Shown here: in pieces, positions 1 through 64,000 of the stretch
How the letters are laid out: each line of letters starts with the position of its first letter
Numbering within the stretch: position 1 is the first letter of the stretch
Origin: Bdellovibrio sp. GT3
Lineage (GTDB): Bacteria; Bdellovibrionota; Bdellovibrionia; Bdellovibrionales; Bdellovibrionaceae
Reading direction: 5' to 3'
Assembly: GCF_037996765.1 (NCBI RefSeq)
Contig: NZ_JBBNAD010000005.1
Coordinates: 900,001-964,000, forward strand
DNA length: 64,000 nt
Translations under genes and position numbers: made by a program
The notes under the pieces: generated by a model
What the model was told of the DNA's origin: nothing
What the model saw: the letters and a program-made list of their open reading frames with translations, nothing else
Database searches by the model: none

Positions 1-2
1 TA

Positions 3-269
3 AAGATGGGGGCGGCGCGGACACATCTTGGAAGCTCTTCTTCATTGGTGACTCGTCATCATATGAACTGGCGAATTCAAAGTATGGCAAAGCTTCAACA
101 AAATCGGGACGAAGACTTTTTCTACACGGGTCCGATGGTTTTATCCGAGGAAGTGGCGAACTGGATTCGTCAGGAGCTGCCAAGCTTTGTCGAGTCAATG
201 AATGCGAAACTGATTCCCTCGCCGTCGGAAACAGTTCGCTGTCTGAATATTGATTTCTTTGAGTATTAG
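3..269 (+). CDS. TIGR02147-type (DUF4423) regulator, C-terminal fragment
   Basis: The reading frame is open to the left edge, so only the last ~88 residues of a longer gene are present. The tail has a His-Met-Asn-Trp segment, an acidic stretch with Phe-Phe, then Leu-Ser-Glu-Glu and an amphipathic helix, ending in LNIDFFEY. This matches the end of TIGR02147 proteins, which typically finish with a Val-x-x-Leu-Asn-x-x-Phe-Phe block. The family is abundant in Bdellovibrio and Fibrobacter and is presumed to be transcriptional regulators with an upstream HTH, which is not visible here. It converges with the lipoprotein gene that ends at 266, overlapping it by 4 nt. Confidence 0.6.
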   Translation, partial: KMGAARTHLGSSSSLVTRHHMNWRIQSMAKLQQNRDEDFFYTGPMVLSEEVANWIRQELPSFVESMNAKLIPSPSETVRCLNIDFFEY

Positions 270-1222
270 TAAGTACGGAAATCGTTAATTTTAATCCACG
301 CATTCAATTCGGCTGCAGAGATGTCGCCGTTGCGGTTCCATAGATGAACACCCAGTTCGCGAATGCCGTCATAATCATGATTCGTCAGTTCCAAATCCGG
401 ATTCTGCCCCGGAACAACTGCGAATGCATCCTTTCTGCCGAACATATACGTCGTTGCACATTCCTCGCGGCCTTTTTGGTAGGCTTTGATTTTGGTAGTG
501 TCTAACTTCAGCAATGCAATAGACGAGTAACAGTTGTCGACTTCGCTTTTCAATTTCATTAGGCGCACGCCCATCAGGATTTCGTGAAGGATAAGACGGC
601 CTTTTGATTCAGGGGACTCGAAGGCATTATAGTATTTGGTGTTGATCCAAATCGAGCGAAGATTTTGCAATGCAAATTGTTGTACTGATTCGTCGGCGAA
701 CTTCAATCCAATTTGCGATGCTCTTAGTGCCTTCAGTTCAACAGGAACCATGTACCAGGTTCTTTCGTTGGCAATATGAATCATGTCAGAGGCGAAGCGC
801 GGGTGAGTTTCAGCCAGCTTAGTGATGATTGGCAGAACGAACTGCAAGTAGTTCGCTTCTTTTTGAATGTTTACTGCATAGTCTTCAATGTTGCGGCCTT
901 GAACCCCGTTGTCACCACCGCTGTCGGTGCCGCCGACGTCACGACCCACAGGGTTTGACGGAGGGATGCCGCGCTTTGGAGGGTTTTTTGGTGGTGTCGT
1001 TGGCGAACCATCCGCAGACTTATCGCGTGGGTCAATTCCTTCTTCAGTTTCAGCTGTTTCCGATTGCTCGGGAGCCGGAGAGGAATTGCTATCTGGAGGA
1101 GGCAATTCCTTTTCCTTTTGACTGTCTGAGCGCGGTGGTGCCTCTTGAATAATGACTGTCTTGTCCTGGCAGGCAGCAAGTGTGCCGATCACCAAAATCA
1201 TCAGAAGTAATTTTGTTTTCAC
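266..1222 (-). CDS. Proline-rich lipoprotein, function unknown
   Basis: A signal peptide ends in the lipobox LAAC (about residues 15-18), so this is a predicted lipoprotein. Residues ~25-110 form a low-complexity Pro/Ser/Glu/Asp/Gly linker. The remaining ~200 residues look globular and contain paired Cys residues (NCYSS, EECATTY). The start is GTG at 1222, preceded by a strong AGGAGGT five bases upstream. The GTG overlaps the TGA of the upstream small exported gene (GTGA), so the two are translationally coupled. I recognise no family. The linker suggests a surface protein whose C-terminal domain is held away from the membrane. Confidence 0.8.
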   Translation of the reverse strand: MKTKLLLMILVIGTLAACQDKTVIIQEAPPRSDSQKEKELPPPDSNSSPAPEQSETAETEEGIDPRDKSADGSPTTPPKNPPKRGIPPSNPVGRDVGGTDSGGDNGVQGRNIEDYAVNIQKEANYLQFVLPIITKLAETHPRFASDMIHIANERTWYMVPVELKALRASQIGLKFADESVQQFALQNLRSIWINTKYYNAFESPESKGRLILHEILMGVRLMKLKSEVDNCYSSIALLKLDTTKIKAYQKGREECATTYMFGRKDAFAVVPGQNPDLELTNHDYDGIRELGVHLWNRNGDISAAELNAWIKINDFRTY

Positions 1223-1584
1223 AAATTACCTCCTGATCGCGTGGTCACTTCCAAAGTGGAAAGATTGATTGCAGTTTCCTGTAGTGCGCCATGATTGCGA
1301 TTGAATAGTACCAGTTGATTTTCGTCGATATCGACATATCCGGAGTCACCTTTAAGGAAGATCACTTTGCCTTCGCTAGTGATTGTGACTGCAGGATTTT
1401 TTAAGGAATGAAGCATTTTGATCTGACTGCCTTGAGTTTTGTCAGCGGTCACAACGGCGCAAGAGTTTTTGCCGTTGCAAGTTGTAAGTTTAAAGCCGCT
1501 GATGGATGATTCAACGCCCGCCGCAGAGGCCAGAGCCCCTGCGAGTACCATTCCTAAATTTAGAAGTAGGTTGAGCGTTTTCAT
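1219..1584 (-). CDS. Small exported protein, function unknown
   Basis: 121 residues with an N-terminal signal peptide (roughly residues 1-21, ending Ala-Ser-Ala-Ala-Gly). The mature part is ~100 residues of alternating polar and hydrophobic residues, suggesting a small beta-rich domain, with two Cys (TCNGKNSCAV) that could form a disulphide. It is the middle gene of three on the minus strand, 20 nt after the upstream lipoprotein gene and overlapping the downstream one by 4 nt. It probably acts in the same envelope complex, but I recognise no family. Confidence 0.7.
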   Translation of the reverse strand: MKTLNLLLNLGMVLAGALASAAGVESSISGFKLTTCNGKNSCAVVTADKTQGSQIKMLHSLKNPAVTITSEGKVIFLKGDSGYVDIDENQLVLFNRNHGALQETAINLSTLEVTTRSGGNL

Positions 1585-1604
1585 TCGTAGTTATTCCAAA
1601 AAAT

Positions 1605-2813
1605 TTATTTTGTTTTCAATACTTGATCAGCGTCGCCGTTGACTAGAATTCCGCCCATAGTTTTGTCGCGGAAAGATTCGATTTTTTGGCCATCAGCACT
1701 CCAAGTCGCCGGAGCAAGTTCTTTCAAAGAGGCAACTGGATTATTGAACAAAGCCAGCGCATTTACCGATGTCGTCGTGCTATTGCCTAAATCCACAGTG
1801 ATTGCGCCATTGATAGCTTGTTCCGCTTGAGTCATGTTTTTTTGGAATTCAACATTAGCAGTAAAGCAGAAGGCGTCGCCGTTTTCGATCAGGTGATTCT
1901 TTCTGTTTTGGTTGCATAGTTTGTCGCTGTATTTTTGAACCCATTTAACTGCGACCAACATGTCGGTTGCGATAGATTTAATGGATTTCAAACCTTCTTT
2001 ATCCAATACATTCAGGTTCATTTTCGACATTATGCCTTCAGTGATTTGTTGCTGAGTAAGCGCCTTGCCTTCAATTTCTTTAGAGTATTCAGTAAAACCA
2101 TCCATGTTGTACGAAGTGTAAATAGTTACATAAAGAATTTCTGCGGCAGCTTCCTGTTTCAAAACCATCAGATCAGCGATATTCACGCGGACGGTTGATG
2201 CCTGATCAAGGTCGCACTCGTATCTGGAGTTTTCGCCATTTTCGATAATTACGCAGTTCTGCTCCAGGCGATCGTTAATTTGTGCCTGAAAAACATAAGG
2301 ATTCATTTTTAGATCCAATGTCAGTTCTGGATTCTCTGCAATAAATTGTCTGAATTCCACCAGGGCTTTTCTGTATTCGATCAAAGTTTTTTGTACACCG
2401 GATTCAGACTGAATTGGGGCTGACTTTTCCGGAGTCATCAAAAACTTCTTCATTGGATATGATGGAAGACCCTTCATTTGTTGTTCGTACTGTTGGATGT
2501 CGCCAACCTTTTGAACGAATGGTTTGACGTTGGTGCCAAATCCACGAAGGACCATGAAACGTTTAAGAAATTTTTGGTAAAATTTCGCTTTCATGTCTTG
2601 TGGGTTTTTCTCCAATGCCATTTCGAATGCGCGGTAGGCAAGATTCAAAGTGTAGGGTGCTACAAGTTGTTCGCCAGCTTCAGTAAGCTCATCAGCGGAT
2701 TTGCTGTTGTTAACTTCAACAAGTACTTTTTCTTTTTTTGGCGCCTCAGAGCACGCTGAAAGTGTAGCGGCAAGGGCTGAGCACATAACTATTGTTTTAA
2801 TCATCTTTTTCAT
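1605..2813 (-). CDS. Lipoprotein with TPR-like N-terminal helix pair, function unknown
   Basis: The start is the ATG at 2813 (MKKMIKTIVM), which has a GGA five bases upstream. The alternative ATG at 2822 lies too close to its own AAAGG. A signal peptide ends in LSAC, a lipobox. Residues ~45-75 (LAYRAFEMALEKNPQDMKAK) look like one tetratricopeptide-type helix pair. The rest is mostly alpha-helical with several Cys and matches no family I know. First gene of a three-gene minus-strand operon with the small exported protein and the Pro-rich lipoprotein, all envelope-directed. Confidence 0.75.
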   Translation of the reverse strand: MKKMIKTIVMCSALAATLSACSEAPKKEKVLVEVNNSKSADELTEAGEQLVAPYTLNLAYRAFEMALEKNPQDMKAKFYQKFLKRFMVLRGFGTNVKPFVQKVGDIQQYEQQMKGLPSYPMKKFLMTPEKSAPIQSESGVQKTLIEYRKALVEFRQFIAENPELTLDLKMNPYVFQAQINDRLEQNCVIIENGENSRYECDLDQASTVRVNIADLMVLKQEAAAEILYVTIYTSYNMDGFTEYSKEIEGKALTQQQITEGIMSKMNLNVLDKEGLKSIKSIATDMLVAVKWVQKYSDKLCNQNRKNHLIENGDAFCFTANVEFQKNMTQAEQAINGAITVDLGNSTTTSVNALALFNNPVASLKELAPATWSADGQKIESFRDKTMGGILVNGDADQVLKTK

Positions 2814-2836
2814 AAGTTCCATCCTTTGCTAAAATC

Positions 2837-2873
2837 GTTTAGTTCGTTTCATTTCGATGAACGGAAACTAAAC
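2837..2873 (-). terminator. Possible terminator hairpin after the HExxH gene
   Basis: GTTTAGTT (2837-2844) pairs with AACTAAAC (2866-2873). On the minus strand the stem is followed by GATTTTAG, a short U-rich tail. The loop is long, so this is a weak call. Confidence 0.35.
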
Positions 2874-2877
2874 TCTT

Positions 2878-4113
2878 TTAGACGCGAACCACAGATCTGT
2901 TTTGTAAATAGTTGCCAAAAGTTTTAACCAAATGGTTAACTGTATTTTCTTCTAAATTCGTGGTCTTAACTACAAGGTTCGGGCCACGAAATCCCGAATC
3001 CTTCGCGAAATAAACGGTTTGCAGCGCCGGGTGACTGTCTAATGTTTTACCAAGGGCCGGAATTTGTGAAGACTGTACCCGTTGTTGCGACCATTCGATG
3101 ACCTGCAGAACCATCTCGCGAATCTTGACCCAGTCGTTTAAATCAGCCGGAATCGCCATACCCTGAAGGTCAAAGCTCATATATTCATAGGTTTTGTACT
3201 CGGTCGTGAAGATCACGCGAATCGCTCCGGTTTTGGGATCGTATTTGGCAGAGTAGGGGATGGCCCCGTGCATGATGCGTGTCTTTACTTTGGCAAGCAT
3301 CTCCAGGGATTCGGTGGTGAAGCGTTTTAAATTTTGGGCTCTGTCTTGGATAACGGTTTCACGATAACTTTTGATCTTGTCCAATGATTCGGAACTCAGT
3401 CCCTGCGAGATAAGATCCAGATCGCGTTGTGTGTTGCTCGCCACATCAGTTAGTAAGTGGAAATCCTGCAATTGTGTTTCGATTTCATCGACGCGGAAGT
3501 AGTTTCCGTAATTCACGGACCTGCGACCTTCTGAGTTCATCAGTTCAAGGCGGGCCAGGGTCATTTTTCCTTCGCGCACTTTTTCGTGTTCTGTCGAGTG
3601 AAGTTGTTCGTGTTGTAGTGTGGAGGTTGCGCCCAGCAAGTTCAGCTGAAAGACATGGGGGCCCACAAAGATCTTCTCTTCGATAAAGTGACCAAAGAAT
3701 TTGTAATTATAAAGGTACAACGGATCCAGGATCACCGGAACCTTTGAATCCACCATGGATTTAGCAATGGCATCCCCTTGCGGGTTGCCACTCAGTTGAT
3801 AGCGGGTATAGGTCAGCGCTTGGTCTTTTATCCTTAGAGAAGTTGGCAGTTTGATAAAGTTGATACCAGCAAGCTTGAAATAAGACTCATTCAGCGATTC
3901 AACACTTCTGATTTGCTGTTCAAGGTCCTTGGGCGCAGCACGGCCTTCAGCTTTCAGGGCTTTAACCAGTTGTTCTGTTTTGGATGTTACCTGATCCAAA
4001 GCAGAATAGCTGGTGCCGCACAGAAACCTGCCGCAATTTTGGCGCGCCTCTGCCGAGTTGTTCGACAATAGGATCGCGCTAAATAAGATTAAAGCCTTAA
4101 ATAGCGAATTCAT
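2878..4113 (-). CDS. Exported putative zinc metallopeptidase-like protein (HExxH)
   Basis: The start is taken as ATG 4113 (MNSLFKALIL), which begins a clear signal peptide ending Ser-Ala-Glu-Ala. A GTG at 4164 in the same frame lies inside a perfect hairpin and is unlikely. The mature protein has HEQLHSTEHEK (about residues 185-195), an HExxH motif typical of zincins. It is followed ~35 residues later by DEIETQLQDF, which could supply the third ligand. Two Cys near the N-terminus (NCGRFLCG) may form a disulphide. I cannot assign a named peptidase family. HExxH can occur by chance, so peptidase activity is an inference. Confidence 0.6.
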   Translation of the reverse strand: MNSLFKALILFSAILLSNNSAEARQNCGRFLCGTSYSALDQVTSKTEQLVKALKAEGRAAPKDLEQQIRSVESLNESYFKLAGINFIKLPTSLRIKDQALTYTRYQLSGNPQGDAIAKSMVDSKVPVILDPLYLYNYKFFGHFIEEKIFVGPHVFQLNLLGATSTLQHEQLHSTEHEKVREGKMTLARLELMNSEGRRSVNYGNYFRVDEIETQLQDFHLLTDVASNTQRDLDLISQGLSSESLDKIKSYRETVIQDRAQNLKRFTTESLEMLAKVKTRIMHGAIPYSAKYDPKTGAIRVIFTTEYKTYEYMSFDLQGMAIPADLNDWVKIREMVLQVIEWSQQRVQSSQIPALGKTLDSHPALQTVYFAKDSGFRGPNLVVKTTNLEENTVNHLVKTFGNYLQNRSVVRV

Positions 4114-4144
4114 GATTTTAGGTGGAGCAAGGGTGGTGCCAGAA

Positions 4145-4165
4145 GGTGTCTCAGAGTGAGACACC
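4145..4165 (-). terminator. Perfect 9-bp hairpin after the tonB-like gene
   Basis: GGTGTCTCA-GAG-TGAGACACC on the plus strand is a perfect 9-bp stem with a 3-nt loop, 34 nt beyond the stop of the TonB gene. The U-tract on the minus strand is poor (TTCT), so it may be a weak terminator or an mRNA-stabilising hairpin. Confidence 0.5.
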
Positions 4166-4198
4166 TGGATTTTGATTGGGTCGGAGTGGAATCAGATA

Positions 4199-5194
4199 CT
4201 AGGATTCAAGAACGAAGTCCCAACGGATTTTTACAGTGCCGTCGCCTTCGATGATGCCTTTAGGTGGATTCGGGAATGGAGCTGCGGCACGGAATGCCTC
4301 GACGGCAGCCTCATCCAGATCGCGCACACCGGAGTCGCTCATCACTTGAACGTTTACCAAAGTGCCTTTGTCGTTTAGGACGATCATCAATTTGGTCACG
4401 CGGTCCTGTCCCGTGGAGGCAGGGGAGCGACCTTCTTTAAACATCTTCGAAAGTTTTTCGCGCACTTTGCCTTCCCAGTGTTGGGAGAGCTGACGGCGAA
4501 TGCGGTTGTAGTACGAGTAGTACTTGAACTCGCGCGTATTCAGCATAGTCTCTAGACCTTGCTCAACGTCTTTCACGTAGTCATTTGAACGGCTGACATC
4601 GGAACCTTCGTTGGTATCCATTTCGCCATTACCACGACCAAGGCCTTGGCCAGCTTGTTCGCCAGCCTCTTTTTTTAGATCAGCAACTTTTTGGCGTTCC
4701 AATGCTTCAGCAGCGTCGAAGTTTTTGAAAAGATCGCGAGCGATTTTTTCCCGTTGTTCAGGTGTGGCTTTGGGTTCTGCTTTGGCCGCAGACTTAGCCT
4801 TGCCGTCACCCTTAGGTCCGGTTTTTTGGGGAGCTTCCTTTTTCAGATTCTGAAACTCACCATGCTCTTTAGCGATTGTCTGCTTAGTCACTGTTTGGTT
4901 TTTCACGCTCAAAAAGCGCGAGTTGACCGGTTCAGTCTCGTTAAGGGACTTTTCGCTTTGTTCAACAACTTGATTTTTTGGAACCGTCGGGGCTGGAGCC
5001 TTTTTCATTTGCTCAGCCTGTTGTGCTGCCATCAGCATTTGCGCTTCCTCTGGGGAAATCAAATCAATGCTGACTGCTTCCTGTTTTGGAAAACGATGCT
5101 TTAGGGCTTCCACCAAATACAGCCCTCCGAAGACCACAACGTGGACTGCGACAGAGAGGAGCACATACTTTTTGAAAGACGGTGACTTCATCAT
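4199..5194 (-). CDS. TonB family energy transducer (TonB/TolA-like)
   Basis: 331 residues. An N-terminal membrane anchor (~residues 10-28, YVLLSVAVHVVVFGGLYLV) is followed by a long charged periplasmic linker rich in Lys, Ala, Glu and Pro. A TonB C-terminal domain occupies ~245-331, ending in the typical pattern with SDSGVRDLDEAAVEAF and FPNPP. Such proteins carry proton-motive force from ExbB/ExbD to outer-membrane receptors. No exbBD lies beside it; an exbB-exbD pair without tonB sits at 57.9-59.0 kb. It is divergent from the PP2C gene, and a GAGG stands just before the ATG. Confidence 0.85.
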   Translation of the reverse strand: MMKSPSFKKYVLLSVAVHVVVFGGLYLVEALKHRFPKQEAVSIDLISPEEAQMLMAAQQAEQMKKAPAPTVPKNQVVEQSEKSLNETEPVNSRFLSVKNQTVTKQTIAKEHGEFQNLKKEAPQKTGPKGDGKAKSAAKAEPKATPEQREKIARDLFKNFDAAEALERQKVADLKKEAGEQAGQGLGRGNGEMDTNEGSDVSRSNDYVKDVEQGLETMLNTREFKYYSYYNRIRRQLSQHWEGKVREKLSKMFKEGRSPASTGQDRVTKLMIVLNDKGTLVNVQVMSDSGVRDLDEAAVEAFRAAAPFPNPPKGIIEGDGTVKIRWDFVLES

Positions 5195-5327
5195 AGGACC
5201 TCACCCCTTTCTATCGGTATTATGACACCCAAGGATTAGAAAGAGGTGAACCAGACCCAAAGATTTCGACAGAGGTCTAGGACCGGACTTTGACGAATCA
5301 TGGCCTATAGGTGAGAATGTAACTTCT

Positions 5328-6053
5328 ATGAAATTTGACTGCTGGTATTTAACAGATAAAGGTCTTCGACGTGAATCAAATCAAGACTCATGCCTCGTCA
5401 ACAAAGAGCTGGGACTCTTTGTTGTTGCCGATGGGATGGGAGGACATTCTGGTGGCGAAGTCGCTTCCAGTATGGCTGTTGAAACAGTTGAGGAAATCAT
5501 GCTTCAACCTGGCGCTTCAAATAGATCGCCTCGCGAAATGATCCAGCTGGCTTACGAAGAATCATCCCGTCGAATTTTTGATAAAGCAGCCAACGAGCGT
5601 CCTGAATTGTCAGGCATGGGGACGACAATGGTGATGGCCTACTTGCGTGGTAATCATCTGTATGTTGGAAATGTCGGGGATTCCCGTTGTTACATGTATA
5701 AGAAGCCGCAACTTTGGCAAATCACCGAAGATCACTCTTTGATCAACGAACAACTGCGCGCCGGTGTGATGAGTGAAGAACAGGTTCGCCAGTTTGTGGG
5801 TCGCAACGTCATCACACGCAGCGTGGGTTATGAGCGCGAAACTTTTCCGGATATCATCGAGAGAGAAGTTGCTCCTGGTGAAATGTTTTTGCTGTGTTCC
5901 GACGGCCTTTCAGGTTTGGTGGAAGATCCAAAAATTTGCGATATTTTGAATAAGAATAAACCTGACAAAGTGGTTAAAGCCTGTGTAGAACAGGCATTGG
6001 CCAACGGTGGTGACGACAACGTCATTGTTATGTTGATACATTTTTACGAGTAA
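5328..6053 (+). CDS. PP2C-family Ser/Thr protein phosphatase (Stp1-like)
   Basis: 241 residues, the full length of a bacterial PP2C (PPM) phosphatase. All metal-binding motifs are present: RESNQD (~15-20), VADGMGGHSGG (~33-43), GDSR (~116-119), CSDGLSG (~189-195) and GGDDN (~226-230). It should remove phosphate from Ser/Thr of proteins phosphorylated by Hanks-type kinases, using two Mn or Mg ions. It is cytoplasmic with no signal peptide, and is followed 23 nt later by the M23 peptidase gene, probably in one transcript. It contrasts with the PP2C-like protein at 55.3-56.0 kb, which lacks these residues. Confidence 0.93.
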   Translation: MKFDCWYLTDKGLRRESNQDSCLVNKELGLFVVADGMGGHSGGEVASSMAVETVEEIMLQPGASNRSPREMIQLAYEESSRRIFDKAANERPELSGMGTTMVMAYLRGNHLYVGNVGDSRCYMYKKPQLWQITEDHSLINEQLRAGVMSEEQVRQFVGRNVITRSVGYERETFPDIIEREVAPGEMFLLCSDGLSGLVEDPKICDILNKNKPDKVVKACVEQALANGGDDNVIVMLIHFYE

Positions 6054-6076
6054 TCGGTTAGTGGATTGGGGAATTT

Positions 6077-7081
6077 TTGGATAAAAAGAAAGTCACGCTA
6101 TTTATAGTGAGCAACCAAACGGGCAAAACCCGTAAATTGGTGCTCTCTGCTGCTTGGCTAAAGGCTGTATCCTTTATTTCCGCTGTCGTAATTATTATTT
6201 TTGCGGCGGGCATGGTCGACTATTTCGGCTTGCTGTTGCAGGCCATGGAAAATAAGCGCCTTAAAGCTGAAAATGCTCAGCTTCAAAAACAATTCCAGGT
6301 TGTTGAAAGCAAAGTCAGTGCCCTTGAAAACTCCCTTGAGCGCGTAAAAACATTTACGACAAAACTTAAATTGATCACCAACGTTGATGCTGAAGATCGC
6401 ATCACCAAGCTCACAATGGGACCAAAGCCTGCACCAAATCAACCGGTGGAGGAGTATGAACCAATGGAATCCCGTGATGACGGTGAAGCATTGACTCAAC
6501 AGGATGCTACGTTTGCAAATCAAAAACCATTGAATGATCAAACTGGTGAACTGGCCAACGAAACGGCGGACAAGGATTACGCATCCCTTGTTATTCGTAT
6601 CGAAAAAGCAGTGAAAGAAACTCAGCTGAAAGAGCAAAGTGTTATTGATCTTTGGGAAAGCTTGTCTGAGCGCCAAAGTTTGTTGAACGCCACTCCGAAT
6701 ATGAAGCCTGCCAAGGGATGGATTACCTCCCGCTTTGGTTACAGAACTTCGCCGTTCACCGGAAAGACCACGCTCCATGCAGGTCTTGATATCGCAGCAG
6801 CACCGGGATCTCCTATCTATGCTCCGGCAGACGGGGTCGTGATATTTGCAAGCTATGACGAAGGATACGGTAAACTGGTTAGTATCGATCATGGTTTTGG
6901 TGTGACAACTCGTTACGGTCATATGTCACAAATCTATGTTCAGGTTGGACAACGTGTCAGCAAATGGGATGTGATCGGAGCCGTAGGTAATACCGGCAGA
7001 TCCACAGGTCCTCACTGTCACTATGAAGTTCGCATCAATGGAACACCTGTCGATCCAATCAACTACATCCTGGATGAATAA
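6077..7081 (+). CDS. M23 (LytM) family peptidoglycan endopeptidase, membrane-anchored
   Basis: The start is a TTG codon at 6077 with a G-rich stretch upstream. A transmembrane segment (~residues 24-46) is followed by a coiled coil (~55-95), an acidic linker and a C-terminal peptidase M23 domain (~210-330). Its zinc ligands are visible: HAGLD (~233-237) and HCHYE (~312-316), with the upstream SRFGYR. Such enzymes cut cross-bridge peptides of peptidoglycan or, if degenerate, activate amidases; here the ligands look intact. The layout (TM, coiled coil, LytM) resembles cell-division or shape-related endopeptidases. In a predator it could act on self or prey wall. Confidence 0.9.
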   Translation: MDKKKVTLFIVSNQTGKTRKLVLSAAWLKAVSFISAVVIIIFAAGMVDYFGLLLQAMENKRLKAENAQLQKQFQVVESKVSALENSLERVKTFTTKLKLITNVDAEDRITKLTMGPKPAPNQPVEEYEPMESRDDGEALTQQDATFANQKPLNDQTGELANETADKDYASLVIRIEKAVKETQLKEQSVIDLWESLSERQSLLNATPNMKPAKGWITSRFGYRTSPFTGKTTLHAGLDIAAAPGSPIYAPADGVVIFASYDEGYGKLVSIDHGFGVTTRYGHMSQIYVQVGQRVSKWDVIGAVGNTGRSTGPHCHYEVRINGTPVDPINYILDE

Positions 7082-7143
7082 CATCATTTAGAGTTTGGAA
7101 TTTCCAAGAAAAGCCTTCTACAATTCTTTTGTAGGGGGTTTTT

Positions 7144-7740
7144 ATGCGTCTGATTTCAACTGTGTTATTGCTTACCTCGTTTTCGTCGGTGGTTTGGGCG
7201 GCTTTACCTCCACAATTTTCTGAGTGTTTAAGCACCGACGGTAGTTCCGCATCAATCTACGACGTTAAAGAGATCGCCAAAGTTGCAAAGGTGAATTACT
7301 GCCAGAATCAACTGGGTCTAACCAACAAATTCGATACCTTGGATTTGTTGAAGACAGGCAACGTGAACGTCGGTATTTCAGTTGCCAAGACCACATATAC
7401 TCGCGAAGACCTGATGGAGTTGGCAAAAGCAGGATCCTACGTTTTATATGTTGATGGCAATCGTATCGCGAAAGAGTACCTCACGGACCTGGCCAAGAAC
7501 GGTGTGCAATTGGTGGTCATGAGCGCGACCGCTGGTTTGGCAAAGCAGGATCTGCTGGATTTCGCCAAAGTTCGTCCCTTTGTTTACAATATCAATTCCA
7601 ATGTTGTTAAAGAAGACGTTAAAGAGCTGGTGGGGGCGGGAGTCACTGTGATTTTTCGTTCAAACGCATCGGGCTTGAGCCGCGAGCAGATTATTGAAAT
7701 CGCCAAGGTGAACCCGGACTTGGTCACGCTTTCACCTTAG
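7144..7740 (+). CDS. Exported protein of ~23-residue tandem repeats, function unknown
   Basis: 198 residues with a signal peptide (residues 1-19, ending VWA) and a strong GGGGG ribosome-binding site before the ATG. From ~residue 90 the mature part is four or five degenerate repeats of ~23 residues, each of the form Glu-Asp-Leu-x-Glu-Leu-Ala-Lys-x-Gly followed by a Val/Ile-rich strand: REDLMELAKAG, KEYLTDLAKNG, KQDLLDFAKVR, KEDVKELVGAG, REQIIEIAKVN. This suggests a helix-strand solenoid, probably a periplasmic or surface binding scaffold. I do not recognise a named repeat family. Confidence 0.75.
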   Translation: MRLISTVLLLTSFSSVVWAALPPQFSECLSTDGSSASIYDVKEIAKVAKVNYCQNQLGLTNKFDTLDLLKTGNVNVGISVAKTTYTREDLMELAKAGSYVLYVDGNRIAKEYLTDLAKNGVQLVVMSATAGLAKQDLLDFAKVRPFVYNINSNVVKEDVKELVGAGVTVIFRSNASGLSREQIIEIAKVNPDLVTLSP

Positions 7741-7753
7741 CTTTTGATTTTTA

Positions 7754-9985
7754 TTACTGATAAACCGGGCAACGCAATTTTTTAAGTCTGTCCTGAACCA
7801 GAAGGGCCTGAGCTTCGAAGCTTTCAAGGTCCTTTTGAGTTTTATCAAGGATCGGCATTGTTCCGCGAATCATCAAATCACCTTTGCAGACGCGGATGAT
7901 TTTACCATTCATGGAAGTATCAATCACACCTGAGATCATGTCACACATGATTTGTACCGTGGACAGGTGATCTCGGGCATCAATCGCGTAGAAGTAAGTT
8001 GTTCTAAGTTGTGAACAAATTGCTTCGCGTCTATCGGCATCGATGTGCTTGTTGGACGGAATCAAATTAGAAAGCGCATTCGCGGTCTTTCTGTCGTCAC
8101 GATATCGAATGGCATCAAAAGCCATGTCTTTTTCAGTGACCTGACTGATGTGTTTTCTGATTTTCGAACCGGAATCAGTCACCACCATGGACATAAGTTG
8201 CAGATTCTTTATGCCTTTTTTGAAGTTCTCAATCGAGATATCGTAGACAGACATCGTGTGATCAATCCATGAAAGGACCGGTGGATTGTCGTTGTTGCGA
8301 CCACCGAAAAGACCCGCTTTTAAGTCGGCCACGTCCTGGGAAAAGTTGGAACGATTGATAACGGAATCGTCTTTCGCGATTTCTTCCAAGGCACGTTTGA
8401 CCCGGCGGTAAGTGGCGCCCTCTTCGTTGGCCTTTTCCTGCTCTGATTTATTCACAACAACGGATCCACCAGAGGAATCTCTTGGTCCCTCAGAGATGAT
8501 TTGGTCAATTTCAGCAAGTGTCTTTTTAATGTTGTTAAACCATGAACGCGTGTTCTGTGCACAAATACGGATGTCGCTGGCGTTGCGCACGTTGGATTTT
8601 TCAATTTCGTTTTTGTAGTACTCAACCGTGTTGATACGGGCGTCAGCATTTACGGGCTGAATCTGACGAGTTGTATCCAGACTTAATGCGGCTTTCAAGT
8701 TCTGGAATACGGAATCCGGGAAAACAGACTTAGTCAGGTTAGGATTTTCCTCCTGGGATTTTTTAAGTTTTTCCTGGCTCTGCTTAATTTGACGGATTGC
8801 TGTTTGACCGAAGCTGCAGATGGCCATTTCATCATCATCAACTGATTCGCGACCGAAGCTGATTTCAAAGTTTCTGAAGTTCGTCATATCCAATACGTAC
8901 TGTTTTTTAACCTTGTCATATTTGGTCTGAAGGTTGGAAGAGTACTCAGACATCGGAATTTTGTTGCTAAGACTTGCTTTGTACAGAGGAAACTCGTTCT
9001 GCAAAGACGTGTTGAATTCAGTGAAGTTTCTGTCTGCAGTTAATTGCAAGAAACGAACTTTCTTTACGATCTTGATGTACTGACAAGTATTCTGAAATAC
9101 CGCAAGACGGTTGTCTTTTTTGGTCATATCGATCTGGTCTTTTTCGTACATCTGAGTCAGTGCAGTGATGCCTTTGGTTGCAACAGCGCCACCAATTACA
9201 AATGGTAGCGCCGGCGCCAGGGCTGGATTTACGGTAACCGCAAACAATGCCATTGGAGCCAAGCCATCAATCAACTGATTGAATGCCAAAAGTGCTTTAC
9301 CACTTCCCATGGAGTCGCGACCGCAGCTGGAATTCAGGAAGGAGTTATTGGAAAGCATGTCACCAATGGACGTGGTTGCCGTCATGGTGTCGGTCATTGC
9401 GTTGGAGAGTTGTTGGTAGTCCACTTCAGCAACGGCTTTTGAGTTCATCATCTTTTGCAGCGTTCCCACGTTCTTGCGAATCGCTTCGGTATCTTTTTGC
9501 AGACGATCCGCAGAGCCGTCCGTCGTACATTGACCTTTGCTGCGAATCTCGTTGGTCATGTCAGTAAGAGCCTGGTTCAGAGCCGCGGTCGAGGTGTTTT
9601 CGAATAAGTTACAGCTAAATTCTGCCGGAACCTTCACCGCTCGCATGGAGTTTTTTGAGCCGCCACCATTGTTGTTGTTATTGTTGCCATTTCCGTTTTG
9701 GTTTTTATCTTTTTGAGAGTTGCCATTTTGATTGCCAATCGGATTTGGGATTTGAGGTCGATTGGTGCGGTTGCCGCCGCTTTGATTTCCGCCGCGTTGA
9801 TCGCGATTACCAGTGGATGAATTGTTATTATTGGAGGTGTTGGTGTCAGTATCTTCACCAAATAGATCAATTGGAAATGTTGCTGGAGCTGCGTTCGCAA
9901 AAGCATGATGAGGCACTTGAGGAATCAGGAATCCCACAGAAAGAATGGCGCCAAGGGCACATCTTTTCACGTTCAATTTTGTCAT
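7754..9985 (-). CDS. Large exported protein with Asn/Gly-rich linker, function unknown
   Basis: The start is ATG 9985 (MTKLNVKRC), which begins a signal peptide ending HHAFA and has GGGAG upstream. Longer in-frame starts lack these. 743 residues: after the signal peptide comes a low-complexity region rich in Asn, Gly, Gln and Thr (about 25-115), then ~600 residues of predicted helical sequence with many Cys (SCGRDSMGSGK, NTCQYIKI, EAICSQLRTTY, RVCKGDL). A short hydrophobic stretch near residue 240 (LAPALPFVIGG) may contact membrane. No family recognised. It is convergent with the repeat protein at 7144, with only 13 nt between stops. Confidence 0.75.
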   Translation of the reverse strand: MTKLNVKRCALGAILSVGFLIPQVPHHAFANAAPATFPIDLFGEDTDTNTSNNNNSSTGNRDQRGGNQSGGNRTNRPQIPNPIGNQNGNSQKDKNQNGNGNNNNNNGGGSKNSMRAVKVPAEFSCNLFENTSTAALNQALTDMTNEIRSKGQCTTDGSADRLQKDTEAIRKNVGTLQKMMNSKAVAEVDYQQLSNAMTDTMTATTSIGDMLSNNSFLNSSCGRDSMGSGKALLAFNQLIDGLAPMALFAVTVNPALAPALPFVIGGAVATKGITALTQMYEKDQIDMTKKDNRLAVFQNTCQYIKIVKKVRFLQLTADRNFTEFNTSLQNEFPLYKASLSNKIPMSEYSSNLQTKYDKVKKQYVLDMTNFRNFEISFGRESVDDDEMAICSFGQTAIRQIKQSQEKLKKSQEENPNLTKSVFPDSVFQNLKAALSLDTTRQIQPVNADARINTVEYYKNEIEKSNVRNASDIRICAQNTRSWFNNIKKTLAEIDQIISEGPRDSSGGSVVVNKSEQEKANEEGATYRRVKRALEEIAKDDSVINRSNFSQDVADLKAGLFGGRNNDNPPVLSWIDHTMSVYDISIENFKKGIKNLQLMSMVVTDSGSKIRKHISQVTEKDMAFDAIRYRDDRKTANALSNLIPSNKHIDADRREAICSQLRTTYFYAIDARDHLSTVQIMCDMISGVIDTSMNGKIIRVCKGDLMIRGTMPILDKTQKDLESFEAQALLVQDRLKKLRCPVYQ

Positions 9986-10326
9986 AAACACATCTCCCAT
10001 GCTCTTTGTCGAACAATTCAACGAATAACACTTTTCGCTGGTCAATTTCCGCGGCATTCCACCTGGTTTGCAATGGTAACCCATTGAAAACACTTGTGTG
10101 GAAGGCGCAGCCTGCCCGTAAAAATGTCAGACCAATCACGGGTTTGCAAAACTCGTCCCATGTTGAAACGAAACCAAAGGATGGTGTCATAATGACGACA
10201 ACTGACGCGACAAAGGGCACCTTTTGCACCAACTAAGTAAGGTCTCCTTGTTATTTGCATCTGATCTCAAAAATAGAAGGACTTAATCGTCCAGGAGTGG
10301 AACGCTATTTGTATAGGAAAGTAGAT
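9986..10326. other. Divergent intergenic region without a supported gene
   Basis: 341 nt between two divergent exported-protein genes. Short overlapping ORFs occur on both strands, but none has a convincing start or protein character. It presumably holds promoters for both flanking genes; I cannot place them with confidence. Confidence 0.5.
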
Positions 10327-10881
10327 ATGGGTTATGTATGGTCGATCCTATTTTTCGTGTCCTCTTTGTTATGTGCTGGAAAGTGCATGGCGGGGGTTGA
10401 ATTATCGACCACTAAAAAGCTGGTTATCCCGGTCGACACCGTTACTCCAAAAATCACTCAAGAAGACGTTAAGAAAGTTATCCCCACTGATAGATTGGGT
10501 TCCGAATCAACCTCATCAATGATGGGCCGTATTGCTGATAGAACTTTTAATCTATGGTTCAATTCTGATGTTGTTCAGGAAAGTTTATTGGGTCGAGTTG
10601 TTCAGGAAACTCAAGAAACTCTTAAGACTGACGTAGTGGTTCCGGCTTCCACCAAGCAGGGGACATCTCATAAGTTTTCATTTAGAGTTGAGGCATTTCA
10701 GGCCTTGGCAAAAATGGAGTACAAGGGCTGGTTGAATGCGGCCGTGAATTATCGTGCAGCTGCCTCTGAAACAGAGGTGCAGTTTCAGGAAAAAGTTTTT
10801 GAAAACAAAGACCTTATTCTCAGTCATAAGGGAACAAGGACCGATAGTCTGGCTATGATTGGTCTTGCTTGGCGGTGGTAA
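10327..10881 (+). CDS. Small exported protein, function unknown
   Basis: The start is ATG 10327 (MGYVWSILFF), preceded by AGGA; the upstream in-frame ATG at 10255 would put 24 charged residues before the signal peptide. The signal peptide ends near KCMAG. The ~160-residue mature part has no recognised domain. It includes a run with RIADRTFNLWFNSD and a C-terminal part with alternating residues that could be beta-strands (AVNYRAAASETEVQF, ending MIGLAWRW). The terminal aromatic residues would suit a small outer-membrane barrel, but this is weak. The thiolase gene follows 18 nt later on the same strand. Confidence 0.65.
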   Translation: MGYVWSILFFVSSLLCAGKCMAGVELSTTKKLVIPVDTVTPKITQEDVKKVIPTDRLGSESTSSMMGRIADRTFNLWFNSDVVQESLLGRVVQETQETLKTDVVVPASTKQGTSHKFSFRVEAFQALAKMEYKGWLNAAVNYRAAASETEVQFQEKVFENKDLILSHKGTRTDSLAMIGLAWRW

Positions 10882-10899
10882 TAAGTCTACGCTTATTCC

Positions 10900-12081
10900 A
10901 TGGAAAAAATCGTATTTATCTCTGGAAAAAGAACTCCCTTTGGCGCCTTTGGCGGAACTCTTAAAGATGTATCAGGAACTGACCTTGGTGTCGTCGCTGC
11001 AAAAGCAACACTAGAGGCTGCAAAAGTATCTCCTGATGTAATTGATCACGTTGTTTTCGGCAACGTCATCCAATCAGCTCAAGATGCAATTTATCTTCCT
11101 CGCCACATCGGTTTGAAAGCCGGAGTGCCAATTGAAGTTGGTGCGTTGGGTGTGAATCGTTTGTGCGGAAGCGGCTTTCAATCTTGGGTGAATGCTGTGC
11201 AAATGATTCAAACTGGCGAAGCCACGGCTGTTCTTGCTGGTGGTGTTGAGCAGATGTCACAAATTCCTTACGTTGCCAGAAAAGTTCGCTTCGATGGTAT
11301 GCGCATGGGGAACTTCGAACTTGAAGACATGATGAACTCAGCATTGACGGATTCATACTCTGGAACTCCGATGGCAATCACGGCTGAAAACTTGGCAGTG
11401 AAATACAACATCACTCGGGAAATGGCTGATAAGTATTCCATTCAATCACAAACTCGCTACAAAGCGGCGTTCGATAAAGGATACTTCGCGCAGGAAATCG
11501 CGCCGGTAACCATTGAAACTCGCAAGGGCACAGTTGTTGTGGATAAAGACGAACATCCAAAACCAGATTCCACTTTGGAAAAGCTGGCGACGATGAAACC
11601 GGTTTTCAAAAAAGATGGTATCGTCACGGCAGCTGGGGCTTCCGGTATCGTGGACGGTGCGGTTTGCTCGCTTTTGATGAGCGAATCCAAGGCCAAAGAG
11701 TTGGGTCTTAAGCCGATGGCTCGTATCGTAAGTTATGCCTCTGTGGGTTGTGAACCAAGCATCATGGGTATCGGTCCTGCGGGCGCGGCTCGCAAAGCGC
11801 TTGAAAAAGCAGGTCTTAAACTTGAACAAATGGATTTGGTGGAAGTGAACGAAGCTTTCGCCGCTCAATATCTGGCTGTTGAAAAAGAGCTGGGACTTGA
11901 TCCGGCAAAAACCAATGTCAACGGTGGCGCGATCGCAGTAGGACATCCCTTGGGTGCCTCCGGCACTCGAATCATGAATCACTTGGTCTACGAACTTCAC
12001 CGTCGTAACGCCAAATACGCGTTGGGCTCTGCCTGCATCGGCGGCGGCCAAGGTATCGCAATTATTATTGAACGTATCTAA
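10900..12081 (+). CDS. Acetyl-CoA C-acyltransferase (thiolase)
   Basis: 393 residues, the usual length for thiolase. The nucleophilic Cys lies in NRLCGSGFQ (~88). The C-terminal catalytic His and Cys lie in GGAIAVGHPLGASG (~345-358) and GSACIGGGQG (~377-386). The enzyme condenses two acetyl-CoA to acetoacetyl-CoA or cleaves 3-ketoacyl-CoA in beta-oxidation; sequence alone does not fix the direction. It is the first of three same-strand genes (thiolase, SDR-like protein, hotdog thioesterase) with 12- and 8-nt gaps, a probable acyl-CoA operon. Confidence 0.93.
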   Translation: MEKIVFISGKRTPFGAFGGTLKDVSGTDLGVVAAKATLEAAKVSPDVIDHVVFGNVIQSAQDAIYLPRHIGLKAGVPIEVGALGVNRLCGSGFQSWVNAVQMIQTGEATAVLAGGVEQMSQIPYVARKVRFDGMRMGNFELEDMMNSALTDSYSGTPMAITAENLAVKYNITREMADKYSIQSQTRYKAAFDKGYFAQEIAPVTIETRKGTVVVDKDEHPKPDSTLEKLATMKPVFKKDGIVTAAGASGIVDGAVCSLLMSESKAKELGLKPMARIVSYASVGCEPSIMGIGPAGAARKALEKAGLKLEQMDLVEVNEAFAAQYLAVEKELGLDPAKTNVNGGAIAVGHPLGASGTRIMNHLVYELHRRNAKYALGSACIGGGQGIAIIIERI

Positions 12082-12093
12082 GTTAGGACAGTC

Positions 12094-12867
12094 ATGGATA
12101 ACAGCCTGAATTTACATCAAAGAGTGGCCTTGATTGCAGGGCCAATGACCTCCACGCTTTCCAGTATTGTGATGAATCTGACTCGCATGGGTGCGGATTG
12201 CGTGATTTTGGATCCTGATAAAACTGTCGGGGCTCCGTTTATCAATCAGATTAACGACGCTCGCGAAATCAGCGACAAATACGGTCGCGCAATGACGATT
12301 CAAACTGAACTAAAAACTCCAGAGCAAATCAAGGATGCTGTTGGCAAAGCGGCAACGACGTTTGGTGGATTGGATATTTTCATCGATGCGAACATGATTC
12401 AAAAGCCAACGCCGATTCGCTTGGATGGTGGCATTGATTCTGTGGACGAGATGCTGGATCGTCATTTGAAATTGCCGTTGATGATCACTCAGGCGGTACT
12501 TGGCTATCTTAAAAGCCGCAAAAAAGGCCGTATCATATTCATGCTGAATGAGTCTCCGGTTGCCAAGATCAAAGAAGACGTGATGGCCAAAGCGGCGCGC
12601 ACGGGATTGATCGGTTTTGCTGAAGCACTGGCAAAACAAACTTCGGAATTCAATGTGACGGTGAATACTTTGACCGTGGCACTGACCGAGGAATACATCC
12701 TGGCTCATGATCCTGAATCAAAATCCATCAAAGAAGCGATGGAGAAAATGAAACTGATCGATCCGGCAGTTAAGATCACTGAGGCCGACAAGATCGCGCA
12801 AACAGTGGCGTTCCTGGTAAGCCCGATGGGTGCCACGATGAATGGTCAGACCTTCTCGTTGTCATAA
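12094..12867 (+). CDS. SDR-fold protein lacking catalytic residues
   Basis: 257 residues aligning with short-chain dehydrogenases over the whole length, with a Rossmann start (RVALIAGP), an acidic strand end (CVILDP) and a C-terminal MNGQTFSLS like the usual substrate-loop end. The key motifs are missing. TGxxxGxG is replaced by AGPMTSTLSS, NNAG by IDANM, and the YxxxK region reads DVMAK with Asp where Tyr should be. It is therefore probably not an active oxidoreductase. Its place between a thiolase and a thioesterase, where a 3-hydroxyacyl-CoA dehydrogenase would be expected, suggests a structural or regulatory role or a changed chemistry. Confidence 0.8.
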   Translation: MDNSLNLHQRVALIAGPMTSTLSSIVMNLTRMGADCVILDPDKTVGAPFINQINDAREISDKYGRAMTIQTELKTPEQIKDAVGKAATTFGGLDIFIDANMIQKPTPIRLDGGIDSVDEMLDRHLKLPLMITQAVLGYLKSRKKGRIIFMLNESPVAKIKEDVMAKAARTGLIGFAEALAKQTSEFNVTVNTLTVALTEEYILAHDPESKSIKEAMEKMKLIDPAVKITEADKIAQTVAFLVSPMGATMNGQTFSLS

Positions 12868-12875
12868 GGTTTTCA

Positions 12876-13418
12876 ATGAACTTAATTTTCCGTTTGATTT
12901 ACACGATGCTGATCTCGCGCTTTCGCAGCAAGGTCGGCGCTCTTGATGAGTGTAAAACTCCCTATCGTTGCTGGCCTACGGACTGTGATGTTTTGGGTCA
13001 TATCAATAATGGTGTTTATTTTTCGATGCAGGATCTGGCGCGAATTGATTATATGATTCGCATGGGTGCCGCACCCAAGTTTTCAGCCAACGGCTGGTAT
13101 CCAGTGGTTGTAGCCGAGCGCATGCGTTTTAAAAAATCCATCAAGCCTTTTCAAAAGTTTCAAATCTCCACCAGACTTGCCCATTGGGATGATAAGTACA
13201 CTTATATCGAGCACAAGTTTTTGGTTAAAGGTGAGCCTGTCGCTTGGGGAATGATTCGTGCGCGATTCTTAAAAAAATCCGGCGGCCTGGTTTCCACTGA
13301 AGAACTATTGGGAGCGCTAGGTATTCCGCTGCAAAAACCTGAAATGCCAGCGCACCTAAAAGCCTGGGCCGAAGCAGAGGACCGCCATATCGAAGCAGTC
13401 CTGCCAGTTAGATCTTAA
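12876..13418 (+). CDS. Hotdog-fold acyl-CoA thioesterase family protein
   Basis: 180 residues with the 4HBT-type signature TDCDVLGHINNGVYF (~38-52), where Asp and the GHINN block are typical of acyl-CoA thioesterases of the YbgC/FcbC/THEM6 type. A hydrophobic N-terminus (LIFRLIYTMLI) resembles THEM6-like members. It likely hydrolyses an acyl-CoA made or used by the upstream thiolase. Its 3' end overlaps the convergent HD gene by 11 nt. Confidence 0.82.
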   Translation: MNLIFRLIYTMLISRFRSKVGALDECKTPYRCWPTDCDVLGHINNGVYFSMQDLARIDYMIRMGAAPKFSANGWYPVVVAERMRFKKSIKPFQKFQISTRLAHWDDKYTYIEHKFLVKGEPVAWGMIRARFLKKSGGLVSTEELLGALGIPLQKPEMPAHLKAWAEAEDRHIEAVLPVRS

Positions 13419-14724
13419 TATTTCGCAATACCTTATCGGCCTTTTCGAATTCCTCAGGGGCTACATAAATGCGGTCAATGATACGAGTGCCTTCGTAGCG
13501 GCGGAAGATTTCGGTCGATTGATTGATCGGAGTCGGGTGGCTCCAAGGATCCAATTGGTCGACGACGAAGATTTGCGAAGCGCGCTCTTCCGGAGAAGCC
13601 GTGTGGTATTTGGATAGACGTGCGTGGGAACTCGCCCAGATAACTTCCAGGCCTTCTTTTTCCAAAGCTTTCTTAACCAGCTCAGGACGATCGGATTCAG
13701 TTGTATTATGCTGCTCCAACAAAACCTTGAACGGACGACGTTGCGCGATTCTTTGAGCCCATGGATTGTTCGCAGAGCGCAAGTGTTCGTGCAGACGGTA
13801 GTCATTGTACAGGGTGTACTCGTCAATATTGCCGGGCAATTGGAATGTGCAATCAGGGGAAGTCAGATAACGATTCAGCATCTCTTCATAGATGATGCTC
13901 TTATGATGTCCGTAAACCATCAAATGCATGTGGTGGCGAGAAATCAAAAAGTCATCGAATGAATACAAGGCGCGGCGATTGATGGCTAGGTAAAGTTTAT
14001 CTTCCACACGGTGGAAGGTCATGTTCTGAATCAGCCAGTGCGAGTCGATCTTGCCGTAGTTGGTGCCACAGAAATAAGAGTCACGCTCCAGATAGTCCAT
14101 GCGATCGGCATCAAGTTCACTCGAAACCAATTGAGACAGAATCGGACGGAAGTCGACACCGTTATCGATAAAGAAATCATCAGGGCAGTGCAGGGCCTTA
14201 TCAATCAGGCAGGCAATGTAAATCGGCGCGATATCAGGAAAGTTTTTTTCAATCGTGCTGGAGATATTGGAATCAGTAACATACTTAATCGTATAGTCCT
14301 CGTGATTCGCACGGCGATTCTTATACATCACTGTGTGCGCAGTATCTGCGTACTTAAGCTCTTCATCATAGAGTTTGATTTTAAGTTCAGAAAGTTGAGG
14401 CATCACAGTTTCAGTTGTGTGAGAAAGCGGACCGTGGCCCACATCGTGTAGCAAAGCTGCCAAGCGAACAGTCTGGCGGAAGCGTGCTTTCACCGTAGGT
14501 TTTGAAAAAGGATAAATGCGGAAGATGGAATCAAAAACTCTTCCCACCAAATGCGCGACACCCACAGAGTGCAGATAGCGATTGTGAGTCGCGCCAGGAA
14601 AACTCATCTCAGAGAATCCTAATTGTTTGATGGCGCGAAGGCGTTGGTATTCAGCAGTATCCAAGATAGCGACTTCAGGCTCTGCATAATAAATAGAACC
14701 GTGAATAGGATCCCGAATCTCCAC
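13408..14724 (-). CDS. HD-domain phosphohydrolase (dNTPase/SAMHD1-like, YwfO type)
   Basis: The chosen start is GTG 14724 (VEIRDPIHG), which has GGAGG five bases upstream. Longer in-frame starts at 14751 (ATG) and 14781 lack any Shine-Dalgarno. The DPxHG opening is typical of the family. The metal-binding HD core is visible as LLHDVGHGPLSHTTE, and the later Asp as ELDADRMDYLERD. Relatives hydrolyse dNTPs or other nucleotides, or are poorly characterised. Convergent with the thioesterase gene. Confidence 0.85.
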   Translation of the reverse strand: MEIRDPIHGSIYYAEPEVAILDTAEYQRLRAIKQLGFSEMSFPGATHNRYLHSVGVAHLVGRVFDSIFRIYPFSKPTVKARFRQTVRLAALLHDVGHGPLSHTTETVMPQLSELKIKLYDEELKYADTAHTVMYKNRRANHEDYTIKYVTDSNISSTIEKNFPDIAPIYIACLIDKALHCPDDFFIDNGVDFRPILSQLVSSELDADRMDYLERDSYFCGTNYGKIDSHWLIQNMTFHRVEDKLYLAINRRALYSFDDFLISRHHMHLMVYGHHKSIIYEEMLNRYLTSPDCTFQLPGNIDEYTLYNDYRLHEHLRSANNPWAQRIAQRRPFKVLLEQHNTTESDRPELVKKALEKEGLEVIWASSHARLSKYHTASPEERASQIFVVDQLDPWSHPTPINQSTEIFRRYEGTRIIDRIYVAPEEFEKADKVLRNIKI

Positions 14725-15086
14725 AAAAACCTCCGCGAATAGTGCAGACATATATATGTGGGCTAAAAAAGGGGGTGTCAATCAACCCAAATCGCCTTGT
14801 TTTTGGGGTCCGGTGTCGACACTAGCTGTAGCCATGAGACGTTTTTGCGGTTCTAGATATAGGTCCGGGGTTACATTGATATGTAGTAATTTCAACAAGT
14901 TACGCCGCGTCGAAGTTGGTTCAGTCCTGTTCTTTAGGCCAGAAATGCATTTTTTTGAGACGTATCACTTTAGGAATTTTGAGACACACCGATCAGTAAG
15001 GGGAGAAATGAACTACCCAACGGCACCAGTAAGGGGCCTCGAGTTTCAAGGATCGAAACTCGGTAAATCTTCAAGGAGGAGGAATT
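14725..15086. other. Intergenic region ahead of the first flagellin gene
   Basis: 362 nt between divergent genes. It contains the sigma-28-like motif listed separately and the short palindrome GTGTCGACAC. No ORF here has protein character. Confidence 0.5.
14969..14995 (+). promoter_or_regulatory. Possible sigma-28 (FliA) promoter of flagellin 1
   Basis: TTTAGGAA (14969-14976), an 11-nt spacer, then ACCGATCA (14988-14995). The -10 half matches 6 of 8 positions of GCCGATAA and the spacing equals the enterobacterial FliA optimum; the -35 half is poor. The implied leader is ~85 nt. Confidence 0.4.
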
Positions 15087-15932
15087 ATGGGTTTGAGAAT
15101 TAACACGAACACAGCTTCGTTGAATGCACAGAGAGTTCTGTGGGGCACGAAGATCGGTCTTGATAAGAGCATGGAAAAGCTTGCTTCAGGATTCCGAATC
15201 AATAGAGCAGGCGACGATGCCGCCGGTCTAGCGATCTCTGAGAATTTAAAAGCTCAGGTTCGCGGTCTTAAACAAGCATCACGAAATGCTCAAGACGGTA
15301 TCTCTCTAGTCCAAGTGGCAGAGGGTTCGATGAATGAGATCTCTGGGATCTTGATTCGTCTAAGAGAACTGTCTGTACAAGCAGCTTCTGACACGGTCGG
15401 ACCGACTGAGCGTCAGTTCCTGAATGTGGAGTATGATCAATTGGTATCTGAGATCGATCGTATCGCAGAAGGTACAGAGTTCAACGGAACTCAACTTTTG
15501 GCGGGTGTCGGTTCCATCTTGGACTTCCAAGTAGGTACTAGAAATAATCCTGAAATCGACCGTATCTCTTTCGATGCTTCCAAAGCTGACGCAAACTCTG
15601 CGGCACTTGGTGTAAACTTGACGTCAGTAGCTGATAAAGCTTCTGCGCAAAATGCACTGGCAGCAATCGATACAGCAATCGTCAGCGTATCCGCGATGAG
15701 AGCAGACTTCGGTGCGATCCAAAATCGTCTACAATCAACTGTTTCGAATATCCAAGTTTCAGTTGAGAATATGTCAGCCGCTAACTCTCGTATCAGAGAT
15801 GTGGATGTAGCTGAAGAGACATCTGAAATGACTAGAAATAATATCTTGTTGCAAGCAGGTACTAGCGTACTGGCACAAGCGAACCAACAAGCTAATACAG
15901 CACTTGGACTCTTGAACAAATCTTTCTCATAA
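15087..15932 (+). CDS. fliC: Flagellin 1
   Basis: 281 residues, a short flagellin with conserved N-terminal (MGLRINTNTASLNAQR, with the DDAAGLAISE block) and C-terminal D0/D1 regions (SRIRDVDVAEETSEMTRNNI) and almost no variable D2/D3 domain. It is exported through the flagellar type III apparatus and polymerises into the filament. Bdellovibrio has several flagellin paralogues and a membranous sheath, which would explain the lack of an exposed variable domain. AAGGAGGAGG precedes the ATG, a very strong ribosome-binding site. A second paralogue follows 570 nt later. Confidence 0.95.
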   Translation: MGLRINTNTASLNAQRVLWGTKIGLDKSMEKLASGFRINRAGDDAAGLAISENLKAQVRGLKQASRNAQDGISLVQVAEGSMNEISGILIRLRELSVQAASDTVGPTERQFLNVEYDQLVSEIDRIAEGTEFNGTQLLAGVGSILDFQVGTRNNPEIDRISFDASKADANSAALGVNLTSVADKASAQNALAAIDTAIVSVSAMRADFGAIQNRLQSTVSNIQVSVENMSAANSRIRDVDVAEETSEMTRNNILLQAGTSVLAQANQQANTALGLLNKSFS

Positions 15933-16035
15933 GTTTGACGAGCTCTGACAGCAATGTCGGAGCCTGGACTCAGACCTAAGAAAAGATTCCGGTTCCCGAT
16001 CTTATCTTCAATGATCAGATCACCCTCAAGAGAAT

Positions 16036-16051
16036 CACCACTGCGGTGGTG
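16036..16051 (+). repeat. Hairpin in the flagellin 1 downstream region
   Basis: CACCAC-TGCG-GTGGTG: a 6-bp perfect stem with a 4-nt loop. There is no U-tract, so it is not a terminator. Confidence 0.5.
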
Positions 16052-16121
16052 GTTCCGAGTGTATACAAGCCCGAAGCTCTATTTATGAGCTGATAATTGA
16101 TCTCTGTTTCCTGCGACGTGG

Positions 16122-16139
16122 CCCCACAGAAATGTGGGG
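16122..16139 (+). repeat. Hairpin with GAAA tetraloop
   Basis: CCCCACA-GAAA-TGTGGGG: a 7-bp GC-rich stem closed by a stable GNRA tetraloop. It is followed by another inverted repeat (TTCTC ... GAGAA around 16148-16171). There is no U-tract; it may protect mRNA or be part of an RNA fold. Confidence 0.6.
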
Positions 16140-16192
16140 TACCACATTTCTCGAGAATTGAAATTCGAGAATGGAAAATGGATTTGGTGCGG

Positions 16193-16216
16193 GGAGTTTT
16201 AACTCCTGGATTTTTT
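16193..16216 (+). terminator. Possible weak terminator
   Basis: GGAGTT-TT-AACTCC is a 6-bp stem followed by TGGATTTTTT. The stem is short, so this is at most a partial terminator. Confidence 0.4.
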
Positions 16217-16281
16217 GATGACGGAGCAATCTGCTGCCGTGATTTTTAGCGACTTTCTTGTCGTGTCTTTTACGTTCTCTC

Positions 16282-16305
16282 GTGTGCTTTGCACACTCGT
16301 TTTTT
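16282..16305 (+). terminator. Rho-independent terminator upstream of flagellin 2
   Basis: GTGTGC-TTT-GCACAC is followed by TCG and six T. It insulates flagellin 2 from upstream transcription and marks the end of the flagellin 1 transcript or of a small RNA. Confidence 0.75.
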
Positions 16306-16354
16306 GAAAAAATAGTTTTAAAAGAAAATAAAAAAATCGGAAGAAACTGGACTC

Positions 16355-16381
16355 GAGATGTTTCATTAGTTTTCCGATAAG
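16355..16381 (+). promoter_or_regulatory. Sigma-28-like promoter of flagellin 2
   Basis: TCCGATAA at 16374-16381 matches 7 of 8 positions of the FliA -10 element GCCGATAA. The -35 region 11 nt upstream (CGAGATGT) is weak. It lies just after the terminator at 16282-16305, as expected for an independent promoter. Confidence 0.5.
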
Positions 16382-16483
16382 TTAAGCGTCAGCTTCTATC
16401 GCAAGCAGACAATTTATTAATTTAACAGACGCACGGATCGCGTCTTATGCCAATGGATGGCACTACTTCACGGAGGAAGAAAC

Positions 16484-16501
16484 ATGATACACGGAGGATA
16501 G
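16484..16501 (+). CDS. Five-codon leader ORF (MIHGG) before flagellin 2
   Basis: ATG-ATA-CAC-GGA-GGA-TAG, with its own GGAGG (16472-16476) seven bases upstream. Its two Gly codons are also the Shine-Dalgarno of flagellin 2, and its stop lies one base before the flagellin ATG. CACGGAGGA is duplicated at 16469-16477 and 16490-16498. It may couple or tune flagellin 2 translation; a chance duplication is possible. Confidence 0.4.
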   Translation: MIHGG

Positions 16502-16502
16502 A

Positions 16503-17336
16503 ATGGGATTAAGAATTGGTACAAACGTGTCAGCATTGAATGCACAAAAAAACCTCTACATGACACGAATTAACGCAGATAAATCAATGGCGAGATTGGC
16601 ATCCGGTCAAAGGATCAATCAAGCTGCTGACGATGCCGCGGGACTTGCGATTTCAGAAAATTTAAAAGGCCAAATTCGTGGTCTGCGCCAGGCGAACAGA
16701 AATGCCAACGATGGTATCTCTCTAGTACAGGTGGCAGAAGGTAGCTTGAATGAAGTTTCTAACATGCTTATCCGCTTGAGAGAGTTGGGTGTGCAGGCAG
16801 CTTCTGACACTATCGGTGAAACAGAAAGAAAGTTCCTGGATGTTGAGTATCAACAATTGAAGTCCGAGATTCAGCGTGTAACTGAGTCGACGAAATTCAA
16901 CGGATACGAACTTCTGAACGGAACAGGCGGAATGATCGATATTCAAGTTGGTGTTAACAATGATCCATTCCAGGATCGTATTAGCTTCAACGCCGGTGCG
17001 GCGAACTCCTCACTGGACTCCTTGGGTTTGACGGCAGAGTCTGTTGGCACCAAAGAGGGCGCTCAAACGAGCTTGAGCTTGATCGATAACGCTTTGACTT
17101 CGGTGAATGCGATTCGTGCGAACTTCGGTGCGCTACAAAATCGTCTGGTATCAACATCCAATAACTTGTTGATCGCAGATGAAAACTTGTCAGCAGCGAA
17201 CTCGCGAATCAGAGACACTGACGTCGCGGCAGAGACCTCTGAAATGACAAGAAATAACATCTTGTTGCAAGCAGGTGTGTCTGTACTAGGCCAAGCCAAT
17301 CAGTCCCAGAATCTGGCACTGAAGCTTTTGGGCTAA
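16503..17336 (+). CDS. fliC: Flagellin 2
   Basis: 277 residues, strongly similar to flagellin 1 through both conserved ends (DDAAGLAISENLKGQIRGL; SRIRDTDVAAETSEMTRNNI) and equally lacking a variable central domain. The two differ mainly around residues 170-220. It should form part of the same filament, perhaps at a different position or growth stage. It has its own terminator, sigma-28-like -10 and ribosome-binding site, so it is probably expressed separately from flagellin 1. Confidence 0.95.
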   Translation: MGLRIGTNVSALNAQKNLYMTRINADKSMARLASGQRINQAADDAAGLAISENLKGQIRGLRQANRNANDGISLVQVAEGSLNEVSNMLIRLRELGVQAASDTIGETERKFLDVEYQQLKSEIQRVTESTKFNGYELLNGTGGMIDIQVGVNNDPFQDRISFNAGAANSSLDSLGLTAESVGTKEGAQTSLSLIDNALTSVNAIRANFGALQNRLVSTSNNLLIADENLSAANSRIRDTDVAAETSEMTRNNILLQAGVSVLGQANQSQNLALKLLG

Positions 17337-17366
17337 TAACGCAAAGATTAAGAATGCGAAGCGTTC

Positions 17367-17405
17367 AACCCCCGGTGGTTAATTCCATTCGGGGGTTTGT
17401 TTTTT
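17367..17405 (+). terminator. Rho-independent terminator of flagellin 2
   Basis: AACCCCCG (17367-17374) pairs with CGGGGGTT (from 17390), followed by a T-rich run. It lies ~30 nt after the flagellin 2 stop. Confidence 0.85.
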
Positions 17406-17491
17406 ATTTCAATTGATTTTCAAGTCGCTGGAATCAGCCAATTCAGTGAATTTGTGGTTGCCTCACGTCCCCAAAACTGAAATATCGAGCC

Positions 17492-18640
17492 ATGAACAAA
17501 ATTGCGATCTTTTTGCTTAGCTGCCTGACTTCTTTTTCAGCCTTTGCGACCTGGGATTTGAACGATGTTTCCTACCTGTTTCCATTGCCGCGCAAGGTAG
17601 GGCAGGATCAATTGCTTAACATTAAATCCGTGGGTGTCGGGGGGGCAATCCTTCCGGTTCGCTTCATGGATACGATTCCGCCACTTTCTCCGGTAATGAC
17701 TCCTGATCAAACCAACGATGCCTTGCGAGTGATCGCGATGCGTATCGATCCATGTTTTCCACTGCCAACTCCGATGAGCTGCCAACGTCAACTGCGTTTG
17801 GTGTGGCAACCTTTGGAAGAGGGACGCTTCAAGGCGCAAACTGTGGATGCTGCTTTGCACTCCTTCTACGTTTTGACCGATGAAGAATTTATTGCGCTTC
17901 TAAATGACCTGCAGAATTGGAAATACAAGTATCAGGTAAATACCACGGGCTTGCCTTTGCAAGTTCATCCGGTCTGGGCGCATACACAGGATAATGCTCC
18001 ATCAATTGCTGATATGAATGCTATCATTCTGAAATATGCCGGATTCAAAAATTTAAGCAGAGTGACTGCGATGGTGTTGCGTGGTGCAGGGGACATGTGG
18101 GCATTCGGTGGCTTCGATGTTAAGAACGGCAAGCTGCAAATGTTCCGAATTCAACGCACCGATCGCATGGCACAGGCATTTATTAATCGTGCTGTTCCTG
18201 CAGATCACTTCGATCAGGGTATGATTTCGCCGGCACCAGCGGGCGACGATTCCATGAATAAGATCGTGGTTAACTCCGCAAACCTTCAGACAGGGAATGA
18301 AGAACTTATCCGTAAAGAAGTCTTGGCGGCATATCGCATAGAAAACCCCAAGAACTTTCATGCTGAAAATATGGACTGTGTGAGTTGCCACGTGGCTCAG
18401 CCTGCACGTGAGTGGGCTTTGCGTAAGCGTTCCGATATCAACTATACAGACCTATTTCAGGCAGCCGCTTATCAAAATGCCAAATACAATATGCAAAACG
18501 TCACTCCGATCCTGGCGCACACTCAAAACATCAGGGCTTTCGGATACTTTATTGAAAACGTGGCAATCAGCCAGCGTGTGATTAATGAGTCTGCGGAAGT
18601 GGCAGACGTCATTAATAAATTTGTGTCTGCTCAACGGTAA
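17492..18640 (+). CDS. Exported protein with one CxxCH haem-binding motif
   Basis: 382 residues with a signal peptide (1-19, ending AFA). Most of the protein matches no family I know. It carries one c-type haem motif, CVSCH, at ~residues 293-297, preceded by ENMD and followed by VAQPARE. Two further Cys (DPCFPLPTPMSC, ~85-96) could form a disulphide. It is probably periplasmic or surface-bound; electron transfer or a peroxidase-type role is possible but unproven. Its own terminator follows. Confidence 0.72.
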   Translation: MNKIAIFLLSCLTSFSAFATWDLNDVSYLFPLPRKVGQDQLLNIKSVGVGGAILPVRFMDTIPPLSPVMTPDQTNDALRVIAMRIDPCFPLPTPMSCQRQLRLVWQPLEEGRFKAQTVDAALHSFYVLTDEEFIALLNDLQNWKYKYQVNTTGLPLQVHPVWAHTQDNAPSIADMNAIILKYAGFKNLSRVTAMVLRGAGDMWAFGGFDVKNGKLQMFRIQRTDRMAQAFINRAVPADHFDQGMISPAPAGDDSMNKIVVNSANLQTGNEELIRKEVLAAYRIENPKNFHAENMDCVSCHVAQPAREWALRKRSDINYTDLFQAAAYQNAKYNMQNVTPILAHTQNIRAFGYFIENVAISQRVINESAEVADVINKFVSAQR

Positions 18641-18670
18641 CTATCAGTTTTATTTTATTCTACATGGACA

Positions 18671-18693
18671 GGCGGCAGAAATGCCGCCTTTTT
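18671..18693 (+). terminator. Rho-independent terminator
   Basis: GGCGGCA-GAAA-TGCCGCC followed by TTTTT: a strong 7-bp GC stem with a GAAA loop, 30 nt after the haem-motif gene. Confidence 0.9.
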
Positions 18694-18816
18694 CATGTCT
18701 TTCATCCTCATCGAGTTCATCGACTTGCGTCCTCGTCCTATCTAGTTCCGAATAAGAGTTACCAAAAAAGTAACTTCCAATTACGGAACATCCAACTAAG
18801 GAAAAAGGAGAGATTC

Positions 18817-19374
18817 ATGAAGAAGCTGCTCGTTATTATGGCTGTGGGCTTGGCCGGCGTTTGGGCGAATGCGGAAACGACAGAAATGACACCAATGAAT
18901 GGTGACATGTCTATGCAAGGCAATCGCACATGGGTGTGCGGTATGCATTTTAAAGGAACTTCAAAAGGTTTCAAAGTTATCGCAGGTAAGTTTAAAACAA
19001 CTGCGTATGGTACTTTGAAATGCACAAGTTTCAAGGGCACTAAATGGAGCCGTCCTGTGAAAATCACTATGGGCGCGAAATGCTTCGGACCACAAGTGGG
19101 CCTTGGCTGGTTGAAATTCAAAGGCATCGGTACAGAGATCAGCTTGTTCAATGCAGATCCAGACGTAATCCTGGGTAAATATCTTGCTGTAAATGGTGAT
19201 GCTGCGGTGATCATCGGTGCGGGTACATTCCGTGCAGTGAAAGTCGGCTGGCCACAATTGGCTATGAATATGGCTATCAAATTGGATAAAGGCTTCGGTG
19301 CGACCGTAGGTCTTGATCACCTTTACATCTCCGAAAACGGTGGTGAAGTGATCGAACCTCCAACTCCGAACTAA
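18817..19374 (+). CDS. Small exported protein, weakly DUF992-like
   Basis: The start is ATG 18817 (MKKLLVIMAV), nine bases after AAAGGAG; a longer in-frame ATG at 18664 precedes the upstream terminator and is rejected. The signal peptide ends WANA. The ~165-residue mature part has three Cys, including WVCGMHF and LKCTSF, and Gly-rich strands toward the end. That pattern loosely recalls DUF992 (a Cys-containing exported domain ending in Gly/Ala strands), but the match is by eye only. It has its own terminator and no operon partner. Confidence 0.7.
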   Translation: MKKLLVIMAVGLAGVWANAETTEMTPMNGDMSMQGNRTWVCGMHFKGTSKGFKVIAGKFKTTAYGTLKCTSFKGTKWSRPVKITMGAKCFGPQVGLGWLKFKGIGTEISLFNADPDVILGKYLAVNGDAAVIIGAGTFRAVKVGWPQLAMNMAIKLDKGFGATVGLDHLYISENGGEVIEPPTPN

Positions 19375-19394
19375 GAGTTTGAGATAATAGAAAT

Positions 19395-19428
19395 AAAAAG
19401 AGGATCTGAAAACAGATCCTCTTTTTTT
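19395..19428. terminator. Bidirectional terminator
   Basis: AGAGGATCTG-AAAA-CAGATCCTCT flanked by A5 on the left and T7 on the right. It serves the exported-protein gene on the plus strand and the LysR gene on the minus strand; the latter's stop lies within the T-run. Confidence 0.9.
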
Positions 19429-20200
19429 ATTCCGAGATGGCTTCGGTGATATTTTCCCAAAGAACAGGATTCAGCAGCTCCGAACCAATCATCAGGACAG
19501 GTTCAGCATCTTTGGCTTTACCCCGTTTGGCTTCCGTTGGCAGATGGCCGGTTCCCCCATTGTCATTCAACCAGGAGCGACGCACGGACAGGGAATTTGA
19601 TACGAAAATATGACCAAAACGCTCCAGCTCTTTTTTGTTGGCGCGACCGTACTCGAAGCTGGATAGAACCGCATAGGAATCATTTGATTCAATCAACTCC
19701 AGTTTTTGGAAGCCCAATTCGTTGAGGTATTTGAACTTCTGGCGTCCCGGTGACTTGGAGGTGAAAATTACATCCAGATTTCCGGATAGAAAGTTGGCCT
19801 CCAATTCGTTGAGATCAAAAATATCCAGAGTGATCTTTTTAACTCCCACTTGTTCAAAACACTGGCGGCAGGTATTCATGGCAAAATCAGAAAGGCCTTC
19901 CAAGGTGCCAATATGAAGTTCACCAACCATTTGGTTGTTGCTGATCCCTTGCATTTCGGTTTCAAGTCTGCGGATGGATTTCTCAAAGATCTCTGACAGT
20001 TGAAAGGCCACAGCTGTCCAGCCGGATTTGCGTTTCGCAGAACGGTCCAACAGGACGATCTTCAGTTCATCTTCGATTTTGGCGATGATGCGTGAAAGCT
20101 GGGGCTGGCTTAGGCCCACGTGCAAAGCAGCAGCTGAAAGATTTTTAAAGTTTACTGCTTTGGCCAGAATACTCATTTCATAATAAATTTGCTGCATCAT
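19427..20200 (-). CDS. LysR-type transcriptional regulator (short)
   Basis: The N-terminal winged HTH is clear (SILAKAVNFKNLSAAALHVG then LSQPQLSRIIAKIEDELK). It is followed by a LysR-type effector domain opening with GELHIGTLEGL (~92). At 257 residues it is ~40 shorter than typical, the deficit falling in the second effector subdomain. It starts 5 nt after the ubiB-like stop, so it may be the last gene of an rnr-ubiB-lysR transcript, not divergent from its target as is usual. Target and effector are unknown. Confidence 0.85.
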   Translation of the reverse strand: MMQQIYYEMSILAKAVNFKNLSAAALHVGLSQPQLSRIIAKIEDELKIVLLDRSAKRKSGWTAVAFQLSEIFEKSIRRLETEMQGISNNQMVGELHIGTLEGLSDFAMNTCRQCFEQVGVKKITLDIFDLNELEANFLSGNLDVIFTSKSPGRQKFKYLNELGFQKLELIESNDSYAVLSSFEYGRANKKELERFGHIFVSNSLSVRRSWLNDNGGTGHLPTEAKRGKAKDAEPVLMIGSELLNPVLWENITEAISE

Positions 20201-20205
20201 TATAC

Positions 20206-21879
20206 CTAGGGCTTCTTAATGTAGTTAATAAAAGCGACGAAACTGGTTCCTATCGCAAGCCCAAAACCGATGAAGCTCATTGTGGGGATACCCGCAATGT
20301 GGTTCTCAGTCGGGTGCACAGAGATATAAGCTGAGCTTAAGATAAGCGAAGAAATAATCACTCCCAGGAAAAGCAGGTTGAATGAAGACTCGACGGACTT
20401 TTTCAGGTCAGTCAATTCAGCCACTTTCAATCTGAAGGAATGATCAGGACTGTTGATTTTGCGGAAGTAAAAGTTCAGTTGTCTTGGCAGGGCGTTCAGG
20501 AAGCTGCGCGACTCGCGGGCTATCTGAGACATTTCATCCATGACTCGTGCCGGGCCCAATTGGGTTTTTGCCAGCTCGCCAGCAAAAGATAACGAATATT
20601 GAAGAAAGTCGAAATCTTTATGCAACTTTCTGCCGATGCCTTCAATCGATACGATGGATTTGAAAAACAACATAAGCTCGACCGGAACATTGATGTGGTG
20701 TCGGGCCGCTATTCCGGATGATCTAAGTAGCAATTTACCCAGGTTTACATTCTTAAGTGTCAGGCCGTAATAAGGCGCAATCAGTTCGCGCAATTCCTTG
20801 GCAAACAGATCCACGTTCACGCGGTCCGAGAATGGCGCAAGGTCCACGTACTCGAATGCCAGGCGTTCATAGTCTTCAGTGGATAGAGCCAATAGCATAT
20901 TGGCGATCGCAGTCTGAGTGCGTTTGTTAAGGCGTCCGACCACACCAAAATCAATCAGGCCAATGTTGTTATCATTTAGAATAAAGAAGTTTCCGGCGTG
21001 CAGATCTCCGTGGAACAAGCCATCGGTGAAGACCATGCGCAGATAGGCCTGTAAAGCACGCTTAATCACTTCGTGGGAATCCACGCCTTCCCGAATTGTG
21101 CTTTCAGCACTTAAAGGCATTCCTGGAAGGGCTTCCATGATCAAAACGCGTTCCGTGGACAGATCCAGATACACCTTGGGGATTTTGATCGTGGAATCGT
21201 TCTTAAAGTTTTCCTGAAAGCGGCGAATGTTGTTGGCTTCGACGATAAAGTCCGTCTCTAGTTCCAGGGTTTTAAAATACTCTTGAACAATGGCCTGAGG
21301 ATTGAAGGGACGACTTTCAGGAACATAGGTTTCCAGCAGTTCTGACAAAAGATACAGGACATTCAAGTCATCATTGATGGTTTGGATGATACCAGGGCGT
21401 TGAACCTTGATGACAACATCCTCGCCGGTGACCAGGCGGGCACGGTGGACCTGGGCAATGCTGGCGGATCCCAGAGGCTCAGGATTAATGCTCGCAAAGA
21501 TACGATAAAGAGACTCACCGAATTCGTCCTTAAGAACTCCTTCGACGATTTCAAAGCTTATGGGTTGAACCCGGTCATGCAGTTTTTCAAATTCGTTGGT
21601 ATATGGTTCGGGAACCAGATCAGGACGAGTGGCAAGGAGTTGGCCCAACTTTACGAATGTGGGCCCCAGTTCTTCAAAGCTCATCCGCATTCGCTCAGGC
21701 ATAGAGTAAGACTCTATGTCTGAGGATGCATTCAGACGCTCAATGACGAACTTACCTAGTTTTACCTTTTCCGCGACCTTGTGAAACCCGTGTCTTGCGA
21801 ACACCCCCACGATCGTTCGAAGTCTCGCCGCGTTTTTTAGCGTCTTTCCGATTTGGCTTCCGGTCTTTAAGGCTGTCAC
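20206..21879 (-). CDS. ABC1/UbiB-family atypical kinase, membrane-anchored
   Basis: The chosen start is GTG 21879, with GGAG seven bases upstream; TTG 21930 and ATG 21903 lack a Shine-Dalgarno. Family motifs are present: the KxGQ block (FVKLGQLLATRPD), the Ala-rich loop (GSASIAQVHRARL) in place of a P-loop, HGDLHAGNF and IDFGVVG. Two C-terminal membrane helices close the protein. UbiB/ADCK proteins act as ATPases supporting ubiquinone biosynthesis or lipid handling. Even with the shortest likely start, it overlaps the rnr 3' end by 128 nt in another frame. Confidence 0.88.
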   Translation of the reverse strand: MTALKTGSQIGKTLKNAARLRTIVGVFARHGFHKVAEKVKLGKFVIERLNASSDIESYSMPERMRMSFEELGPTFVKLGQLLATRPDLVPEPYTNEFEKLHDRVQPISFEIVEGVLKDEFGESLYRIFASINPEPLGSASIAQVHRARLVTGEDVVIKVQRPGIIQTINDDLNVLYLLSELLETYVPESRPFNPQAIVQEYFKTLELETDFIVEANNIRRFQENFKNDSTIKIPKVYLDLSTERVLIMEALPGMPLSAESTIREGVDSHEVIKRALQAYLRMVFTDGLFHGDLHAGNFFILNDNNIGLIDFGVVGRLNKRTQTAIANMLLALSTEDYERLAFEYVDLAPFSDRVNVDLFAKELRELIAPYYGLTLKNVNLGKLLLRSSGIAARHHINVPVELMLFFKSIVSIEGIGRKLHKDFDFLQYSLSFAGELAKTQLGPARVMDEMSQIARESRSFLNALPRQLNFYFRKINSPDHSFRLKVAELTDLKKSVESSFNLLFLGVIISSLILSSAYISVHPTENHIAGIPTMSFIGFGLAIGTSFVAFINYIKKP

Positions 21880-24370
21880 TGTTCTTCTCCGAGTATTCGT
21901 CATTGTCGCGAATTTTGCTTTGCTCTGCAAATTGCAGTTTTTTGCTTAGCTTGGGTTTATCTTCGGAATCCTGCCCTTGAGTTTTGCGGAATTCTGAAGG
22001 CCCCAGGATCATACGCAGCAAGTTTTCGTCAGGTCCTTTGCTGCGTTCTTCTCCTTCTGGTCGGAATTGGAAAGCCTTTTGGGCTTTCTGTACTTTTTCT
22101 TCCTGACCTTTTTGTTCAGAACGTTTATCGCCAAAGAATCTGGATTTTTGATTTGGATTTCGTTCTTCACGTTGTGCAGGTTTGGGGCCTCGCTCTTCAT
22201 GACGACGACTTTTTTGGTCTTTACGTCCTTGGCGATCCTCTTTAAGGCTGTAGGACTTCTCATTGGGGCTGGAGCGACGATCGTTCGAACGGCGATCATT
22301 GCCGCGACGACGTTCCTCGCCCTGCCACTCTTTAGGCTCTTCTTTTTTGCGCAGACGATTCAAATACTTTTCAGCGGAGCGGGCTGCTGGGGATTTCTTG
22401 TCACCCGTTTCGTCATCGATGTCTTCGTCCATTTCGTCATTGATTTCCATGCCGGCTTTAACGAAATTGATCTGACCTAATTCAGGATCTGCTGCTGCAA
22501 CCTGAATTCTGATGCTGTCACCGATATTAAAAGACATGCCAGAGCGTCTTGCTGTCAGGCGAAGATTCTCTTCGTCGAATTCCCATTTATCGTGGCCCAA
22601 ATCGTCCAAGCGAACCAAGCCATCAATATCGTACTCACGCAAAAGAACGAAGATACCGAATTTTGCAACAGAGCTGATCATGCCATCAAATTCCTGACCC
22701 AGGAATTTCTCCATGAAGCGGGCTTTCTTGATGGATTGAACCTGGCGTTCCGCTTTGGTTGAGCGTTGCTCGGCAGCTGAAAGAATTGTCCCGGCACTTG
22801 CCAAATCATCTTCACTTATCAGGCGGTATTGATTGGATTTCACCACTTGAGTCTTTAGAAGGCGGTGAATGATCAAATCCGGATAACGACGAATTGGAGA
22901 TGTGAAGTGGGCATAGTATTCAAAGCCCAAACCAAAGTGTCCTACATTGTTCGGACTATATTTTGCCTGACTCATTGATCTTAGAGTCAGGATATTTAGA
23001 ATCTGTGCTTCTGGACGATTCTCAAACTCTTCCAAGGCTTTGGTTAAACGCTTTTGCAGTTTTCCCTGGCCCAGTTTGGTTTTTCCACCAAAGGTCGCCA
23101 TGTACTTCTCTAAAGTGCGGATCGCCATTTCATTCGGTGGTTCATGGATACGATAAAGAGCAGGAACAGTTTTACCGTGCAGGAATTTTGCCACGGCCAC
23201 GTTTGCCGCCAACATCATTTCTTCGATAAGTCTGTGGGCGAAAAGGCGTTCAGATCTTTGGATATCGATGGGCACACCGGCGCCGTCAATCACAAGTTCC
23301 GTCTCTGGAATTTCCAGATCCAAGGAACCTTCTTTAAAGCGTTTTGCCATAAGAATTTTTGCGAGGTCAGCCAAGCGCAGAATTCCATCTTTTACGTGAT
23401 CGAACTTTTCTGCACCATTGCCGTCGATAACTTCCTGGGCTTCGCCATACGTTACGCGGGCTTTTGATTCCATGACAGCTTCATAGAAATCAGAGCGAGT
23501 CATCTCTCCGGTAAAGTCGAACTGCATTTCGGCCACCATACACAAGCGTGGCACATGAGGATTTAAGGAGCACAGTCCATTACTAAGAACTTCCGGAAGC
23601 ATTGGAACAACGAAATTAGGGAAGTAAACAGAAGTTCCACGCTCGTAAGCATCACGGTCAATCGGGGAGCCGACTTGAACGTAGTGACTGACGTCCGCGA
23701 TAGCGACATAAAGAAGGAATCCCTCTGGGTTGGTCTCCACATAGACGGCGTCATCGAAATCCTTCGCGGTGGCTCCGTCGATTGTGATCAGAGACATCTC
23801 ACGAAGGTCTTTGCGGCCTTTGTAGTCTTTCTCGTCAGGGACTTCTTTGTAGTGCTTGGCCTGTTCAAGGGTTTCTGCGGAAAAATCCTGGGGGATTCCC
23901 GAGGACAGGATAACGCGTTTAATGTCAGTCAAAGGATCCAAAGCGTTGCCGATGACAGAAGTAACTTTTCCTGTGAACGACTTTCCATCCTCTGGGTAAC
24001 TGATGACTTCTGCGGCGACAAGTTCCTTGTCCTTCGCATTCATTGAATCTTCGATTTTGATTTTTAAATCCTGGCCCCAGCCTTTGCCCTCATCGCGCAA
24101 AATTCCCAATCGGTCATTCAGGCGATAGAATCTGCCGACAAAGGTTTTTGTGCCACGTTGAACGACGCGAATGACTTCTCCACGAAAGCGTTCGCCACCT
24201 TTTTCTGGATAGACTTCGACCGTGACTTTGTCATTGGTCATTACGCCTTCCATGGAATTACGAGGGATGTAGACGTCAGGATGTTCTTTGTCTTCTGGGA
24301 TGAAGAATCCGAAGCCATCTGGATGTCTTTTAATTGTGCCGGTGAGGATTTTCTTTTTTTGCGTGCTCAA
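21752..24370 (-). CDS. rnr: Ribonuclease R with basic C-terminal extension
   Basis: The start is TTG 24370 with AAGGAAG six bases upstream. 872 residues: N-terminal cold-shock/OB domains (GTIKRHPDGFGFFIPED), the RNB catalytic domain with metal-binding Asp residues in TIDGATAKDFDDAVY, then an S1 domain (~ FDGMISSVAKFGIFV). The last ~170 residues are a Lys/Arg/Glu/Asp-rich extension that is longer than in E. coli. The enzyme degrades structured RNA 3' to 5'. The basic tail may bind RNA or ribosomes. Its end overlaps ubiB. Confidence 0.95.
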   Translation of the reverse strand: MSTQKKKILTGTIKRHPDGFGFFIPEDKEHPDVYIPRNSMEGVMTNDKVTVEVYPEKGGERFRGEVIRVVQRGTKTFVGRFYRLNDRLGILRDEGKGWGQDLKIKIEDSMNAKDKELVAAEVISYPEDGKSFTGKVTSVIGNALDPLTDIKRVILSSGIPQDFSAETLEQAKHYKEVPDEKDYKGRKDLREMSLITIDGATAKDFDDAVYVETNPEGFLLYVAIADVSHYVQVGSPIDRDAYERGTSVYFPNFVVPMLPEVLSNGLCSLNPHVPRLCMVAEMQFDFTGEMTRSDFYEAVMESKARVTYGEAQEVIDGNGAEKFDHVKDGILRLADLAKILMAKRFKEGSLDLEIPETELVIDGAGVPIDIQRSERLFAHRLIEEMMLAANVAVAKFLHGKTVPALYRIHEPPNEMAIRTLEKYMATFGGKTKLGQGKLQKRLTKALEEFENRPEAQILNILTLRSMSQAKYSPNNVGHFGLGFEYYAHFTSPIRRYPDLIIHRLLKTQVVKSNQYRLISEDDLASAGTILSAAEQRSTKAERQVQSIKKARFMEKFLGQEFDGMISSVAKFGIFVLLREYDIDGLVRLDDLGHDKWEFDEENLRLTARRSGMSFNIGDSIRIQVAAADPELGQINFVKAGMEINDEMDEDIDDETGDKKSPAARSAEKYLNRLRKKEEPKEWQGEERRRGNDRRSNDRRSSPNEKSYSLKEDRQGRKDQKSRRHEERGPKPAQREERNPNQKSRFFGDKRSEQKGQEEKVQKAQKAFQFRPEGEERSKGPDENLLRMILGPSEFRKTQGQDSEDKPKLSKKLQFAEQSKIRDNDEYSEKNSDSLKDRKPNRKDAKKRGETSNDRGGVRKTRVSQGRGKGKTR

Positions 24371-24422
24371 GGTTGCTTCCTTTTACTAGGAACATGTTAG
24401 CACACTTGATCACGATGTAAAA

Positions 24423-24448
24423 AAAAAGGGACCCGAAGGTCCCTTTTT
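24423..24448 (-). terminator. Terminator after the first porin gene
   Basis: AAAAAGGGACC-CGAA-GGTCCCTTTTT is a symmetrical hairpin with T-runs on both strands. It terminates the minus-strand porin that ends at 24452. Confidence 0.85.
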
Positions 24449-24451
24449 GAC

Positions 24452-25540
24452 TTAGAAGCTTGCAAGCGCTCCCAAAGTTAACATGTGGGCGTATTTTGTG
24501 GGATTATTGTCAGAATCTTTGAAGGCCTGCTCATCCGCTTCATCTGCACGGAATTCAACGTAGGCATTGAAGTTTTCACTTAAACCGATTTTGTCTGAAA
24601 GAGTCAGGGAATTCACCTTGTCAGCGCCATTGTAAACACCAGCCAAGCCACCTTCGGACATATGCATTGCTCCACGGATCATTTCATAACGAGCGGACAA
24701 TGTATTATTCCAAAGTTTATAGCTGATGAGGCCAATCGTTGAGTCACTCCAGCCACTCGTACCCAAGTCTGTGGAATATGTTTTTGAGTCGTAGGTTACA
24801 GCCGCCAAAAGATTTTCAGTGATTCTGTAAGAAGCCCAAACATTGGAAGCCGCATTTTGAACACGGTCATTGGCTGCAGTACCAGCGTCTTTACCGAAGT
24901 AGTAAGCCGCGAACCATTGAAGGTCACCCATAGTTCCATTCGCAGATAATTCAGTGGTCTTTGTCGGCGTATAGTCATCGCCATACATATTATAGTTGGA
25001 CTGATTGTAAGTGCTTAGGGTTGCCGTTAATAGATCGTTTACGATGTACTTTGCGCGCAAACCTTCGCCATAACCCGGTGTGATTCCTTGGAATCCAATG
25101 GAGTATCCATAAAAGATATTTTCGGATCTTAAGACTGATTCATATCCCATAGTGGTCATGAAGCGACCGGCCCCAATATAAAGATTAGGGAGAGGTTTGT
25201 AGTAGATCTCCACTTGATCCAAGATGCCGAAATTGTTTTTGCTGGAAGAGCCTGGAGCTGATTCGTAGCTGATTGGATTGAAAACCAAACGAGCCAGCAC
25301 GGAAAGCTTGTCTGTTTCCTTTTTTGCCAGAATTTGCGTGGTGTTCAGTCTATATGTACCGTCTTGAGCAGCCCCGGAAAACGGAACTTCTGTGCCACCG
25401 GCCACCGTTGGATTACCGCCGGTTGAATTGTATGTGTAGTCAAAAGCAATCTCACCGTTCACCGTAATTCCACCAATATCCGCTGCAAATACAGAAGAAG
25501 AGGTGAGAAGTGTTAAAGCCGCTATTTTGATAATACGCAC
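24452..25540 (-). CDS. Outer-membrane beta-barrel porin-like protein
   Basis: The start is GTG 25540, with AAGGAG six to seven bases upstream; it begins a signal peptide (MRIIKIAALTLLTSSSVFA). The longer ATG at 25612 adds an unlikely charged leader. The ~345-residue mature part is a series of alternating, Tyr/Asn/Gly-rich strands ending in a Phe (ALASF), the classical outer-membrane C-terminus. It probably forms a diffusion channel. Substrate cannot be read from the sequence. Confidence 0.82.
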   Translation of the reverse strand: MRIIKIAALTLLTSSSVFAADIGGITVNGEIAFDYTYNSTGGNPTVAGGTEVPFSGAAQDGTYRLNTTQILAKKETDKLSVLARLVFNPISYESAPGSSSKNNFGILDQVEIYYKPLPNLYIGAGRFMTTMGYESVLRSENIFYGYSIGFQGITPGYGEGLRAKYIVNDLLTATLSTYNQSNYNMYGDDYTPTKTTELSANGTMGDLQWFAAYYFGKDAGTAANDRVQNAASNVWASYRITENLLAAVTYDSKTYSTDLGTSGWSDSTIGLISYKLWNNTLSARYEMIRGAMHMSEGGLAGVYNGADKVNSLTLSDKIGLSENFNAYVEFRADEADEQAFKDSDNNPTKYAHMLTLGALASF

Positions 25541-26062
25541 TGTTGTCTCCTTGAAAATTGAATCCTTTATATTGGATTTGTTTACTTGTGGTTTGTCATT
25601 TACGGGCTTCATCCTAGGACTATGGTCTAGGTGTGTAATGTAAAATGAAAGTCAAACTCGACCATGATCCAGTCAGATGACAGTAAATTCGCTGTTGCGT
25701 CAATTAATGTGATTATGAGCGCAAAATCGCGTCGCATTTTTTGTGGATAACCTCAATTTCAGAGGGGAGTTGAGGAAAATATCAGGATCAATTTGTCTGC
25801 ACAAAATTCGCTGCTGTCGCGGTTTTCATCGGCGAGTGGATGGATTTTTACTTCGTCTTTATATAAAGGAAACATAAAAATATTTGCGCGGATTTTTTCG
25901 CGAGGTCTAGCTAAGCAATTGCTCCACTTTTTAGTTCGCGGGATGTTTCCCGGCATTTTTGTTGTTGATCTTGCCGAAGGTCCTAATTAGCCTTTTTGTA
26001 TAAAGATAAAACTTTTAAACGAATTGAAAGTTCATTTTGCAACGAAACGAAAGGATGCATCT
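25541..26062. other. Divergent promoter region between two porin genes
   Basis: 522 nt, AT-rich, between divergent porin genes. Two overlapping ~65-codon ORFs (25759-25956 minus, 25793-25990 plus) lack protein character and clear ribosome-binding sites. An imperfect palindrome (CCTAGGAC ... GTCTAGG) lies near 25613-25631. I see no RNA gene. Confidence 0.5.
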
Positions 26063-27163
26063 ATGAAAAAATTTTTGATGATCGCAGCTACTCTTGCAGC
26101 TAGCTCCGCATTCGCAGGCGTAAAATTGGAAGTACGTTCCGATTACGTTAACACAGCAGACTACTCAGCGGCAGATGGCGCTAACGTAGCGGGTAAATCT
26201 CTATTTACACCAAACGTAGCACGTCTTTACTTGAACGGTAACGTAGGTGAGGCAGTTGTTGAATCTGCTTGGAACCTTCGTGCATTCTCACCAGTTCTAG
26301 TTGGTGCAGACCTTTACAAAGTTATGACTGTAGATCAATTCGTTGATCATCTTTGGGCTGGTAAAGCTATGGGTCAATTCATGTTCAAAGCTGGTAAGCT
26401 TGAAGTGAACACTGGTGGTTTTGAGCGTCAAAAAAACCTTCACGGTGATACTTACCTAGTTTCTTTGGCTAACAACGGTGCTGGCGGTAACGTTTCTGCA
26501 GCTACTGCAGACGCAGCTTTGATCGCTAACCCAGAGAACTCTTCTGGTATCTCTGCTGCATACAGCATCGCTGAAAACCATAAATTGGAAGCGCAAGTAA
26601 CTAACCAAACAAATTCAGTAACTGTTGATGGTGGTGTTGCTTCTACAGACAAACGCCACAACATGGGCTTGAACTACCTTGGTTCTTTCATGGATAAAAT
26701 GTTGGTTCTTAACCTGAACTACACTTCTGGCGCTGGCGATGTTACTGGTACTGGTCACGCTCAAGAATTCATGGCTGCTTCACTTCGTGTTGCTCCAATG
26801 GCTGACTTGACGATCGATCTTGAGTACTTCGGTAACAAAGACAAAGCGACTACTGCAACTACAACTGCTGAAAACAAAACGAACTCTACTATCATTGAAG
26901 CTCGTTACAACATGAACGGTTGGGTTCCAGTTCTTAAGTACGAAATGTCTGAAAACAAAGCTGATGGCGCTGCTTCTAATAACAGCTTCAAACGCGATGC
27001 TTTCGCAGTTGCTCTTGAGTACGTACCTAAAGCTGACGAAGCTTTCCGTTACCACGTAGCATACTCTTCTTCAAAAGATAAAGACTACGGTGTTGCTACT
27101 GGCGACTCTAAAAAAGACATGATCGTAGTTGGTTTCAAATACACTGGCGACATGGCTAAGTAA
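26063..27163 (+). CDS. Outer-membrane porin-like protein, probably highly expressed
   Basis: The start is ATG 26063 (MKKFLMIAATL) with AAAGGA seven bases upstream; the signal peptide ends AFA. 366 residues of beta-barrel-like sequence with a C-terminal strand closing the barrel (KKDMIVVGFKYTG). Codon choice is biased toward GCT, GGT, AAC, CTT and TCT more than in its neighbours, which suggests a very abundant protein. It is similar in layout to the porin at 41.6-42.7 kb. It likely sets general outer-membrane permeability. Confidence 0.85.
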   Translation: MKKFLMIAATLAASSAFAGVKLEVRSDYVNTADYSAADGANVAGKSLFTPNVARLYLNGNVGEAVVESAWNLRAFSPVLVGADLYKVMTVDQFVDHLWAGKAMGQFMFKAGKLEVNTGGFERQKNLHGDTYLVSLANNGAGGNVSAATADAALIANPENSSGISAAYSIAENHKLEAQVTNQTNSVTVDGGVASTDKRHNMGLNYLGSFMDKMLVLNLNYTSGAGDVTGTGHAQEFMAASLRVAPMADLTIDLEYFGNKDKATTATTTAENKTNSTIIEARYNMNGWVPVLKYEMSENKADGAASNNSFKRDAFAVALEYVPKADEAFRYHVAYSSSKDKDYGVATGDSKKDMIVVGFKYTGDMAK

Positions 27164-27188
27164 TTTGATTCTCACAAGCTGAGATCAT

Positions 27189-27219
27189 AAAAAAAGCCCA
27201 GGGCTACCTGGGCTTTTTT
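27189..27219. terminator. Bidirectional terminator
   Basis: A-run, GCCCAGG-GCTA-CCTGGGC, T-run. It lies between the porin on the plus strand and the small exported protein on the minus strand. Confidence 0.9.
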
Positions 27220-27242
27220 GCGTTTACAGATCGGAAAAAGAT

Positions 27243-27650
27243 CTATTTAGCAGATTGAATGCTGACTTCAAGGATGCGAGAAACCTCATCAGCGAACTTT
27301 TTATCGAACTTCTTGGTCAAAACAGCCAAGTCCGCTTCTGCAGCAAAGATAGCCTGACCACGGCTGACGATCTCTTTACCCACGCGAACTTCGTCAAGCT
27401 CAGAACCGTGTTCTTTAAGAGTAGTGATTTGATCACGAATTTTATCCAACGCTTTAACGCGAAGCATATCTTCTTCTGCGGCTTCGGTTTTACCGAAAGC
27501 AATTTCATTCATAGTGTCTTCAAAAGCCATGTTTTCCTCAGCAGCGGACCATTTTCCTTCGGCCATTTCCAAATCGGCAGAGGTTGCCATCGCTTTCACG
27601 GAACCCAAAACCATAACGATAGCCATCACAAGCATTACTCTCTTTTTCAT
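27243..27650 (-). CDS. Small exported helical protein, function unknown
   Basis: 135 residues with a signal peptide (residues 1-22, ending AMA) and GGGAG before the ATG. The mature part is charged, Glu/Lys-rich and predicted almost entirely helical, probably a short coiled coil (RVKALDKIRDQITTLKEHG). There are no Cys and no recognised family. It is likely periplasmic. It is convergent with the porin and shares its terminator. Confidence 0.7.
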   Translation of the reverse strand: MKKRVMLVMAIVMVLGSVKAMATSADLEMAEGKWSAAEENMAFEDTMNEIAFGKTEAAEEDMLRVKALDKIRDQITTLKEHGSELDEVRVGKEIVSRGQAIFAAEADLAVLTKKFDKKFADEVSRILEVSIQSAK

Positions 27651-27747
27651 AAATTCTCCCTTTAGGCGTATAAACCCACTGTTATAGTTGCTAGAGCCGT
27701 GCCTATACGGGAAGAAATACGGTGAATTTGAAGCGGCAGAGAATAGA

Positions 27748-27770
27748 CAGGAGCCATTTTCTGGCTCCTG
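27748..27770 (-). terminator. Hairpin after the chemotaxis receptor gene
   Basis: CAGGAGCCA-TTTTC-TGGCTCCTG is a perfect 9-bp stem, 65 nt beyond the stop. The U-tract is poor, so its efficiency as a terminator is uncertain. Confidence 0.5.
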
Positions 27771-27835
27771 ATAGAGTGGACTTGTCTCATTTTGAGATTA
27801 AGTTAAGTGCTTATTTTAAATGATAAATCTTGTGA

Positions 27836-29326
27836 CTAGCTCACTTGACGTAGGCTTTCAGAGTGTCGAGTTCTGATGGTCAAGCTGCTCTCTGATTTAG
27901 TGGAACTGCCTTTGATTGCAGTAACGAGAGTCTGAATCACGTGAGCCAATGACTCCGCCTGAGCAGCCAGTTCTTCGGATGAAGCAGCAGCTTCTTCTGA
28001 GGAGGCTGCATTGATCTGAGTTGTTTGATCCAATTGATTCAAAGCCTTGGAGATTTGCGTAACCCCATTGGATTGTTCTGTACTTGCAGAGGCAATTTCC
28101 TGATTTATTTCGGAAACTTTTTTAACCGCAATCAGGATTTCAGCAAGAACATCGGCACTTCGGTCAGCCTGAGTATTACTCTGGCTGATGCGATCCACAC
28201 TTGAGCGAATCAGGTCGCCGATATCTTTGGCGGCAGTTGCGCTTCGTTGTGATAAGGCGCGAACGGCTTCAGCAACCACAGCAAAACCTTTACCTTGTTC
28301 TCCCGCTCTTGCCGCCTCTACAGCTGCGTTTAGGGCCAGCAGGTTGGTTTGAAAGGCAATATCGTCAATGACGTTGATGATCTCAGACATTTTCTTCGAA
28401 TCGGCTGCGATTCGAGTCATGGAATCAGATAGAGACTTCATCTCTGCTTCACCACGTCTAGCCAGGTCGCTGGTGTCTCCGGAAAATTTGGCAGCAGAAT
28501 CCGCGTTGACTGAGTTTTGCTTGATCATAGAGGAAAGCTCTTCGATTGTGGCAACAGACTCCTCAAGGGAGGCAGCCTGCTCCGTTGTTGATTGGGAAAG
28601 TTCTGTGGCGGCAGTTGCAATCTGTCCTGATGCACCTGACACCTCCTTAGAGGCAGTGGAGAGGCTGTCTATAACCGCATTGATGGATCTACTCAGGCCC
28701 GCCAAGATCAAGCCACCAACTATACTTCCCAGAAGAATGGCACTGAGGCTGACCAAAATCATAACCAAGCGTGCCTCTTTATAGCTTTCCTCCATTTTTT
28801 CAACTTCGTGTTGCATCTGGCCTTCGTTGCGATCCACAGTGGAATCAATTATTTTTTCCCCGGAATGGCGTAGAGCTTTATTTTCAGTAACACTGATTTT
28901 TTCGGCATGATCCGCGTTGCCCGCTTGAACGTGATTGCGGATTGATTGGATGTTCGTCCACCAAGTTTCATAGATCTGTTTGAATTTACCCAGCTCCTCC
29001 TGCCCAGCGGGTGTGGAGATAGCATGAAGCTGATCCATGGCTTCCTCCATCTGGTCATGACGCTGTTTCATCAATGTGTCTACTGTAGAGCGGCCGTGAT
29101 CGTCGTTGGACAGGATGTAGTTCTTTTCGTTGATCAATTGAATATAGAAAAGTGAGCGGATGTCCTTGACCATTGATACACGAGCGCTTTTTTCGCGCAC
29201 AAGAATCTCAATAACATCATTCATCTTTTGCAGGTTGATTAGACCGATTGTAGCGATTGCTATGGATGAACCTGCCAACAGGGACATCACCAGGATCATC
29301 TTAAAATTCAAGCTTCTATTTTTCAC
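27836..29326 (-). CDS. Methyl-accepting chemotaxis protein
   Basis: The chosen start is GTG 29326 with GAGG five bases upstream; TTG 29368 has none. One membrane helix (~8-30) is followed by a four-helix-bundle periplasmic sensor (~31-180), a second membrane helix (~185-207) and a cytoplasmic signalling domain. The conserved hairpin tip is clear (DIAFQTNLLALNAAVEAARA, ~315-335), as are the flanking Gln/Glu/Ser-rich methylation helices. No C-terminal CheR-binding pentapeptide is seen. It senses a periplasmic ligand and controls CheA, and thereby swimming. Confidence 0.95.
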   Translation of the reverse strand: MKNRSLNFKMILVMSLLAGSSIAIATIGLINLQKMNDVIEILVREKSARVSMVKDIRSLFYIQLINEKNYILSNDDHGRSTVDTLMKQRHDQMEEAMDQLHAISTPAGQEELGKFKQIYETWWTNIQSIRNHVQAGNADHAEKISVTENKALRHSGEKIIDSTVDRNEGQMQHEVEKMEESYKEARLVMILVSLSAILLGSIVGGLILAGLSRSINAVIDSLSTASKEVSGASGQIATAATELSQSTTEQAASLEESVATIEELSSMIKQNSVNADSAAKFSGDTSDLARRGEAEMKSLSDSMTRIAADSKKMSEIINVIDDIAFQTNLLALNAAVEAARAGEQGKGFAVVAEAVRALSQRSATAAKDIGDLIRSSVDRISQSNTQADRSADVLAEILIAVKKVSEINQEIASASTEQSNGVTQISKALNQLDQTTQINAASSEEAAASSEELAAQAESLAHVIQTLVTAIKGSSTKSESSLTIRTRHSESLRQVS

Positions 29327-29406
29327 CGAAACCTCATCAATTTTGTGTTTATTCGGTTTCAAGAGCAAAAACTTTATTAAGACGTGGAAATAATGCGGTT
29401 GGATTT

Positions 29407-29424
29407 CATCAAGATTTCTTGATG
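29407..29424. promoter_or_regulatory. Perfect palindrome upstream of the chemotaxis receptor gene
   Basis: CATCAAGA-TT-TCTTGATG: 8-bp arms, 2-bp spacer, ~80 nt before the GTG start. It could be an operator for a dimeric regulator. No T-run follows on either strand, so a terminator is less likely. Confidence 0.35.
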
Positions 29425-29474
29425 TCGAAGGGTCTATTTTGGTGTGAAATGCTGATTAATAAATGTGAAACGAA

Positions 29475-29497
29475 AAGGCCACGATTTCCGTGGCCTT
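29475..29497 (-). terminator. Terminator of the importer/nuclease operon
   Basis: AAGGCCACG-ATTTC-CGTGGCCTT is a 9-bp stem. On the minus strand it is followed by TTCGTTT. It lies 11 nt after the S1/P1 nuclease stop. Confidence 0.7.
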
Positions 29498-29507
29498 CGA
29501 GGTGTTC

Positions 29508-30581
29508 CTATTTTTTTTCAGTTTTGCTGTCCGCTGGAATTGCGTAGTAGTCCGGCATCACGAAGTCCGGTGTGAATGGATACTTATAAGACTTATATGC
29601 CCCAATCTTAGGTCTGCCTGCTTTGGCGTAAGCATCATCCCATAAGTTCGCAAGCAACAGGGCTCCGCGGGCCATATCGGTGACGACAACGGGTTTCATT
29701 TTTTTGAAGGCAACACTTGCAGGTTTTCTTTCCGCACGAGTTTTGATTTCCATTCCGTGTTCTTTTTTAAGAACAGAAGGTTTTGTTACCGGATCCATCT
29801 TAAGAATTTTTGGAATCTCTGTATTTGAAATGATTGATAGAGCTTTCATCTTGTCGACGACCGTTGCTGGCTTCAAGAACGAAGGGTTCTTCATGGCACG
29901 AGCTTCTTTCAGGACCAACCAGTCAAGATCGCCATCGAATTCACCAACAACCGCATCTTCATAGTACGCGTGAATTCCACCATGTCCTGCCGCCCAGCCA
30001 TCATAGTCAGCTGTCGTATGGAAAGGCTGGGAGATGTCGCCCACAAAGTGGCCCATCAATCCCATATCCACAATCATTTGGTATGCCAGCTTGTTGTAAG
30101 GAAGATTTTCGTCCTGCTCTTCTTTGAAGTTTGCTGGAGGTTTTGCCGCCGCAAAGTCTTTGTTTAAAGCAGCGATGCGATTTACGAACTGATCCGCTCT
30201 CCACCATGCAGAACCGAATTCCGTTGGAATGTCCTTGATGGTTGTGCCGTCATTTTTGAATTTGTTTTCTTTCCCGGTGTATTCAGTAATAATTTTTTTA
30301 TAGTCTGAAGGGATGTCAGCCACTTTAAGACCGATGACTTCGATATCGATAAAGTGTGCGGGATTTCCATGCTTGTTGGCTTCGCCACCCAGGCTCTTCC
30401 AATAAAAGTCAGGAATGTTGCACAGATGACCCATCATTTGCGGTTTGTTGCGAAGATATTCTTTCAATCCTTCGTCTTTAACCAAGAAGACAGCAGCACG
30501 GCAGATAGCATCGTGGCCGCGGCCTCCCCAGGCAAATGCTGTGGATGATAACAAGAGCAATGGCAGGACAAGCTTCAACAT
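29508..30581 (-). CDS. S1/P1-type nuclease, exported
   Basis: The signal peptide ends AFA directly before WGGRGH. In this family the mature N-terminal Trp is itself a zinc ligand. The other zinc-site motifs are visible: HFIDIE, then MGHFVGDISQPFHTTADYDG and the HGGIHAYYED block. Such enzymes cut single-stranded DNA and RNA to 5'-nucleotides and often remove 3'-phosphates. The gene lies 15 nt after the second permease gene with AAGGAG before its ATG, so it belongs to the nucleoside-importer operon. It would supply nucleotides in the periplasm or outside the cell. Confidence 0.9.
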   Translation of the reverse strand: MLKLVLPLLLLSSTAFAWGGRGHDAICRAAVFLVKDEGLKEYLRNKPQMMGHLCNIPDFYWKSLGGEANKHGNPAHFIDIEVIGLKVADIPSDYKKIITEYTGKENKFKNDGTTIKDIPTEFGSAWWRADQFVNRIAALNKDFAAAKPPANFKEEQDENLPYNKLAYQMIVDMGLMGHFVGDISQPFHTTADYDGWAAGHGGIHAYYEDAVVGEFDGDLDWLVLKEARAMKNPSFLKPATVVDKMKALSIISNTEIPKILKMDPVTKPSVLKKEHGMEIKTRAERKPASVAFKKMKPVVVTDMARGALLLANLWDDAYAKAGRPKIGAYKSYKYPFTPDFVMPDYYAIPADSKTEKK

Positions 30582-30596
30582 GATGACTCCTTATTA

Positions 30597-31472
30597 TTAA
30601 AGTTCGCGGCCCAGGGCCTTCGGAGAGCGACTGGCTCCCATAAATCCCGCAAGCGCAACGATAGTAACGATATATGGTAAAATTTGAATGAACTGAACGG
30701 GGATGGCAACTCCACCAACATGAACGCCCTGCAGGCGAATTTGAATGGCATCAGCGAAGGCAAACAACAAGCACGCAAAGAAGGCCGGCAATGGTTTCCA
30801 TTTACCGAAAATCAACGCCGCCAGAGCCATAAATCCGCGACCACCAGACATCATCGGAGAGTAGGCCGATGCCAGGAATAAAGACAGACTCGCGCCACCC
30901 CAAGCAGCAAAGGCGCCGCTTAACGCAACCGCAGCCCAACGAACTTTGCGCACGCTGACCCCGGCGGCCATCAATGCATCCGGATTTTCACCGGCAAAAA
31001 GCAACCACAGGCCTGAGCGCGTTTTCTTAAGCCAGAATGCAAGTGCCGCAACCAGAAGGAAGGCCATCACCAAAGGCTCATAATTGAAGCGGTCATCAAC
31101 CGGAAGCGGAGGCGTGGATCCGGTGGAATTAAAAAGGATTTTAGTGGCAAATGGAATCACACCCATCACCAAAAGATTGAAGGCCATACCTGTAACGATT
31201 TGATCGGCTTTCAATTCAATCACGAACAAGGCATAGAGTGCGCCGATAATCAGACCGGCAATCATGGCGGCTCCCCAGCCCAACCAAGCAGAAGAACTGG
31301 AGGTAGCAACGACGGACCCCGTAAAGGCGCCGATCAACATGAAACTTTCAAGCGCAACGTTCACAACTCCGGAGCGTTCGCTCATCATGCCACCCATAGA
31401 GGCAAAGATCAGTGGTGTCGCCAGACGAAGAGTGGCCAACAGCAGGGCAAAGATCATGAAAAATGTTTCCAT
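30597..31472 (-). CDS. Nucleoside ABC transporter permease (NupQ/YufQ-like)
   Basis: The start is ATG 31472, which shares one base with the upstream permease stop (TAATG). A longer in-frame start at 31511 lies inside that gene. 291 residues, about eight hydrophobic helices, with the BPD_transp_2 signature region (MMSERSGVVNVALESFMLIGAF). It forms a heterodimeric channel with the adjacent permease. Family members import nucleosides using a BMP-type binding protein. Confidence 0.92.
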   Translation of the reverse strand: METFFMIFALLLATLRLATPLIFASMGGMMSERSGVVNVALESFMLIGAFTGSVVATSSSSAWLGWGAAMIAGLIIGALYALFVIELKADQIVTGMAFNLLVMGVIPFATKILFNSTGSTPPLPVDDRFNYEPLVMAFLLVAALAFWLKKTRSGLWLLFAGENPDALMAAGVSVRKVRWAAVALSGAFAAWGGASLSLFLASAYSPMMSGGRGFMALAALIFGKWKPLPAFFACLLFAFADAIQIRLQGVHVGGVAIPVQFIQILPYIVTIVALAGFMGASRSPKALGREL

Positions 31473-32503
31473 TAGTCCTTCTTCCTTTGGCGGCGAACGC
31501 GGTATTCCCAATAGGCGCTGGCTGCGACACCCAATATGATAAATGCCTGGATGATGCGCGAGAAGTCGCGGGTGATTGTGGAAGTTTCAAGATCCAGGTC
31601 AGAGGCTCCCTTGTGAAGGGCGCCCATCAAAAAGCCGGCTGCGATCACACCAATGGGATTGTTAGCGGCAAGTAAAGCCACGGCGATTCCAATAAATCCA
31701 TAATCAGGAGAAAAGCCCACACGGTACTGACCTGCGCTGCCGATAACTTCAGAAAGTGCGACAAATCCAGCACAGGCTCCGGCCAGTGCCATAGCGATAA
31801 TTTGCATGCGCTTTGCCGAAATACCCGAACGTTGTGCTGCTTCGGGATTTGAGCCCACCGCCCGCAACTCGAAGCCCCACGTGGTTTTCCAGAGAAAAAT
31901 CCACATCAAAACTGCCAAAATAATCGCAACCACCAAAGAGGCGTTGGCGGGGGTGTCAGGGAAAAGTCGAGCTACCAAATCATAGTCTTTAAACAAGTAA
32001 TTTGAAGAGACCATGGCCGTTTCAGGATTTTGGGAGTTCGGATTTGGAATCACTTTCAGAGCGAACCAGCTGGCAAGACCTGCAGCAATAAAGTTCATCA
32101 TGATTGTGATGATGACCTCGTGGGAACCGCGCAATGCTTTTAGGATACCAACGACCCAACCCCAAAAAGCACCTACTGCCAAGGCGCCCAGGAAGGCGAC
32201 CAGTGGAGCGACAGGAAATGGAACGTTAGGAAAGAAAACACCGATAGCGGCAGCCGTGACGGCAGCCATGGTCAGCTGTCCTTCAGCACCGATATTAAAC
32301 ATCCCGGCGTGAAATCCGATAGCCACAGAAAGTCCGCAGAAAATCATCGGAGTCGCGTAAGACAAAGTCATACCAAAATCGTACATGGATCCAAAGGCAC
32401 TCTTCATGAGGATCATGAAAATATTAAATGGATTTTCCCCGGCAAGCAGGGTCAAAAGCAAGGCGGTAACAAGTCCAATTAAAAATCCCAGAATGCGTTT
32501 CAA
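31472..32503 (-). CDS. Nucleoside ABC transporter permease (NupP/YufP-like)
   Basis: 343 residues with eight to ten membrane segments and the family block GFHAGMFNIGAEGQLTMAA. Its start overlaps the ATPase stop by 4 nt (ATGA), and its stop overlaps the next permease start. It pairs with the second permease. The extended N-terminal half is typical of the YufP type. Confidence 0.92.
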   Translation of the reverse strand: MKRILGFLIGLVTALLLTLLAGENPFNIFMILMKSAFGSMYDFGMTLSYATPMIFCGLSVAIGFHAGMFNIGAEGQLTMAAVTAAAIGVFFPNVPFPVAPLVAFLGALAVGAFWGWVVGILKALRGSHEVIITIMMNFIAAGLASWFALKVIPNPNSQNPETAMVSSNYLFKDYDLVARLFPDTPANASLVVAIILAVLMWIFLWKTTWGFELRAVGSNPEAAQRSGISAKRMQIIAMALAGACAGFVALSEVIGSAGQYRVGFSPDYGFIGIAVALLAANNPIGVIAAGFLMGALHKGASDLDLETSTITRDFSRIIQAFIILGVAASAYWEYRVRRQRKKD

Positions 32504-33975
32504 TGCCCACCTCCCATTGCAGCTCCGATTTTGATTTCATCAAATTCATTGCGCGGGAATTCCGCAATCAGGCGACCTTTGTATAAAACTAAAATACGAT
32601 CAGAAAGAGCCATTAATTCATCCAACTCGGAAGAAATCAGAAGGACGCCCGCACCGGCATCACGTGCCGCACGGATTTCATTATGAATAAATTCAATTGC
32701 ACCAATATCCACGCCCCGCGTGGGTTGTGCGGCAATGACGGCTTGTGGTTGCTGCAGGAGCGCGCGGGCCACAACCAGCTTTTGTTGGTTTCCACCAGAG
32801 AAACGGGAAAATTCCAGATTCTCGTTGCGGGGACGAACATCATATTGCTCCATAGCCAAACGAGTGGCTTGAATGATGTCCTTCATTTTTAAAAAGACAC
32901 CATGGGCGAATTTGGCGGTTCGCTGTTGACCCAAAAGATAGTTTTCAAAGGCAGGTCTGGTCGGCAAAACTCCAAAACGGAGGCGATCCTCCGGGAAAGA
33001 TCCAACCTTGCCGTGGACTTGAACCTGACCCGAAATGTGTTTTTTTGAAAAGGCATGATGATCCAACAAAGCGCGAATCATGATATCTTGTCCATTGCCT
33101 TCAACGCCGGCAATGCCAACCACTTCGCGAGTATGAACCGTCAGATTCATGTTCTCCACTTTATGATTGCCCAATTGGGCGGATAGATTTTTTATTTCAA
33201 TGACCGGCTTGGGATCAATCGAAGTGCCGCGCTCAACCGGATTTTGCAGTCGGCGGCCTACCATCATTTCCGCAAGATCAGCGATGGAGGTTTCAGCTGT
33301 TTTACGGCTGCCAATGACTTTACCAGCGCGAAAGACCGTCACTTCATCAGTAATGGCCATCACTTCCTTAAGTTTGTGTGTGATAATAAGAATAGTTTTG
33401 CCCTCAGCCTTTAGCTGGCGCAGATTCTTGAAGAAATCCTGCACCTCTTGCGGAGTCAAAACTGCTGTTGGTTCATCCAGAATCAGAATTTCTGAATCCT
33501 GCGAAAGAATTTTTAGAATTTCCACGCGCTGTTGGGCGCCTACGGAAAGTTCCTCGACTGTAGCATTCAAATCAACGTCAAAGCCATAACGGGCAGCAAC
33601 GTCATTGAGTTTCTTTAATTGTTCCACACGCGGAAGCAATGAAAACGGCCCGCCATCTTGTTGCAGTAAAATATTGTCCAAAGCCGTCAGTGGTTCCGCC
33701 AGCATGAAGTGCTGGTGAACCATTCCGATCTTGGCTTTCATGGCATCAATGGAGGAGTGGAAGTGTTGGGTGGTGCCATGAACCAGAAACTCCCCATCAG
33801 TGGGAGTGTAAAGACCAAAAAGGATTTTCATGGCAGTGGATTTGCCGGCGCCGTTTTCGCCCACGATCCCGTGGATCGTGCCTGCTGTTACTTTGAAGGA
33901 GATATCTGCATTGGCGACACAGTCGCCGAATATTTTAGAGACACCTCGAAATTCAACAGCAGGGACTTGATTCAT
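32500..33975 (-). CDS. Nucleoside ABC transporter ATPase, duplicated (NupO/YufO-like)
   Basis: 491 residues carrying two ABC domains. The first has Walker A GENGAGKST (~38-46), LSVGAQQRVEI and Walker B ILILDEPTAVL. The second has the altered Walker A usual for this family (GVEGNGQD) but a full signature FSGGNQQKLVVARAL. It drives import through the two permeases. It lies 5 nt after the binding-protein gene. Confidence 0.94.
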   Translation of the reverse strand: MNQVPAVEFRGVSKIFGDCVANADISFKVTAGTIHGIVGENGAGKSTAMKILFGLYTPTDGEFLVHGTTQHFHSSIDAMKAKIGMVHQHFMLAEPLTALDNILLQQDGGPFSLLPRVEQLKKLNDVAARYGFDVDLNATVEELSVGAQQRVEILKILSQDSEILILDEPTAVLTPQEVQDFFKNLRQLKAEGKTILIITHKLKEVMAITDEVTVFRAGKVIGSRKTAETSIADLAEMMVGRRLQNPVERGTSIDPKPVIEIKNLSAQLGNHKVENMNLTVHTREVVGIAGVEGNGQDIMIRALLDHHAFSKKHISGQVQVHGKVGSFPEDRLRFGVLPTRPAFENYLLGQQRTAKFAHGVFLKMKDIIQATRLAMEQYDVRPRNENLEFSRFSGGNQQKLVVARALLQQPQAVIAAQPTRGVDIGAIEFIHNEIRAARDAGAGVLLISSELDELMALSDRILVLYKGRLIAEFPRNEFDEIKIGAAMGGGH

Positions 33976-33980
33976 GGCGT

Positions 33981-34958
33981 TTACTTCTTCTTATAGTAAT
34001 CTGGAACTTGAATCTGGCCGGCGATGATTTTCTTTTTGATATCGTCGACTTTCTTTTTCATTTCCGGAGTTATCAGTTTTTCGTTGTACTTATCCAGGGT
34101 GTAATCCACGCCGGAGTTTTTCAATCCAAAGCGGGCTATTTCCCCTTTGAACTTACCATCCTTTGTTTCCTTGATGGTTTCATATACAGCTACATCAACT
34201 GCTTTCATCATGGAAGTCAGGATTGTGCCAGGTTTCATCCAATTTTGGTTGGAGTCGACACCGATCGCGAATTTCTTCTTTTCTTCCGCAGCGTCAAATA
34301 CTCCAGTGTTGGAAGCGCCTGCTGCGACAAAGATCACATCGACACCTTTGCCATATTGAGCGAGTGCCAGCTCTTTTGATTTGGCCGGATTGTTCCAGGC
34401 CTCGCCAGTAACGCCGACATAGTTCTCGGAGATTTTGATTTTTGGATTGATGAATTTTGCACCAGCGTCGTAACCCATCGCAAAGCGGCGGATCAGCGGA
34501 ATATCCATGCCGCCGACGAAACCAACAGAGCCGGATTTGGAAGCCATTGCTGCCAATGCACCAACCAGGAAGGATCCTTCGTGTTCTTCAAACATCAAAG
34601 AGCGAACGTTTGCGGCAGTGACTTCGCCGTCAACGATGGCGAATTTAATTTTGGGAAATTGTGCGGAAACTTTTTTAACAGCATCAGTTTGTGCAAAACC
34701 AACACCGATAATCAGATCATAGTTTTTGCGAGCAAAGTTGCGGTGAAGATTTTCAATTGCGTTGGTGTCAGTTGCCTCAACGTATTTCAATTCAATCTTC
34801 AAATCTTTTTCGGCTTTGGTTGCGCCCATGTAGGCAGCGGAGTTGAAGGACTTGTCGTCTTTTCCACCTTTATCAAGGACTAGACCGACTTTAATGTTCG
34901 CGAATGCAGTGGTGCTGATTGACAGAAGAAGCAGCGTAACGAAAAACTTTTTTGTCAT
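33981..34958 (-). CDS. BMP-family nucleoside-binding protein of ABC importer
   Basis: 325 residues with a signal peptide ending AFA and no lipobox Cys, so it is soluble periplasmic; many relatives are lipoproteins. The mature start IKVGLVLDKGGKDDKSFN and the later FAIVDGE and GVDSNQNWMKPG are typical of the Bmp/Med family of purine nucleoside-binding proteins. First gene of a five-gene operon with the ATPase, two permeases and the S1/P1 nuclease. A GGA precedes the ATG. Confidence 0.92.
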   Translation of the reverse strand: MTKKFFVTLLLLSISTTAFANIKVGLVLDKGGKDDKSFNSAAYMGATKAEKDLKIELKYVEATDTNAIENLHRNFARKNYDLIIGVGFAQTDAVKKVSAQFPKIKFAIVDGEVTAANVRSLMFEEHEGSFLVGALAAMASKSGSVGFVGGMDIPLIRRFAMGYDAGAKFINPKIKISENYVGVTGEAWNNPAKSKELALAQYGKGVDVIFVAAGASNTGVFDAAEEKKKFAIGVDSNQNWMKPGTILTSMMKAVDVAVYETIKETKDGKFKGEIARFGLKNSGVDYTLDKYNEKLITPEMKKKVDDIKKKIIAGQIQVPDYYKKK

Positions 34959-35162
34959 TTGATGATTCCTTCACACGCGCATAATTTCATGCGACTGCGC
35001 ATTTAATAAGCGTTTGATTTCACAAATTTTTTAAGATTTTTTGTCGGGCTGAAAGTACGAGGCCGTAGAGTGTGAGTCAAGGCAAATCATTTCAATTACC
35101 TAATGGTCAACTCTTACAAGTCGGTTATGTCATAATTTCAATTAGGCTCTTGTTTTATACCA

Positions 35163-35180
35163 GTTTAGGATGGCCTAAAC
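35163..35180. promoter_or_regulatory. Perfect inverted repeat upstream of the Crp/Fnr gene
   Basis: GTTTAGG-ATGG-CCTAAAC: 7-bp arms separated by 4 bp, ending 40 nt before the ATG. The geometry is that of Crp/Fnr family sites, so autoregulation is plausible, though the half-site is not the standard TTGAT or TGTGA. Confidence 0.45.
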
Positions 35181-35220
35181 GTTAACAAACAACTCAGAAA
35201 AAGCACGGAGGACTAAGAGC

Positions 35221-35937
35221 ATGGAATCGCAAACGATACTCAACGGCGGAGTTAACTCCCTAGGTTTTATGGGCCAACAGAACTTGAACATCCCAACAAC
35301 TTCGAATGTCCCTTACGAAGTAATTCACCTCAAAGAAGAGGAGATGATCTTTAAGGAAGGGGATACTCCAAAAGGATTGTACTATGTGCAATCAGGATGT
35401 GTGAAAGTTGTCGTAAATCGTTCTCACGCACGAGGACGCACAACGACAAATGAATATGTGACAAAACTTGTTTCCCCTGGAGAATACTTTGGCTACAAAG
35501 CCTTGGTAAAAGGTGGCGTTGCAACATGCCATGCAAAAGCAGTGAAATCGACGGTCTTGTGGTTGTATCCACGTGAGTTGATTCAAGTTGCTATGGCACA
35601 AGCTTCACCGATGGTTAAATTGCTATTGAACCAATCTGTAAACGATTTGGAATCTTTCGAGAACACAAGCCAATTGCATTATTTGGCTTCAGTTCAAGAG
35701 CGCATCGCTTACCAATTGGTGATTTTGGCAGACCGCTTCGGCACACAAACTCCAAATGGCATTTCTTTGAATCTAAAACTGACACGCAATGAATTTGCTC
35801 AGTTGGCCAGCACAATTAATGAATCATTGTCCCGCCATCTGACGGAGTTCAAAAACGAAGGTTTGATTGATTTGAACGGCAAAGAAATCATCATTAAAAA
35901 CCGCGATGGTTTGATGAGACGTTCAGGTAATTTTTAA
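35221..35937 (+). CDS. Crp/Fnr family transcriptional regulator
   Basis: 238 residues. A cyclic-nucleotide-binding beta-barrel spans ~35-150 (EEMIFKEGDTPKGLYYVQSG; LVSPGEYFGYKALVKGG). A C-terminal Crp-type winged HTH spans ~170-230 (LTRNEFAQLASTINESLSRH). The barrel lacks the Arg-Ser pair expected for cAMP and there is no FNR-type Cys cluster, so the effector is unknown. GGAGG precedes the ATG. It is monocistronic, with its own terminator and a palindrome upstream. Confidence 0.93.
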   Translation: MESQTILNGGVNSLGFMGQQNLNIPTTSNVPYEVIHLKEEEMIFKEGDTPKGLYYVQSGCVKVVVNRSHARGRTTTNEYVTKLVSPGEYFGYKALVKGGVATCHAKAVKSTVLWLYPRELIQVAMAQASPMVKLLLNQSVNDLESFENTSQLHYLASVQERIAYQLVILADRFGTQTPNGISLNLKLTRNEFAQLASTINESLSRHLTEFKNEGLIDLNGKEIIIKNRDGLMRRSGNF

Positions 35938-35968
35938 TACCTTCTCTTCAAAAAATTGAGAACAAGCG

Positions 35969-35996
35969 AAAGGCCGGTCTTAGGATCGGCCTTTTT
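35969..35996 (+). terminator. Terminator of the Crp/Fnr gene
   Basis: AAAGGCCG pairs with CGGCCTTT across a 10-nt loop and is followed by T-rich sequence, about 30 nt after the stop. Confidence 0.85.
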
Positions 35997-36020
35997 GCTT
36001 GACGCGGCGAGCCCCCAAAA

Positions 36021-36033
36021 GGTACGCCGTACC
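36021..36033 (+). promoter_or_regulatory. Palindrome immediately before trmO
   Basis: GGTACG-C-CGTACC sits directly before the ATG at 36035 and includes the only Shine-Dalgarno-like sequence (AAAAGG). As RNA it could fold and limit initiation. Confidence 0.35.
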
Positions 36034-36034
36034 T

Positions 36035-36745
36035 ATGGAACCTATTGGGTATATTGAGAGTTGTTTTAAGGATAAGTTCGGCACTCCGCGCCAGCCTGGC
36101 TTGGTGAAGAGTGCGTGGGCAAAGTTGAAGATTCGTGCGGATCTTCAGCCGGAAGAAGCACTTCAAGGGCTCGAGGGTTTCAGTCATGTTTGGTTAGTGT
36201 GGGTGTTTCACCAGAACAAGGTGGCTCGCTATCACGCTAAAGTTCATCCGCCACGCATGGGTGGCAAGAGCATCGGTCTTTTCGCCACGCGCACTCCACA
36301 TCGTCCTAATCCCATTGGCTTATCGTTGGTGGAGCTGGTGAAAGTCGAAAAAGACGGCATTATCGTTTCGGGTGCGGATCTTGTTGATGGCACGCCGATT
36401 TTGGATATCAAACCTTATTTGCCAGAGATCGAATCGATCCCGAATGCCCGAACAGGATGGACTTCAGAGGTTGTTAAAGATCCAATCCAGGTGGAGTTCA
36501 CTGAGCACGCGTCAAAGATTTTAGCTCAGTGGCAAAAACAAAATCCTGATAAAAAACTGCAGGAAATCATAGAGGACACTTTGAAGTTGGATCCTCGCCC
36601 TGTGGTCTATCGTGGATATGAGGGAGATGAGGGCTCTCCGTACCGTAATAAGCATGCTGTGCGCTTGTTTGATGGGGATATTCACTTTGAGTTTGAGAAC
36701 GCCACATTGGTTAGAGTTCTCGATATTCTTTTTACGCATAATTAG
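36035..36745 (+). CDS. trmO: tRNA (adenine37-N6)-methyltransferase TrmO
   Basis: The start is ATG 36035 (MEPIGYIES), the normal family start; a longer in-frame start at 35999 overlaps the upstream terminator. 236 residues with the TsaA/YaeB beta-barrel: FGTPRQPGLV, FSHVWLVWVFHQN, the SAM-binding ATRTPHRPNPIGLS, and GTPILDIKPYLP. It adds a methyl group to N6-threonylcarbamoyladenosine at position 37 of certain tRNAs. Confidence 0.93.
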   Translation: MEPIGYIESCFKDKFGTPRQPGLVKSAWAKLKIRADLQPEEALQGLEGFSHVWLVWVFHQNKVARYHAKVHPPRMGGKSIGLFATRTPHRPNPIGLSLVELVKVEKDGIIVSGADLVDGTPILDIKPYLPEIESIPNARTGWTSEVVKDPIQVEFTEHASKILAQWQKQNPDKKLQEIIEDTLKLDPRPVVYRGYEGDEGSPYRNKHAVRLFDGDIHFEFENATLVRVLDILFTHN

Positions 36746-36825
36746 TTGCTGTTGCCTTTGGATTCAGCAACTTGGTATTGTCCCCTCAAGCTGAACACAC
36801 TAAAGCCAATCCAAAGGGGATGATT

Positions 36826-37812
36826 ATGAGAACGATCGAAACCAGCTCTCACGCAGAGAACAGTACACTTCGCAAAGTTCCAACATTGAGTCTTGCAAGT
36901 TATACGCAAGGTTCTGGATCCGACAAGGCCCGCTTCATCGATCAATTGTTTACCGGCCTTAAAGAATACGGTTTTATCATCCTTAAAGATCACAACGTTA
37001 ATGCTGCTGATTTACATAAAGCTTACGAGTTGCTTGAAAAGTTCTATGCACTTCCTGAAGAAGTTAAAAAGTCTTACATCTCGCCAACAGCTGGTTTCCA
37101 ACGTGGTTACACGCCGTTTGGCAAAGAACATGCGAAAGACTCTCCAGTTATGGATCTTAAAGAGTTCTGGCATGTCGGCCGTGAGCTGGCGCCAGCAAAT
37201 GCTTTGAAATCCATTTACCCTGATAATATCTGGCCAGATAAAGAAATTCCTGAATTCAAAGATCACTTCCTGAAGTTGTTCGCAGCTTTGGAAGTGGCGG
37301 GTGATGTGATGTTGGAAGCTTTGACGATGCCTCTAGAGGTGGACAAGGATTTCTTTGCTCGCATGACGAAAGACGGAAATTCAATTCTGCGTCTTTTGCA
37401 CTATCCACCGATCCCAGAAGGTGTTGATCCTCGTTGTGTGCGCGCAGCCGCTCATGAAGATATTAACTTCATCACAATTTTGCCTGCGGCAACAGCTTCA
37501 GGTCTTCAGTTGAAGGATCGTGATGGCACTTGGTTGGATATTGATTCTGAGCCGGACACTTTGATTGTGGACGTTGGTGATATGTTGGCACGTTTATCAA
37601 ATGACGTTTTGCCTTCGACCACCCACCGTGTGATCAATCCACAAGACGGTACAAACTCCCATCGTTATTCGATGCCGTTCTTTATGCATCCTCATCCAGA
37701 TGCAATGCTAAGTTGCCTGCCATCTTGCAAAGGTGCTGGGGCCAAGTATCCAGACATCACTGGGCAGGATTTCTTGATGCAGCGTCTTCGTGAGATTGGT
37801 TTGATCAAGTAG
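36826..37812 (+). CDS. Isopenicillin N synthase-like Fe(II)/2-oxoglutarate oxygenase
   Basis: The start is ATG 36826, seven bases after AAAGGGG; the in-frame ATG at 36820 abuts that site. 328 residues with the N-terminal DIOX_N-type region (LKEYGFIILKDHNV; FQRGYTPFGKEH) and the double-stranded beta-helix core. Fe(II) ligands are HEDINFITIL (His-x-Asp) and the distal His in STTHRVINP. The 2-oxoglutarate-binding Arg-x-Ser is HRYSMPFF. Substrate unknown; no secondary-metabolite genes are nearby. Confidence 0.9.
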   Translation: MRTIETSSHAENSTLRKVPTLSLASYTQGSGSDKARFIDQLFTGLKEYGFIILKDHNVNAADLHKAYELLEKFYALPEEVKKSYISPTAGFQRGYTPFGKEHAKDSPVMDLKEFWHVGRELAPANALKSIYPDNIWPDKEIPEFKDHFLKLFAALEVAGDVMLEALTMPLEVDKDFFARMTKDGNSILRLLHYPPIPEGVDPRCVRAAAHEDINFITILPAATASGLQLKDRDGTWLDIDSEPDTLIVDVGDMLARLSNDVLPSTTHRVINPQDGTNSHRYSMPFFMHPHPDAMLSCLPSCKGAGAKYPDITGQDFLMQRLREIGLIK

Positions 37813-37853
37813 AGTTCATTGACCTGGCTCAGAGATAAACCGATAGTTAAGGA

Positions 37854-38576
37854 ATGATGAATTCAAAACAAAAAATCATTGTTCCTATTATCGTTGTTCT
37901 GGGTCTGGCTGCATTCAGTCTTTTCATCTTAAAGCAAAGAGCGGGTCACGTGGGGCATTTTCCTGAGGATATGCCACCGATTGATTCCAATGCGGGAGTT
38001 TCCACTTCCGGTTTCATGCCGACATCCATGGAAAATCCGGATCGCTATGCAGCTTTGAATAAGAATATCAAAGCTATGGGTGAGTGCCTGGATATGAAGG
38101 TTCAGGAATTGTCTCCGCAGGATGATTTTAACTTCGAGATCATCGGTAAGTTGATTGCCCCGGACATGGGTAAAGTCATCAACATGCAAACTAAATGGAC
38201 TTCCGTGGATTACAAAATGAAAGATGGCGAAACTCGCAGAGTCTTTGTTGAGTACGCCGGGGATTCCAATGCACCGGAGGCAGAGCCGGTTAAAACGGTT
38301 CATCACTATGTGATGTTGGTTTCGGGGAAAGTGCGAGATTTGCGATTGCCGCAGGAGCTTGAGCAAAATCCAAAAGAGTCTGATATTCAAAAAATTTATG
38401 AAAATACATACCTGCTGAAAACCTCCAGAGCGCTGTTGATCACCTATGAAAACGGTGACGAATTGAACTATGTGGAGCAAAACGGCAAAGCGTATTCGAT
38501 TGTGGTCAGCCACCTTGGAAAATACTTCCGCTGTAAAGACGCGGACTCTGCGCAGATGTCCTGCTCTTGCAACTAG
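37854..38576 (+). CDS. Membrane-anchored protein, function unknown
   Basis: 240 residues with one N-terminal membrane helix (~8-26, IIVPIIVVLGLAAFSLFIL) and a periplasmic remainder. No lipobox. The C-terminus has three Cys close together (RCKDADSAQMSCSCN), which could form disulphides or bind metal. The AAGGA before ATGATG favours the second ATG (37857). It shares a bidirectional terminator with valS. No family recognised. Confidence 0.7.
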   Translation: MMNSKQKIIVPIIVVLGLAAFSLFILKQRAGHVGHFPEDMPPIDSNAGVSTSGFMPTSMENPDRYAALNKNIKAMGECLDMKVQELSPQDDFNFEIIGKLIAPDMGKVINMQTKWTSVDYKMKDGETRRVFVEYAGDSNAPEAEPVKTVHHYVMLVSGKVRDLRLPQELEQNPKESDIQKIYENTYLLKTSRALLITYENGDELNYVEQNGKAYSIVVSHLGKYFRCKDADSAQMSCSCN

Positions 38577-38601
38577 ACCGAACTTGCAAAGTTGAGAAAT
38601 A

Positions 38602-38633
38602 AAAAAAGGCTTCCAGTTACGGAAGCCTTTTTT
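38602..38633. terminator. Bidirectional terminator
   Basis: A6, GGCTTCC-AGTTAC-GGAAGCC, T6. It ends both the membrane-anchored protein gene and valS. Confidence 0.92.
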
Positions 38634-38657
38634 ATTTCTCTTTTTTCGTTCGAATTC

Positions 38658-41339
38658 CTATTGGAATCTGGTTAGAGCGTCTTTCAGGGAATCCAATTGT
38701 ACTTTGGATTGAGAAAGTAAAGCGCGGTCTGCTGCGATGACATCTTCATCGGCGTTCGCCACGAATTTTTCATTCGACAATTTGCCGCTCAGGATTGAGA
38801 TGTCCTTGTTCAGTTTTTCAATCGACTTGTTGATACGTTTGATCTCTTCATCGAAATCAACCAAACCTTCAAGTGGGATGATCACTTTCACGTTGGCATC
38901 TTTAACTGCCACCGGAGCCACAGCACACTTCATCAAGTTGCCTTCTGCTCCAATATCCATGTTTTCCAAGCGACCCATCGTCATAAGTGCCGTGCGGTTG
39001 CCGTTCAGGATCTTTTGAACCTGATCGTTTGCAGCGCCCAAACGTACATTTAGTTTGATTGCCGGACTGATGCGGTTTTCCCCACGGATATTACGCATAG
39101 CTGTGATCACTTCTTTCACGATATCAACTTCAAAGGCTGCTTCGTTGGAAGCCAGTGCCAGGAACTCTTTATCGTTACGAGTGTTCGGATATTGATCCAC
39201 GATACAAGCTTCTGATTTGATCGGAAGCTTTTGGTAGATCTCCTCAGAGATAAATGGAGTGAACGGGTGAAGCAGACGCATGATGCGGTTTAGAACCTGC
39301 GCGATCACAAGCTGTGTCGCCGCCTTTTCTTCCGCGTTGTTACCATTCATGATTGGTTTCGTGAACTCGATATACCAGTCACAGAATTGGTTCCAGATGA
39401 ACTGATACAAAGCTGTGGCCGCGTCAGAGAATCTTTCCTGCTCCATCGCTTCTTCAACTTCTTTTGTCACTTCAGCAAGCTTGGTGATGATCCATTTGTC
39501 GAAAACGCTAAGATGAGCTTTGTTTGGTAAAGCTTTTACGCCTTCCGCAGGAACTTTAAAATCAGAAAGATTGGAAAGAGCGAAACGAGCCGCATTCCAA
39601 ACCTTGTTCATAAAGTTACGGTAGCCTTCAAGGCGTTGCTCGCTGAATTTAAAGTCTTTACCCGAGAACAAGTGAGCCGCGAATGAGAAGCGCAGGGCAT
39701 CGGCACCGTGCTTTTCAATCATTTCAACCGGATCAATGGAGTTCCCCAAAGACTTGGACATCTTGCGGCCTTGAGAGTCACGAACCAAGCCGTGGATGTA
39801 AACCGTTCTGAACGGCACATCACGTTTGAATTCCAGACCCATCATGATCATACGGGCAACCCAGAAAAAGATGATGTCATGGCCCGTAACAAGGTAGCTG
39901 GTTGGGTAGAACGTTTTCAAGGTCTCAGTTTCATTTGGCCAACCCATTGTGGAGAACGGCCAAAGAGCAGAGGAGAACCATGTATCCAAAACGTCGTCGT
40001 CCTGGTGAAGATCGTGCTTACCGCACTTTTCACAAGCGGTGATGTCAGTTTCAGAAACATTTTGATGGTTACAGGAGTTGCAATACCAAACCGGAATACG
40101 GTGACCCCACCACAATTGGCGAGAGATACACCAGTCTTCGATGTTGTTCAGCCAGTGAAGGTAAACTTTTGTCCAAGACTCGGGCTCAAAACGGATAGTT
40201 CCGCTTTCAACCACGCGTTTCGCCGGAACAGCCAGTTGTTCCATTTTTACGAACCATTGTTCAGACAAGAAAGGCTCAACCACTGCGCCAGAGCGCGAGC
40301 AGTGACCCACGGAGTGAACGTGTGGCTCTTCTTTAACCAAAAGATTCAGGTTTTTCAGATCTTCGACAACTTTTTTGCGAGCATCTGCAACCTTAAGGCC
40401 GGCATACGGTCCCGCGTTTTCGTTCATCTCAGCTTTTCTGGTCAGAAGATTGATGAACTCAAGGTGGTGAGACTTGCCGATTTTGTAGTCGTTAAAGTCG
40501 TGGGCAGGAGTGATTTTAACCACGCCAGAACCAAACGCTTTATCAACGTAAGTGTCAGCGATGATTTTAATTTTTCTGTTGATCAACGGAATGACAACAT
40601 TTTTGCCGATCAAGTGCTTGTAGCGCTCATCTTCTGGATGCACGCAAACGGCGGTATCGCCCAACATTGTTTCCGGACGAGTGGTCGCAACCGTCAGGAA
40701 GCCGGAACCATCTTCAAGAGGATAGTTGATGTGATAAAGCGCGCCCTTAACCTGTTTGTGTTCAACTTCAAGGTCGGAAATCGCAGTTTCAAGAGGACCT
40801 GACCAGTTCACCAGACGTTGACCACGGTAGATCAAACCTTTTTGGTGAAGAGTCACGAATACTTTGCGAACGGCTTTGGAAACGCCTTCGTCCAATGTGA
40901 ATACAGCGCGATCCCAGTCACAGGAATCACCCAAGCGACGCATTTGAGAGTAAATGCGATTGCCGTATTGGTGCTTCCAGTCCCAAACTTTTTCCACGAA
41001 TTTTTCGCGGCCCAGGTCGTGACGGGTAACTCCACCTTCTTTTTTCAGTTCACGCTCAACCACGGATTGTGTGGCGATACCGGCGTGATCTGTTCCTGGC
41101 AACCACATGGTGTTGAAGCCGTTCATTCTTTTCCAGCGGATAAGAATATCCTGGATTGTGTGATCCAGGGCGTGACCCATGTGCAGGAAGCCTGTGACGT
41201 TTGGTGGAGGCAATATAATTGAAAATGGAGGTTTGGTGGATTGATCCTGTGCTTTGAAATAGCCGGAGTTTTCCCACCATTGGTAAGTTCTGTTTTCTAC
41301 ATCTGCGGGATTGTAGCGATCTGATAATTGTTCTGACAT
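38658..41339 (-). CDS. valS: Valyl-tRNA synthetase
   Basis: 893 residues. The class I signatures are PPPNVTGFLHMGHALD (HIGH-type, ~45-60) and GRKMSKSLGNSIDP (KMSKS). An editing (CP1) domain lies between them, with an anticodon-binding domain after them. A C-terminal coiled coil (IKRINKSIEKLNKDISILSG) is characteristic of ValRS. It charges tRNA-Val and hydrolyses misacylated Thr. No T-box or other leader is visible. Confidence 0.97.
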   Translation of the reverse strand: MSEQLSDRYNPADVENRTYQWWENSGYFKAQDQSTKPPFSIILPPPNVTGFLHMGHALDHTIQDILIRWKRMNGFNTMWLPGTDHAGIATQSVVERELKKEGGVTRHDLGREKFVEKVWDWKHQYGNRIYSQMRRLGDSCDWDRAVFTLDEGVSKAVRKVFVTLHQKGLIYRGQRLVNWSGPLETAISDLEVEHKQVKGALYHINYPLEDGSGFLTVATTRPETMLGDTAVCVHPEDERYKHLIGKNVVIPLINRKIKIIADTYVDKAFGSGVVKITPAHDFNDYKIGKSHHLEFINLLTRKAEMNENAGPYAGLKVADARKKVVEDLKNLNLLVKEEPHVHSVGHCSRSGAVVEPFLSEQWFVKMEQLAVPAKRVVESGTIRFEPESWTKVYLHWLNNIEDWCISRQLWWGHRIPVWYCNSCNHQNVSETDITACEKCGKHDLHQDDDVLDTWFSSALWPFSTMGWPNETETLKTFYPTSYLVTGHDIIFFWVARMIMMGLEFKRDVPFRTVYIHGLVRDSQGRKMSKSLGNSIDPVEMIEKHGADALRFSFAAHLFSGKDFKFSEQRLEGYRNFMNKVWNAARFALSNLSDFKVPAEGVKALPNKAHLSVFDKWIITKLAEVTKEVEEAMEQERFSDAATALYQFIWNQFCDWYIEFTKPIMNGNNAEEKAATQLVIAQVLNRIMRLLHPFTPFISEEIYQKLPIKSEACIVDQYPNTRNDKEFLALASNEAAFEVDIVKEVITAMRNIRGENRISPAIKLNVRLGAANDQVQKILNGNRTALMTMGRLENMDIGAEGNLMKCAVAPVAVKDANVKVIIPLEGLVDFDEEIKRINKSIEKLNKDISILSGKLSNEKFVANADEDVIAADRALLSQSKVQLDSLKDALTRFQ

Positions 41340-41417
41340 TTAGTTACCCCAAGAGAGAGATTTTTAACCGTTTGAGTCTATCAGAATCAAGCTGTTTAGG
41401 GTAGATCCAGCTCCGCC

Positions 41418-41440
41418 AAAAACCGGCTGGCACCTTTTGG
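41418..41440. repeat. REP-like palindromic repeat, copy 1
   Basis: A 22-bp unit (41419-41440) running AAAACCGGCTGG then CACCTTTTGG, whose ends CCAAAA and TTTTGG can pair. It recurs 113 bp away with one mismatch. Both lie in the valS-porin intergenic region. Confidence 0.6.
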
Positions 41441-41465
41441 GTCTGCGGTGCGTTATCGGTGGGGT

Positions 41466-41495
41466 AAAAAGAAGGGAGGCTTCTTGGGGCCTCCC
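41466..41495 (-). terminator. Terminator of the second porin gene
   Basis: GGGAGGC (41474-41480) pairs with GCCTCCC (41489-41495). On the minus strand the stem is followed by TTCTTTTT. It sits between the two palindromic repeats. Confidence 0.7.
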
Positions 41496-41516
41496 TCGAT
41501 AAAAGTCGGTTCTGGA

Positions 41517-41554
41517 GCCAAAACCAGCCGCAAAACCGGCTGGCGCCTTTTGGC
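41517..41554. repeat. REP-like palindromic repeat, copy 2, in a larger hairpin
   Basis: The second copy (41532-41553, GCC replacing ACC) lies within an inverted repeat: GCCAAAA-CCAGCCG pairs with CGGCTGG and, after a 4-nt bulge (CGCC), with TTTTGGC. It lies 11 nt beyond the porin stop. Confidence 0.6.
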
Positions 41555-41564
41555 AATTTTATGA

Positions 41565-42674
41565 CTATTTCAAGAAGTCAGCGTTCCAACGAGCGCCCAC
41601 TGTGATTTGGTCAACTTTTGGATCGTTACCACCAGCGGCCAACTCTTCAGTCGTGTTGCTGTAGGCGATGTGGTAGCGGAAGTTTGTATCAACGATCGGT
41701 TTGTACTCAAGAACTGCGCCGTAGCCCATGAACTTGTTAGTGCCGTTGTTGGCAGCAGTTGCACTTGTTTCAACTTTCTCTTCAGAAGCGATAACTTCAA
41801 GACGCGGAGTCCATTGCTCCCAGCCTGTGAATGCCACTTTACCGATGATTGAGTAGATGGAGTCTTTCGCGCCATCTGCGTCTCTTTCATAAGCGGAATT
41901 TGTGTAGTCAACACCAGCCAAAACCATACCGCCGAAGTTGTAAGTCACGCCCGCAGAGTAAAGAGTGTACTTGTCATCAGTCGAAGGAACATAACCAGTA
42001 CCCATGTGGTAAGAAGCCATGATTCTTAGATTTTTATCCATGAACAAACCTTTATAGATCAAACCTTCCATCATCGCGTTTGAATCCGCTTGTGCTGGAG
42101 CGATTGGAGTGCTTCCTGTTGGAGCGGCTACAGATGAGTTTGGTGTTTTGAAAACAACCAAGGAAAGATTTTGATCAGGCGTCATATTAAGGATCGCCTT
42201 TGCACCCATTACGTATAGTAGTGAGCTTGTGCTTAGGTATTCGCCGTTCAAGTTACCGTTAGGACCGGTCTTAGTGTACGCTTGAGAAGTAAGGTACAAA
42301 TCAGCGCCGGAAGTTTGGCTCTCGATCGCGCCGTACTCAGAACCCAATTTACCAACTTGCAAAGAGAACATGTCGCCCATTTTATGAGTCAGGTAAGCGA
42401 ACTCAAGTGCGGTTTGAGAGTTGTCGCCCGCGCCAGTCGTTTGCGTGCCATTTTTATTGTAGGCAGCACGTAGGCGGAAAGAAAGATCTTCAGTTGCTTT
42501 GCCTTGGTAGTCCAAGCGAACTGTTTTGAAATAGAACTGGCTTCCGTCTTTTTGTGTGGAGTCTTCGTACGTTTTAGAATCATAGTCCGCACGAGCGTCG
42601 AAGTTGATCGAACCTGCATTTGCAGCAGATACAGCTGTTGTTGTTGCCAAAGCGGCTAGTAAAAACTTTTTCAT
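41565..42674 (-). CDS. Outer-membrane porin-like protein
   Basis: 369 residues with a signal peptide (MKKFLLAALATTTAVSAANA) and AAGGAC before the ATG. The mature part is alternating beta-strand sequence rich in Tyr, Asn, Gly and Thr, opening with INFDARADYDSKTYED. It resembles the porin at 26.1-27.2 kb in length, opening (VKLEVRSDY) and ending (KYTGDMAK versus RWNADFLK), so the two are probable paralogues. Likely a general or specific diffusion channel. Confidence 0.85.
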   Translation of the reverse strand: MKKFLLAALATTTAVSAANAGSINFDARADYDSKTYEDSTQKDGSQFYFKTVRLDYQGKATEDLSFRLRAAYNKNGTQTTGAGDNSQTALEFAYLTHKMGDMFSLQVGKLGSEYGAIESQTSGADLYLTSQAYTKTGPNGNLNGEYLSTSSLLYVMGAKAILNMTPDQNLSLVVFKTPNSSVAAPTGSTPIAPAQADSNAMMEGLIYKGLFMDKNLRIMASYHMGTGYVPSTDDKYTLYSAGVTYNFGGMVLAGVDYTNSAYERDADGAKDSIYSIIGKVAFTGWEQWTPRLEVIASEEKVETSATAANNGTNKFMGYGAVLEYKPIVDTNFRYHIAYSNTTEELAAGGNDPKVDQITVGARWNADFLK

Positions 42675-42844
42675 TAAATGTCCTTCTATAAAAGTTTTTG
42701 GTTAATGTTCTTTTTATCCTTGAACGATTTAATGATGCTATAGACTTAGGCCGAGGCCAACAACGGATTCCTATAATTTGTGATTTGACGGTGCTTTGCG
42801 CGATTACATTCTGACGAAATCATGACGAAGTGCTGACGGGAAAT

Positions 42845-42870
42845 AAAAAAAGGGGGATTTTTAATCCCCC
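42845..42870 (-). terminator. Terminator of the MFS/rhodanese-like operon
   Basis: GGGGGATT-TTT-AATCCCCC, followed on the minus strand by a seven-T run, 9 nt beyond the rhodanese-like gene stop. Confidence 0.88.
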
Positions 42871-42878
42871 ATTAATTC

Positions 42879-43214
42879 TTACTGCTGAGCTTTTTCTTTT
42901 TCGAGGCCGCTAAGCCCATCGCGAACTGTGTATACGTTATTGAAGCCTTTGGACTCCAGAGTTTGTACAAAAGGTGCATATTTGGATCCATCCTGATCAA
43001 TGATCACGATGGGGTAGTGCGCTGGAAGTTTTCTATCGCTGATTGCTTTGGCAACCTCATCCGGGGTTCCCGTAACCTGGCAGTTATCCAGATGCAGCCC
43101 TTCGATGTGGCCATATTGTGATTTCAGCTCAACGCCAAGGTTGACCAGAATCATGGGGATTCTTCCTTTGATCAGGTTGTTGAATTGGAAATATCCAAGT
43201 TGTGTGTATTCCAT
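42879..43214 (-). CDS. Rhodanese-fold protein without the active-site Cys
   Basis: 111 residues matching single-domain rhodaneses: a strand-helix opening (MILVNLGVEL), IEGLHLDN, then YPIVIIDQDGSKYAPF, ESKGFNNVYTVRDGLSG. The catalytic loop normally reads Cys-x-x-Gly-x-Arg; here Asp replaces the Cys (IIDQDGS). It is therefore unlikely to transfer sulphur and may be a binding domain. It starts 2 nt after the MFS gene stop, so the two are co-translated. Confidence 0.75.
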   Translation of the reverse strand: MEYTQLGYFQFNNLIKGRIPMILVNLGVELKSQYGHIEGLHLDNCQVTGTPDEVAKAISDRKLPAHYPIVIIDQDGSKYAPFVQTLESKGFNNVYTVRDGLSGLEKEKAQQ

Positions 43215-43216
43215 AG

Positions 43217-44434
43217 TTAACCTACTCGTGCGTGATCCGGGATCAGCTTGAAATTAATAAGAATGATTGCCAGGGCGACAAAAGCCAGTCCACCGGAAAC
43301 CCAAAATGGTGCTGTCATCGCGACACTTCCATAAAGTGCGCCGCCCACTGCCGGACCGATGATGCGACCTAATGAAGCCATGCTTTGAGTGACTCCCATT
43401 GCGGCACCTTGCTCCTTAGAGTCAGTCAGTAAACTGATACTGCCCAGGATGGACGGATTTGATAGTCCGTTACCCAGGGAAAGCAAAGTCATCGCAATAC
43501 ACATTCCAAACAAAGTGTCGGAGATAGCAATCGTCGTAAGACCGACGGCAAAGCAGATAAGACCCACGCGCAGAACCTGGCGTTCACCATACTTAGGCAG
43601 CATACGACGTACCAAGAAGCCTTGAGTGAAGATAATAATCACACCGATATAGGCAAAACCGAAACTCACTTGTTTGATCGTCCATTGGAATTTGTCACCC
43701 ATGAATAAAATCAAAGTGGCTTCCATTCCCGACATCGCCAGTGAGGAAAGCAAGAACACCGTCATCAGTGCTCCCACAGTTTTGATGTTCAGATAGTGCC
43801 ACATAACAGAGAAACGCTTTTTCTTAGCAGCGGATTCACTTTTCTCTGATAAAGATTCTTTTAGGAACTTGATGCCGAATAGGAAGTTCGCAAAACACAA
43901 GGCGGCAACCCAGTAAAATGAGAATGAAGTATCAAAGTGTGGAGCTGGATTGATGTGATTGCCCCAAACAGCCAGCAAGCCACCCAGAGCCGGGCCCACG
44001 ACGAAGCCAAGTCCGAATGCTGCGCCAATCAAGGCCATGCCTTTGGAGCGCTCATGTTTTGGAGTGATGTCTGAAATGTATGCGGAAGCGGTGGAGAGGC
44101 TTGCACCAAAGAAGCCGGCAAGAATGCGCGCAACGAACAACCACTCAAGGCTGCGAGCCCAGGCAAACATGATGTACGAAAGACCTTCGCCAAAAAGGCA
44201 GAATAAAAGAATCGGTCTGCGCCCCATGCGATCGCTTAGTTTTCCCCAGAAAGGTGAAAATAAAAATTGCATCAAAGAATAAACTGAAAGCAGCAATCCT
44301 GTTTGCAGGGCAGTCGCTCCGAAGTTTTTGCTTAGAAGTGGAATAATCGGAATAACTACACCAAAGCCCACAAGGTAAAGGAAAACGGTGAAAAAGATGA
44401 TTGCGAGCTGTGATTTGTTTGCTGTGCTGGTCAT
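43217..44434 (-). CDS. MFS drug/proton antiporter, TetA-like
   Basis: 405 residues, twelve membrane helices, with the MFS motif between helices 2 and 3 (GKLSDRMGRRPILL) and the helix 5 antiporter motif region (GLGFVVGPALGG). The arrangement resembles TCR/Tet(A)-type exporters. Substrate cannot be read. It is divergent from the barrel-like protein gene with only 23 nt between starts, so the promoters must overlap coding sequence. Confidence 0.88.
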   Translation of the reverse strand: MTSTANKSQLAIIFFTVFLYLVGFGVVIPIIPLLSKNFGATALQTGLLLSVYSLMQFLFSPFWGKLSDRMGRRPILLFCLFGEGLSYIMFAWARSLEWLFVARILAGFFGASLSTASAYISDITPKHERSKGMALIGAAFGLGFVVGPALGGLLAVWGNHINPAPHFDTSFSFYWVAALCFANFLFGIKFLKESLSEKSESAAKKKRFSVMWHYLNIKTVGALMTVFLLSSLAMSGMEATLILFMGDKFQWTIKQVSFGFAYIGVIIIFTQGFLVRRMLPKYGERQVLRVGLICFAVGLTTIAISDTLFGMCIAMTLLSLGNGLSNPSILGSISLLTDSKEQGAAMGVTQSMASLGRIIGPAVGGALYGSVAMTAPFWVSGGLAFVALAIILINFKLIPDHARVG

Positions 44435-44457
44435 GAGCTTGTTATTATTAGGAACTT

Positions 44458-45618
44458 ATGAAAATGGCAAATAATCTTCAGTGTTTGAGTGCGTTCTTGG
44501 TGACTTTGTTGATGGCGGGATCCGTGGCAAATGCCCTGGATAACTACAAGGAATTCCGCCGGGACCGCTGGGATTTTGAGTTGGGCACCAATTTCTTTTA
44601 TTCAACTGCCAATTACGAAACCTTTGGTGACGGCAGTAGTAACCTAACCAGTGGAAACCATTACCAACTTTTGGATGTGGATTTCAGCACCCGTTATATG
44701 CCTTCCAGAACCTGGTCGGTTTTTGGTTCTGGAACATTCAGTTCAGCAGAAAGCAAAAACTCCGTCGCAACGCGCACGAATACGAGCTTTTCAGATGTGA
44801 TGGGGGGCTTTGATTTTCTTGCCTATGACGGAATTGTGCAGCTCGTGCCAGAGTTCGGGATTTTGGTTCCACTGCAGGAGGTTGATCCTGCCGGAGATGA
44901 TGCTCTAAATTCGGAGGGTGTTTTCGAGCTTTGGGGGCGTTTGATAGCGCAAAAAGACTTTGGATCTGCGCGAATTTACGGATGGGCGGGATTTGACTAC
45001 CGCGCCGACGGAAGATCTTCTTTGGTGCCTTGGGGAGGTGGTTTGCAGCTAAAAGCAAATGCCTTCAAATTTGGTGGAGAGATCCTTGGTAGTCAGTCAG
45101 TGACTGATGATACCGACACCAGCAAACAATATGTTCGCAATGCTTATCTTCAAAACGTAAACGCTGGCTCATATAAGTTCTATTCAGTAAATCCTTCTTC
45201 GATTGATACACTTTTTTACGCGACATGGATGGTGAGTTCGAAGTGGACGATGCAGGTCAACGGTGGAACGACTATTGCGGGAGAGAACGCAGCGGCGGGA
45301 TATCACGTGGGTGGATTTATTCGTTATAGCTTTGATATGTCAGAGGGCTACCATCAAGAGTCGTATCCGCTGTATAACACTCCTCCTTCTTCTCCAGCAA
45401 CCACGGCTCCCTCAGGGAAATCGAATATGTACAATCGTTCTGACTCTGAAATCAGCACGCCCAATACGCGTCAGTTTCGTGAGGCGACGGATGATGGCGT
45501 GGATCAAAGTCAATTCAAGCCACGCCCTACAAAAAAGAAAAAGAAATCCAACGTGAATATTCAAGAGCAATTGGATCGTACGGAGTTCGAAGTGGAGTTA
45601 AAGCGCGGAGGCAACTAG
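44458..45618 (+). CDS. Exported probable beta-barrel protein with charged C-terminal tail
   Basis: 386 residues with a signal peptide (ending VANA). Residues ~35-300 are Tyr/Phe/Gly-rich alternating strands (WDFELGTNFFYSTANY; WGRLIAQKDFGSARIYGWAG; YHVGGFIRYSFDM), as in outer-membrane barrels. Residues ~305-386 are a Pro/Ser/Thr linker and a Lys-rich tail (RPTKKKKKSNVNIQEQ), unusual after a barrel. The tail may reach the periplasm and bind peptidoglycan or a partner. The 3' end overlaps the convergent DUF167 gene by 21 nt. Confidence 0.7.
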   Translation: MKMANNLQCLSAFLVTLLMAGSVANALDNYKEFRRDRWDFELGTNFFYSTANYETFGDGSSNLTSGNHYQLLDVDFSTRYMPSRTWSVFGSGTFSSAESKNSVATRTNTSFSDVMGGFDFLAYDGIVQLVPEFGILVPLQEVDPAGDDALNSEGVFELWGRLIAQKDFGSARIYGWAGFDYRADGRSSLVPWGGGLQLKANAFKFGGEILGSQSVTDDTDTSKQYVRNAYLQNVNAGSYKFYSVNPSSIDTLFYATWMVSSKWTMQVNGGTTIAGENAAAGYHVGGFIRYSFDMSEGYHQESYPLYNTPPSSPATTAPSGKSNMYNRSDSEISTPNTRQFREATDDGVDQSQFKPRPTKKKKKSNVNIQEQLDRTEFEVELKRGGN

Positions 45619-45885
45619 CTTCTCGGCGTCATCTTTGCTGATGCCGGTTATCTCCACAACTTTGTGGCGACCAGTTTCGCCCTTTACGAGGGAAATATTT
45701 CGTTTTGCGACTTTGAATAATTTTGCCAGGTAGTTGATAAGTTCCGCATTGGCTTCGCCATCAACAGGCGGGGCGGAGACTTTAATTTTCAGCTCACCAT
45801 TGTGGTTGCCGACGACTTGATTCTTGGAGGACTTGGGTTGAATAAAAAGGTGGAGTCTGACTCCACCTTTAATTTCCTCTATCAC
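45598..45885 (-). CDS. DUF167 (UPF0235, YggU-like) protein
   Basis: 95 residues matching the whole DUF167 domain: VRLHLFIQPKSSKNQV, ELKIKVSAPPVDGEANAELI, LVKGETGRHKVVEI. A conserved small protein of unknown biochemical role, often encoded near yggS/proC/yggT. Here it is the last gene of the yggS-proC-divIVA operon, 8 nt after divIVA, which fits that association. Confidence 0.9.
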   Translation of the reverse strand: MIEEIKGGVRLHLFIQPKSSKNQVVGNHNGELKIKVSAPPVDGEANAELINYLAKLFKVAKRNISLVKGETGRHKVVEITGISKDDAEKLVASAL

Positions 45886-45893
45886 AGACGGGA

Positions 45894-46445
45894 CTATTCA
45901 GCGGATAGCGGGGATACGTTCGTTGAACGATTGCCACCGTTATTGCCAACAGTCGTGTTGTTCGTAAAGGTTTGGTTTTGCAAATGCATTTGCGGCATGT
46001 ATTTTTCGCCTTGTTCAAGCAAAGAAAGATGAGCTTGTGCCAATGCTTTCAAGTTTGCCTCAAACTGCATGCGCGCACGTTTTAGCTCGTTCACCTCTTG
46101 ATACATTTTCTTCAAAGAATCACGGGAATCACGAGTGATGATTTCCGCCTTTTGATTGGCGTCTGCCGTGATAAGTTTGGCTTCGCGTTCTGCATCCTGG
46201 CGCAAGCGGTCTGCCATCTGAGTTGCAGTTGCAATCGTGTCTTTAAGAACTTGATCACGTTCTTTGTATTCCATCAGGGAAAGTTCTTTTTCGCGAAGTG
46301 CTTCTTTAAGTGAATTGCGATCCTGAATCAGGGCTTCCATTTGCGCGGCGACCTGTTGGAGGAAATCCATAACCTCATCAGTGTCGAGACCCATCATTTT
46401 TTTACCAAATGATTTATGAGCTATATCAATGGGTGTGATCTTCAT
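45894..46445 (-). CDS. divIVA: DivIVA-domain cell-pole/division protein
   Basis: 183 residues. The N-terminal DivIVA lipid-binding motif (ITPIDIAHKSFGKKMMGLDTDEVMDFL when read across residues 3-29) is followed by a long coiled coil (~30-145) and a flexible Asn/Thr/Ser-rich tail. DivIVA proteins gather at negatively curved membrane, and in B. bacteriovorus DivIVA affects progeny shape in filament septation. The gene lies between proC and DUF167 on the same strand, echoing the ylm-divIVA arrangement of Gram-positives. The ATG is preceded by GGAGG. Confidence 0.9.
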   Translation of the reverse strand: MKITPIDIAHKSFGKKMMGLDTDEVMDFLQQVAAQMEALIQDRNSLKEALREKELSLMEYKERDQVLKDTIATATQMADRLRQDAEREAKLITADANQKAEIITRDSRDSLKKMYQEVNELKRARMQFEANLKALAQAHLSLLEQGEKYMPQMHLQNQTFTNNTTVGNNGGNRSTNVSPLSAE

Positions 46446-46506
46446 TTTGTTCCTCCTTGAACGCTATGAGATTAAGGATAAAAGTCGTTATAGGGACCCG
46501 GCAAGG

Positions 46507-47334
46507 TTATTTGATCTCCCGGGCCATTTCTTTGTTTCTCATCGCCGCTTTTTCAAAGCTGATGCGGAGAGCGCGTTCAATTTCGAGCTCTCTCATGGAC
46601 TGAAGTCCAGCTGCTGTGACGCCTTTTTTTGAAGTCACGCGAGCCTGAAGGTCCTCAACATTTTCACGGGCTTGTGCTGCCAGCAGGGAAGCTCCCACAA
46701 ATGTCTCAATGGTCATCACGCGTGCTTCTTCAAGAGAGAAGCCGTGTTCCTCGATCCAATCCTGCCAGTACATCATCATTTCAAATACGAATCCTGTTCC
46801 GCTGGAGCAGGAAATCATCAGAGCTTCGAATTGATCCTCGTCGCTCACTTTGATCACGCGACCCAGTGGAGTGAAAAGATCTTCCACAGTGCTGTCGAGT
46901 GCATTGTCATCGTCATCATTCAGGAGATAGCCAATGACTCCGCGGCCGATCACTGAAGGAGTGTTCGGCATCACGCGTGCAAGGCGAGCACCGTTAATGA
47001 AGCGCTCCAGTTTTTCCATGCGCACACCAGCGGCCACACTGACGACGATTTTATGTTCGTCAAAGGCTCTGCCGACCGGCTCCAAAGCTGTCAGTAAATC
47101 CTGAGGCTTAACGGCCAGAATGATGATGTCACAAGAATCGATAAGTTCTTCGTTATTAGAGAGGGAATTGATTTTAAACTGTTCAACCAGTTTGACCAGT
47201 TTTCCTTCTGATCTGTTGGTAGCGTAAATATTTTTAGCAGGTATTCCGCCTTCGATAAGGCCTTTGATCATGGCTTGCGCCATATTGCCTGCACCCAGAA
47301 ATCCGATTTTTTGAGTTTTGAGAAGTGGGTTCAT
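46507..47334 (-). CDS. proC: Pyrroline-5-carboxylate reductase
   Basis: 275 residues. The Rossmann NAD(P) motif is KIGFLGAGNMAQAMIKGL (~10-27). The family block includes ARVMPNTPSVIGRGV and the C-terminal ARVTSKKGVTAAGLQSM. It reduces pyrroline-5-carboxylate to proline. It lies 79 nt after yggS and 61 nt before divIVA on the same strand; this pairing of proC and yggS is common in bacteria. Confidence 0.95.
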   Translation of the reverse strand: MNPLLKTQKIGFLGAGNMAQAMIKGLIEGGIPAKNIYATNRSEGKLVKLVEQFKINSLSNNEELIDSCDIIILAVKPQDLLTALEPVGRAFDEHKIVVSVAAGVRMEKLERFINGARLARVMPNTPSVIGRGVIGYLLNDDDDNALDSTVEDLFTPLGRVIKVSDEDQFEALMISCSSGTGFVFEMMMYWQDWIEEHGFSLEEARVMTIETFVGASLLAAQARENVEDLQARVTSKKGVTAAGLQSMRELEIERALRISFEKAAMRNKEMAREIK

Positions 47335-47413
47335 AGAATCATCCTACCTTTAGCAAAGGCGTTCGCCAAATGAATTCATCCACTATGTCAGACTCCGCAG
47401 GGGGAGCTTTCGG

Positions 47414-48064
47414 TTAATCCCGGGCGCCAAAAAGAATTGTGCCCAAGCGAACCAGGGTGGCGCCTTCCTGGATGGCCACTTTGTAGTCGTTGCTGGTGCC
47501 CATGGAGAGTGTTTTTAGCGGGTGTCTTTCGGTATCAGTTGCTTTGGCAAGATTCCCTTGCAGTTCCTTGAGCTCGATAAAGTAACGACGCACCTCTTCG
47601 CCACTTTCAGTCAGGGGTGGCATGGTCATCAGGCCATCGATGGTAAGGTGGGGCAGCTGGCAGATCTCAGCCCATCTTTGAATGACGGTTTGCTTGTCAA
47701 AGCCAGTTTTGCTTTCTTCGTGCGCCAGGTTTACCTGAATCAGAATTCTTTGGGTCACATTCTTGGCTTCACATTGGCGATTGAGTGTTTGTGCCAGTTC
47801 CAGTGAGTCCACGGAGTGAATCAGGTGGAATTGACCAACCACGTGTTTGGCTTTGTTTTTCTGAAGGTGTCCGATGAGGTGCCACTCAATATCTGTCAGA
47901 TCCTTCAATTGCTCTTTTTTGTCCAACGCCTCTTGAACGTAGTTTTCTCCAAAGCGGCGCTGGCCCTGATTGTAAAGATCGCGGATCTTTGCAACGGGTT
48001 GAAGTTTTGAAACCGCGAGAATTTTGTCGGCGCCGATCTCGGCACGGATTTCTTGAAAGCTCAT
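47414..48064 (-). CDS. yggS: YggS-family PLP homeostasis protein (YlmE/PLPBP-like)
   Basis: 216 residues, type III-fold PLP-binding protein. The PLP Lys is in LAVSKLQP (~19). RRFGENYVQEA, WHLIGHLQKNKAKHV and a C-terminal SMGTSNDYKVAIQEGATLVRLGTILFG complete the family pattern. It binds pyridoxal phosphate and affects vitamin B6 and amino-acid balance, with no known catalysis. First gene of the four-gene operon. Confidence 0.94.
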   Translation of the reverse strand: MSFQEIRAEIGADKILAVSKLQPVAKIRDLYNQGQRRFGENYVQEALDKKEQLKDLTDIEWHLIGHLQKNKAKHVVGQFHLIHSVDSLELAQTLNRQCEAKNVTQRILIQVNLAHEESKTGFDKQTVIQRWAEICQLPHLTIDGLMTMPPLTESGEEVRRYFIELKELQGNLAKATDTERHPLKTLSMGTSNDYKVAIQEGATLVRLGTILFGARD

Positions 48065-48168
48065 GATTCAAAACCTAACAACCTTTATTCAAAACATCCA
48101 CCGATGGCGCAATGCCGCGTCGTTAATTCATTGAAATTCACAAAATAAATACCATCGCTACTTTTTTA

Positions 48169-48197
48169 TTGACGGGGGTTGGGGGTGCTCCTATAAC
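48169..48197 (+). promoter_or_regulatory. Near-consensus sigma-70 promoter
   Basis: TTGACG (48169-48174), 17-bp spacer, TATAAC (48192-48197). The predicted transcript start (~48204) coincides with the ATG at 48205, so the mRNA for the Y1-like protein may be leaderless or nearly so. Confidence 0.65.
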
Positions 48198-48204
48198 ATG
48201 TTTC

Positions 48205-48732
48205 ATGTATAGCTCCTCCCGAATGGCGACATACAAATCTCACGACCCTCGGCTGCGTCTTTTGAGGCAGTTCGGGGGCGCGCTTTTAAAGAATAGCAAT
48301 GCAAAATCAGCGAGGCCCATCAGCACCAAACACGCGATGCATGTGGTTCTTTGTTCTTCGCAAGCGGTGGGCGATTTTTCTTTCAGAAATTCCAGAAATT
48401 GGAAGCGAATCACAGAAATTCTGGTTCAGCAGGCGCAAAAGTATCGTGTGGAATTGCACGAGCAGGTCAATGGCGGCGATCAGCTGCAGATTTTGATCAA
48501 AGTTAAAAGCCGGGATTCATTCAATGGTTTTATCAGAGCCATCAGTGGGATGATTTCAATGGCGGTCACCGGTGCCGCAAAGACACGGGCTTTGAAAACA
48601 AAGTTTTGGAGCTATCGTCCGTGGAGTCGGGTAGTGCGATTGGTTCGCGGCTACCGAATTCAAGTGGATGAGGTTGTGCAGCAGTATGTTTTTGAATTGC
48701 GAACAGCGAAGCCCCGCAGGGCTCCAGCCTGA
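48205..48732 (+). CDS. Y1 (REP-associated) transposase-like protein lacking HUH
   Basis: The start is ATG 48205, right after a sigma-70 promoter; ATG 48223 is an alternative and neither has a Shine-Dalgarno. 175 residues follow the IS200/TnpA_REP plan: an opening Lys-His-Ala-Met-His-Val strand, the helix RNWKRITEILVQQAQKYRVE, then the strand that normally carries HUH, here GGDQLQILIKV with Gln-Leu-Gln instead of His-x-His. FNGFIRAISGMISMAVTGA and FWSYRPWSRVVR follow. The nucleophile Tyr position is uncertain. It is probably a non-transposing, domesticated derivative. Confidence 0.65.
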   Translation: MYSSSRMATYKSHDPRLRLLRQFGGALLKNSNAKSARPISTKHAMHVVLCSSQAVGDFSFRNSRNWKRITEILVQQAQKYRVELHEQVNGGDQLQILIKVKSRDSFNGFIRAISGMISMAVTGAAKTRALKTKFWSYRPWSRVVRLVRGYRIQVDEVVQQYVFELRTAKPRRAPA

Positions 48733-48738
48733 TTCTTG

Positions 48739-49314
48739 CTAAATTTGTGCGAGCAGGTTTTTAACCATTTGCACGGGAAGTCCCACGACGTTGTCGAAGG
48801 GGCCTTTATATTTTTCTACAAATTTTCCACCCAAACCCTGAATGCCATAGGCACCCGCCTTGTCCATGGGCTCGCCGGTTTCAATGTAGGTCCAGATTTC
48901 CTGGTCCGTCAGATTCCTGAAATAAACTATTGTCGTTTCAATTTGAGACAGTTCTTTCCCTGTTGCCGAGTCGATGATGCAAACTCCGGTCTGGACTTCG
49001 TGAGAGTTTCCAGACAATCGTCGGAGCATATTATAGGCATCTTGTTTGTCAGATGGCTTTCCTTGCAATTCACCGGCAACGATAACTTCGGTGTCGGCGG
49101 AAATGAGAGTAAACTCCTGTTCTTTACTGGACTTTAGGTGAGCAAATGCCGCTCTCGCCTTACGTCTGGCAATGTCCAAAATTTGCTCGCTGGCATTCAG
49201 GTTTTTGTCAGGAATTTCCGATACTTTAACTGATGCTACGTCGAATGAAAAACCAGCTTCTTGAAGCAGTTGTTTTCGGCGTGGGGACTCGGAAGCCAGT
49301 ATCAATGTTTTCAT
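48739..49314 (-). CDS. maf: Maf-family nucleoside triphosphate pyrophosphatase
   Basis: 191 residues with the N-terminal ILASESPRRKQLLQEAG (family signature SxSPRR), the catalytic Asp in LISADTEVIVAGE, GKPSDKQDAYNMLRRLSG and the ETGEPMDKAGAYGIQG block. It hydrolyses non-canonical or canonical NTPs (dTTP/UTP type, or m7GTP) to monophosphates. Its stop lies 6 nt from the convergent Y1-like gene. Confidence 0.95.
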   Translation of the reverse strand: MKTLILASESPRRKQLLQEAGFSFDVASVKVSEIPDKNLNASEQILDIARRKARAAFAHLKSSKEQEFTLISADTEVIVAGELQGKPSDKQDAYNMLRRLSGNSHEVQTGVCIIDSATGKELSQIETTIVYFRNLTDQEIWTYIETGEPMDKAGAYGIQGLGGKFVEKYKGPFDNVVGLPVQMVKNLLAQI

Positions 49315-49343
49315 GAGTCTGAATTAAACACAAAGAGGCCAAA

Positions 49344-50252
49344 ATGGGAAGCGCAGAGTTAATGCTGATTTTGGGTCTGCTCCTAGCAGGAGTAGCGGTC
49401 TTCCTATTCGTGAATTCCATCTTTGCCAGCAACGCAGACAAGCAGCAGTTGTCCTGGGCGAATAACGACGAACCGGCAAAATCGAAAAATCCGATTATTA
49501 ACTTTTCACGTCCCTTGGTGCATCAGTTCACTTTGCAGCACGCATTAAGAATTCGCAGTGAAGGCTATCGCAAGAAAGTTCGCAGGTACATCAAGACCTC
49601 CGGATTGTCGCAGGAGCTGAACGAGGACGAGTTCATTGGTTTGCAGCTTTTGTGGGGCGTGATGTTCCCGATTTTCCTTTTGATCATGAACTTCTCACTG
49701 CAACTGGGGCTTTCGTGGTACATGTGTGTGGGTGTGGGGTTGATTGGTTTTTATCTTCCGCAAATTCACTCAACCGGTGAAAAGAAAAAACGTGAGTTGT
49801 CTGTTCGCGCTGATTTGCCATTCTTCATTGATCTGTTGGCATTGTCGGTTGAGGCCGGTCTGGACTTTTTCTCGGCGATTCAAAAAATCGTGGATAAGGC
49901 TCAGGGAACAAAAAGCGTGCTGGCGGATGAGTTCTCGATTGTTTTGAAAGATATTAAAATCGGTTCTTCAAAAACTCAGGCTCTGAAGGAGATGAGTGAG
50001 CGTCTGGACATGAACGAGATTACAAGTTTTGTTGCCGTGTTGATCGATGCCGAGGCGACGGGGGCCAGTATTTCGCAGGTTCTGAAGGATCAGTCAGAAC
50101 AAATGCGTATGGAGCGCTTTGTGCGCGCGGAAAAGGCCGGTGCGAAAGCATCTCAGGCGATTCTGATCCCTTTGATGTTATTTATTTTGCCAGCCGTGTT
50201 CATTATGGTTTTTGGACCGGTTGCGATTTCATTTATGTATGGGCCGAAGTAA
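49344..50252 (+). CDS. tadC: TadC-like type II secretion F-domain membrane protein
   Basis: 302 residues. An N-terminal membrane helix (~5-25), a pair of helices (~105-140) and a C-terminal helix (~275-298) flank a T2SSF domain (~155-285; LPFFIDLLALSVEAGLDFFSAI). This is the inner-membrane platform subunit of Tad (Flp) pilus machines. No TadA ATPase, TadB or pilin gene is in the window. AGAGG precedes the ATG. Its stop overlaps the next start (TAATG), opening a six-gene operon. Confidence 0.85.
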   Translation: MGSAELMLILGLLLAGVAVFLFVNSIFASNADKQQLSWANNDEPAKSKNPIINFSRPLVHQFTLQHALRIRSEGYRKKVRRYIKTSGLSQELNEDEFIGLQLLWGVMFPIFLLIMNFSLQLGLSWYMCVGVGLIGFYLPQIHSTGEKKKRELSVRADLPFFIDLLALSVEAGLDFFSAIQKIVDKAQGTKSVLADEFSIVLKDIKIGSSKTQALKEMSERLDMNEITSFVAVLIDAEATGASISQVLKDQSEQMRMERFVRAEKAGAKASQAILIPLMLFILPAVFIMVFGPVAISFMYGPK

Positions 50253-50602
50253 TGATGAAGAAGCTTGAGAACGCCACAACCAAAGCCACACTGATTCCGA
50301 ATCTGGAAGTCGCAGACACGTTCCAGACTCGTGGTGTGGGTTTATTGGGTCGCAGTTCTTTGGCGGAAGATCAGGCATTGTGGATTCTTAGATGCAATAG
50401 CATCCATACATTTTTCATGAAGTTCGCAATTGATTGCGTATTTGTGGATAAGAAAATGAAAGTAAAAGCCGTGCGCAGAAATATTAAGCCATGGAGATTG
50501 GTGCTTCCGGTATGGGGAGCAAGCTCAGTGGTGGAGATGGCTTCAGGGGTTAGCAGCAAGTTGAATATCAACGTGGGAGATCAACTCAATGTGGGCGCTT
50601 AG
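50252..50602 (+). CDS. DUF192 protein
   Basis: 116 residues, the DUF192 domain: VADTFQTRGVGLLGRSSLAEDQALWI, then the typical SIHTFFMKFAIDCVFVD, VLPVWGASSVVEMASG, and INVGDQL. Homologues are often exported, but no signal peptide is visible here. Function is unknown. It overlaps tadC by 1 nt and the first FHA gene by 14 nt, so all three are translationally coupled. Confidence 0.85.
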   Translation: MMKKLENATTKATLIPNLEVADTFQTRGVGLLGRSSLAEDQALWILRCNSIHTFFMKFAIDCVFVDKKMKVKAVRRNIKPWRLVLPVWGASSVVEMASGVSSKLNINVGDQLNVGA

Positions 50603-52220
50603 AATTTTGTCCGGCCCGCAAGCCGGAGGCATTTTAGAGCTTAAGATGGGCCGAAATCTGGTCGGTCGGGCTCCGCAATGTGATGTCAAAATCACCAGCC
50701 CTGGTGTTTCCAAAGAACACAGTGAAATCGTTGTTTACAGCGACAAGATTGTCGTCACGGATTTGAAATCAAGTAATGGTACATATTTAAACGGTGTGCG
50801 TATGCAGACCGGTTTGATGCGTTTGGGTGATAAGCTGGGCATTCATGATGTTCTGGTGGATATCATTCCAGCGCCGGAAAAACGTCCTCAAGCGCCAGCG
50901 CAAACTCCCATGATGGCTCAAGCCGGTTATGGAATTCCGCAAAATATGCCGGGAATGCCTCAGCCAATGGGGATGCCGCAACCTATGATGGGTGCGGATA
51001 TGAATGGAGCTCCTCCAGAGGCGGCACCAGCTTATAATGCAGGTGGTGTGAAGGCTCTTTGGGATAAGTTCCTGGATTATTTGGATCGTGTGGCTTTGCC
51101 GGGTGTCTATAAAATTCCAACTTACCTGGAATTCCGCATGGTATTGCTGGGTTTCGTGGTGATCTTTATCTTTGTGACGACTTTGCTGGCGATGATTCCG
51201 ATGGTGCAAATCACCAGAGCAAGTATCATCACCGAAAGTAAGCGTCGTGCGGCGTCCATTGCCAGAACTTTGGCAACTATCAATCAAGCGGCACTTTTGC
51301 AAAACAGCTATTCCTCATTGACCACCAATCAAGCGGAGTCAGAGGACGGCGTAACCCAGGTTCTGATTGTTCAACAATCTGATGGAATGATTCTGGCTCC
51401 GGCATCGCGTGCCGGTACCACTCCTGATTTGCCTTTCGTGCATCAGGCCCGCCGTGAGATGCGACCGGAAGCGGTTGAGGTGGATTCCTCCACTATTGGG
51501 GCAAGTTTCCCGATCGGTTTGTTTGATCCAAGCACAGGTGAGCAATCGGTGAAGGCCCATGCAATTGTTCTTTACGACATTGGCAGTATGGCTTTCGATG
51601 ATGGCCGTGCGATCAGTTTATTCATGCAAACTCTGGTGATTGCAACTCTGGTTGGATTGGTATTGTTCTTCTTTATGTACAAGTTGGTAGAGTACCCGCT
51701 GGTCACATTGAATCAACAGCTCGATGCCGCGATGAGAGACAAGAACGACAATACCAGTGTGGATTTCATCTTTCCGCCGCTTCAGGCGTTAATTGGAAAT
51801 ATCAACAGTCTTTTGACCCGCTATATTCATGGTGAGGGCGGAGCTGAGGCCGGTGGCATCGGTGGCTTCGTCAATAAAGATGGTGAGGCTGAGAACCTTG
51901 TTCAGTTGATCGGCTTTCCTTCAATTGCGATTTATAAAGACGGTCGTATTATGGCGGGAAGTCCTTCATTCAGCCAGATTGCGCGCACCGAGGTTTCGGC
52001 CTTGGTTGGCCAGCAGTATCAGGCAATTCCGGATGTGGCTTTACAGCAGAATCTGACAGATCTGATGGCCAGAACCCGTGAAAATCCTCGTGTGATTCAA
52101 ACAGATCAACTTGAATTCAATGGACACCCTTGTGTGCTGAGTTGTCAGGCCATGTCTTCGCAACCGCAGGAAGTGGATTACTTTGTAATCACGATTTCTC
52201 CTGCTGAGGGAGGTTCCTGA
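50589..52220 (+). CDS. Membrane FHA-domain sensor-like protein 1
   Basis: 543 residues. An N-terminal FHA domain (~1-95) carries the phospho-Thr-binding residues: GRAPQCD, VSKEHSEI and DLKSSNGTYLNG. A Pro/Met/Gln-rich linker (~98-150) leads to a first membrane helix (~182-204), a ~140-residue extracytoplasmic segment, a second helix (~343-366), a HAMP-like stretch and a C-terminal domain (~435-540) resembling PAS. The layout is that of a transmembrane sensor whose output is FHA binding and not a kinase. Confidence 0.85.
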   Translation: MWALRILSGPQAGGILELKMGRNLVGRAPQCDVKITSPGVSKEHSEIVVYSDKIVVTDLKSSNGTYLNGVRMQTGLMRLGDKLGIHDVLVDIIPAPEKRPQAPAQTPMMAQAGYGIPQNMPGMPQPMGMPQPMMGADMNGAPPEAAPAYNAGGVKALWDKFLDYLDRVALPGVYKIPTYLEFRMVLLGFVVIFIFVTTLLAMIPMVQITRASIITESKRRAASIARTLATINQAALLQNSYSSLTTNQAESEDGVTQVLIVQQSDGMILAPASRAGTTPDLPFVHQARREMRPEAVEVDSSTIGASFPIGLFDPSTGEQSVKAHAIVLYDIGSMAFDDGRAISLFMQTLVIATLVGLVLFFFMYKLVEYPLVTLNQQLDAAMRDKNDNTSVDFIFPPLQALIGNINSLLTRYIHGEGGAEAGGIGGFVNKDGEAENLVQLIGFPSIAIYKDGRIMAGSPSFSQIARTEVSALVGQQYQAIPDVALQQNLTDLMARTRENPRVIQTDQLEFNGHPCVLSCQAMSSQPQEVDYFVITISPAEGGS

Positions 52221-53320
52221 TGGGGGCGGCTCCTAAAGTGAAAGACACATTGAAGTTTGATATCGAGGTTATAAAAGGACCGCACAGCGGTCTTCGTCTG
52301 TCATTTACCGGTGGTGCTGCCAAGATTGGCCGTGGCCCGGAGAATGATATCGTATTGGCGAATGATCCGCGTATCAGTCGTCAGCACGCGGAAATTCGTC
52401 AGCGTGGAAACGAATTCCTGATCGTCAACTTAAGTCAAAAGAACTTCGTCATGTTGAATGGCGAAAGCGTTCAGTCCGAAATCCTGAATAAGGGTTCGGT
52501 GATTCAAGTGGGTGATTCTGAAATCCGCTTTACACCAGAAGCTGCAGTGGTGGAGCCGGTAATTCCGGCGATGCCTTCAGTTCCCGATGTGCCGCCAGTT
52601 CCGGTTTTGAAACCAATGGCGCCACAAGGAATTCCAAATATGCCAGCGGCCGGTCGCCCACAAGTGCCGACAGGTCATGTGCGCCCGCAAATGCCAATGG
52701 GGCAACCTCAACCAGGTGCGAATCAGTATCGTCAGGCACGACCGGCGGCCGGGGCTGCAGGTGGTGGATTGCTGTCAAACCCACGTGTGCGCTTCTATGC
52801 CATTGTTGCAGTTCTTGGATTGGTTGCGTGGTTCCTGCTTTCACCTTCCAAAAAAGGTGCGGCAAAAGATCCGAATGCATTCAGATCATCTGCAATCAGT
52901 ATGCAGGATGTATCTGACGCTGAAAAACGCACGGAAGAACTACGAGCCATCAAAAAAGAAAAGTATGATTCAGTTCAATACAAACGTGCTCAGGAAAACT
53001 TCATCCGTGGTTTCCGTGATTTCCAGCAAGGGCAGTATGCAAGAGCCCGCGAGTCTTTCCAGGTGGTTCTGAATCTGGATCCGGAAAATGAACTGGCAAA
53101 ACGCTACTATCATCTTTCCAAGATCAAGTTTGATGAACTGGTTAAGTTTAACCTTATCCAGGGTGCACGCTATAGAGAAAAGAAGAACTGGCGCATGTGT
53201 CAGTCCAACTATTCCAATGTGATTACGATGTTACAAAGTCGCCGCGATGACCCAAGTTACAAAGAGGCCAAGCAGTTTTATGAGGAATGCACTTTGAATC
53301 TGGAAGGAGGACGACTCTAG
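52220..53320 (+). CDS. Membrane FHA-domain/TPR protein 2
   Basis: 366 residues. An FHA domain (~12-100; IGRGPENDIVL, ISRQHAEIRQRGN, and Lys-Asn-Phe-Val in place of the usual Ser-Asn-Gly-Thr) is followed by a Pro/Gln-rich linker (~110-180), one membrane helix (~192-208) and a TPR-type domain (~245-330; FRDFQQGQYARARESFQVVL). The replaced SNGT loop may weaken phospho-Thr reading. The ATG overlaps the previous stop by 1 nt. Confidence 0.85.
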   Translation: MGAAPKVKDTLKFDIEVIKGPHSGLRLSFTGGAAKIGRGPENDIVLANDPRISRQHAEIRQRGNEFLIVNLSQKNFVMLNGESVQSEILNKGSVIQVGDSEIRFTPEAAVVEPVIPAMPSVPDVPPVPVLKPMAPQGIPNMPAAGRPQVPTGHVRPQMPMGQPQPGANQYRQARPAAGAAGGGLLSNPRVRFYAIVAVLGLVAWFLLSPSKKGAAKDPNAFRSSAISMQDVSDAEKRTEELRAIKKEKYDSVQYKRAQENFIRGFRDFQQGQYARARESFQVVLNLDPENELAKRYYHLSKIKFDELVKFNLIQGARYREKKNWRMCQSNYSNVITMLQSRRDDPSYKEAKQFYEECTLNLEGGRL

Positions 53321-53321
53321 T

Positions 53322-55337
53322 ATGGCACATCTGATAGTTCGCCTTCGTGGTAAGACAGTTTATAATATGCCTTTGGAAGACGGCCGCTCCTATGTGGCAG
53401 GTCGTAAGGAAGACTGCGATATCGTATTGCAGCCGGAAAAAGGCATTTCCAGAGAGCATTTTAAAATTTCCTCTGAAAATGGCCAATGGACTTTGCAGGT
53501 TGTTTCACGTTATGGCGAAGTGATGGTCAATGGTGAGCCGGTTCAGCAAATTTCGTTGGATCACGGTTTTAATTTCACAATTCCACCTTATGAATTTGAT
53601 TTCCTGAGCTCATCTGCCAATGTGCAACCCGCAGTTGTAGATGTGAACCCTGCACCGGCTCCGGAGGCAAGTTACTTGCCAGCGGTTCAGGGTGAAATGG
53701 GTGCGGAGAAAACCATTGTGGGTGCGGCTCCGACAGCGGCATTCATTAAGATCGTGGATGCATCAGGTGACGCCAAAGAACTTATCCGTTTGGATGAGGG
53801 AGATTCTTGGATTGCAGGTCGCGATGCCTCTTGTAATATTCAAATCAAAGATCAACGGGTCAGTCGTCGTCAATTTGAGCTGCGCAGGAATGGCAATCAG
53901 TATCAAATCATCGATCTGGGCAGTGTGAACGGAACTCTTTTGAACGGAAATCCGATTTCTTCCACTGACATGACGGCGATTCGCAGCGGTGATGCGATCA
54001 CGGTGTTGGATAACTATCTGTACTTTGAGCTGCATGATGCTCACTTCCAGAGCCGTTTGGATATGGTGAAGGTGGCACCGCCGAATCCGCTGGTGCAAAT
54101 GAACCAAAATGCGGTTCCTGCCGGTTACGATCAGGGCTACGGTATTGCGCCTTATCAGCAACAGGGCGGAGTTCCGATGCAGTATCAGCCGCAGTATGGC
54201 CAAATGCCAGGACCTGTGGCACCGCCGCCCGAAGGAAAAGGCAAATTTGATTTTCAAAAGCATCGTCCAAAAATTATTGGTGGTGCGGTCGCCGTGTTAT
54301 TGGTGGCTTATCTGTTCAGCGGAGGCGAGAAGAAAACTGATGGGCCTAAATCCGCTGGTACGGTGGTGGCTCCGGGTTCCCCGCAAGAAGTGTTTAACAA
54401 GTTAAAGCCCGAGCAACAGGCCTTGGTTCGCCAAAGATATAAAGATGCCAAGAATCTTTATATGCAGGGTAAATATCAACTCGCGCAGGATGAAATCGTA
54501 AAGATTCACGAGATGGTGCCGGACTACGAGGACACCAAGGAAATTCAACGTCTTGCCAAAGAGGCCATCTACATCAAGCAGATGAGCGATCGTGAGGAAG
54601 AGCGGGAAAGAGCCAAAGCTGAGGCTGAGGCGAAAATTCAGAATCAGGTTGCTGTCTGCCAAAAGAAAATCACTCCAAACAGCACCATGGATGAACTGGA
54701 TGAATGTTTATCCAGTGTGATGCAGTTCAATCCGGATCATCCTAAGATCATGGATTTGAAAACTCAAGTCGAGGTGATCACCACCAATCGTGAAGCGCAA
54801 AAGGCGCAAAGAGCTGAGTATCAGGCGCAAGTGGCCCGTTTGAAGGCTATTTATGATAAAGCACAGTCGATACATAAGAGCTCTCAAAAGCCACTGGATA
54901 TCATCGAGGCTTATGAAAAAGTTTTGTCGTCAAGACTTCCGGATCCCAACAGCTATAAAGCGCAGGCGACCCGTAGCATTGCTTCGATTCGCAGTCAGAT
55001 GAATTCAAAAACAGCGGCTCTGCAGGGAGAGGCTGAAAAACTTTATCAGGCAGGCAATTTGAAGGGGGCCATTCTGGCTCTTAGAAAAGCCAAGGGGATT
55101 GATCCGGAAAATCCAGAGTTGCCAGAGAAAATTGATCGTCGTGTGACAGAATTGCGCAAGCAAATGATGACCCTGTATCAAGAGGGTATTCTGGAGGAAA
55201 GCTTCGGTAACGTCGATGGCGGTGAATCCAAAGCTGGTGCCAAGGATAAGTGGAAGAAGATTTTGGAGCTGGATATTCCTGATGGTGAATACTACCGTAA
55301 GGCTCATATTAAATTGAAAAAATATGGAGCGCTGTAA
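53322..55337 (+). CDS. Membrane double-FHA/TPR protein 3
   Basis: 671 residues. Two FHA domains: the first (~1-90) is partial (GRKEDCDIV, ISREHFKI) and the second (~128-225) is complete (AGRDASCNI, VSRRQFELRR, DLGSVNGTLLNG), though Gln replaces the conserved His. A Pro/Gln-rich linker leads to one membrane helix (~317-334) with Arg/Lys before it, which predicts N-in topology. Beyond it are a coiled coil and TPR-like repeats (~370-660). It starts 1 nt after the previous stop. Confidence 0.85.
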   Translation: MAHLIVRLRGKTVYNMPLEDGRSYVAGRKEDCDIVLQPEKGISREHFKISSENGQWTLQVVSRYGEVMVNGEPVQQISLDHGFNFTIPPYEFDFLSSSANVQPAVVDVNPAPAPEASYLPAVQGEMGAEKTIVGAAPTAAFIKIVDASGDAKELIRLDEGDSWIAGRDASCNIQIKDQRVSRRQFELRRNGNQYQIIDLGSVNGTLLNGNPISSTDMTAIRSGDAITVLDNYLYFELHDAHFQSRLDMVKVAPPNPLVQMNQNAVPAGYDQGYGIAPYQQQGGVPMQYQPQYGQMPGPVAPPPEGKGKFDFQKHRPKIIGGAVAVLLVAYLFSGGEKKTDGPKSAGTVVAPGSPQEVFNKLKPEQQALVRQRYKDAKNLYMQGKYQLAQDEIVKIHEMVPDYEDTKEIQRLAKEAIYIKQMSDREEERERAKAEAEAKIQNQVAVCQKKITPNSTMDELDECLSSVMQFNPDHPKIMDLKTQVEVITTNREAQKAQRAEYQAQVARLKAIYDKAQSIHKSSQKPLDIIEAYEKVLSSRLPDPNSYKAQATRSIASIRSQMNSKTAALQGEAEKLYQAGNLKGAILALRKAKGIDPENPELPEKIDRRVTELRKQMMTLYQEGILEESFGNVDGGESKAGAKDKWKKILELDIPDGEYYRKAHIKLKKYGAL

Positions 55338-56015
55338 ATGAAGCTTCAAGAGCGGTCCTATAGTGGAAAAATCCTGCGTCCTAAACCCCTGATTCACGTT
55401 GAAGAGGATGGGTCACTCATTGTGGTGGTCACATCCTGGGGACAGCCTGAACATGGCGAAAGAGCGCTGAACGAAGTGGTTAAGTATGTCAGTGCCGCAA
55501 AAGCCGACGTTGAAGTGACTTCGCCATTTGAGTTTCTGACTTGTATCAGTGATGAAGCCAACTACGTTCGTACAGCTTTGATGATTGCAAACGATGCTCT
55601 TTATCGCGGCGAGAACCGCAAAGAGTACGCATCAGGCGTCGAGGTTTTGGCGTTGTTCAAACGCGGCTCCCAGGTTGCCTGGGCGCAAGTGGGGGCACCC
55701 AGTATTTTTGTGCAAAGATCGAATCAGCGTTTGCAGCCTTTAAGTATCGCCACGGATCTTGCGTCTGAGTTGCGCGATCGCGAAGCCTTGCCGCCATTGC
55801 CGGCCCAGCTTTTGGGGCTGGATCCAACGTGCAACATACAAACGGGTCATACCCATGTTGCCGAGGGTGATAAATTGGTTTTATTTGCAGGTACTTCCGT
55901 CGCAACGGCGTTGTGGGGATTGAACTCTTACGAAACCGATTTGAATCTTCTGACCCACGCCATGGTTCAGGAAGAGCCCGAGTTGCCGTTTTGGATGGGC
56001 ATGATCGCAGTTTAG
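55338..56015 (+). CDS. PP2C-fold protein without metal ligands (pseudophosphatase)
   Basis: 225 residues. The PP2C strand order can be followed: an opening VVVTSWGQPEHGERAL, helix AALMIAND-like (~75-95), then GSQVAWAQVGAPSIFVQ where active PP2Cs have VGDSR, and EGDKLVLFAGTSVATALWG where they have LLCSDGL. No DG or GDDN metal motifs remain. It is therefore predicted to be catalytically dead. Last gene of the tadC-DUF192-FHA operon, with ATG directly after the previous stop. It may bind phosphoproteins or the FHA proteins. Confidence 0.7.
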   Translation: MKLQERSYSGKILRPKPLIHVEEDGSLIVVVTSWGQPEHGERALNEVVKYVSAAKADVEVTSPFEFLTCISDEANYVRTALMIANDALYRGENRKEYASGVEVLALFKRGSQVAWAQVGAPSIFVQRSNQRLQPLSIATDLASELRDREALPPLPAQLLGLDPTCNIQTGHTHVAEGDKLVLFAGTSVATALWGLNSYETDLNLLTHAMVQEEPELPFWMGMIAV

Positions 56016-57850
56016 TTGTCTTCCTTGTCAATTGTCGTCATTGATTTGTAAACCTGAGTGCGAATTTTCGCATTTTCAGGAAGGTGTAAAGCCAGTTCGG
56101 CACGAGACGGTGCGTAGAGATTTTCCCGTGACGTATCCCAGATTAATCCCAAAGCGATGTTGTTGCGCTGAATTTCCTGATCGAGCATATAGTTCTTAAA
56201 TGAACGCTCGAATTTTTTGCGTTGGGTATCCTTGGCCAGTCCACGCACATCGGCACGCAGCCAGTCGACCAAATCCAGGAACAAAGGATCATTGCAATTT
56301 TTCATACGAGTCGCATCCACTTCTTTGGAAGTGAGCAGTTCGATGCAGGGATCTGACGTCTTTGGATTCTTGGCATTAAGATTCTTTTCGCCGACATACT
56401 GCCAGACGCTTACGCCATTTTTTATTCCCAGGTTCTTCAGGGTTTCCCAGTCTCTTTGGTTCAGGGAGACTTGCGCAGTCCAATTTAAAATATTCAGATT
56501 TTTATAAGCGTGGTTGTTGCCCAGTCGTTTTAAATCACGCAACAGGAACGGCTCCTGATCCGGGCGAGTCCAGCGGTTATAGGGAATGGATAACTTGGCC
56601 AGCCACTCCGAGTTCAAAGGCGTGTAGGCGGGGAATTGGTTCTTTTTGATCAGGCTTTGCAGGCGGTTTGTCGTGGGTAAAAGACTTTGCTGTAACAGTG
56701 GCAGAGGTGTCGCCTCCATGCGGTCCACCAGAGTATTGTAAAGCTTCGGAACTTCATCGTTGATGTAAAGAACGTGTTGAGAAATGACTGCGACCCGCAA
56801 AGGACCGGCATTGCGCCACAGAGCCCACGCGGACTCTATGGGAAAAGGACGATCCTCTGACCAATTGGCTTCGGGGCTTTTTAGTACACCCGTTAAAGAG
56901 TGAACCGGGAAGTCACCACCGTCATTTTCGACCACACTCTCGCCAAGGAGTTCAAACAGTGTCTTGCCGACATCAGCCAAAGTGACGTTTTGATCGGCTT
57001 TCCAATAGATGGGTTCGTCGCCCTTTTTCTTTTTTTGCGCAGGCTTGATTAAAAGGGCCACTTGAGTGTTTTCAGAATTCAGATTCAAGGTCGGGAAGTC
57101 ACGACGATCCCGGCGGTCGCCGTTGTTGTGGCCACTCAAGCCAACCAGAATCACGGTGGTGTTTTCCCACCGGCGAGCGGACTTGATCTGTGTGATCAGC
57201 TCATAAAGGCTTTCATCAAACTCATCCACTTGGGACTCAAAGCTCAGATTTCTGGTTTCGCCAAGCTCCGTGGTTGTGACGGTATTGGTAAATTGCAAAT
57301 CGGGAGCATAAAGGACACTGAAGTACGGTTCGTTGCCCACGTCGTGACGGAGCCACTGCATAAAGTTTTCGGCGCTCTTCTTAAAGGGGCGGTAAAGACT
57401 TGAAAATCCCGGGGTGATGCTGTCATCAAAAAGTTCGAAGCCCTGATTTAGTCCGGAGCGTCGAAATATCGGAGCTCCTCCGGTAAAGAAACTGGTGCGG
57501 TAATTTTGATAAACAGCAGCTTCGGATGCCAGTTCAATTTCGGCGGCCAAGCCGGGCCCCCCATTGTGTCGCACCTTGTGCTGATACGGGTAAAGACCTG
57601 TCAGGATGGAGCCGAGTGCAGGGGTGCTAAGGGTGGAGGTTGTAAATGCGTGGGTAAAACGGACCGACTCGTTGCAAAGCAATTGAAAGCCAGACTTAGT
57701 ACCTGCGTGTCCATCGCTCGAGCAATTGACATCAGACACAGCAAAATTATCTGCAGCGATAACGAGGATTGAACTCTTGTCACTTGATTGGCAACCAATC
57801 TGGACCAAGCTCAATACGCACAGTGTGAAAGCTAAAATGATTCTCTGCAT
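56012..57850 (-). CDS. Sulfatase/alkaline-phosphatase-fold lipoprotein, probably inactive
   Basis: The start is ATG 57850 (MQRIILAF), or 18 nt earlier at 57868; neither has a clear Shine-Dalgarno. A lipobox (QIGC) ends the signal peptide. The sulfatase fold is recognisable: ILVIAADNF at the metal strand, STPALGSILTGLYPYQHKVRH at the nucleophile (usual Cys/Ser-x-Pro-Ser-Arg, here Arg is Leu), and VILVGLSGHNNGDR where SDHG is expected. Loss of Arg and of a metal Asp suggests no sulfatase activity. It overlaps the convergent PP2C-like gene by 4 nt. Confidence 0.75.
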   Translation of the reverse strand: MQRIILAFTLCVLSLVQIGCQSSDKSSILVIAADNFAVSDVNCSSDGHAGTKSGFQLLCNESVRFTHAFTTSTLSTPALGSILTGLYPYQHKVRHNGGPGLAAEIELASEAAVYQNYRTSFFTGGAPIFRRSGLNQGFELFDDSITPGFSSLYRPFKKSAENFMQWLRHDVGNEPYFSVLYAPDLQFTNTVTTTELGETRNLSFESQVDEFDESLYELITQIKSARRWENTTVILVGLSGHNNGDRRDRRDFPTLNLNSENTQVALLIKPAQKKKKGDEPIYWKADQNVTLADVGKTLFELLGESVVENDGGDFPVHSLTGVLKSPEANWSEDRPFPIESAWALWRNAGPLRVAVISQHVLYINDEVPKLYNTLVDRMEATPLPLLQQSLLPTTNRLQSLIKKNQFPAYTPLNSEWLAKLSIPYNRWTRPDQEPFLLRDLKRLGNNHAYKNLNILNWTAQVSLNQRDWETLKNLGIKNGVSVWQYVGEKNLNAKNPKTSDPCIELLTSKEVDATRMKNCNDPLFLDLVDWLRADVRGLAKDTQRKKFERSFKNYMLDQEIQRNNIALGLIWDTSRENLYAPSRAELALHLPENAKIRTQVYKSMTTIDKEDN

Positions 57851-57927
57851 ATCTTGACCGTATGACATTGATCTAGAGATAATGGATCAATAATTTTTGC
57901 TAGTCAAAGTTTTGAAAGGACATCTCG

Positions 57928-58557
57928 ATGCTTGCAGAGAAAGTTTTTGGAGTTGCACATTTAGCCGATCAGGTTGTGTTGTGGTTATTGTTGGTTCTGA
58001 GCATTCTAAGTATCGGAATGATTTTGGAAAGATTCTTTGCGTTAAGAAAAGTGAACTCAGAGTCACAACGTGTTCGCGCTAAAATTAAATTGGCGATTCA
58101 AAGCAATAGCGTTGAAGACATTGAAGACCTGGCGAAAGATCCGGACTCTTTGGAGGGTCGTGCTGCAGGACAGGCAATGAAACATTTGCGCGCAACTGGC
58201 AGCAAAGGTTTGGAAGAGATCTTTAACACATTCGCACTGACAGAGCGCCCGGATTTGGAAAGATATCTGAACTTCCTGGCTACTTTGGGTTCGAACGCTC
58301 CGTACATTGGATTGTTCGGTACGGTTCTGGGTATCATGAAAGCGTTCAACGACCTGGCAACAGCACCGGAAGCAGGTCAGCAAACGGTAATGGCAGGTAT
58401 CTCCATGGCCTTGGTCGCTACGGCGGCAGGTCTTTTCGTGGCGATTCCGGCAGTTATTGCTTACAACTACTACAGCAAACAAGTGCGTGGCATCTTCAAC
58501 TCTCTTGAGAGTGTGAAAGAGCTGACTCTTGCTTATGCTAAGAAAAAAGGTATCTAA
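57928..58557 (+). CDS. exbB: ExbB/TolQ/MotA-family proton channel subunit
   Basis: 209 residues. Three membrane helices (~16-35, ~115-140, ~155-178) with the family core LGSNAPYIGLFGTVLGIMKAF and the following GISMALVATAAGLFVAIPAVI. It forms a pentameric channel around an ExbD dimer, energised by proton flow. AAAGGA precedes the ATG. It is followed 3 nt later by exbD; no TonB gene is adjacent, and the only TonB in the window is at 4.2-5.2 kb. ExbB versus TolQ identity is not settled by sequence. Confidence 0.9.
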   Translation: MLAEKVFGVAHLADQVVLWLLLVLSILSIGMILERFFALRKVNSESQRVRAKIKLAIQSNSVEDIEDLAKDPDSLEGRAAGQAMKHLRATGSKGLEEIFNTFALTERPDLERYLNFLATLGSNAPYIGLFGTVLGIMKAFNDLATAPEAGQQTVMAGISMALVATAAGLFVAIPAVIAYNYYSKQVRGIFNSLESVKELTLAYAKKKGI

Positions 58558-58560
58558 ACC

Positions 58561-58965
58561 ATGGCAATGAAGAATGGGGAAAACAACGAAGCCATAGCGG
58601 ACATTAACGTTGTCCCATTGGTGGATATCATCCTGGTGGTTCTGATCATCTTCATGGTGACAGCGCCCATGTTCATCAAGCCGTCAATTAACGTGAATCT
58701 ACCAAAGGCAGCCAGCGGGGACCAAACAGCACCAAGTAAACTGAATATTTCCCTGACAGCAGATGGTCGAATTAATCTGAACGGAGCTTTCGTCGACGAA
58801 GCCACGGTTAAAGCCAAGGCGATGGAAGAAGTGACTAAGAATACAGAAGTTCAGGCCATTATTTCAGCGGATAAAGATGTGCCTCACGGTAAAGTGGTCG
58901 GACTACTGGACATCGTCAAAGGTGCCGGGGTTAAAAAGTTCGCAATCAGTATTGATAAAAAATAG
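58561..58965 (+). CDS. exbD: ExbD/TolR-family protein
   Basis: 134 residues. A short cytoplasmic N-terminus, one membrane helix with the essential proton-carrying Asp (DINVVPLVDIILVVLIIFMV; Asp of LVD), and a periplasmic domain (~55-134; SADKDVPHGKVVGLLDIVK). It works with ExbB, 3 nt upstream. A terminator follows, so exbB-exbD is a two-gene operon. Confidence 0.92.
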   Translation: MAMKNGENNEAIADINVVPLVDIILVVLIIFMVTAPMFIKPSINVNLPKAASGDQTAPSKLNISLTADGRINLNGAFVDEATVKAKAMEEVTKNTEVQAIISADKDVPHGKVVGLLDIVKGAGVKKFAISIDKK

Positions 58966-58977
58966 TCTCAATTTGAA

Positions 58978-59008
58978 GACCCTCCACAACGGAGGGTCTT
59001 TTCTTTTC
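58978..59008 (+). terminator. Terminator of exbB-exbD
   Basis: GACCCTCC-ACAAC-GGAGGGTC followed by TTTTCTTTT: an 8-bp stem, 12 nt after the exbD stop. Confidence 0.9.
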
Positions 59009-59202
59009 AGCTCTGGCTGCGGTTCTTGGCGGGACTTACGCCGAAAAATTCAAAATTTTTTCCGCCTCAGTTTCGCTCTTAAAACTTCCATTGCCCACCA
59101 ATTGTAATTCAACAGATTTTTCCCGACCTACGAGGGGGAGTTTGCACTGTTTCTCAAATTGATACGGCTAAAGTCCTGCTACGGAACTCCGATCAAGGAA
59201 GC

Positions 59203-59715
59203 ATGTTTAAACGTGCTGCCTCTGAAGTTCAATTTATTGCAATTACATTCGTCCTGGTTTTACTCCTGGGGGTACGTACATTTGCAAGTTTGACAGAAGA
59301 GGATGCTGCCGTTCAAGACGAGCAGCAGGTTGCAACAACTGTCATTGCTAAAGAAACCAATCGTCGTCCCGCTTCAATTCCTGCGACGACTGTGGCTCCA
59401 CAAAAAATCGGTTCTTCCCTGCATGAGTCCGCTGACGTGGATTTGAATTGCAAAGGTAAGACAGGTCAACTTGAAGTGAACGCTGGTTATATTCAATTCA
59501 AAGGCAAAAACTGCACGACCGGTGTAAGCGTTGGACAGATTCAAATCGTTAACAAGAGCAACGGCTATACAGCATCTGTATTTGATCGTGGTTCTGATCG
59601 TTACCAAACAGATTTGATTCAGTTGCAACCTGGTCAGAACGAAATTGCCATCCGCTATGAAAAAGCCGGTCGCAAGGTCGAAGAAATCATTCGCATCAGC
59701 TCGACCAAGATTTAA
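59203..59715 (+). CDS. Exported or membrane-anchored small protein with beta-domain
   Basis: 170 residues. An N-terminal hydrophobic segment (~10-28) is an anchor or signal peptide. A Thr/Ala/Pro-rich linker follows to ~75, then a ~95-residue beta-rich domain with a likely disulphide pair (LNCKGKTG; KNCTTGV) ending in an IgG-like pattern (LQPGQNEIAIRYEKAGRKVEE). No named family recognised. 237 nt after exbD with a terminator between, so separately transcribed. Confidence 0.65.
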   Translation: MFKRAASEVQFIAITFVLVLLLGVRTFASLTEEDAAVQDEQQVATTVIAKETNRRPASIPATTVAPQKIGSSLHESADVDLNCKGKTGQLEVNAGYIQFKGKNCTTGVSVGQIQIVNKSNGYTASVFDRGSDRYQTDLIQLQPGQNEIAIRYEKAGRKVEEIIRISSTKI

Positions 59716-59778
59716 TTCATCATTTCCTTTTTAAGATATTCTTCGCAAAATAAAAGAACCACCAATAGAGGATCTTTT

Positions 59779-61896
59779 ATGCGCGTGTTTTTGCTCGCCT
59801 TCGCCGTTTTGCTTGTTCAATGTACTTCCGTAAACAGGGAAGCAGAATCCATCAAGCGCTCCGCGGCCTCATCTCGCATGGTTTTGGATAAAAGTGGTTA
59901 CCTTTATGATCCAACGGACAGATCTTGTGATGGTTTTCCGCGCTTGATGGTGGAGACTATGCCCGGAACATGTCTGGGGATGGTGATACCACGTGATCGT
60001 GCATTGGATCCGGCAACCAACAAAGGTTTCATCAAGCCGCGCACTATTTTGCAAATTGCCAATTCAAATCAATTTCTGGTTGTGGATATGGGAGGCTGGG
60101 GGCCAAAGAATGGTCGTCTGTTCTTGTTGAAACCTGGTTCCGGCGGCACTTATCAAATCACGTTGTTGAAAGCGGGTTTGGATAATCCTCACGGATTGAG
60201 ATTGGGGCCGGATGGATTCTTTTATATCGGCGAGAAAAATCAAATTTCAAAATTTCAGTTTAATCAGGGAAAACTAATAAATTGGAGACTGGTGTTTTCC
60301 AATCTGGATCGAAAAACTGGTTACATGCACCCACTGTCGCAATTCGTTTTTGATCCGCGAAACGGAGACATGTATATCAATTCAGGCTCACCAAGTGATC
60401 ACTGCACCGTTGAGGGTACTGGCGAATACAAGTACTGCAGCGAAGTCGAGGCTGAGGGTAATGGCGCTATCTACCGAATTCCTGCAACCAAACTAAGAAA
60501 TCTGCCGCCAGAAGGTATTGAAAACTATGAAGTGACAGCTGCGGGACTTCGCAACTCCATGGCAATGGCGATTTCGAATGCAGGATTCCTGGTGCAGGGT
60601 GAAAACGGCCGGGACTTTCCGGAGTTGGAAGAACCCTATGAAGAGATCAATGTCATAGATTTGGAAAGCGGCACGACCGGGAATTACGGATGGCCGTATT
60701 GCTATAACTTTCACGCGACCTCTCCAGAGTGGGAGTTCCCGGAAAACAGCAAGCTTCCGATTCACAAACAGTTTCGCAAGCCCATCAACTGTGCACTCAA
60801 AGATGCGAGGGGAATGGGAGAGTATCGTGCGCCGTACATTCTGATGCCTCCGCATGTGGCTCCTCTGCATATGGACTACTATCGTGGTGGCATGTTCAGT
60901 GATTTGATCGGCGGAAAACTATTGGTCACCTGGCATGGTTACCAACCAATGGGACAAAGAATTGTGGCCTATACGGTGGATGAAAAAGGTTTGCCGGTAT
61001 TGGAATCACAGACCAAGGCGTCCTATCAGTTCAATCAACCGGGTGCCTGTCCTATTTCCAAACCATTTCAACCCCGAGGTGGTATGGAACGACATTCTTC
61101 ATACGTGGAAGTGATTTCCAAATGGAATGAAGTGAAGGGTGTACGTCCCAAGGGTGCTCCGGTGGCATTCACCGAAGCCAGTGACGGATCGCTTTGGATC
61201 GTGGAAGATCGCGAAAGTCGCACCATTGTCAGATTGGCCAGAACAAATTCAGCAAACTATCGCGAGCCTTGTGATCGCTCCACAGTGGTGTTTGATCCTC
61301 AGGTGCAAATGCTTGCATGGAGATCGGCGATTAAAAACAATCCGGAACTGGACAAAGGCTATCGTGCCGTTCAGACTCAGCTAATCCAAAACAACTGCCT
61401 GGGTTGTCACGGCAATCTGCAAGCAGATGATGTGGCCAAGGATCGATTCAGCAACCTGGATTTCCTGGTTAAAAATGGATGGATTGTTCCTCAGGATCTG
61501 GAGCGCAGTAAGTTGTACGGTTCGATTGCTCGACTGGAAGGTTACACGCCGATGCCACCCTTGGATAAACCCCAGTTTTTTGGCACACCGGAAGGGGAGC
61601 GTTTGAATGCCTTGGTCTCCAAGTGGATTGGTGGTTTGCCCAAGGATGTTGATTCCAGCTATGCCAAATTCACTTCAAAAGATAAGCGCAATATTCGCCT
61701 TCAACCATCCACCAAAGCAAAAGCTTGTGGGCAGTTGAATCCTGGAGATATTGTGTTTATTGATCCAAGACCAGGAAAAGTAATTTCCCAGGATGGCTAC
61801 CAGTGGAGGCGAGTCTATCTTGTGCCTGCGCACTCTCGCCTGTTTAAGGATGCGTGCCCCGCACCTGAAGTCGGCGTGTACTACATCGCCCAATAA
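59779..61896 (+). CDS. Lipoprotein: sugar-dehydrogenase-like beta-propeller plus c-type haem domain
   Basis: 705 residues. The signal peptide ends with a lipobox-like VQC. Residues ~60-500 match the PQQ-dependent glucose/sorbosone dehydrogenase propeller (DNPHGLRLGPDGFFYIGEKN, then GLRNSMAMAIS and GTTGNYGWPYCYNF). A c-type haem motif CLGCHG follows at ~539-544 in a short cytochrome-like domain. A C-terminal SH3-like stretch (GYQWRRVYLVP) ends the protein. It may oxidise a sugar or alcohol and pass electrons to the haem; the substrate and true PQQ binding are unproven. Confidence 0.8.
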   Translation: MRVFLLAFAVLLVQCTSVNREAESIKRSAASSRMVLDKSGYLYDPTDRSCDGFPRLMVETMPGTCLGMVIPRDRALDPATNKGFIKPRTILQIANSNQFLVVDMGGWGPKNGRLFLLKPGSGGTYQITLLKAGLDNPHGLRLGPDGFFYIGEKNQISKFQFNQGKLINWRLVFSNLDRKTGYMHPLSQFVFDPRNGDMYINSGSPSDHCTVEGTGEYKYCSEVEAEGNGAIYRIPATKLRNLPPEGIENYEVTAAGLRNSMAMAISNAGFLVQGENGRDFPELEEPYEEINVIDLESGTTGNYGWPYCYNFHATSPEWEFPENSKLPIHKQFRKPINCALKDARGMGEYRAPYILMPPHVAPLHMDYYRGGMFSDLIGGKLLVTWHGYQPMGQRIVAYTVDEKGLPVLESQTKASYQFNQPGACPISKPFQPRGGMERHSSYVEVISKWNEVKGVRPKGAPVAFTEASDGSLWIVEDRESRTIVRLARTNSANYREPCDRSTVVFDPQVQMLAWRSAIKNNPELDKGYRAVQTQLIQNNCLGCHGNLQADDVAKDRFSNLDFLVKNGWIVPQDLERSKLYGSIARLEGYTPMPPLDKPQFFGTPEGERLNALVSKWIGGLPKDVDSSYAKFTSKDKRNIRLQPSTKAKACGQLNPGDIVFIDPRPGKVISQDGYQWRRVYLVPAHSRLFKDACPAPEVGVYYIAQ

Positions 61897-61920
61897 GAAT
61901 AGCTCAGTAAGAAAGAATTT

Positions 61921-63138
61921 ATGATCAAGGCTCTTCGACAACCGCAACTGCAACGACTTTGGCTGGGGCAGGCGTTTTCATCCATTGGTGATGAGATATA
62001 CCGGGTCGGCTTGACGTGGTTTGCTGTCAGTTTGATGGGAGCAAACACCGGTTATCTGGCGGCAGGCCAGACGGCTTCGTTGATGTTGCTAAGTTTTATT
62101 GGTGGCAAGTGGGCGGATCGTTGGAATCCCCATCAAACAATGATCCGGGTAGATCTGGTGCGCATGGTGATCGTGCTCATTCCTGTTTTCGTTTCTTTTT
62201 TTATTCCGGTGCCTCTGTCGCTGTTGATTGTGATGGCTTTGATATTGTCTTCATTAAGCGCTTTCTTTGATCCCGCGACCCAAGCGATGATTCCGATTTT
62301 GGCAAAAGATTTTGAAACAATGCAATCCACGAATGGCTTGATGGCAACGACAATTCGCGGAGCACGCATGGTGGGGCCTGCTGTCGTGGGTTTGCTTGCG
62401 GCAATCGTTCCGATGATTCATTTTTTTACGATCGATGCTTTTACATTTTTGATCTCGGCAGTTTCCATTTGGTCTTTGAAGAAATACCTGCCGGAAAACA
62501 TCGTACAGCCCAAGGGCCGAATTGGTTTTGGTGATGCCATTATGGCGGGATTTAAGTTGATCGAAGGACATGTCGGCATGAGATATGTTTTTGTTTCGCG
62601 CGCTCTCACTGCAGGAGCCTGGAATTTGGCGGTGATTGTCGGGTTTGCATTGTTAATCCATGAAATCACCGGTGGCGATGCTCGAATGTTTGGTTTGGTC
62701 ATGGCAACTTATGGTGTGGGAAATTTATTGGGGGCGGTGTATTTCGGCAATCTAAAACGGGCGGGACATCGTTTGTTGTGGTTGATGTATTTGGGTTATG
62801 TGTTGTGGGGAGTTGGAGTTGTATGGATTGGCTTGGCTCCCACCGTAACTTGGATTGCAGTGGCTTCAATCTACACTGGTTTTTTGGGGCCGATGAATGA
62901 CTTGGCTTTTATTGATCTCATGCAAAGAAAGTTTCAGGTCGCTGATTTAACCAAGGTGTTTCGTTTACGCATGGCTTTGGAATCCTTTGGAACATTGTTG
63001 TGCACTTTGGCTTCACCGTGGCTGATTAAAATGACTTCTGTTCGGGCCGTTATTTTGGCTTGCGGAGTTTTGTGGATTGTATGCGGCGGAATAGGGTTGT
63101 TGCTCAAATCAACTCGCGCTACGACTCAAACAACATAA
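61921..63138 (+). CDS. MFS transporter (EntS/MFS_3-like exporter)
   Basis: 405 residues, twelve membrane helices. The opening LRQPQLQRLWLGQAFSSIGDE and the loop GGKWADRWNPHQTMIRVDLVR match the MFS_3 group, which includes siderophore and macrolide exporters. AFFDPATQAMIPILA is a conserved cytoplasmic region. Substrate unknown. 24 nt after the propeller gene, so possibly co-transcribed. Confidence 0.88.
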   Translation: MIKALRQPQLQRLWLGQAFSSIGDEIYRVGLTWFAVSLMGANTGYLAAGQTASLMLLSFIGGKWADRWNPHQTMIRVDLVRMVIVLIPVFVSFFIPVPLSLLIVMALILSSLSAFFDPATQAMIPILAKDFETMQSTNGLMATTIRGARMVGPAVVGLLAAIVPMIHFFTIDAFTFLISAVSIWSLKKYLPENIVQPKGRIGFGDAIMAGFKLIEGHVGMRYVFVSRALTAGAWNLAVIVGFALLIHEITGGDARMFGLVMATYGVGNLLGAVYFGNLKRAGHRLLWLMYLGYVLWGVGVVWIGLAPTVTWIAVASIYTGFLGPMNDLAFIDLMQRKFQVADLTKVFRLRMALESFGTLLCTLASPWLIKMTSVRAVILACGVLWIVCGGIGLLLKSTRATTQTT

Positions 63139-63271
63139 TCTCTGAAATTTTACACAATATTTGAACTGGCTGATTTGCATTACATGAGCTAATTCATTGG
63201 GTTGATGCATGCGGCTAGAGTAGTATCATTTAAATTGATCTTGCTCATTTGAGCCTTTAAGTTGAGCACGA

Positions 63272-63937
63272 ATGATTACAGAAGGATTCTTGAACTTGGT
63301 GGACTTAAAAAAGCGCTCGGACATTCACTATGCTCGAAAAATTTGGCATATGTCTGCCGTTTTCGCCATGTTTTTGGCCTTCGTTTATTTGCCAGAAAAG
63401 GTTTCTTTGACACTTCTGGTTGTTGCTTGGATCTTGTTCGTTCCTTTTGATTTCTTGCGCCATCGTTATCCCGCGCTGAACGATATTGCAGTTCATGCTT
63501 TCAAGCCCATTATGCGCCAAAGCGAAGTAAAAAAACTCGCAGGTACGACTTTTTTACTTACTGGTGTTCTGATTGTTTACGTTATTTTTCCGCGTCCCAT
63601 CGTTGCTTTGACGTTATTGTTCTTGGCTTTTGCAGATCCAATCGCCAGCTATTTTGGCATCTTGTACGGTAAGGACAAAATCTTTGGGCACAAGTCCATT
63701 CAAGGCTTTATGGCAGCATTCTTCGTCTGCATGGGTCTTACATTAGTATTCTTGTTATATCACAACTATCTAACGGATCGCGTGATTGTGATCAGTTTGC
63801 TTGCGGGCCTTGTTGGCGCATTTGCAGAGCTGATCCCCGTTGGAAAGCTTGATGACAACCTGACGCTGCCGTTGATGAGCGCCGTGGGTCTTTCCATCCT
63901 CTTTTATTTCTTTGGATTTTTCGCCAATGTCGGATAA
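63272..63937 (+). CDS. Dolichol/phytol-kinase-like CTP-dependent lipid kinase
   Basis: 221 residues, six to seven membrane helices. Conserved points of the dolichol/phytol/diacylglycerol (CTP) kinase family are visible: ARKIWHMSAVF near the start, KKLAGTTFLLTGV, FADPIASYFGILYGK, GHKSIQGFMAAF and GKLDDNLTLPL at the end. It probably phosphorylates a lipid alcohol with CTP. The start ATG 63272 has no clear Shine-Dalgarno. Confidence 0.82.
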   Translation: MITEGFLNLVDLKKRSDIHYARKIWHMSAVFAMFLAFVYLPEKVSLTLLVVAWILFVPFDFLRHRYPALNDIAVHAFKPIMRQSEVKKLAGTTFLLTGVLIVYVIFPRPIVALTLLFLAFADPIASYFGILYGKDKIFGHKSIQGFMAAFFVCMGLTLVFLLYHNYLTDRVIVISLLAGLVGAFAELIPVGKLDDNLTLPLMSAVGLSILFYFFGFFANVG

Positions 63938-63946
63938 AACCGATAC

Positions 63947-64000
63947 ATGGCAAATGAACACACAGCACATCATCCCAATCTAGATACAGAAGAGGCACGC
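63947..64000 (+). CDS. Possible start of a further gene, cut by the window edge
   Basis: An ATG 9 nt after the lipid-kinase stop opens a frame that stays open to the edge (MANEHTAHHHPNLDTEEAR). The start is His/Glu-rich and uninformative. The competing frame from 63928 closes after 18 codons. Confidence 0.35.
   Translation, partial: MANEHTAHHPNLDTEEAR

Follow-up and report, generated by a model that had tools for sequence, protein, structure and literature searches.

A conserved TadC-FHA gene block of Bdellovibrio sp. GT3 as the probable control half of a split Kil-type Tad pilus locus

Introduction

Myxococcus xanthus possesses the Kil system, a Tad-like apparatus that is encoded in two clusters and includes several FHA proteins (PMC8460266, PMC12075869). 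Clusters of KilD form in Myxococcus without a working Tad system, so that an upstream signal has been suspected (PMC8460266). In Bdellovibrio bacteriovorus HD100, transposon mutants of Bd0470 and Bd0474 fail at prey killing, and both mutants have been complemented; the Bd0474::tn strain attaches to prey and neither kills nor rounds it, whereas the Bd0470::tn strain does not attach (PMC6561027). The requirement for the two proteins therefore does not fall on a single step. The HD100 genes are reported to be expressed in the attack phase and to have a two-hybrid partner; Bd0474, described as membrane-spanning, binds Bd0075, and an interaction between Bd0473 and Bd0475 is predicted by AlphaFold-Multimer (PMC12034629). 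The gene block described below bears on the question of how prey contact triggers the predation pilus in Myxococcus and Bdellovibrio.

Results

Layout of the six-gene block

The block consists of six open reading frames, all on the plus strand, at positions 49344-56015 (ORF listing) of the window, which is the whole stretch of 64,000 nucleotides of Bdellovibrio sp. GT3 DNA that was analyzed. Its genes, two domains within them, and the HD100 orthologues are as follows.

49344-50252, + strand: TadC gene; 302 aa; T2SSF match, 1.3e-16 (Pfam); orthologue Bd0470
50252-50602, + strand: DUF192 (COG1430) gene; 116 aa; PF02643 match, 3.1e-21; orthologue Bd0471
50589-52220, + strand: FHA1 gene; 543 aa; FHA match, 1.4e-14 (Pfam); orthologue Bd0472
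50589-50873, + strand: FHA domain within FHA1; residues 1-95
51207-51617, + strand: predicted extracytoplasmic sensor-fold domain within FHA1; residues about 207-343
52220-53320, + strand: FHA2 gene; 366 aa; FHA match, 1e-15, and TPR_2 match, 4e-5; orthologue Bd0473
53322-55337, + strand: FHA3 gene; 671 aa; FHA match, 3.2e-31, in two stretches; orthologue Bd0474
55338-56015, + strand: PP2C-fold gene; 225 aa; PP2C_2 match, 7e-4, under the Pfam cut-off; orthologue Bd0475

In gene order, the junctions are a 1-nt overlap, a 14-nt overlap, a 1-nt overlap, a 1-nt gap, and 0 nt, exactly the lengths given in an earlier note on this DNA, which had described the six genes as abutting or overlapping. TadC and the control module of the block are probably cotranslated. 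The three FHA genes called in that note were found again; the fifth gene (FHA3) carries two FHA domains, which brings the block to four, a correction to the note. Pfam matches to TPR were weak in the FHA2 and FHA3 genes, and Yop-YscD_cpl was also matched in the FHA proteins of the block. Hydropathy indicated two transmembrane (TM) helices in FHA1 and one in FHA2. No ATPase, secretin, or pilin was found within the six-gene block by ORF listing and Pfam search.

The main TAD operon has a published FliA (sigma-28) promoter (PMC5430801). A FliA-type site with 2 mismatches was seen in the main Tad operon region, and the best site upstream of tadC had at least 4 mismatches, both being raw counts without a shuffled background. 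The sites returned by a sigma-70 promoter scan did not exceed the shuffled-sequence level, and an Rfam scan gave no matches. Terminator-like sites numbered 13, with 7.7 expected.

Orthology and conservation

One genome of our set (G016), which we take to be that of HD100, encodes an FHA3 protein in which each of the 12 interface residues published for Bd0474 stands at its published position. Judged by gene content, order, and protein identity, the block is the orthologue of Bd0470-Bd0475 of HD100: the same six genes occur in the same order, with TadC 89% and FHA3 69% identical, although the block belongs to another Bdellovibrio species. The earlier note had proposed an undescribed system. That proposal had to be abandoned, because tadC (Bd0470) and Bd0474 are already published predation genes (PMC6561027, PMC12034629).

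The order of the six genes was the same in 25/25 sampled genomes of the class, the PP2C-like gene being unrecognized in two, and also in HD100 and in 8 genomes from other lineages of the phylum; every fully read region showed the identical block order. The block is therefore not a chance grouping, and the unit singled out in the earlier note stays together across Bdellovibrionota, both in the class sample and in the other lineages. Profile searches of 291 Bdellovibrionota genomes found TadC in 289 and an FHA3-profile match in all 291, where weak matches may come from generic FHA domains. The DUF192 gene follows TadC phylum-wide, and the flanking genes divIVA, proC, yggS, and maf are likewise conserved within the class. 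In two Tad loci of Geobacter/Geomonas, too, a DUF192 gene comes shortly after TadC. Two genomes (G007 and G092) keep the Tad core, and the TadC block was not seen in them. The flanking yggS is also absent from both assemblies, which suggests that the missing block is an assembly gap; a Tad system working without TadC was accordingly not accepted for these genomes.

The rest of the Tad machine

A Tad core is present in the same genome at C5:672-692k, 265 kb from the block, with genes for a secretin, CpaB, a TadZ-TadA fusion, TadB, and TadE-like and Flp-like proteins. A TadA ATPase thus does co-occur with the block, as the fusion, and the earlier description of a machine of its own without a local ATPase or pilin did not hold, the remaining Tad parts being encoded at this distance. 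That note had also considered a full Tad locus elsewhere with its own FHA set; neither TadC nor an FHA gene was found in C5:672-692k. The Flp-like pilin is a 62-aa ORF that contains GQGATEYILLLVVVVGLVMIF and lies upstream of the TadE-like genes of L022; the G-x4-E-Y motif and hydrophobic stretch of Flp pilins were recognized in it by eye, without an HMM. Between core and block, the genome has the parts expected of a Tad (type IVc) pilus (TadA-type ATPase, TadB, TadC, secretin, and CpaB).

Short proteins with a single T2SSF domain number only two in the genome, the TadC of the block and the distant TadB. In a TadC tree, the block protein grouped with TadC and not with TadB (support, 100/100); the tree did not resolve whether its nearest relative is the TadC of the Myxococcaceae Kil system or some other TadC. 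The block and the Tad core form a single locus in six genomes from other lineages of Bdellovibrionota, with the block immediately upstream. Five loci (L132, L133, L137, L138, and L141) read TadC-DUF192-FHA1-FHA2-FHA3-PP2C and then CpaB-CpaC-TadZA, with TadB also nearby in all of these except L132, where it was not seen; in G156, joining L122 with L131 gives the same arrangement of block and core. Because the block adjoins the core in these six genomes, Bdellovibrio has a split Tad locus, block and core being separate in the genome of the window, in HD100, and in G125. On this sequence evidence, we regard it as very likely that the TadC half of this genome's Tad pilus is what the block encodes.

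The FHA and PP2C-like proteins

The FHA1 protein is predicted to consist of an FHA domain, a Pro/Gln linker, a TM helix, an extracytoplasmic PAS/Cache-type fold, a second TM helix, a helical linker, and a PAS-like domain (AlphaFold2 model; mean pLDDT, 80.8). Residues 207-343 of the model resemble the sensor domains of CitA, DcuS, and WalK (Z 13.4-14.5); the best structural matches were 8bgb (Z 14.5; rmsd 2.9; 118 aligned) and 1p0z (Z 14.4), with 2j80 (Z 14.3) and 7dud (Z 13.8) as further matches, and residues 444-513 matched AtoS weakly. This predicted CitA/WalK-like extracytoplasmic fold of FHA1, together with its cytoplasmic PAS-like domain, is new in the present analysis. The papers found contained no description of a sensor fold in Bd0472 or of a dead PP2C fold in Bd0475, and no sensor wired into a Tad locus in the manner proposed below for FHA1 across Bdellovibrionota turned up in the literature searched. 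The modeled FHA domain of FHA1 matched GarA (Z 19.0) and the FHA domain of B. bacteriovorus DgcB (Z 18.2), and R27, S41, H44, and N63 of FHA1 are invariant in 26/26 orthologues.

FHA2 has an FHA domain, a Pro-rich linker, a TM helix (residues 189-208), and a TPR region; FHA3 has two FHA domains, a linker, a short TM-like stretch that falls below the hydropathy threshold used, and an extracytoplasmic coiled-coil/TPR part. Every orthologue has the Arg and Ser of the phosphothreonine (pThr) pocket in FHA1, in FHA2, and in the first FHA domain of FHA3; in the second FHA domain of FHA3 they are present in 26/27 and 27/27 orthologues, respectively. The pocket Asn is not conserved in the first FHA domain of FHA3 and is found in 18/26 orthologues of FHA2; some of the FHA domains may therefore not bind pThr. 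The FHA proteins scored weakly against GltG. The genome encodes three Ser/Thr kinases.

The PP2C-like protein (AlphaFold2 model; pLDDT, 90) adopts a predicted PP2C fold, with matches to tPphA (Z 20.5; rmsd 4.3 over 213 residues) and to the T6SS phosphatase PppA (Z 18.0). The positions aligned to Asp119 and Asp193 of tPphA are not Asp, and an alignment of 24 orthologues showed no column of Asp at either the first (DGxGG) or the last motif position, these two being placed by motif position rather than by superposition. An active PP2C was rejected because the metal-ligand Asp residues are missing, and the alignments with orthologues and tPphA agree with the previous call of a pseudophosphatase.

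Discussion

We consider it likely that the block is a conserved control module which, together with TadC, forms half of a Kil-type Tad (type IVc) predation pilus, and we lean slightly toward control of this pilus through pThr, as the sequences would allow. Alternatively, the FHA proteins might be structural adaptors whose FHA folds encircle or clamp the base of the pilus on its cytoplasmic side, like YscD/PscD in type III secretion, independently of pThr. The Yop-YscD_cpl match, the likeness of the FHA1 domain to the cytoplasmic domains of PscD (Z 14.1) and YscD (Z 13.8), the scaffold-like FHA-TM-TPR layout, and the loss of the Asn contact in the first FHA domain of FHA3 are all consistent with such a role. 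We nevertheless think it rather unlikely, since all four FHA domains keep the pocket Arg and Ser with little or no variation, FHA1 retains all contact residues (26/26), and the similarity of FHA1 to the pThr-binding or kinase-regulated proteins GarA, OdhI, and DgcB (Z 18-19) exceeds its similarity to YscD.

The conservation of divIVA, proC, yggS, and maf alongside the block within the class, and the weak GltG scores, would fit genes that are adjacent merely through a conserved neighborhood, with the FHA and PP2C proteins serving gliding (GltG-like) or c-di-GMP signaling. This appears improbable, since other lineages keep the six genes joined and adjoining the Tad core and since the Kil clusters of Myxococcaceae also have FHA genes right after TadC. 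The reading of the earlier note, a separate F-type apparatus independent of the Tad motor, could appeal to the lack of an ATPase, secretin, and pilin in the block itself, but we give it hardly any credence: the block has the only TadC of the genome, the distant TadB has no other partner, and block and Tad core adjoin each other in the six genomes of other lineages. A separate apparatus without a motor was rejected in view of the distant core and these joined loci.

As the TadC and control half of a predation pilus, the block could work as follows. TadC would supply the inner-membrane platform, as partner to the TadB/TadA motor, whose genes lie at a distance of 265 kb. FHA1 may sense an extracytoplasmic cue, either prey contact or the state of the pilus or envelope, via its CitA/WalK-like domain. 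FHA2 and FHA3 would act as scaffolds in the membrane: on the periplasmic side their TPR parts would hold partners (in HD100, Bd0075), and in the cytoplasm their FHA domains would dock partners that a Hanks-type kinase has phosphorylated on Thr. The dead PP2C protein may bind a phosphoprotein or FHA2 and so set the signal rather than erase it. More tentatively, and as a suggestion that we hold at less than even confidence, the pilus might have its own receptor: FHA1, as a histidine kinase-like sensor lacking the kinase, would act through its FHA domain on pThr-dependent assembly of the Tad motor, with the dead PP2C protein as reader or lock, and motor assembly would be set off at prey contact. 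The analysis points to specific candidate parts that are conserved phylum-wide beside the Tad machine: FHA1 as sensor, FHA2 and FHA3 as scaffolds, and a dead phosphatase.

Comparison with known systems

The block resembles the threonine-phosphorylation pathway of the T6SS (PpkA-Fha-PppA) in that FHA proteins and a PP2C-fold partner occur near a membrane machine; it differs in that the block has no kinase gene, its PP2C protein lacks the catalytic Asp residues, and the machine is a pilus. With the canonical Tad/Flp pilus, the genome shares TadA, TadB, TadC, CpaB/RcpC, a secretin, and TadE-like and Flp-like proteins, whereas the Bdellovibrio locus is split, has FHA proteins and a dead PP2C protein added, and has TadZ fused to TadA. 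On the basis of four proteins, Seef et al. report clustering of the core proteins with Myxococcus Kil (PMC8460266), a placement that our TadC tree did not resolve.

For the comparison with Kil, Myxococcaceae loci were located with an MglA query. In the loci examined, TadB lies next to TadC, unlike in Bdellovibrio, and the ATPase carries an FHA domain, whereas in Bdellovibrio TadZ is instead fused to TadA. An FHA1-like receptor, a DUF192 gene, and a PP2C-like gene were not found in the Myxococcaceae clusters read, although a PP2C-like gene of divergent sequence might have escaped notice. As in Bdellovibrio, the Tad genes of Myxococcus are split, and in Myxococcaceae FHA-TM genes directly follow TadC, one of them encoding TPR and a C-terminal module that resembles the one of FHA3. 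TadC is linked to FHA-TM(-TPR) proteins both in the Bdellovibrionota block and in the Kil clusters of Myxococcaceae.

Organization of the six-gene block

The block occupies one stretch of the window:

49344-56015 (+), tadC, DUF192, FHA1, FHA2, FHA3, and a PP2C-like gene

The six open reading frames and the overlaps between them, as described in the earlier note, were borne out by ORF reading of the window. In gene order, Pfam gave T2SSF; DUF192; FHA; FHA with a weak TPR match; two FHA domains with a weak TPR match; and a sub-threshold PP2C match. The first gene encodes the platform protein, TadC. Upstream, maf is divergent and lies 29 bp from the block start; at the other side, a convergent sulfatase-like ORF runs 4 bp into the last gene.

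A Tad machine encoded at two distant loci

The window lies on contig C5 of a 3.58-Mb genome, in which six T2SSF-domain matches were detected. Four fall in two two-domain proteins of the T2SS/type IVa type, and the remaining two are short proteins, namely, TadB at C5:683k and the TadC of the block. Beside TadB, TadZ and TadA are fused into one 740-aa protein; its other neighbors are a BON-domain secretin, RcpC/CpaB, short Flp-like pilins, and two TadE-like membrane proteins, assigned from their location and form, with no Pfam hit. Neither TadC nor FHA genes were present at this distant Tad core locus (L022). Since the TadB/TadZ-TadA locus is without TadC or FHA genes and TadC lies in the block, the genes of the Tad machine sit in two places 265 kb apart. 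The proposal that the block operates with no ATPase or pilin did not hold, as TadZ-TadA and Flp-like pilins are encoded at the TadB locus of the same genome. Two genes of that locus were recorded:

L022:11845-14067 (-), TadZ (ParA-like) and TadA as a single 740-aa protein
L022:9284-10936 (-), Rhs-repeat/DUF6531 protein

The fusion was found in 8 of the 9 Bdellovibrionota genomes searched, G297 giving a partial match alone. In most of the Tad loci read from the phylum, TadB is followed by the Rhs-repeat/DUF6531 protein, whose place in HD100 is the position of Bd0109.

The six-gene order was kept in all 25 genomes sampled across the class, with the PP2C-like gene unrecognized at two loci (L097 and L101), and also in HD100 and in 8 genomes from elsewhere in the phylum. 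Phylum-wide, TadC was matched in 289 of 291 genomes, where a weak match may be TadB, and the FHA3 profile in 291 of 291, where a weak FHA match alone is no proof of FHA3. CpaB, secretin, and TadZ-TadA come after the block at L132, L133, L137, L138, L141, and L122/L131, and TadB was also seen in these joined loci except L132; because of this contiguity in several lineages, the block is tied to the Tad machine. Block and core are separated in the genome of the window, in HD100 (with tadC at 0.44 Mb and tadA at 0.10 Mb; we take genome G016 to be this strain), and in G125, where the block lies at 3.22 Mb and tadA at 0.19 Mb. The TadC block was not found in G007 (L119, G007:C33) or G092, though both keep the Tad core; since the flanking yggS is likewise missing from both assemblies, an assembly gap is likely. 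Together, these results show a split locus and a conserved module.

Relation to the known predation pilus

The FHA3 of G016 carries 12 of the 12 published Bd0474 interface residues at the exact published positions (PMC12034629); the window's FHA3 is shorter than Bd0474, which shifts residue numbering. Bd0470 to Bd0475 form one operon (PMC12034629). Prey killing is abolished in Bd0470 (tadC) and Bd0474 transposon mutants, both of which were complemented, and attachment to prey persists in Bd0474::tn (PMC6561027). In host-independent strains, bd0470 is among the downregulated pilus genes (PMC3818213), and binding of Bd0474 to Bd0075 has been published. The earlier note was right in what it observed and partly right in its reading, but the block is not an undescribed system: it belongs to the known predation pilus, two of its six genes having published predation phenotypes. 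It makes up half of that pilus, which here takes a variant form carrying an extra, conserved, putative control module.

The putative control module

The four FHA domains retain their pThr pockets. The FHA1 model (mean pLDDT, 80.8; pTM, 0.40) runs from FHA through a disordered Pro/Gln linker, a TM helix, an extracytoplasmic domain, a second TM helix, and a helical linker to a PAS-like domain, an arrangement left unsure by the pTM. In the predicted model, the extracytoplasmic domain adopts a sensor fold resembling the CitA, DcuS, and WalK sensor domains (Z, 13.4 to 14.5), a likeness of fold that does not by itself point to a ligand. The PP2C-like model (pLDDT, 90) matched tPphA (Z, 20.5) and PppA of the T6SS (Z, 18.0). 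In the profile alignment, non-Asp residues stand opposite tPphA Asp119 and Asp193 in the orthologues, and T-[PS]-W-G occupies the DGxGG motif position, where W and G do not vary; modeling and alignment indicate a catalytically dead protein. Phosphothreonine signaling may be the route by which pilus assembly responds to an extracytoplasmic cue.

The genome encodes three Hanks-type kinases, none inside the block. A Hanks-type kinase gene lies beside an FHA gene (L029, G000:C1:62000-76000) and is a candidate FHA-signaling kinase, and a further match was noted in the window:

C1:71253-72044, Hanks-type Ser/Thr kinase gene
C1:69107-69304, adjacent FHA gene
window 20914-21210 (-), sub-threshold protein kinase family match (E, 2.4e-6) in a 579-aa open frame

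Comparison with Kil and other Tad loci

DUF192 lies directly downstream of TadC in two Geobacter/Geomonas Tad loci (L256 and L257), where no FHA gene was recognized, which suggests that TadC and DUF192 may be linked more generally. Among 17 other genomes reached via MglA matches, the best TadC profile scores came from Myxococcaceae (E, about 1e-64 to 1e-67). The TadC tree separated TadC from TadB with full support, but its resolution did not extend to a placement relative to the Kil TadC. The first Myxococcaceae cluster reads CpaB-TadB-TadC-FHA-FHA/TPR (one FHA gene called in 2 of 5 loci), and the second reads FHA-secretin-FHA/ATPase-FHA(x2)/TPR; this arrangement was absent from the Polyangia-type and Geobacter-type Tad loci read. 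The Kil FHA/TPR protein of Myxococcaceae has a C-terminal module in common with FHA3 (domain E, 6e-9 to 1e-10). The Myxococcaceae ATPase carries an N-terminal FHA domain in place of the TadZ that is fused to TadA in the window's genome.
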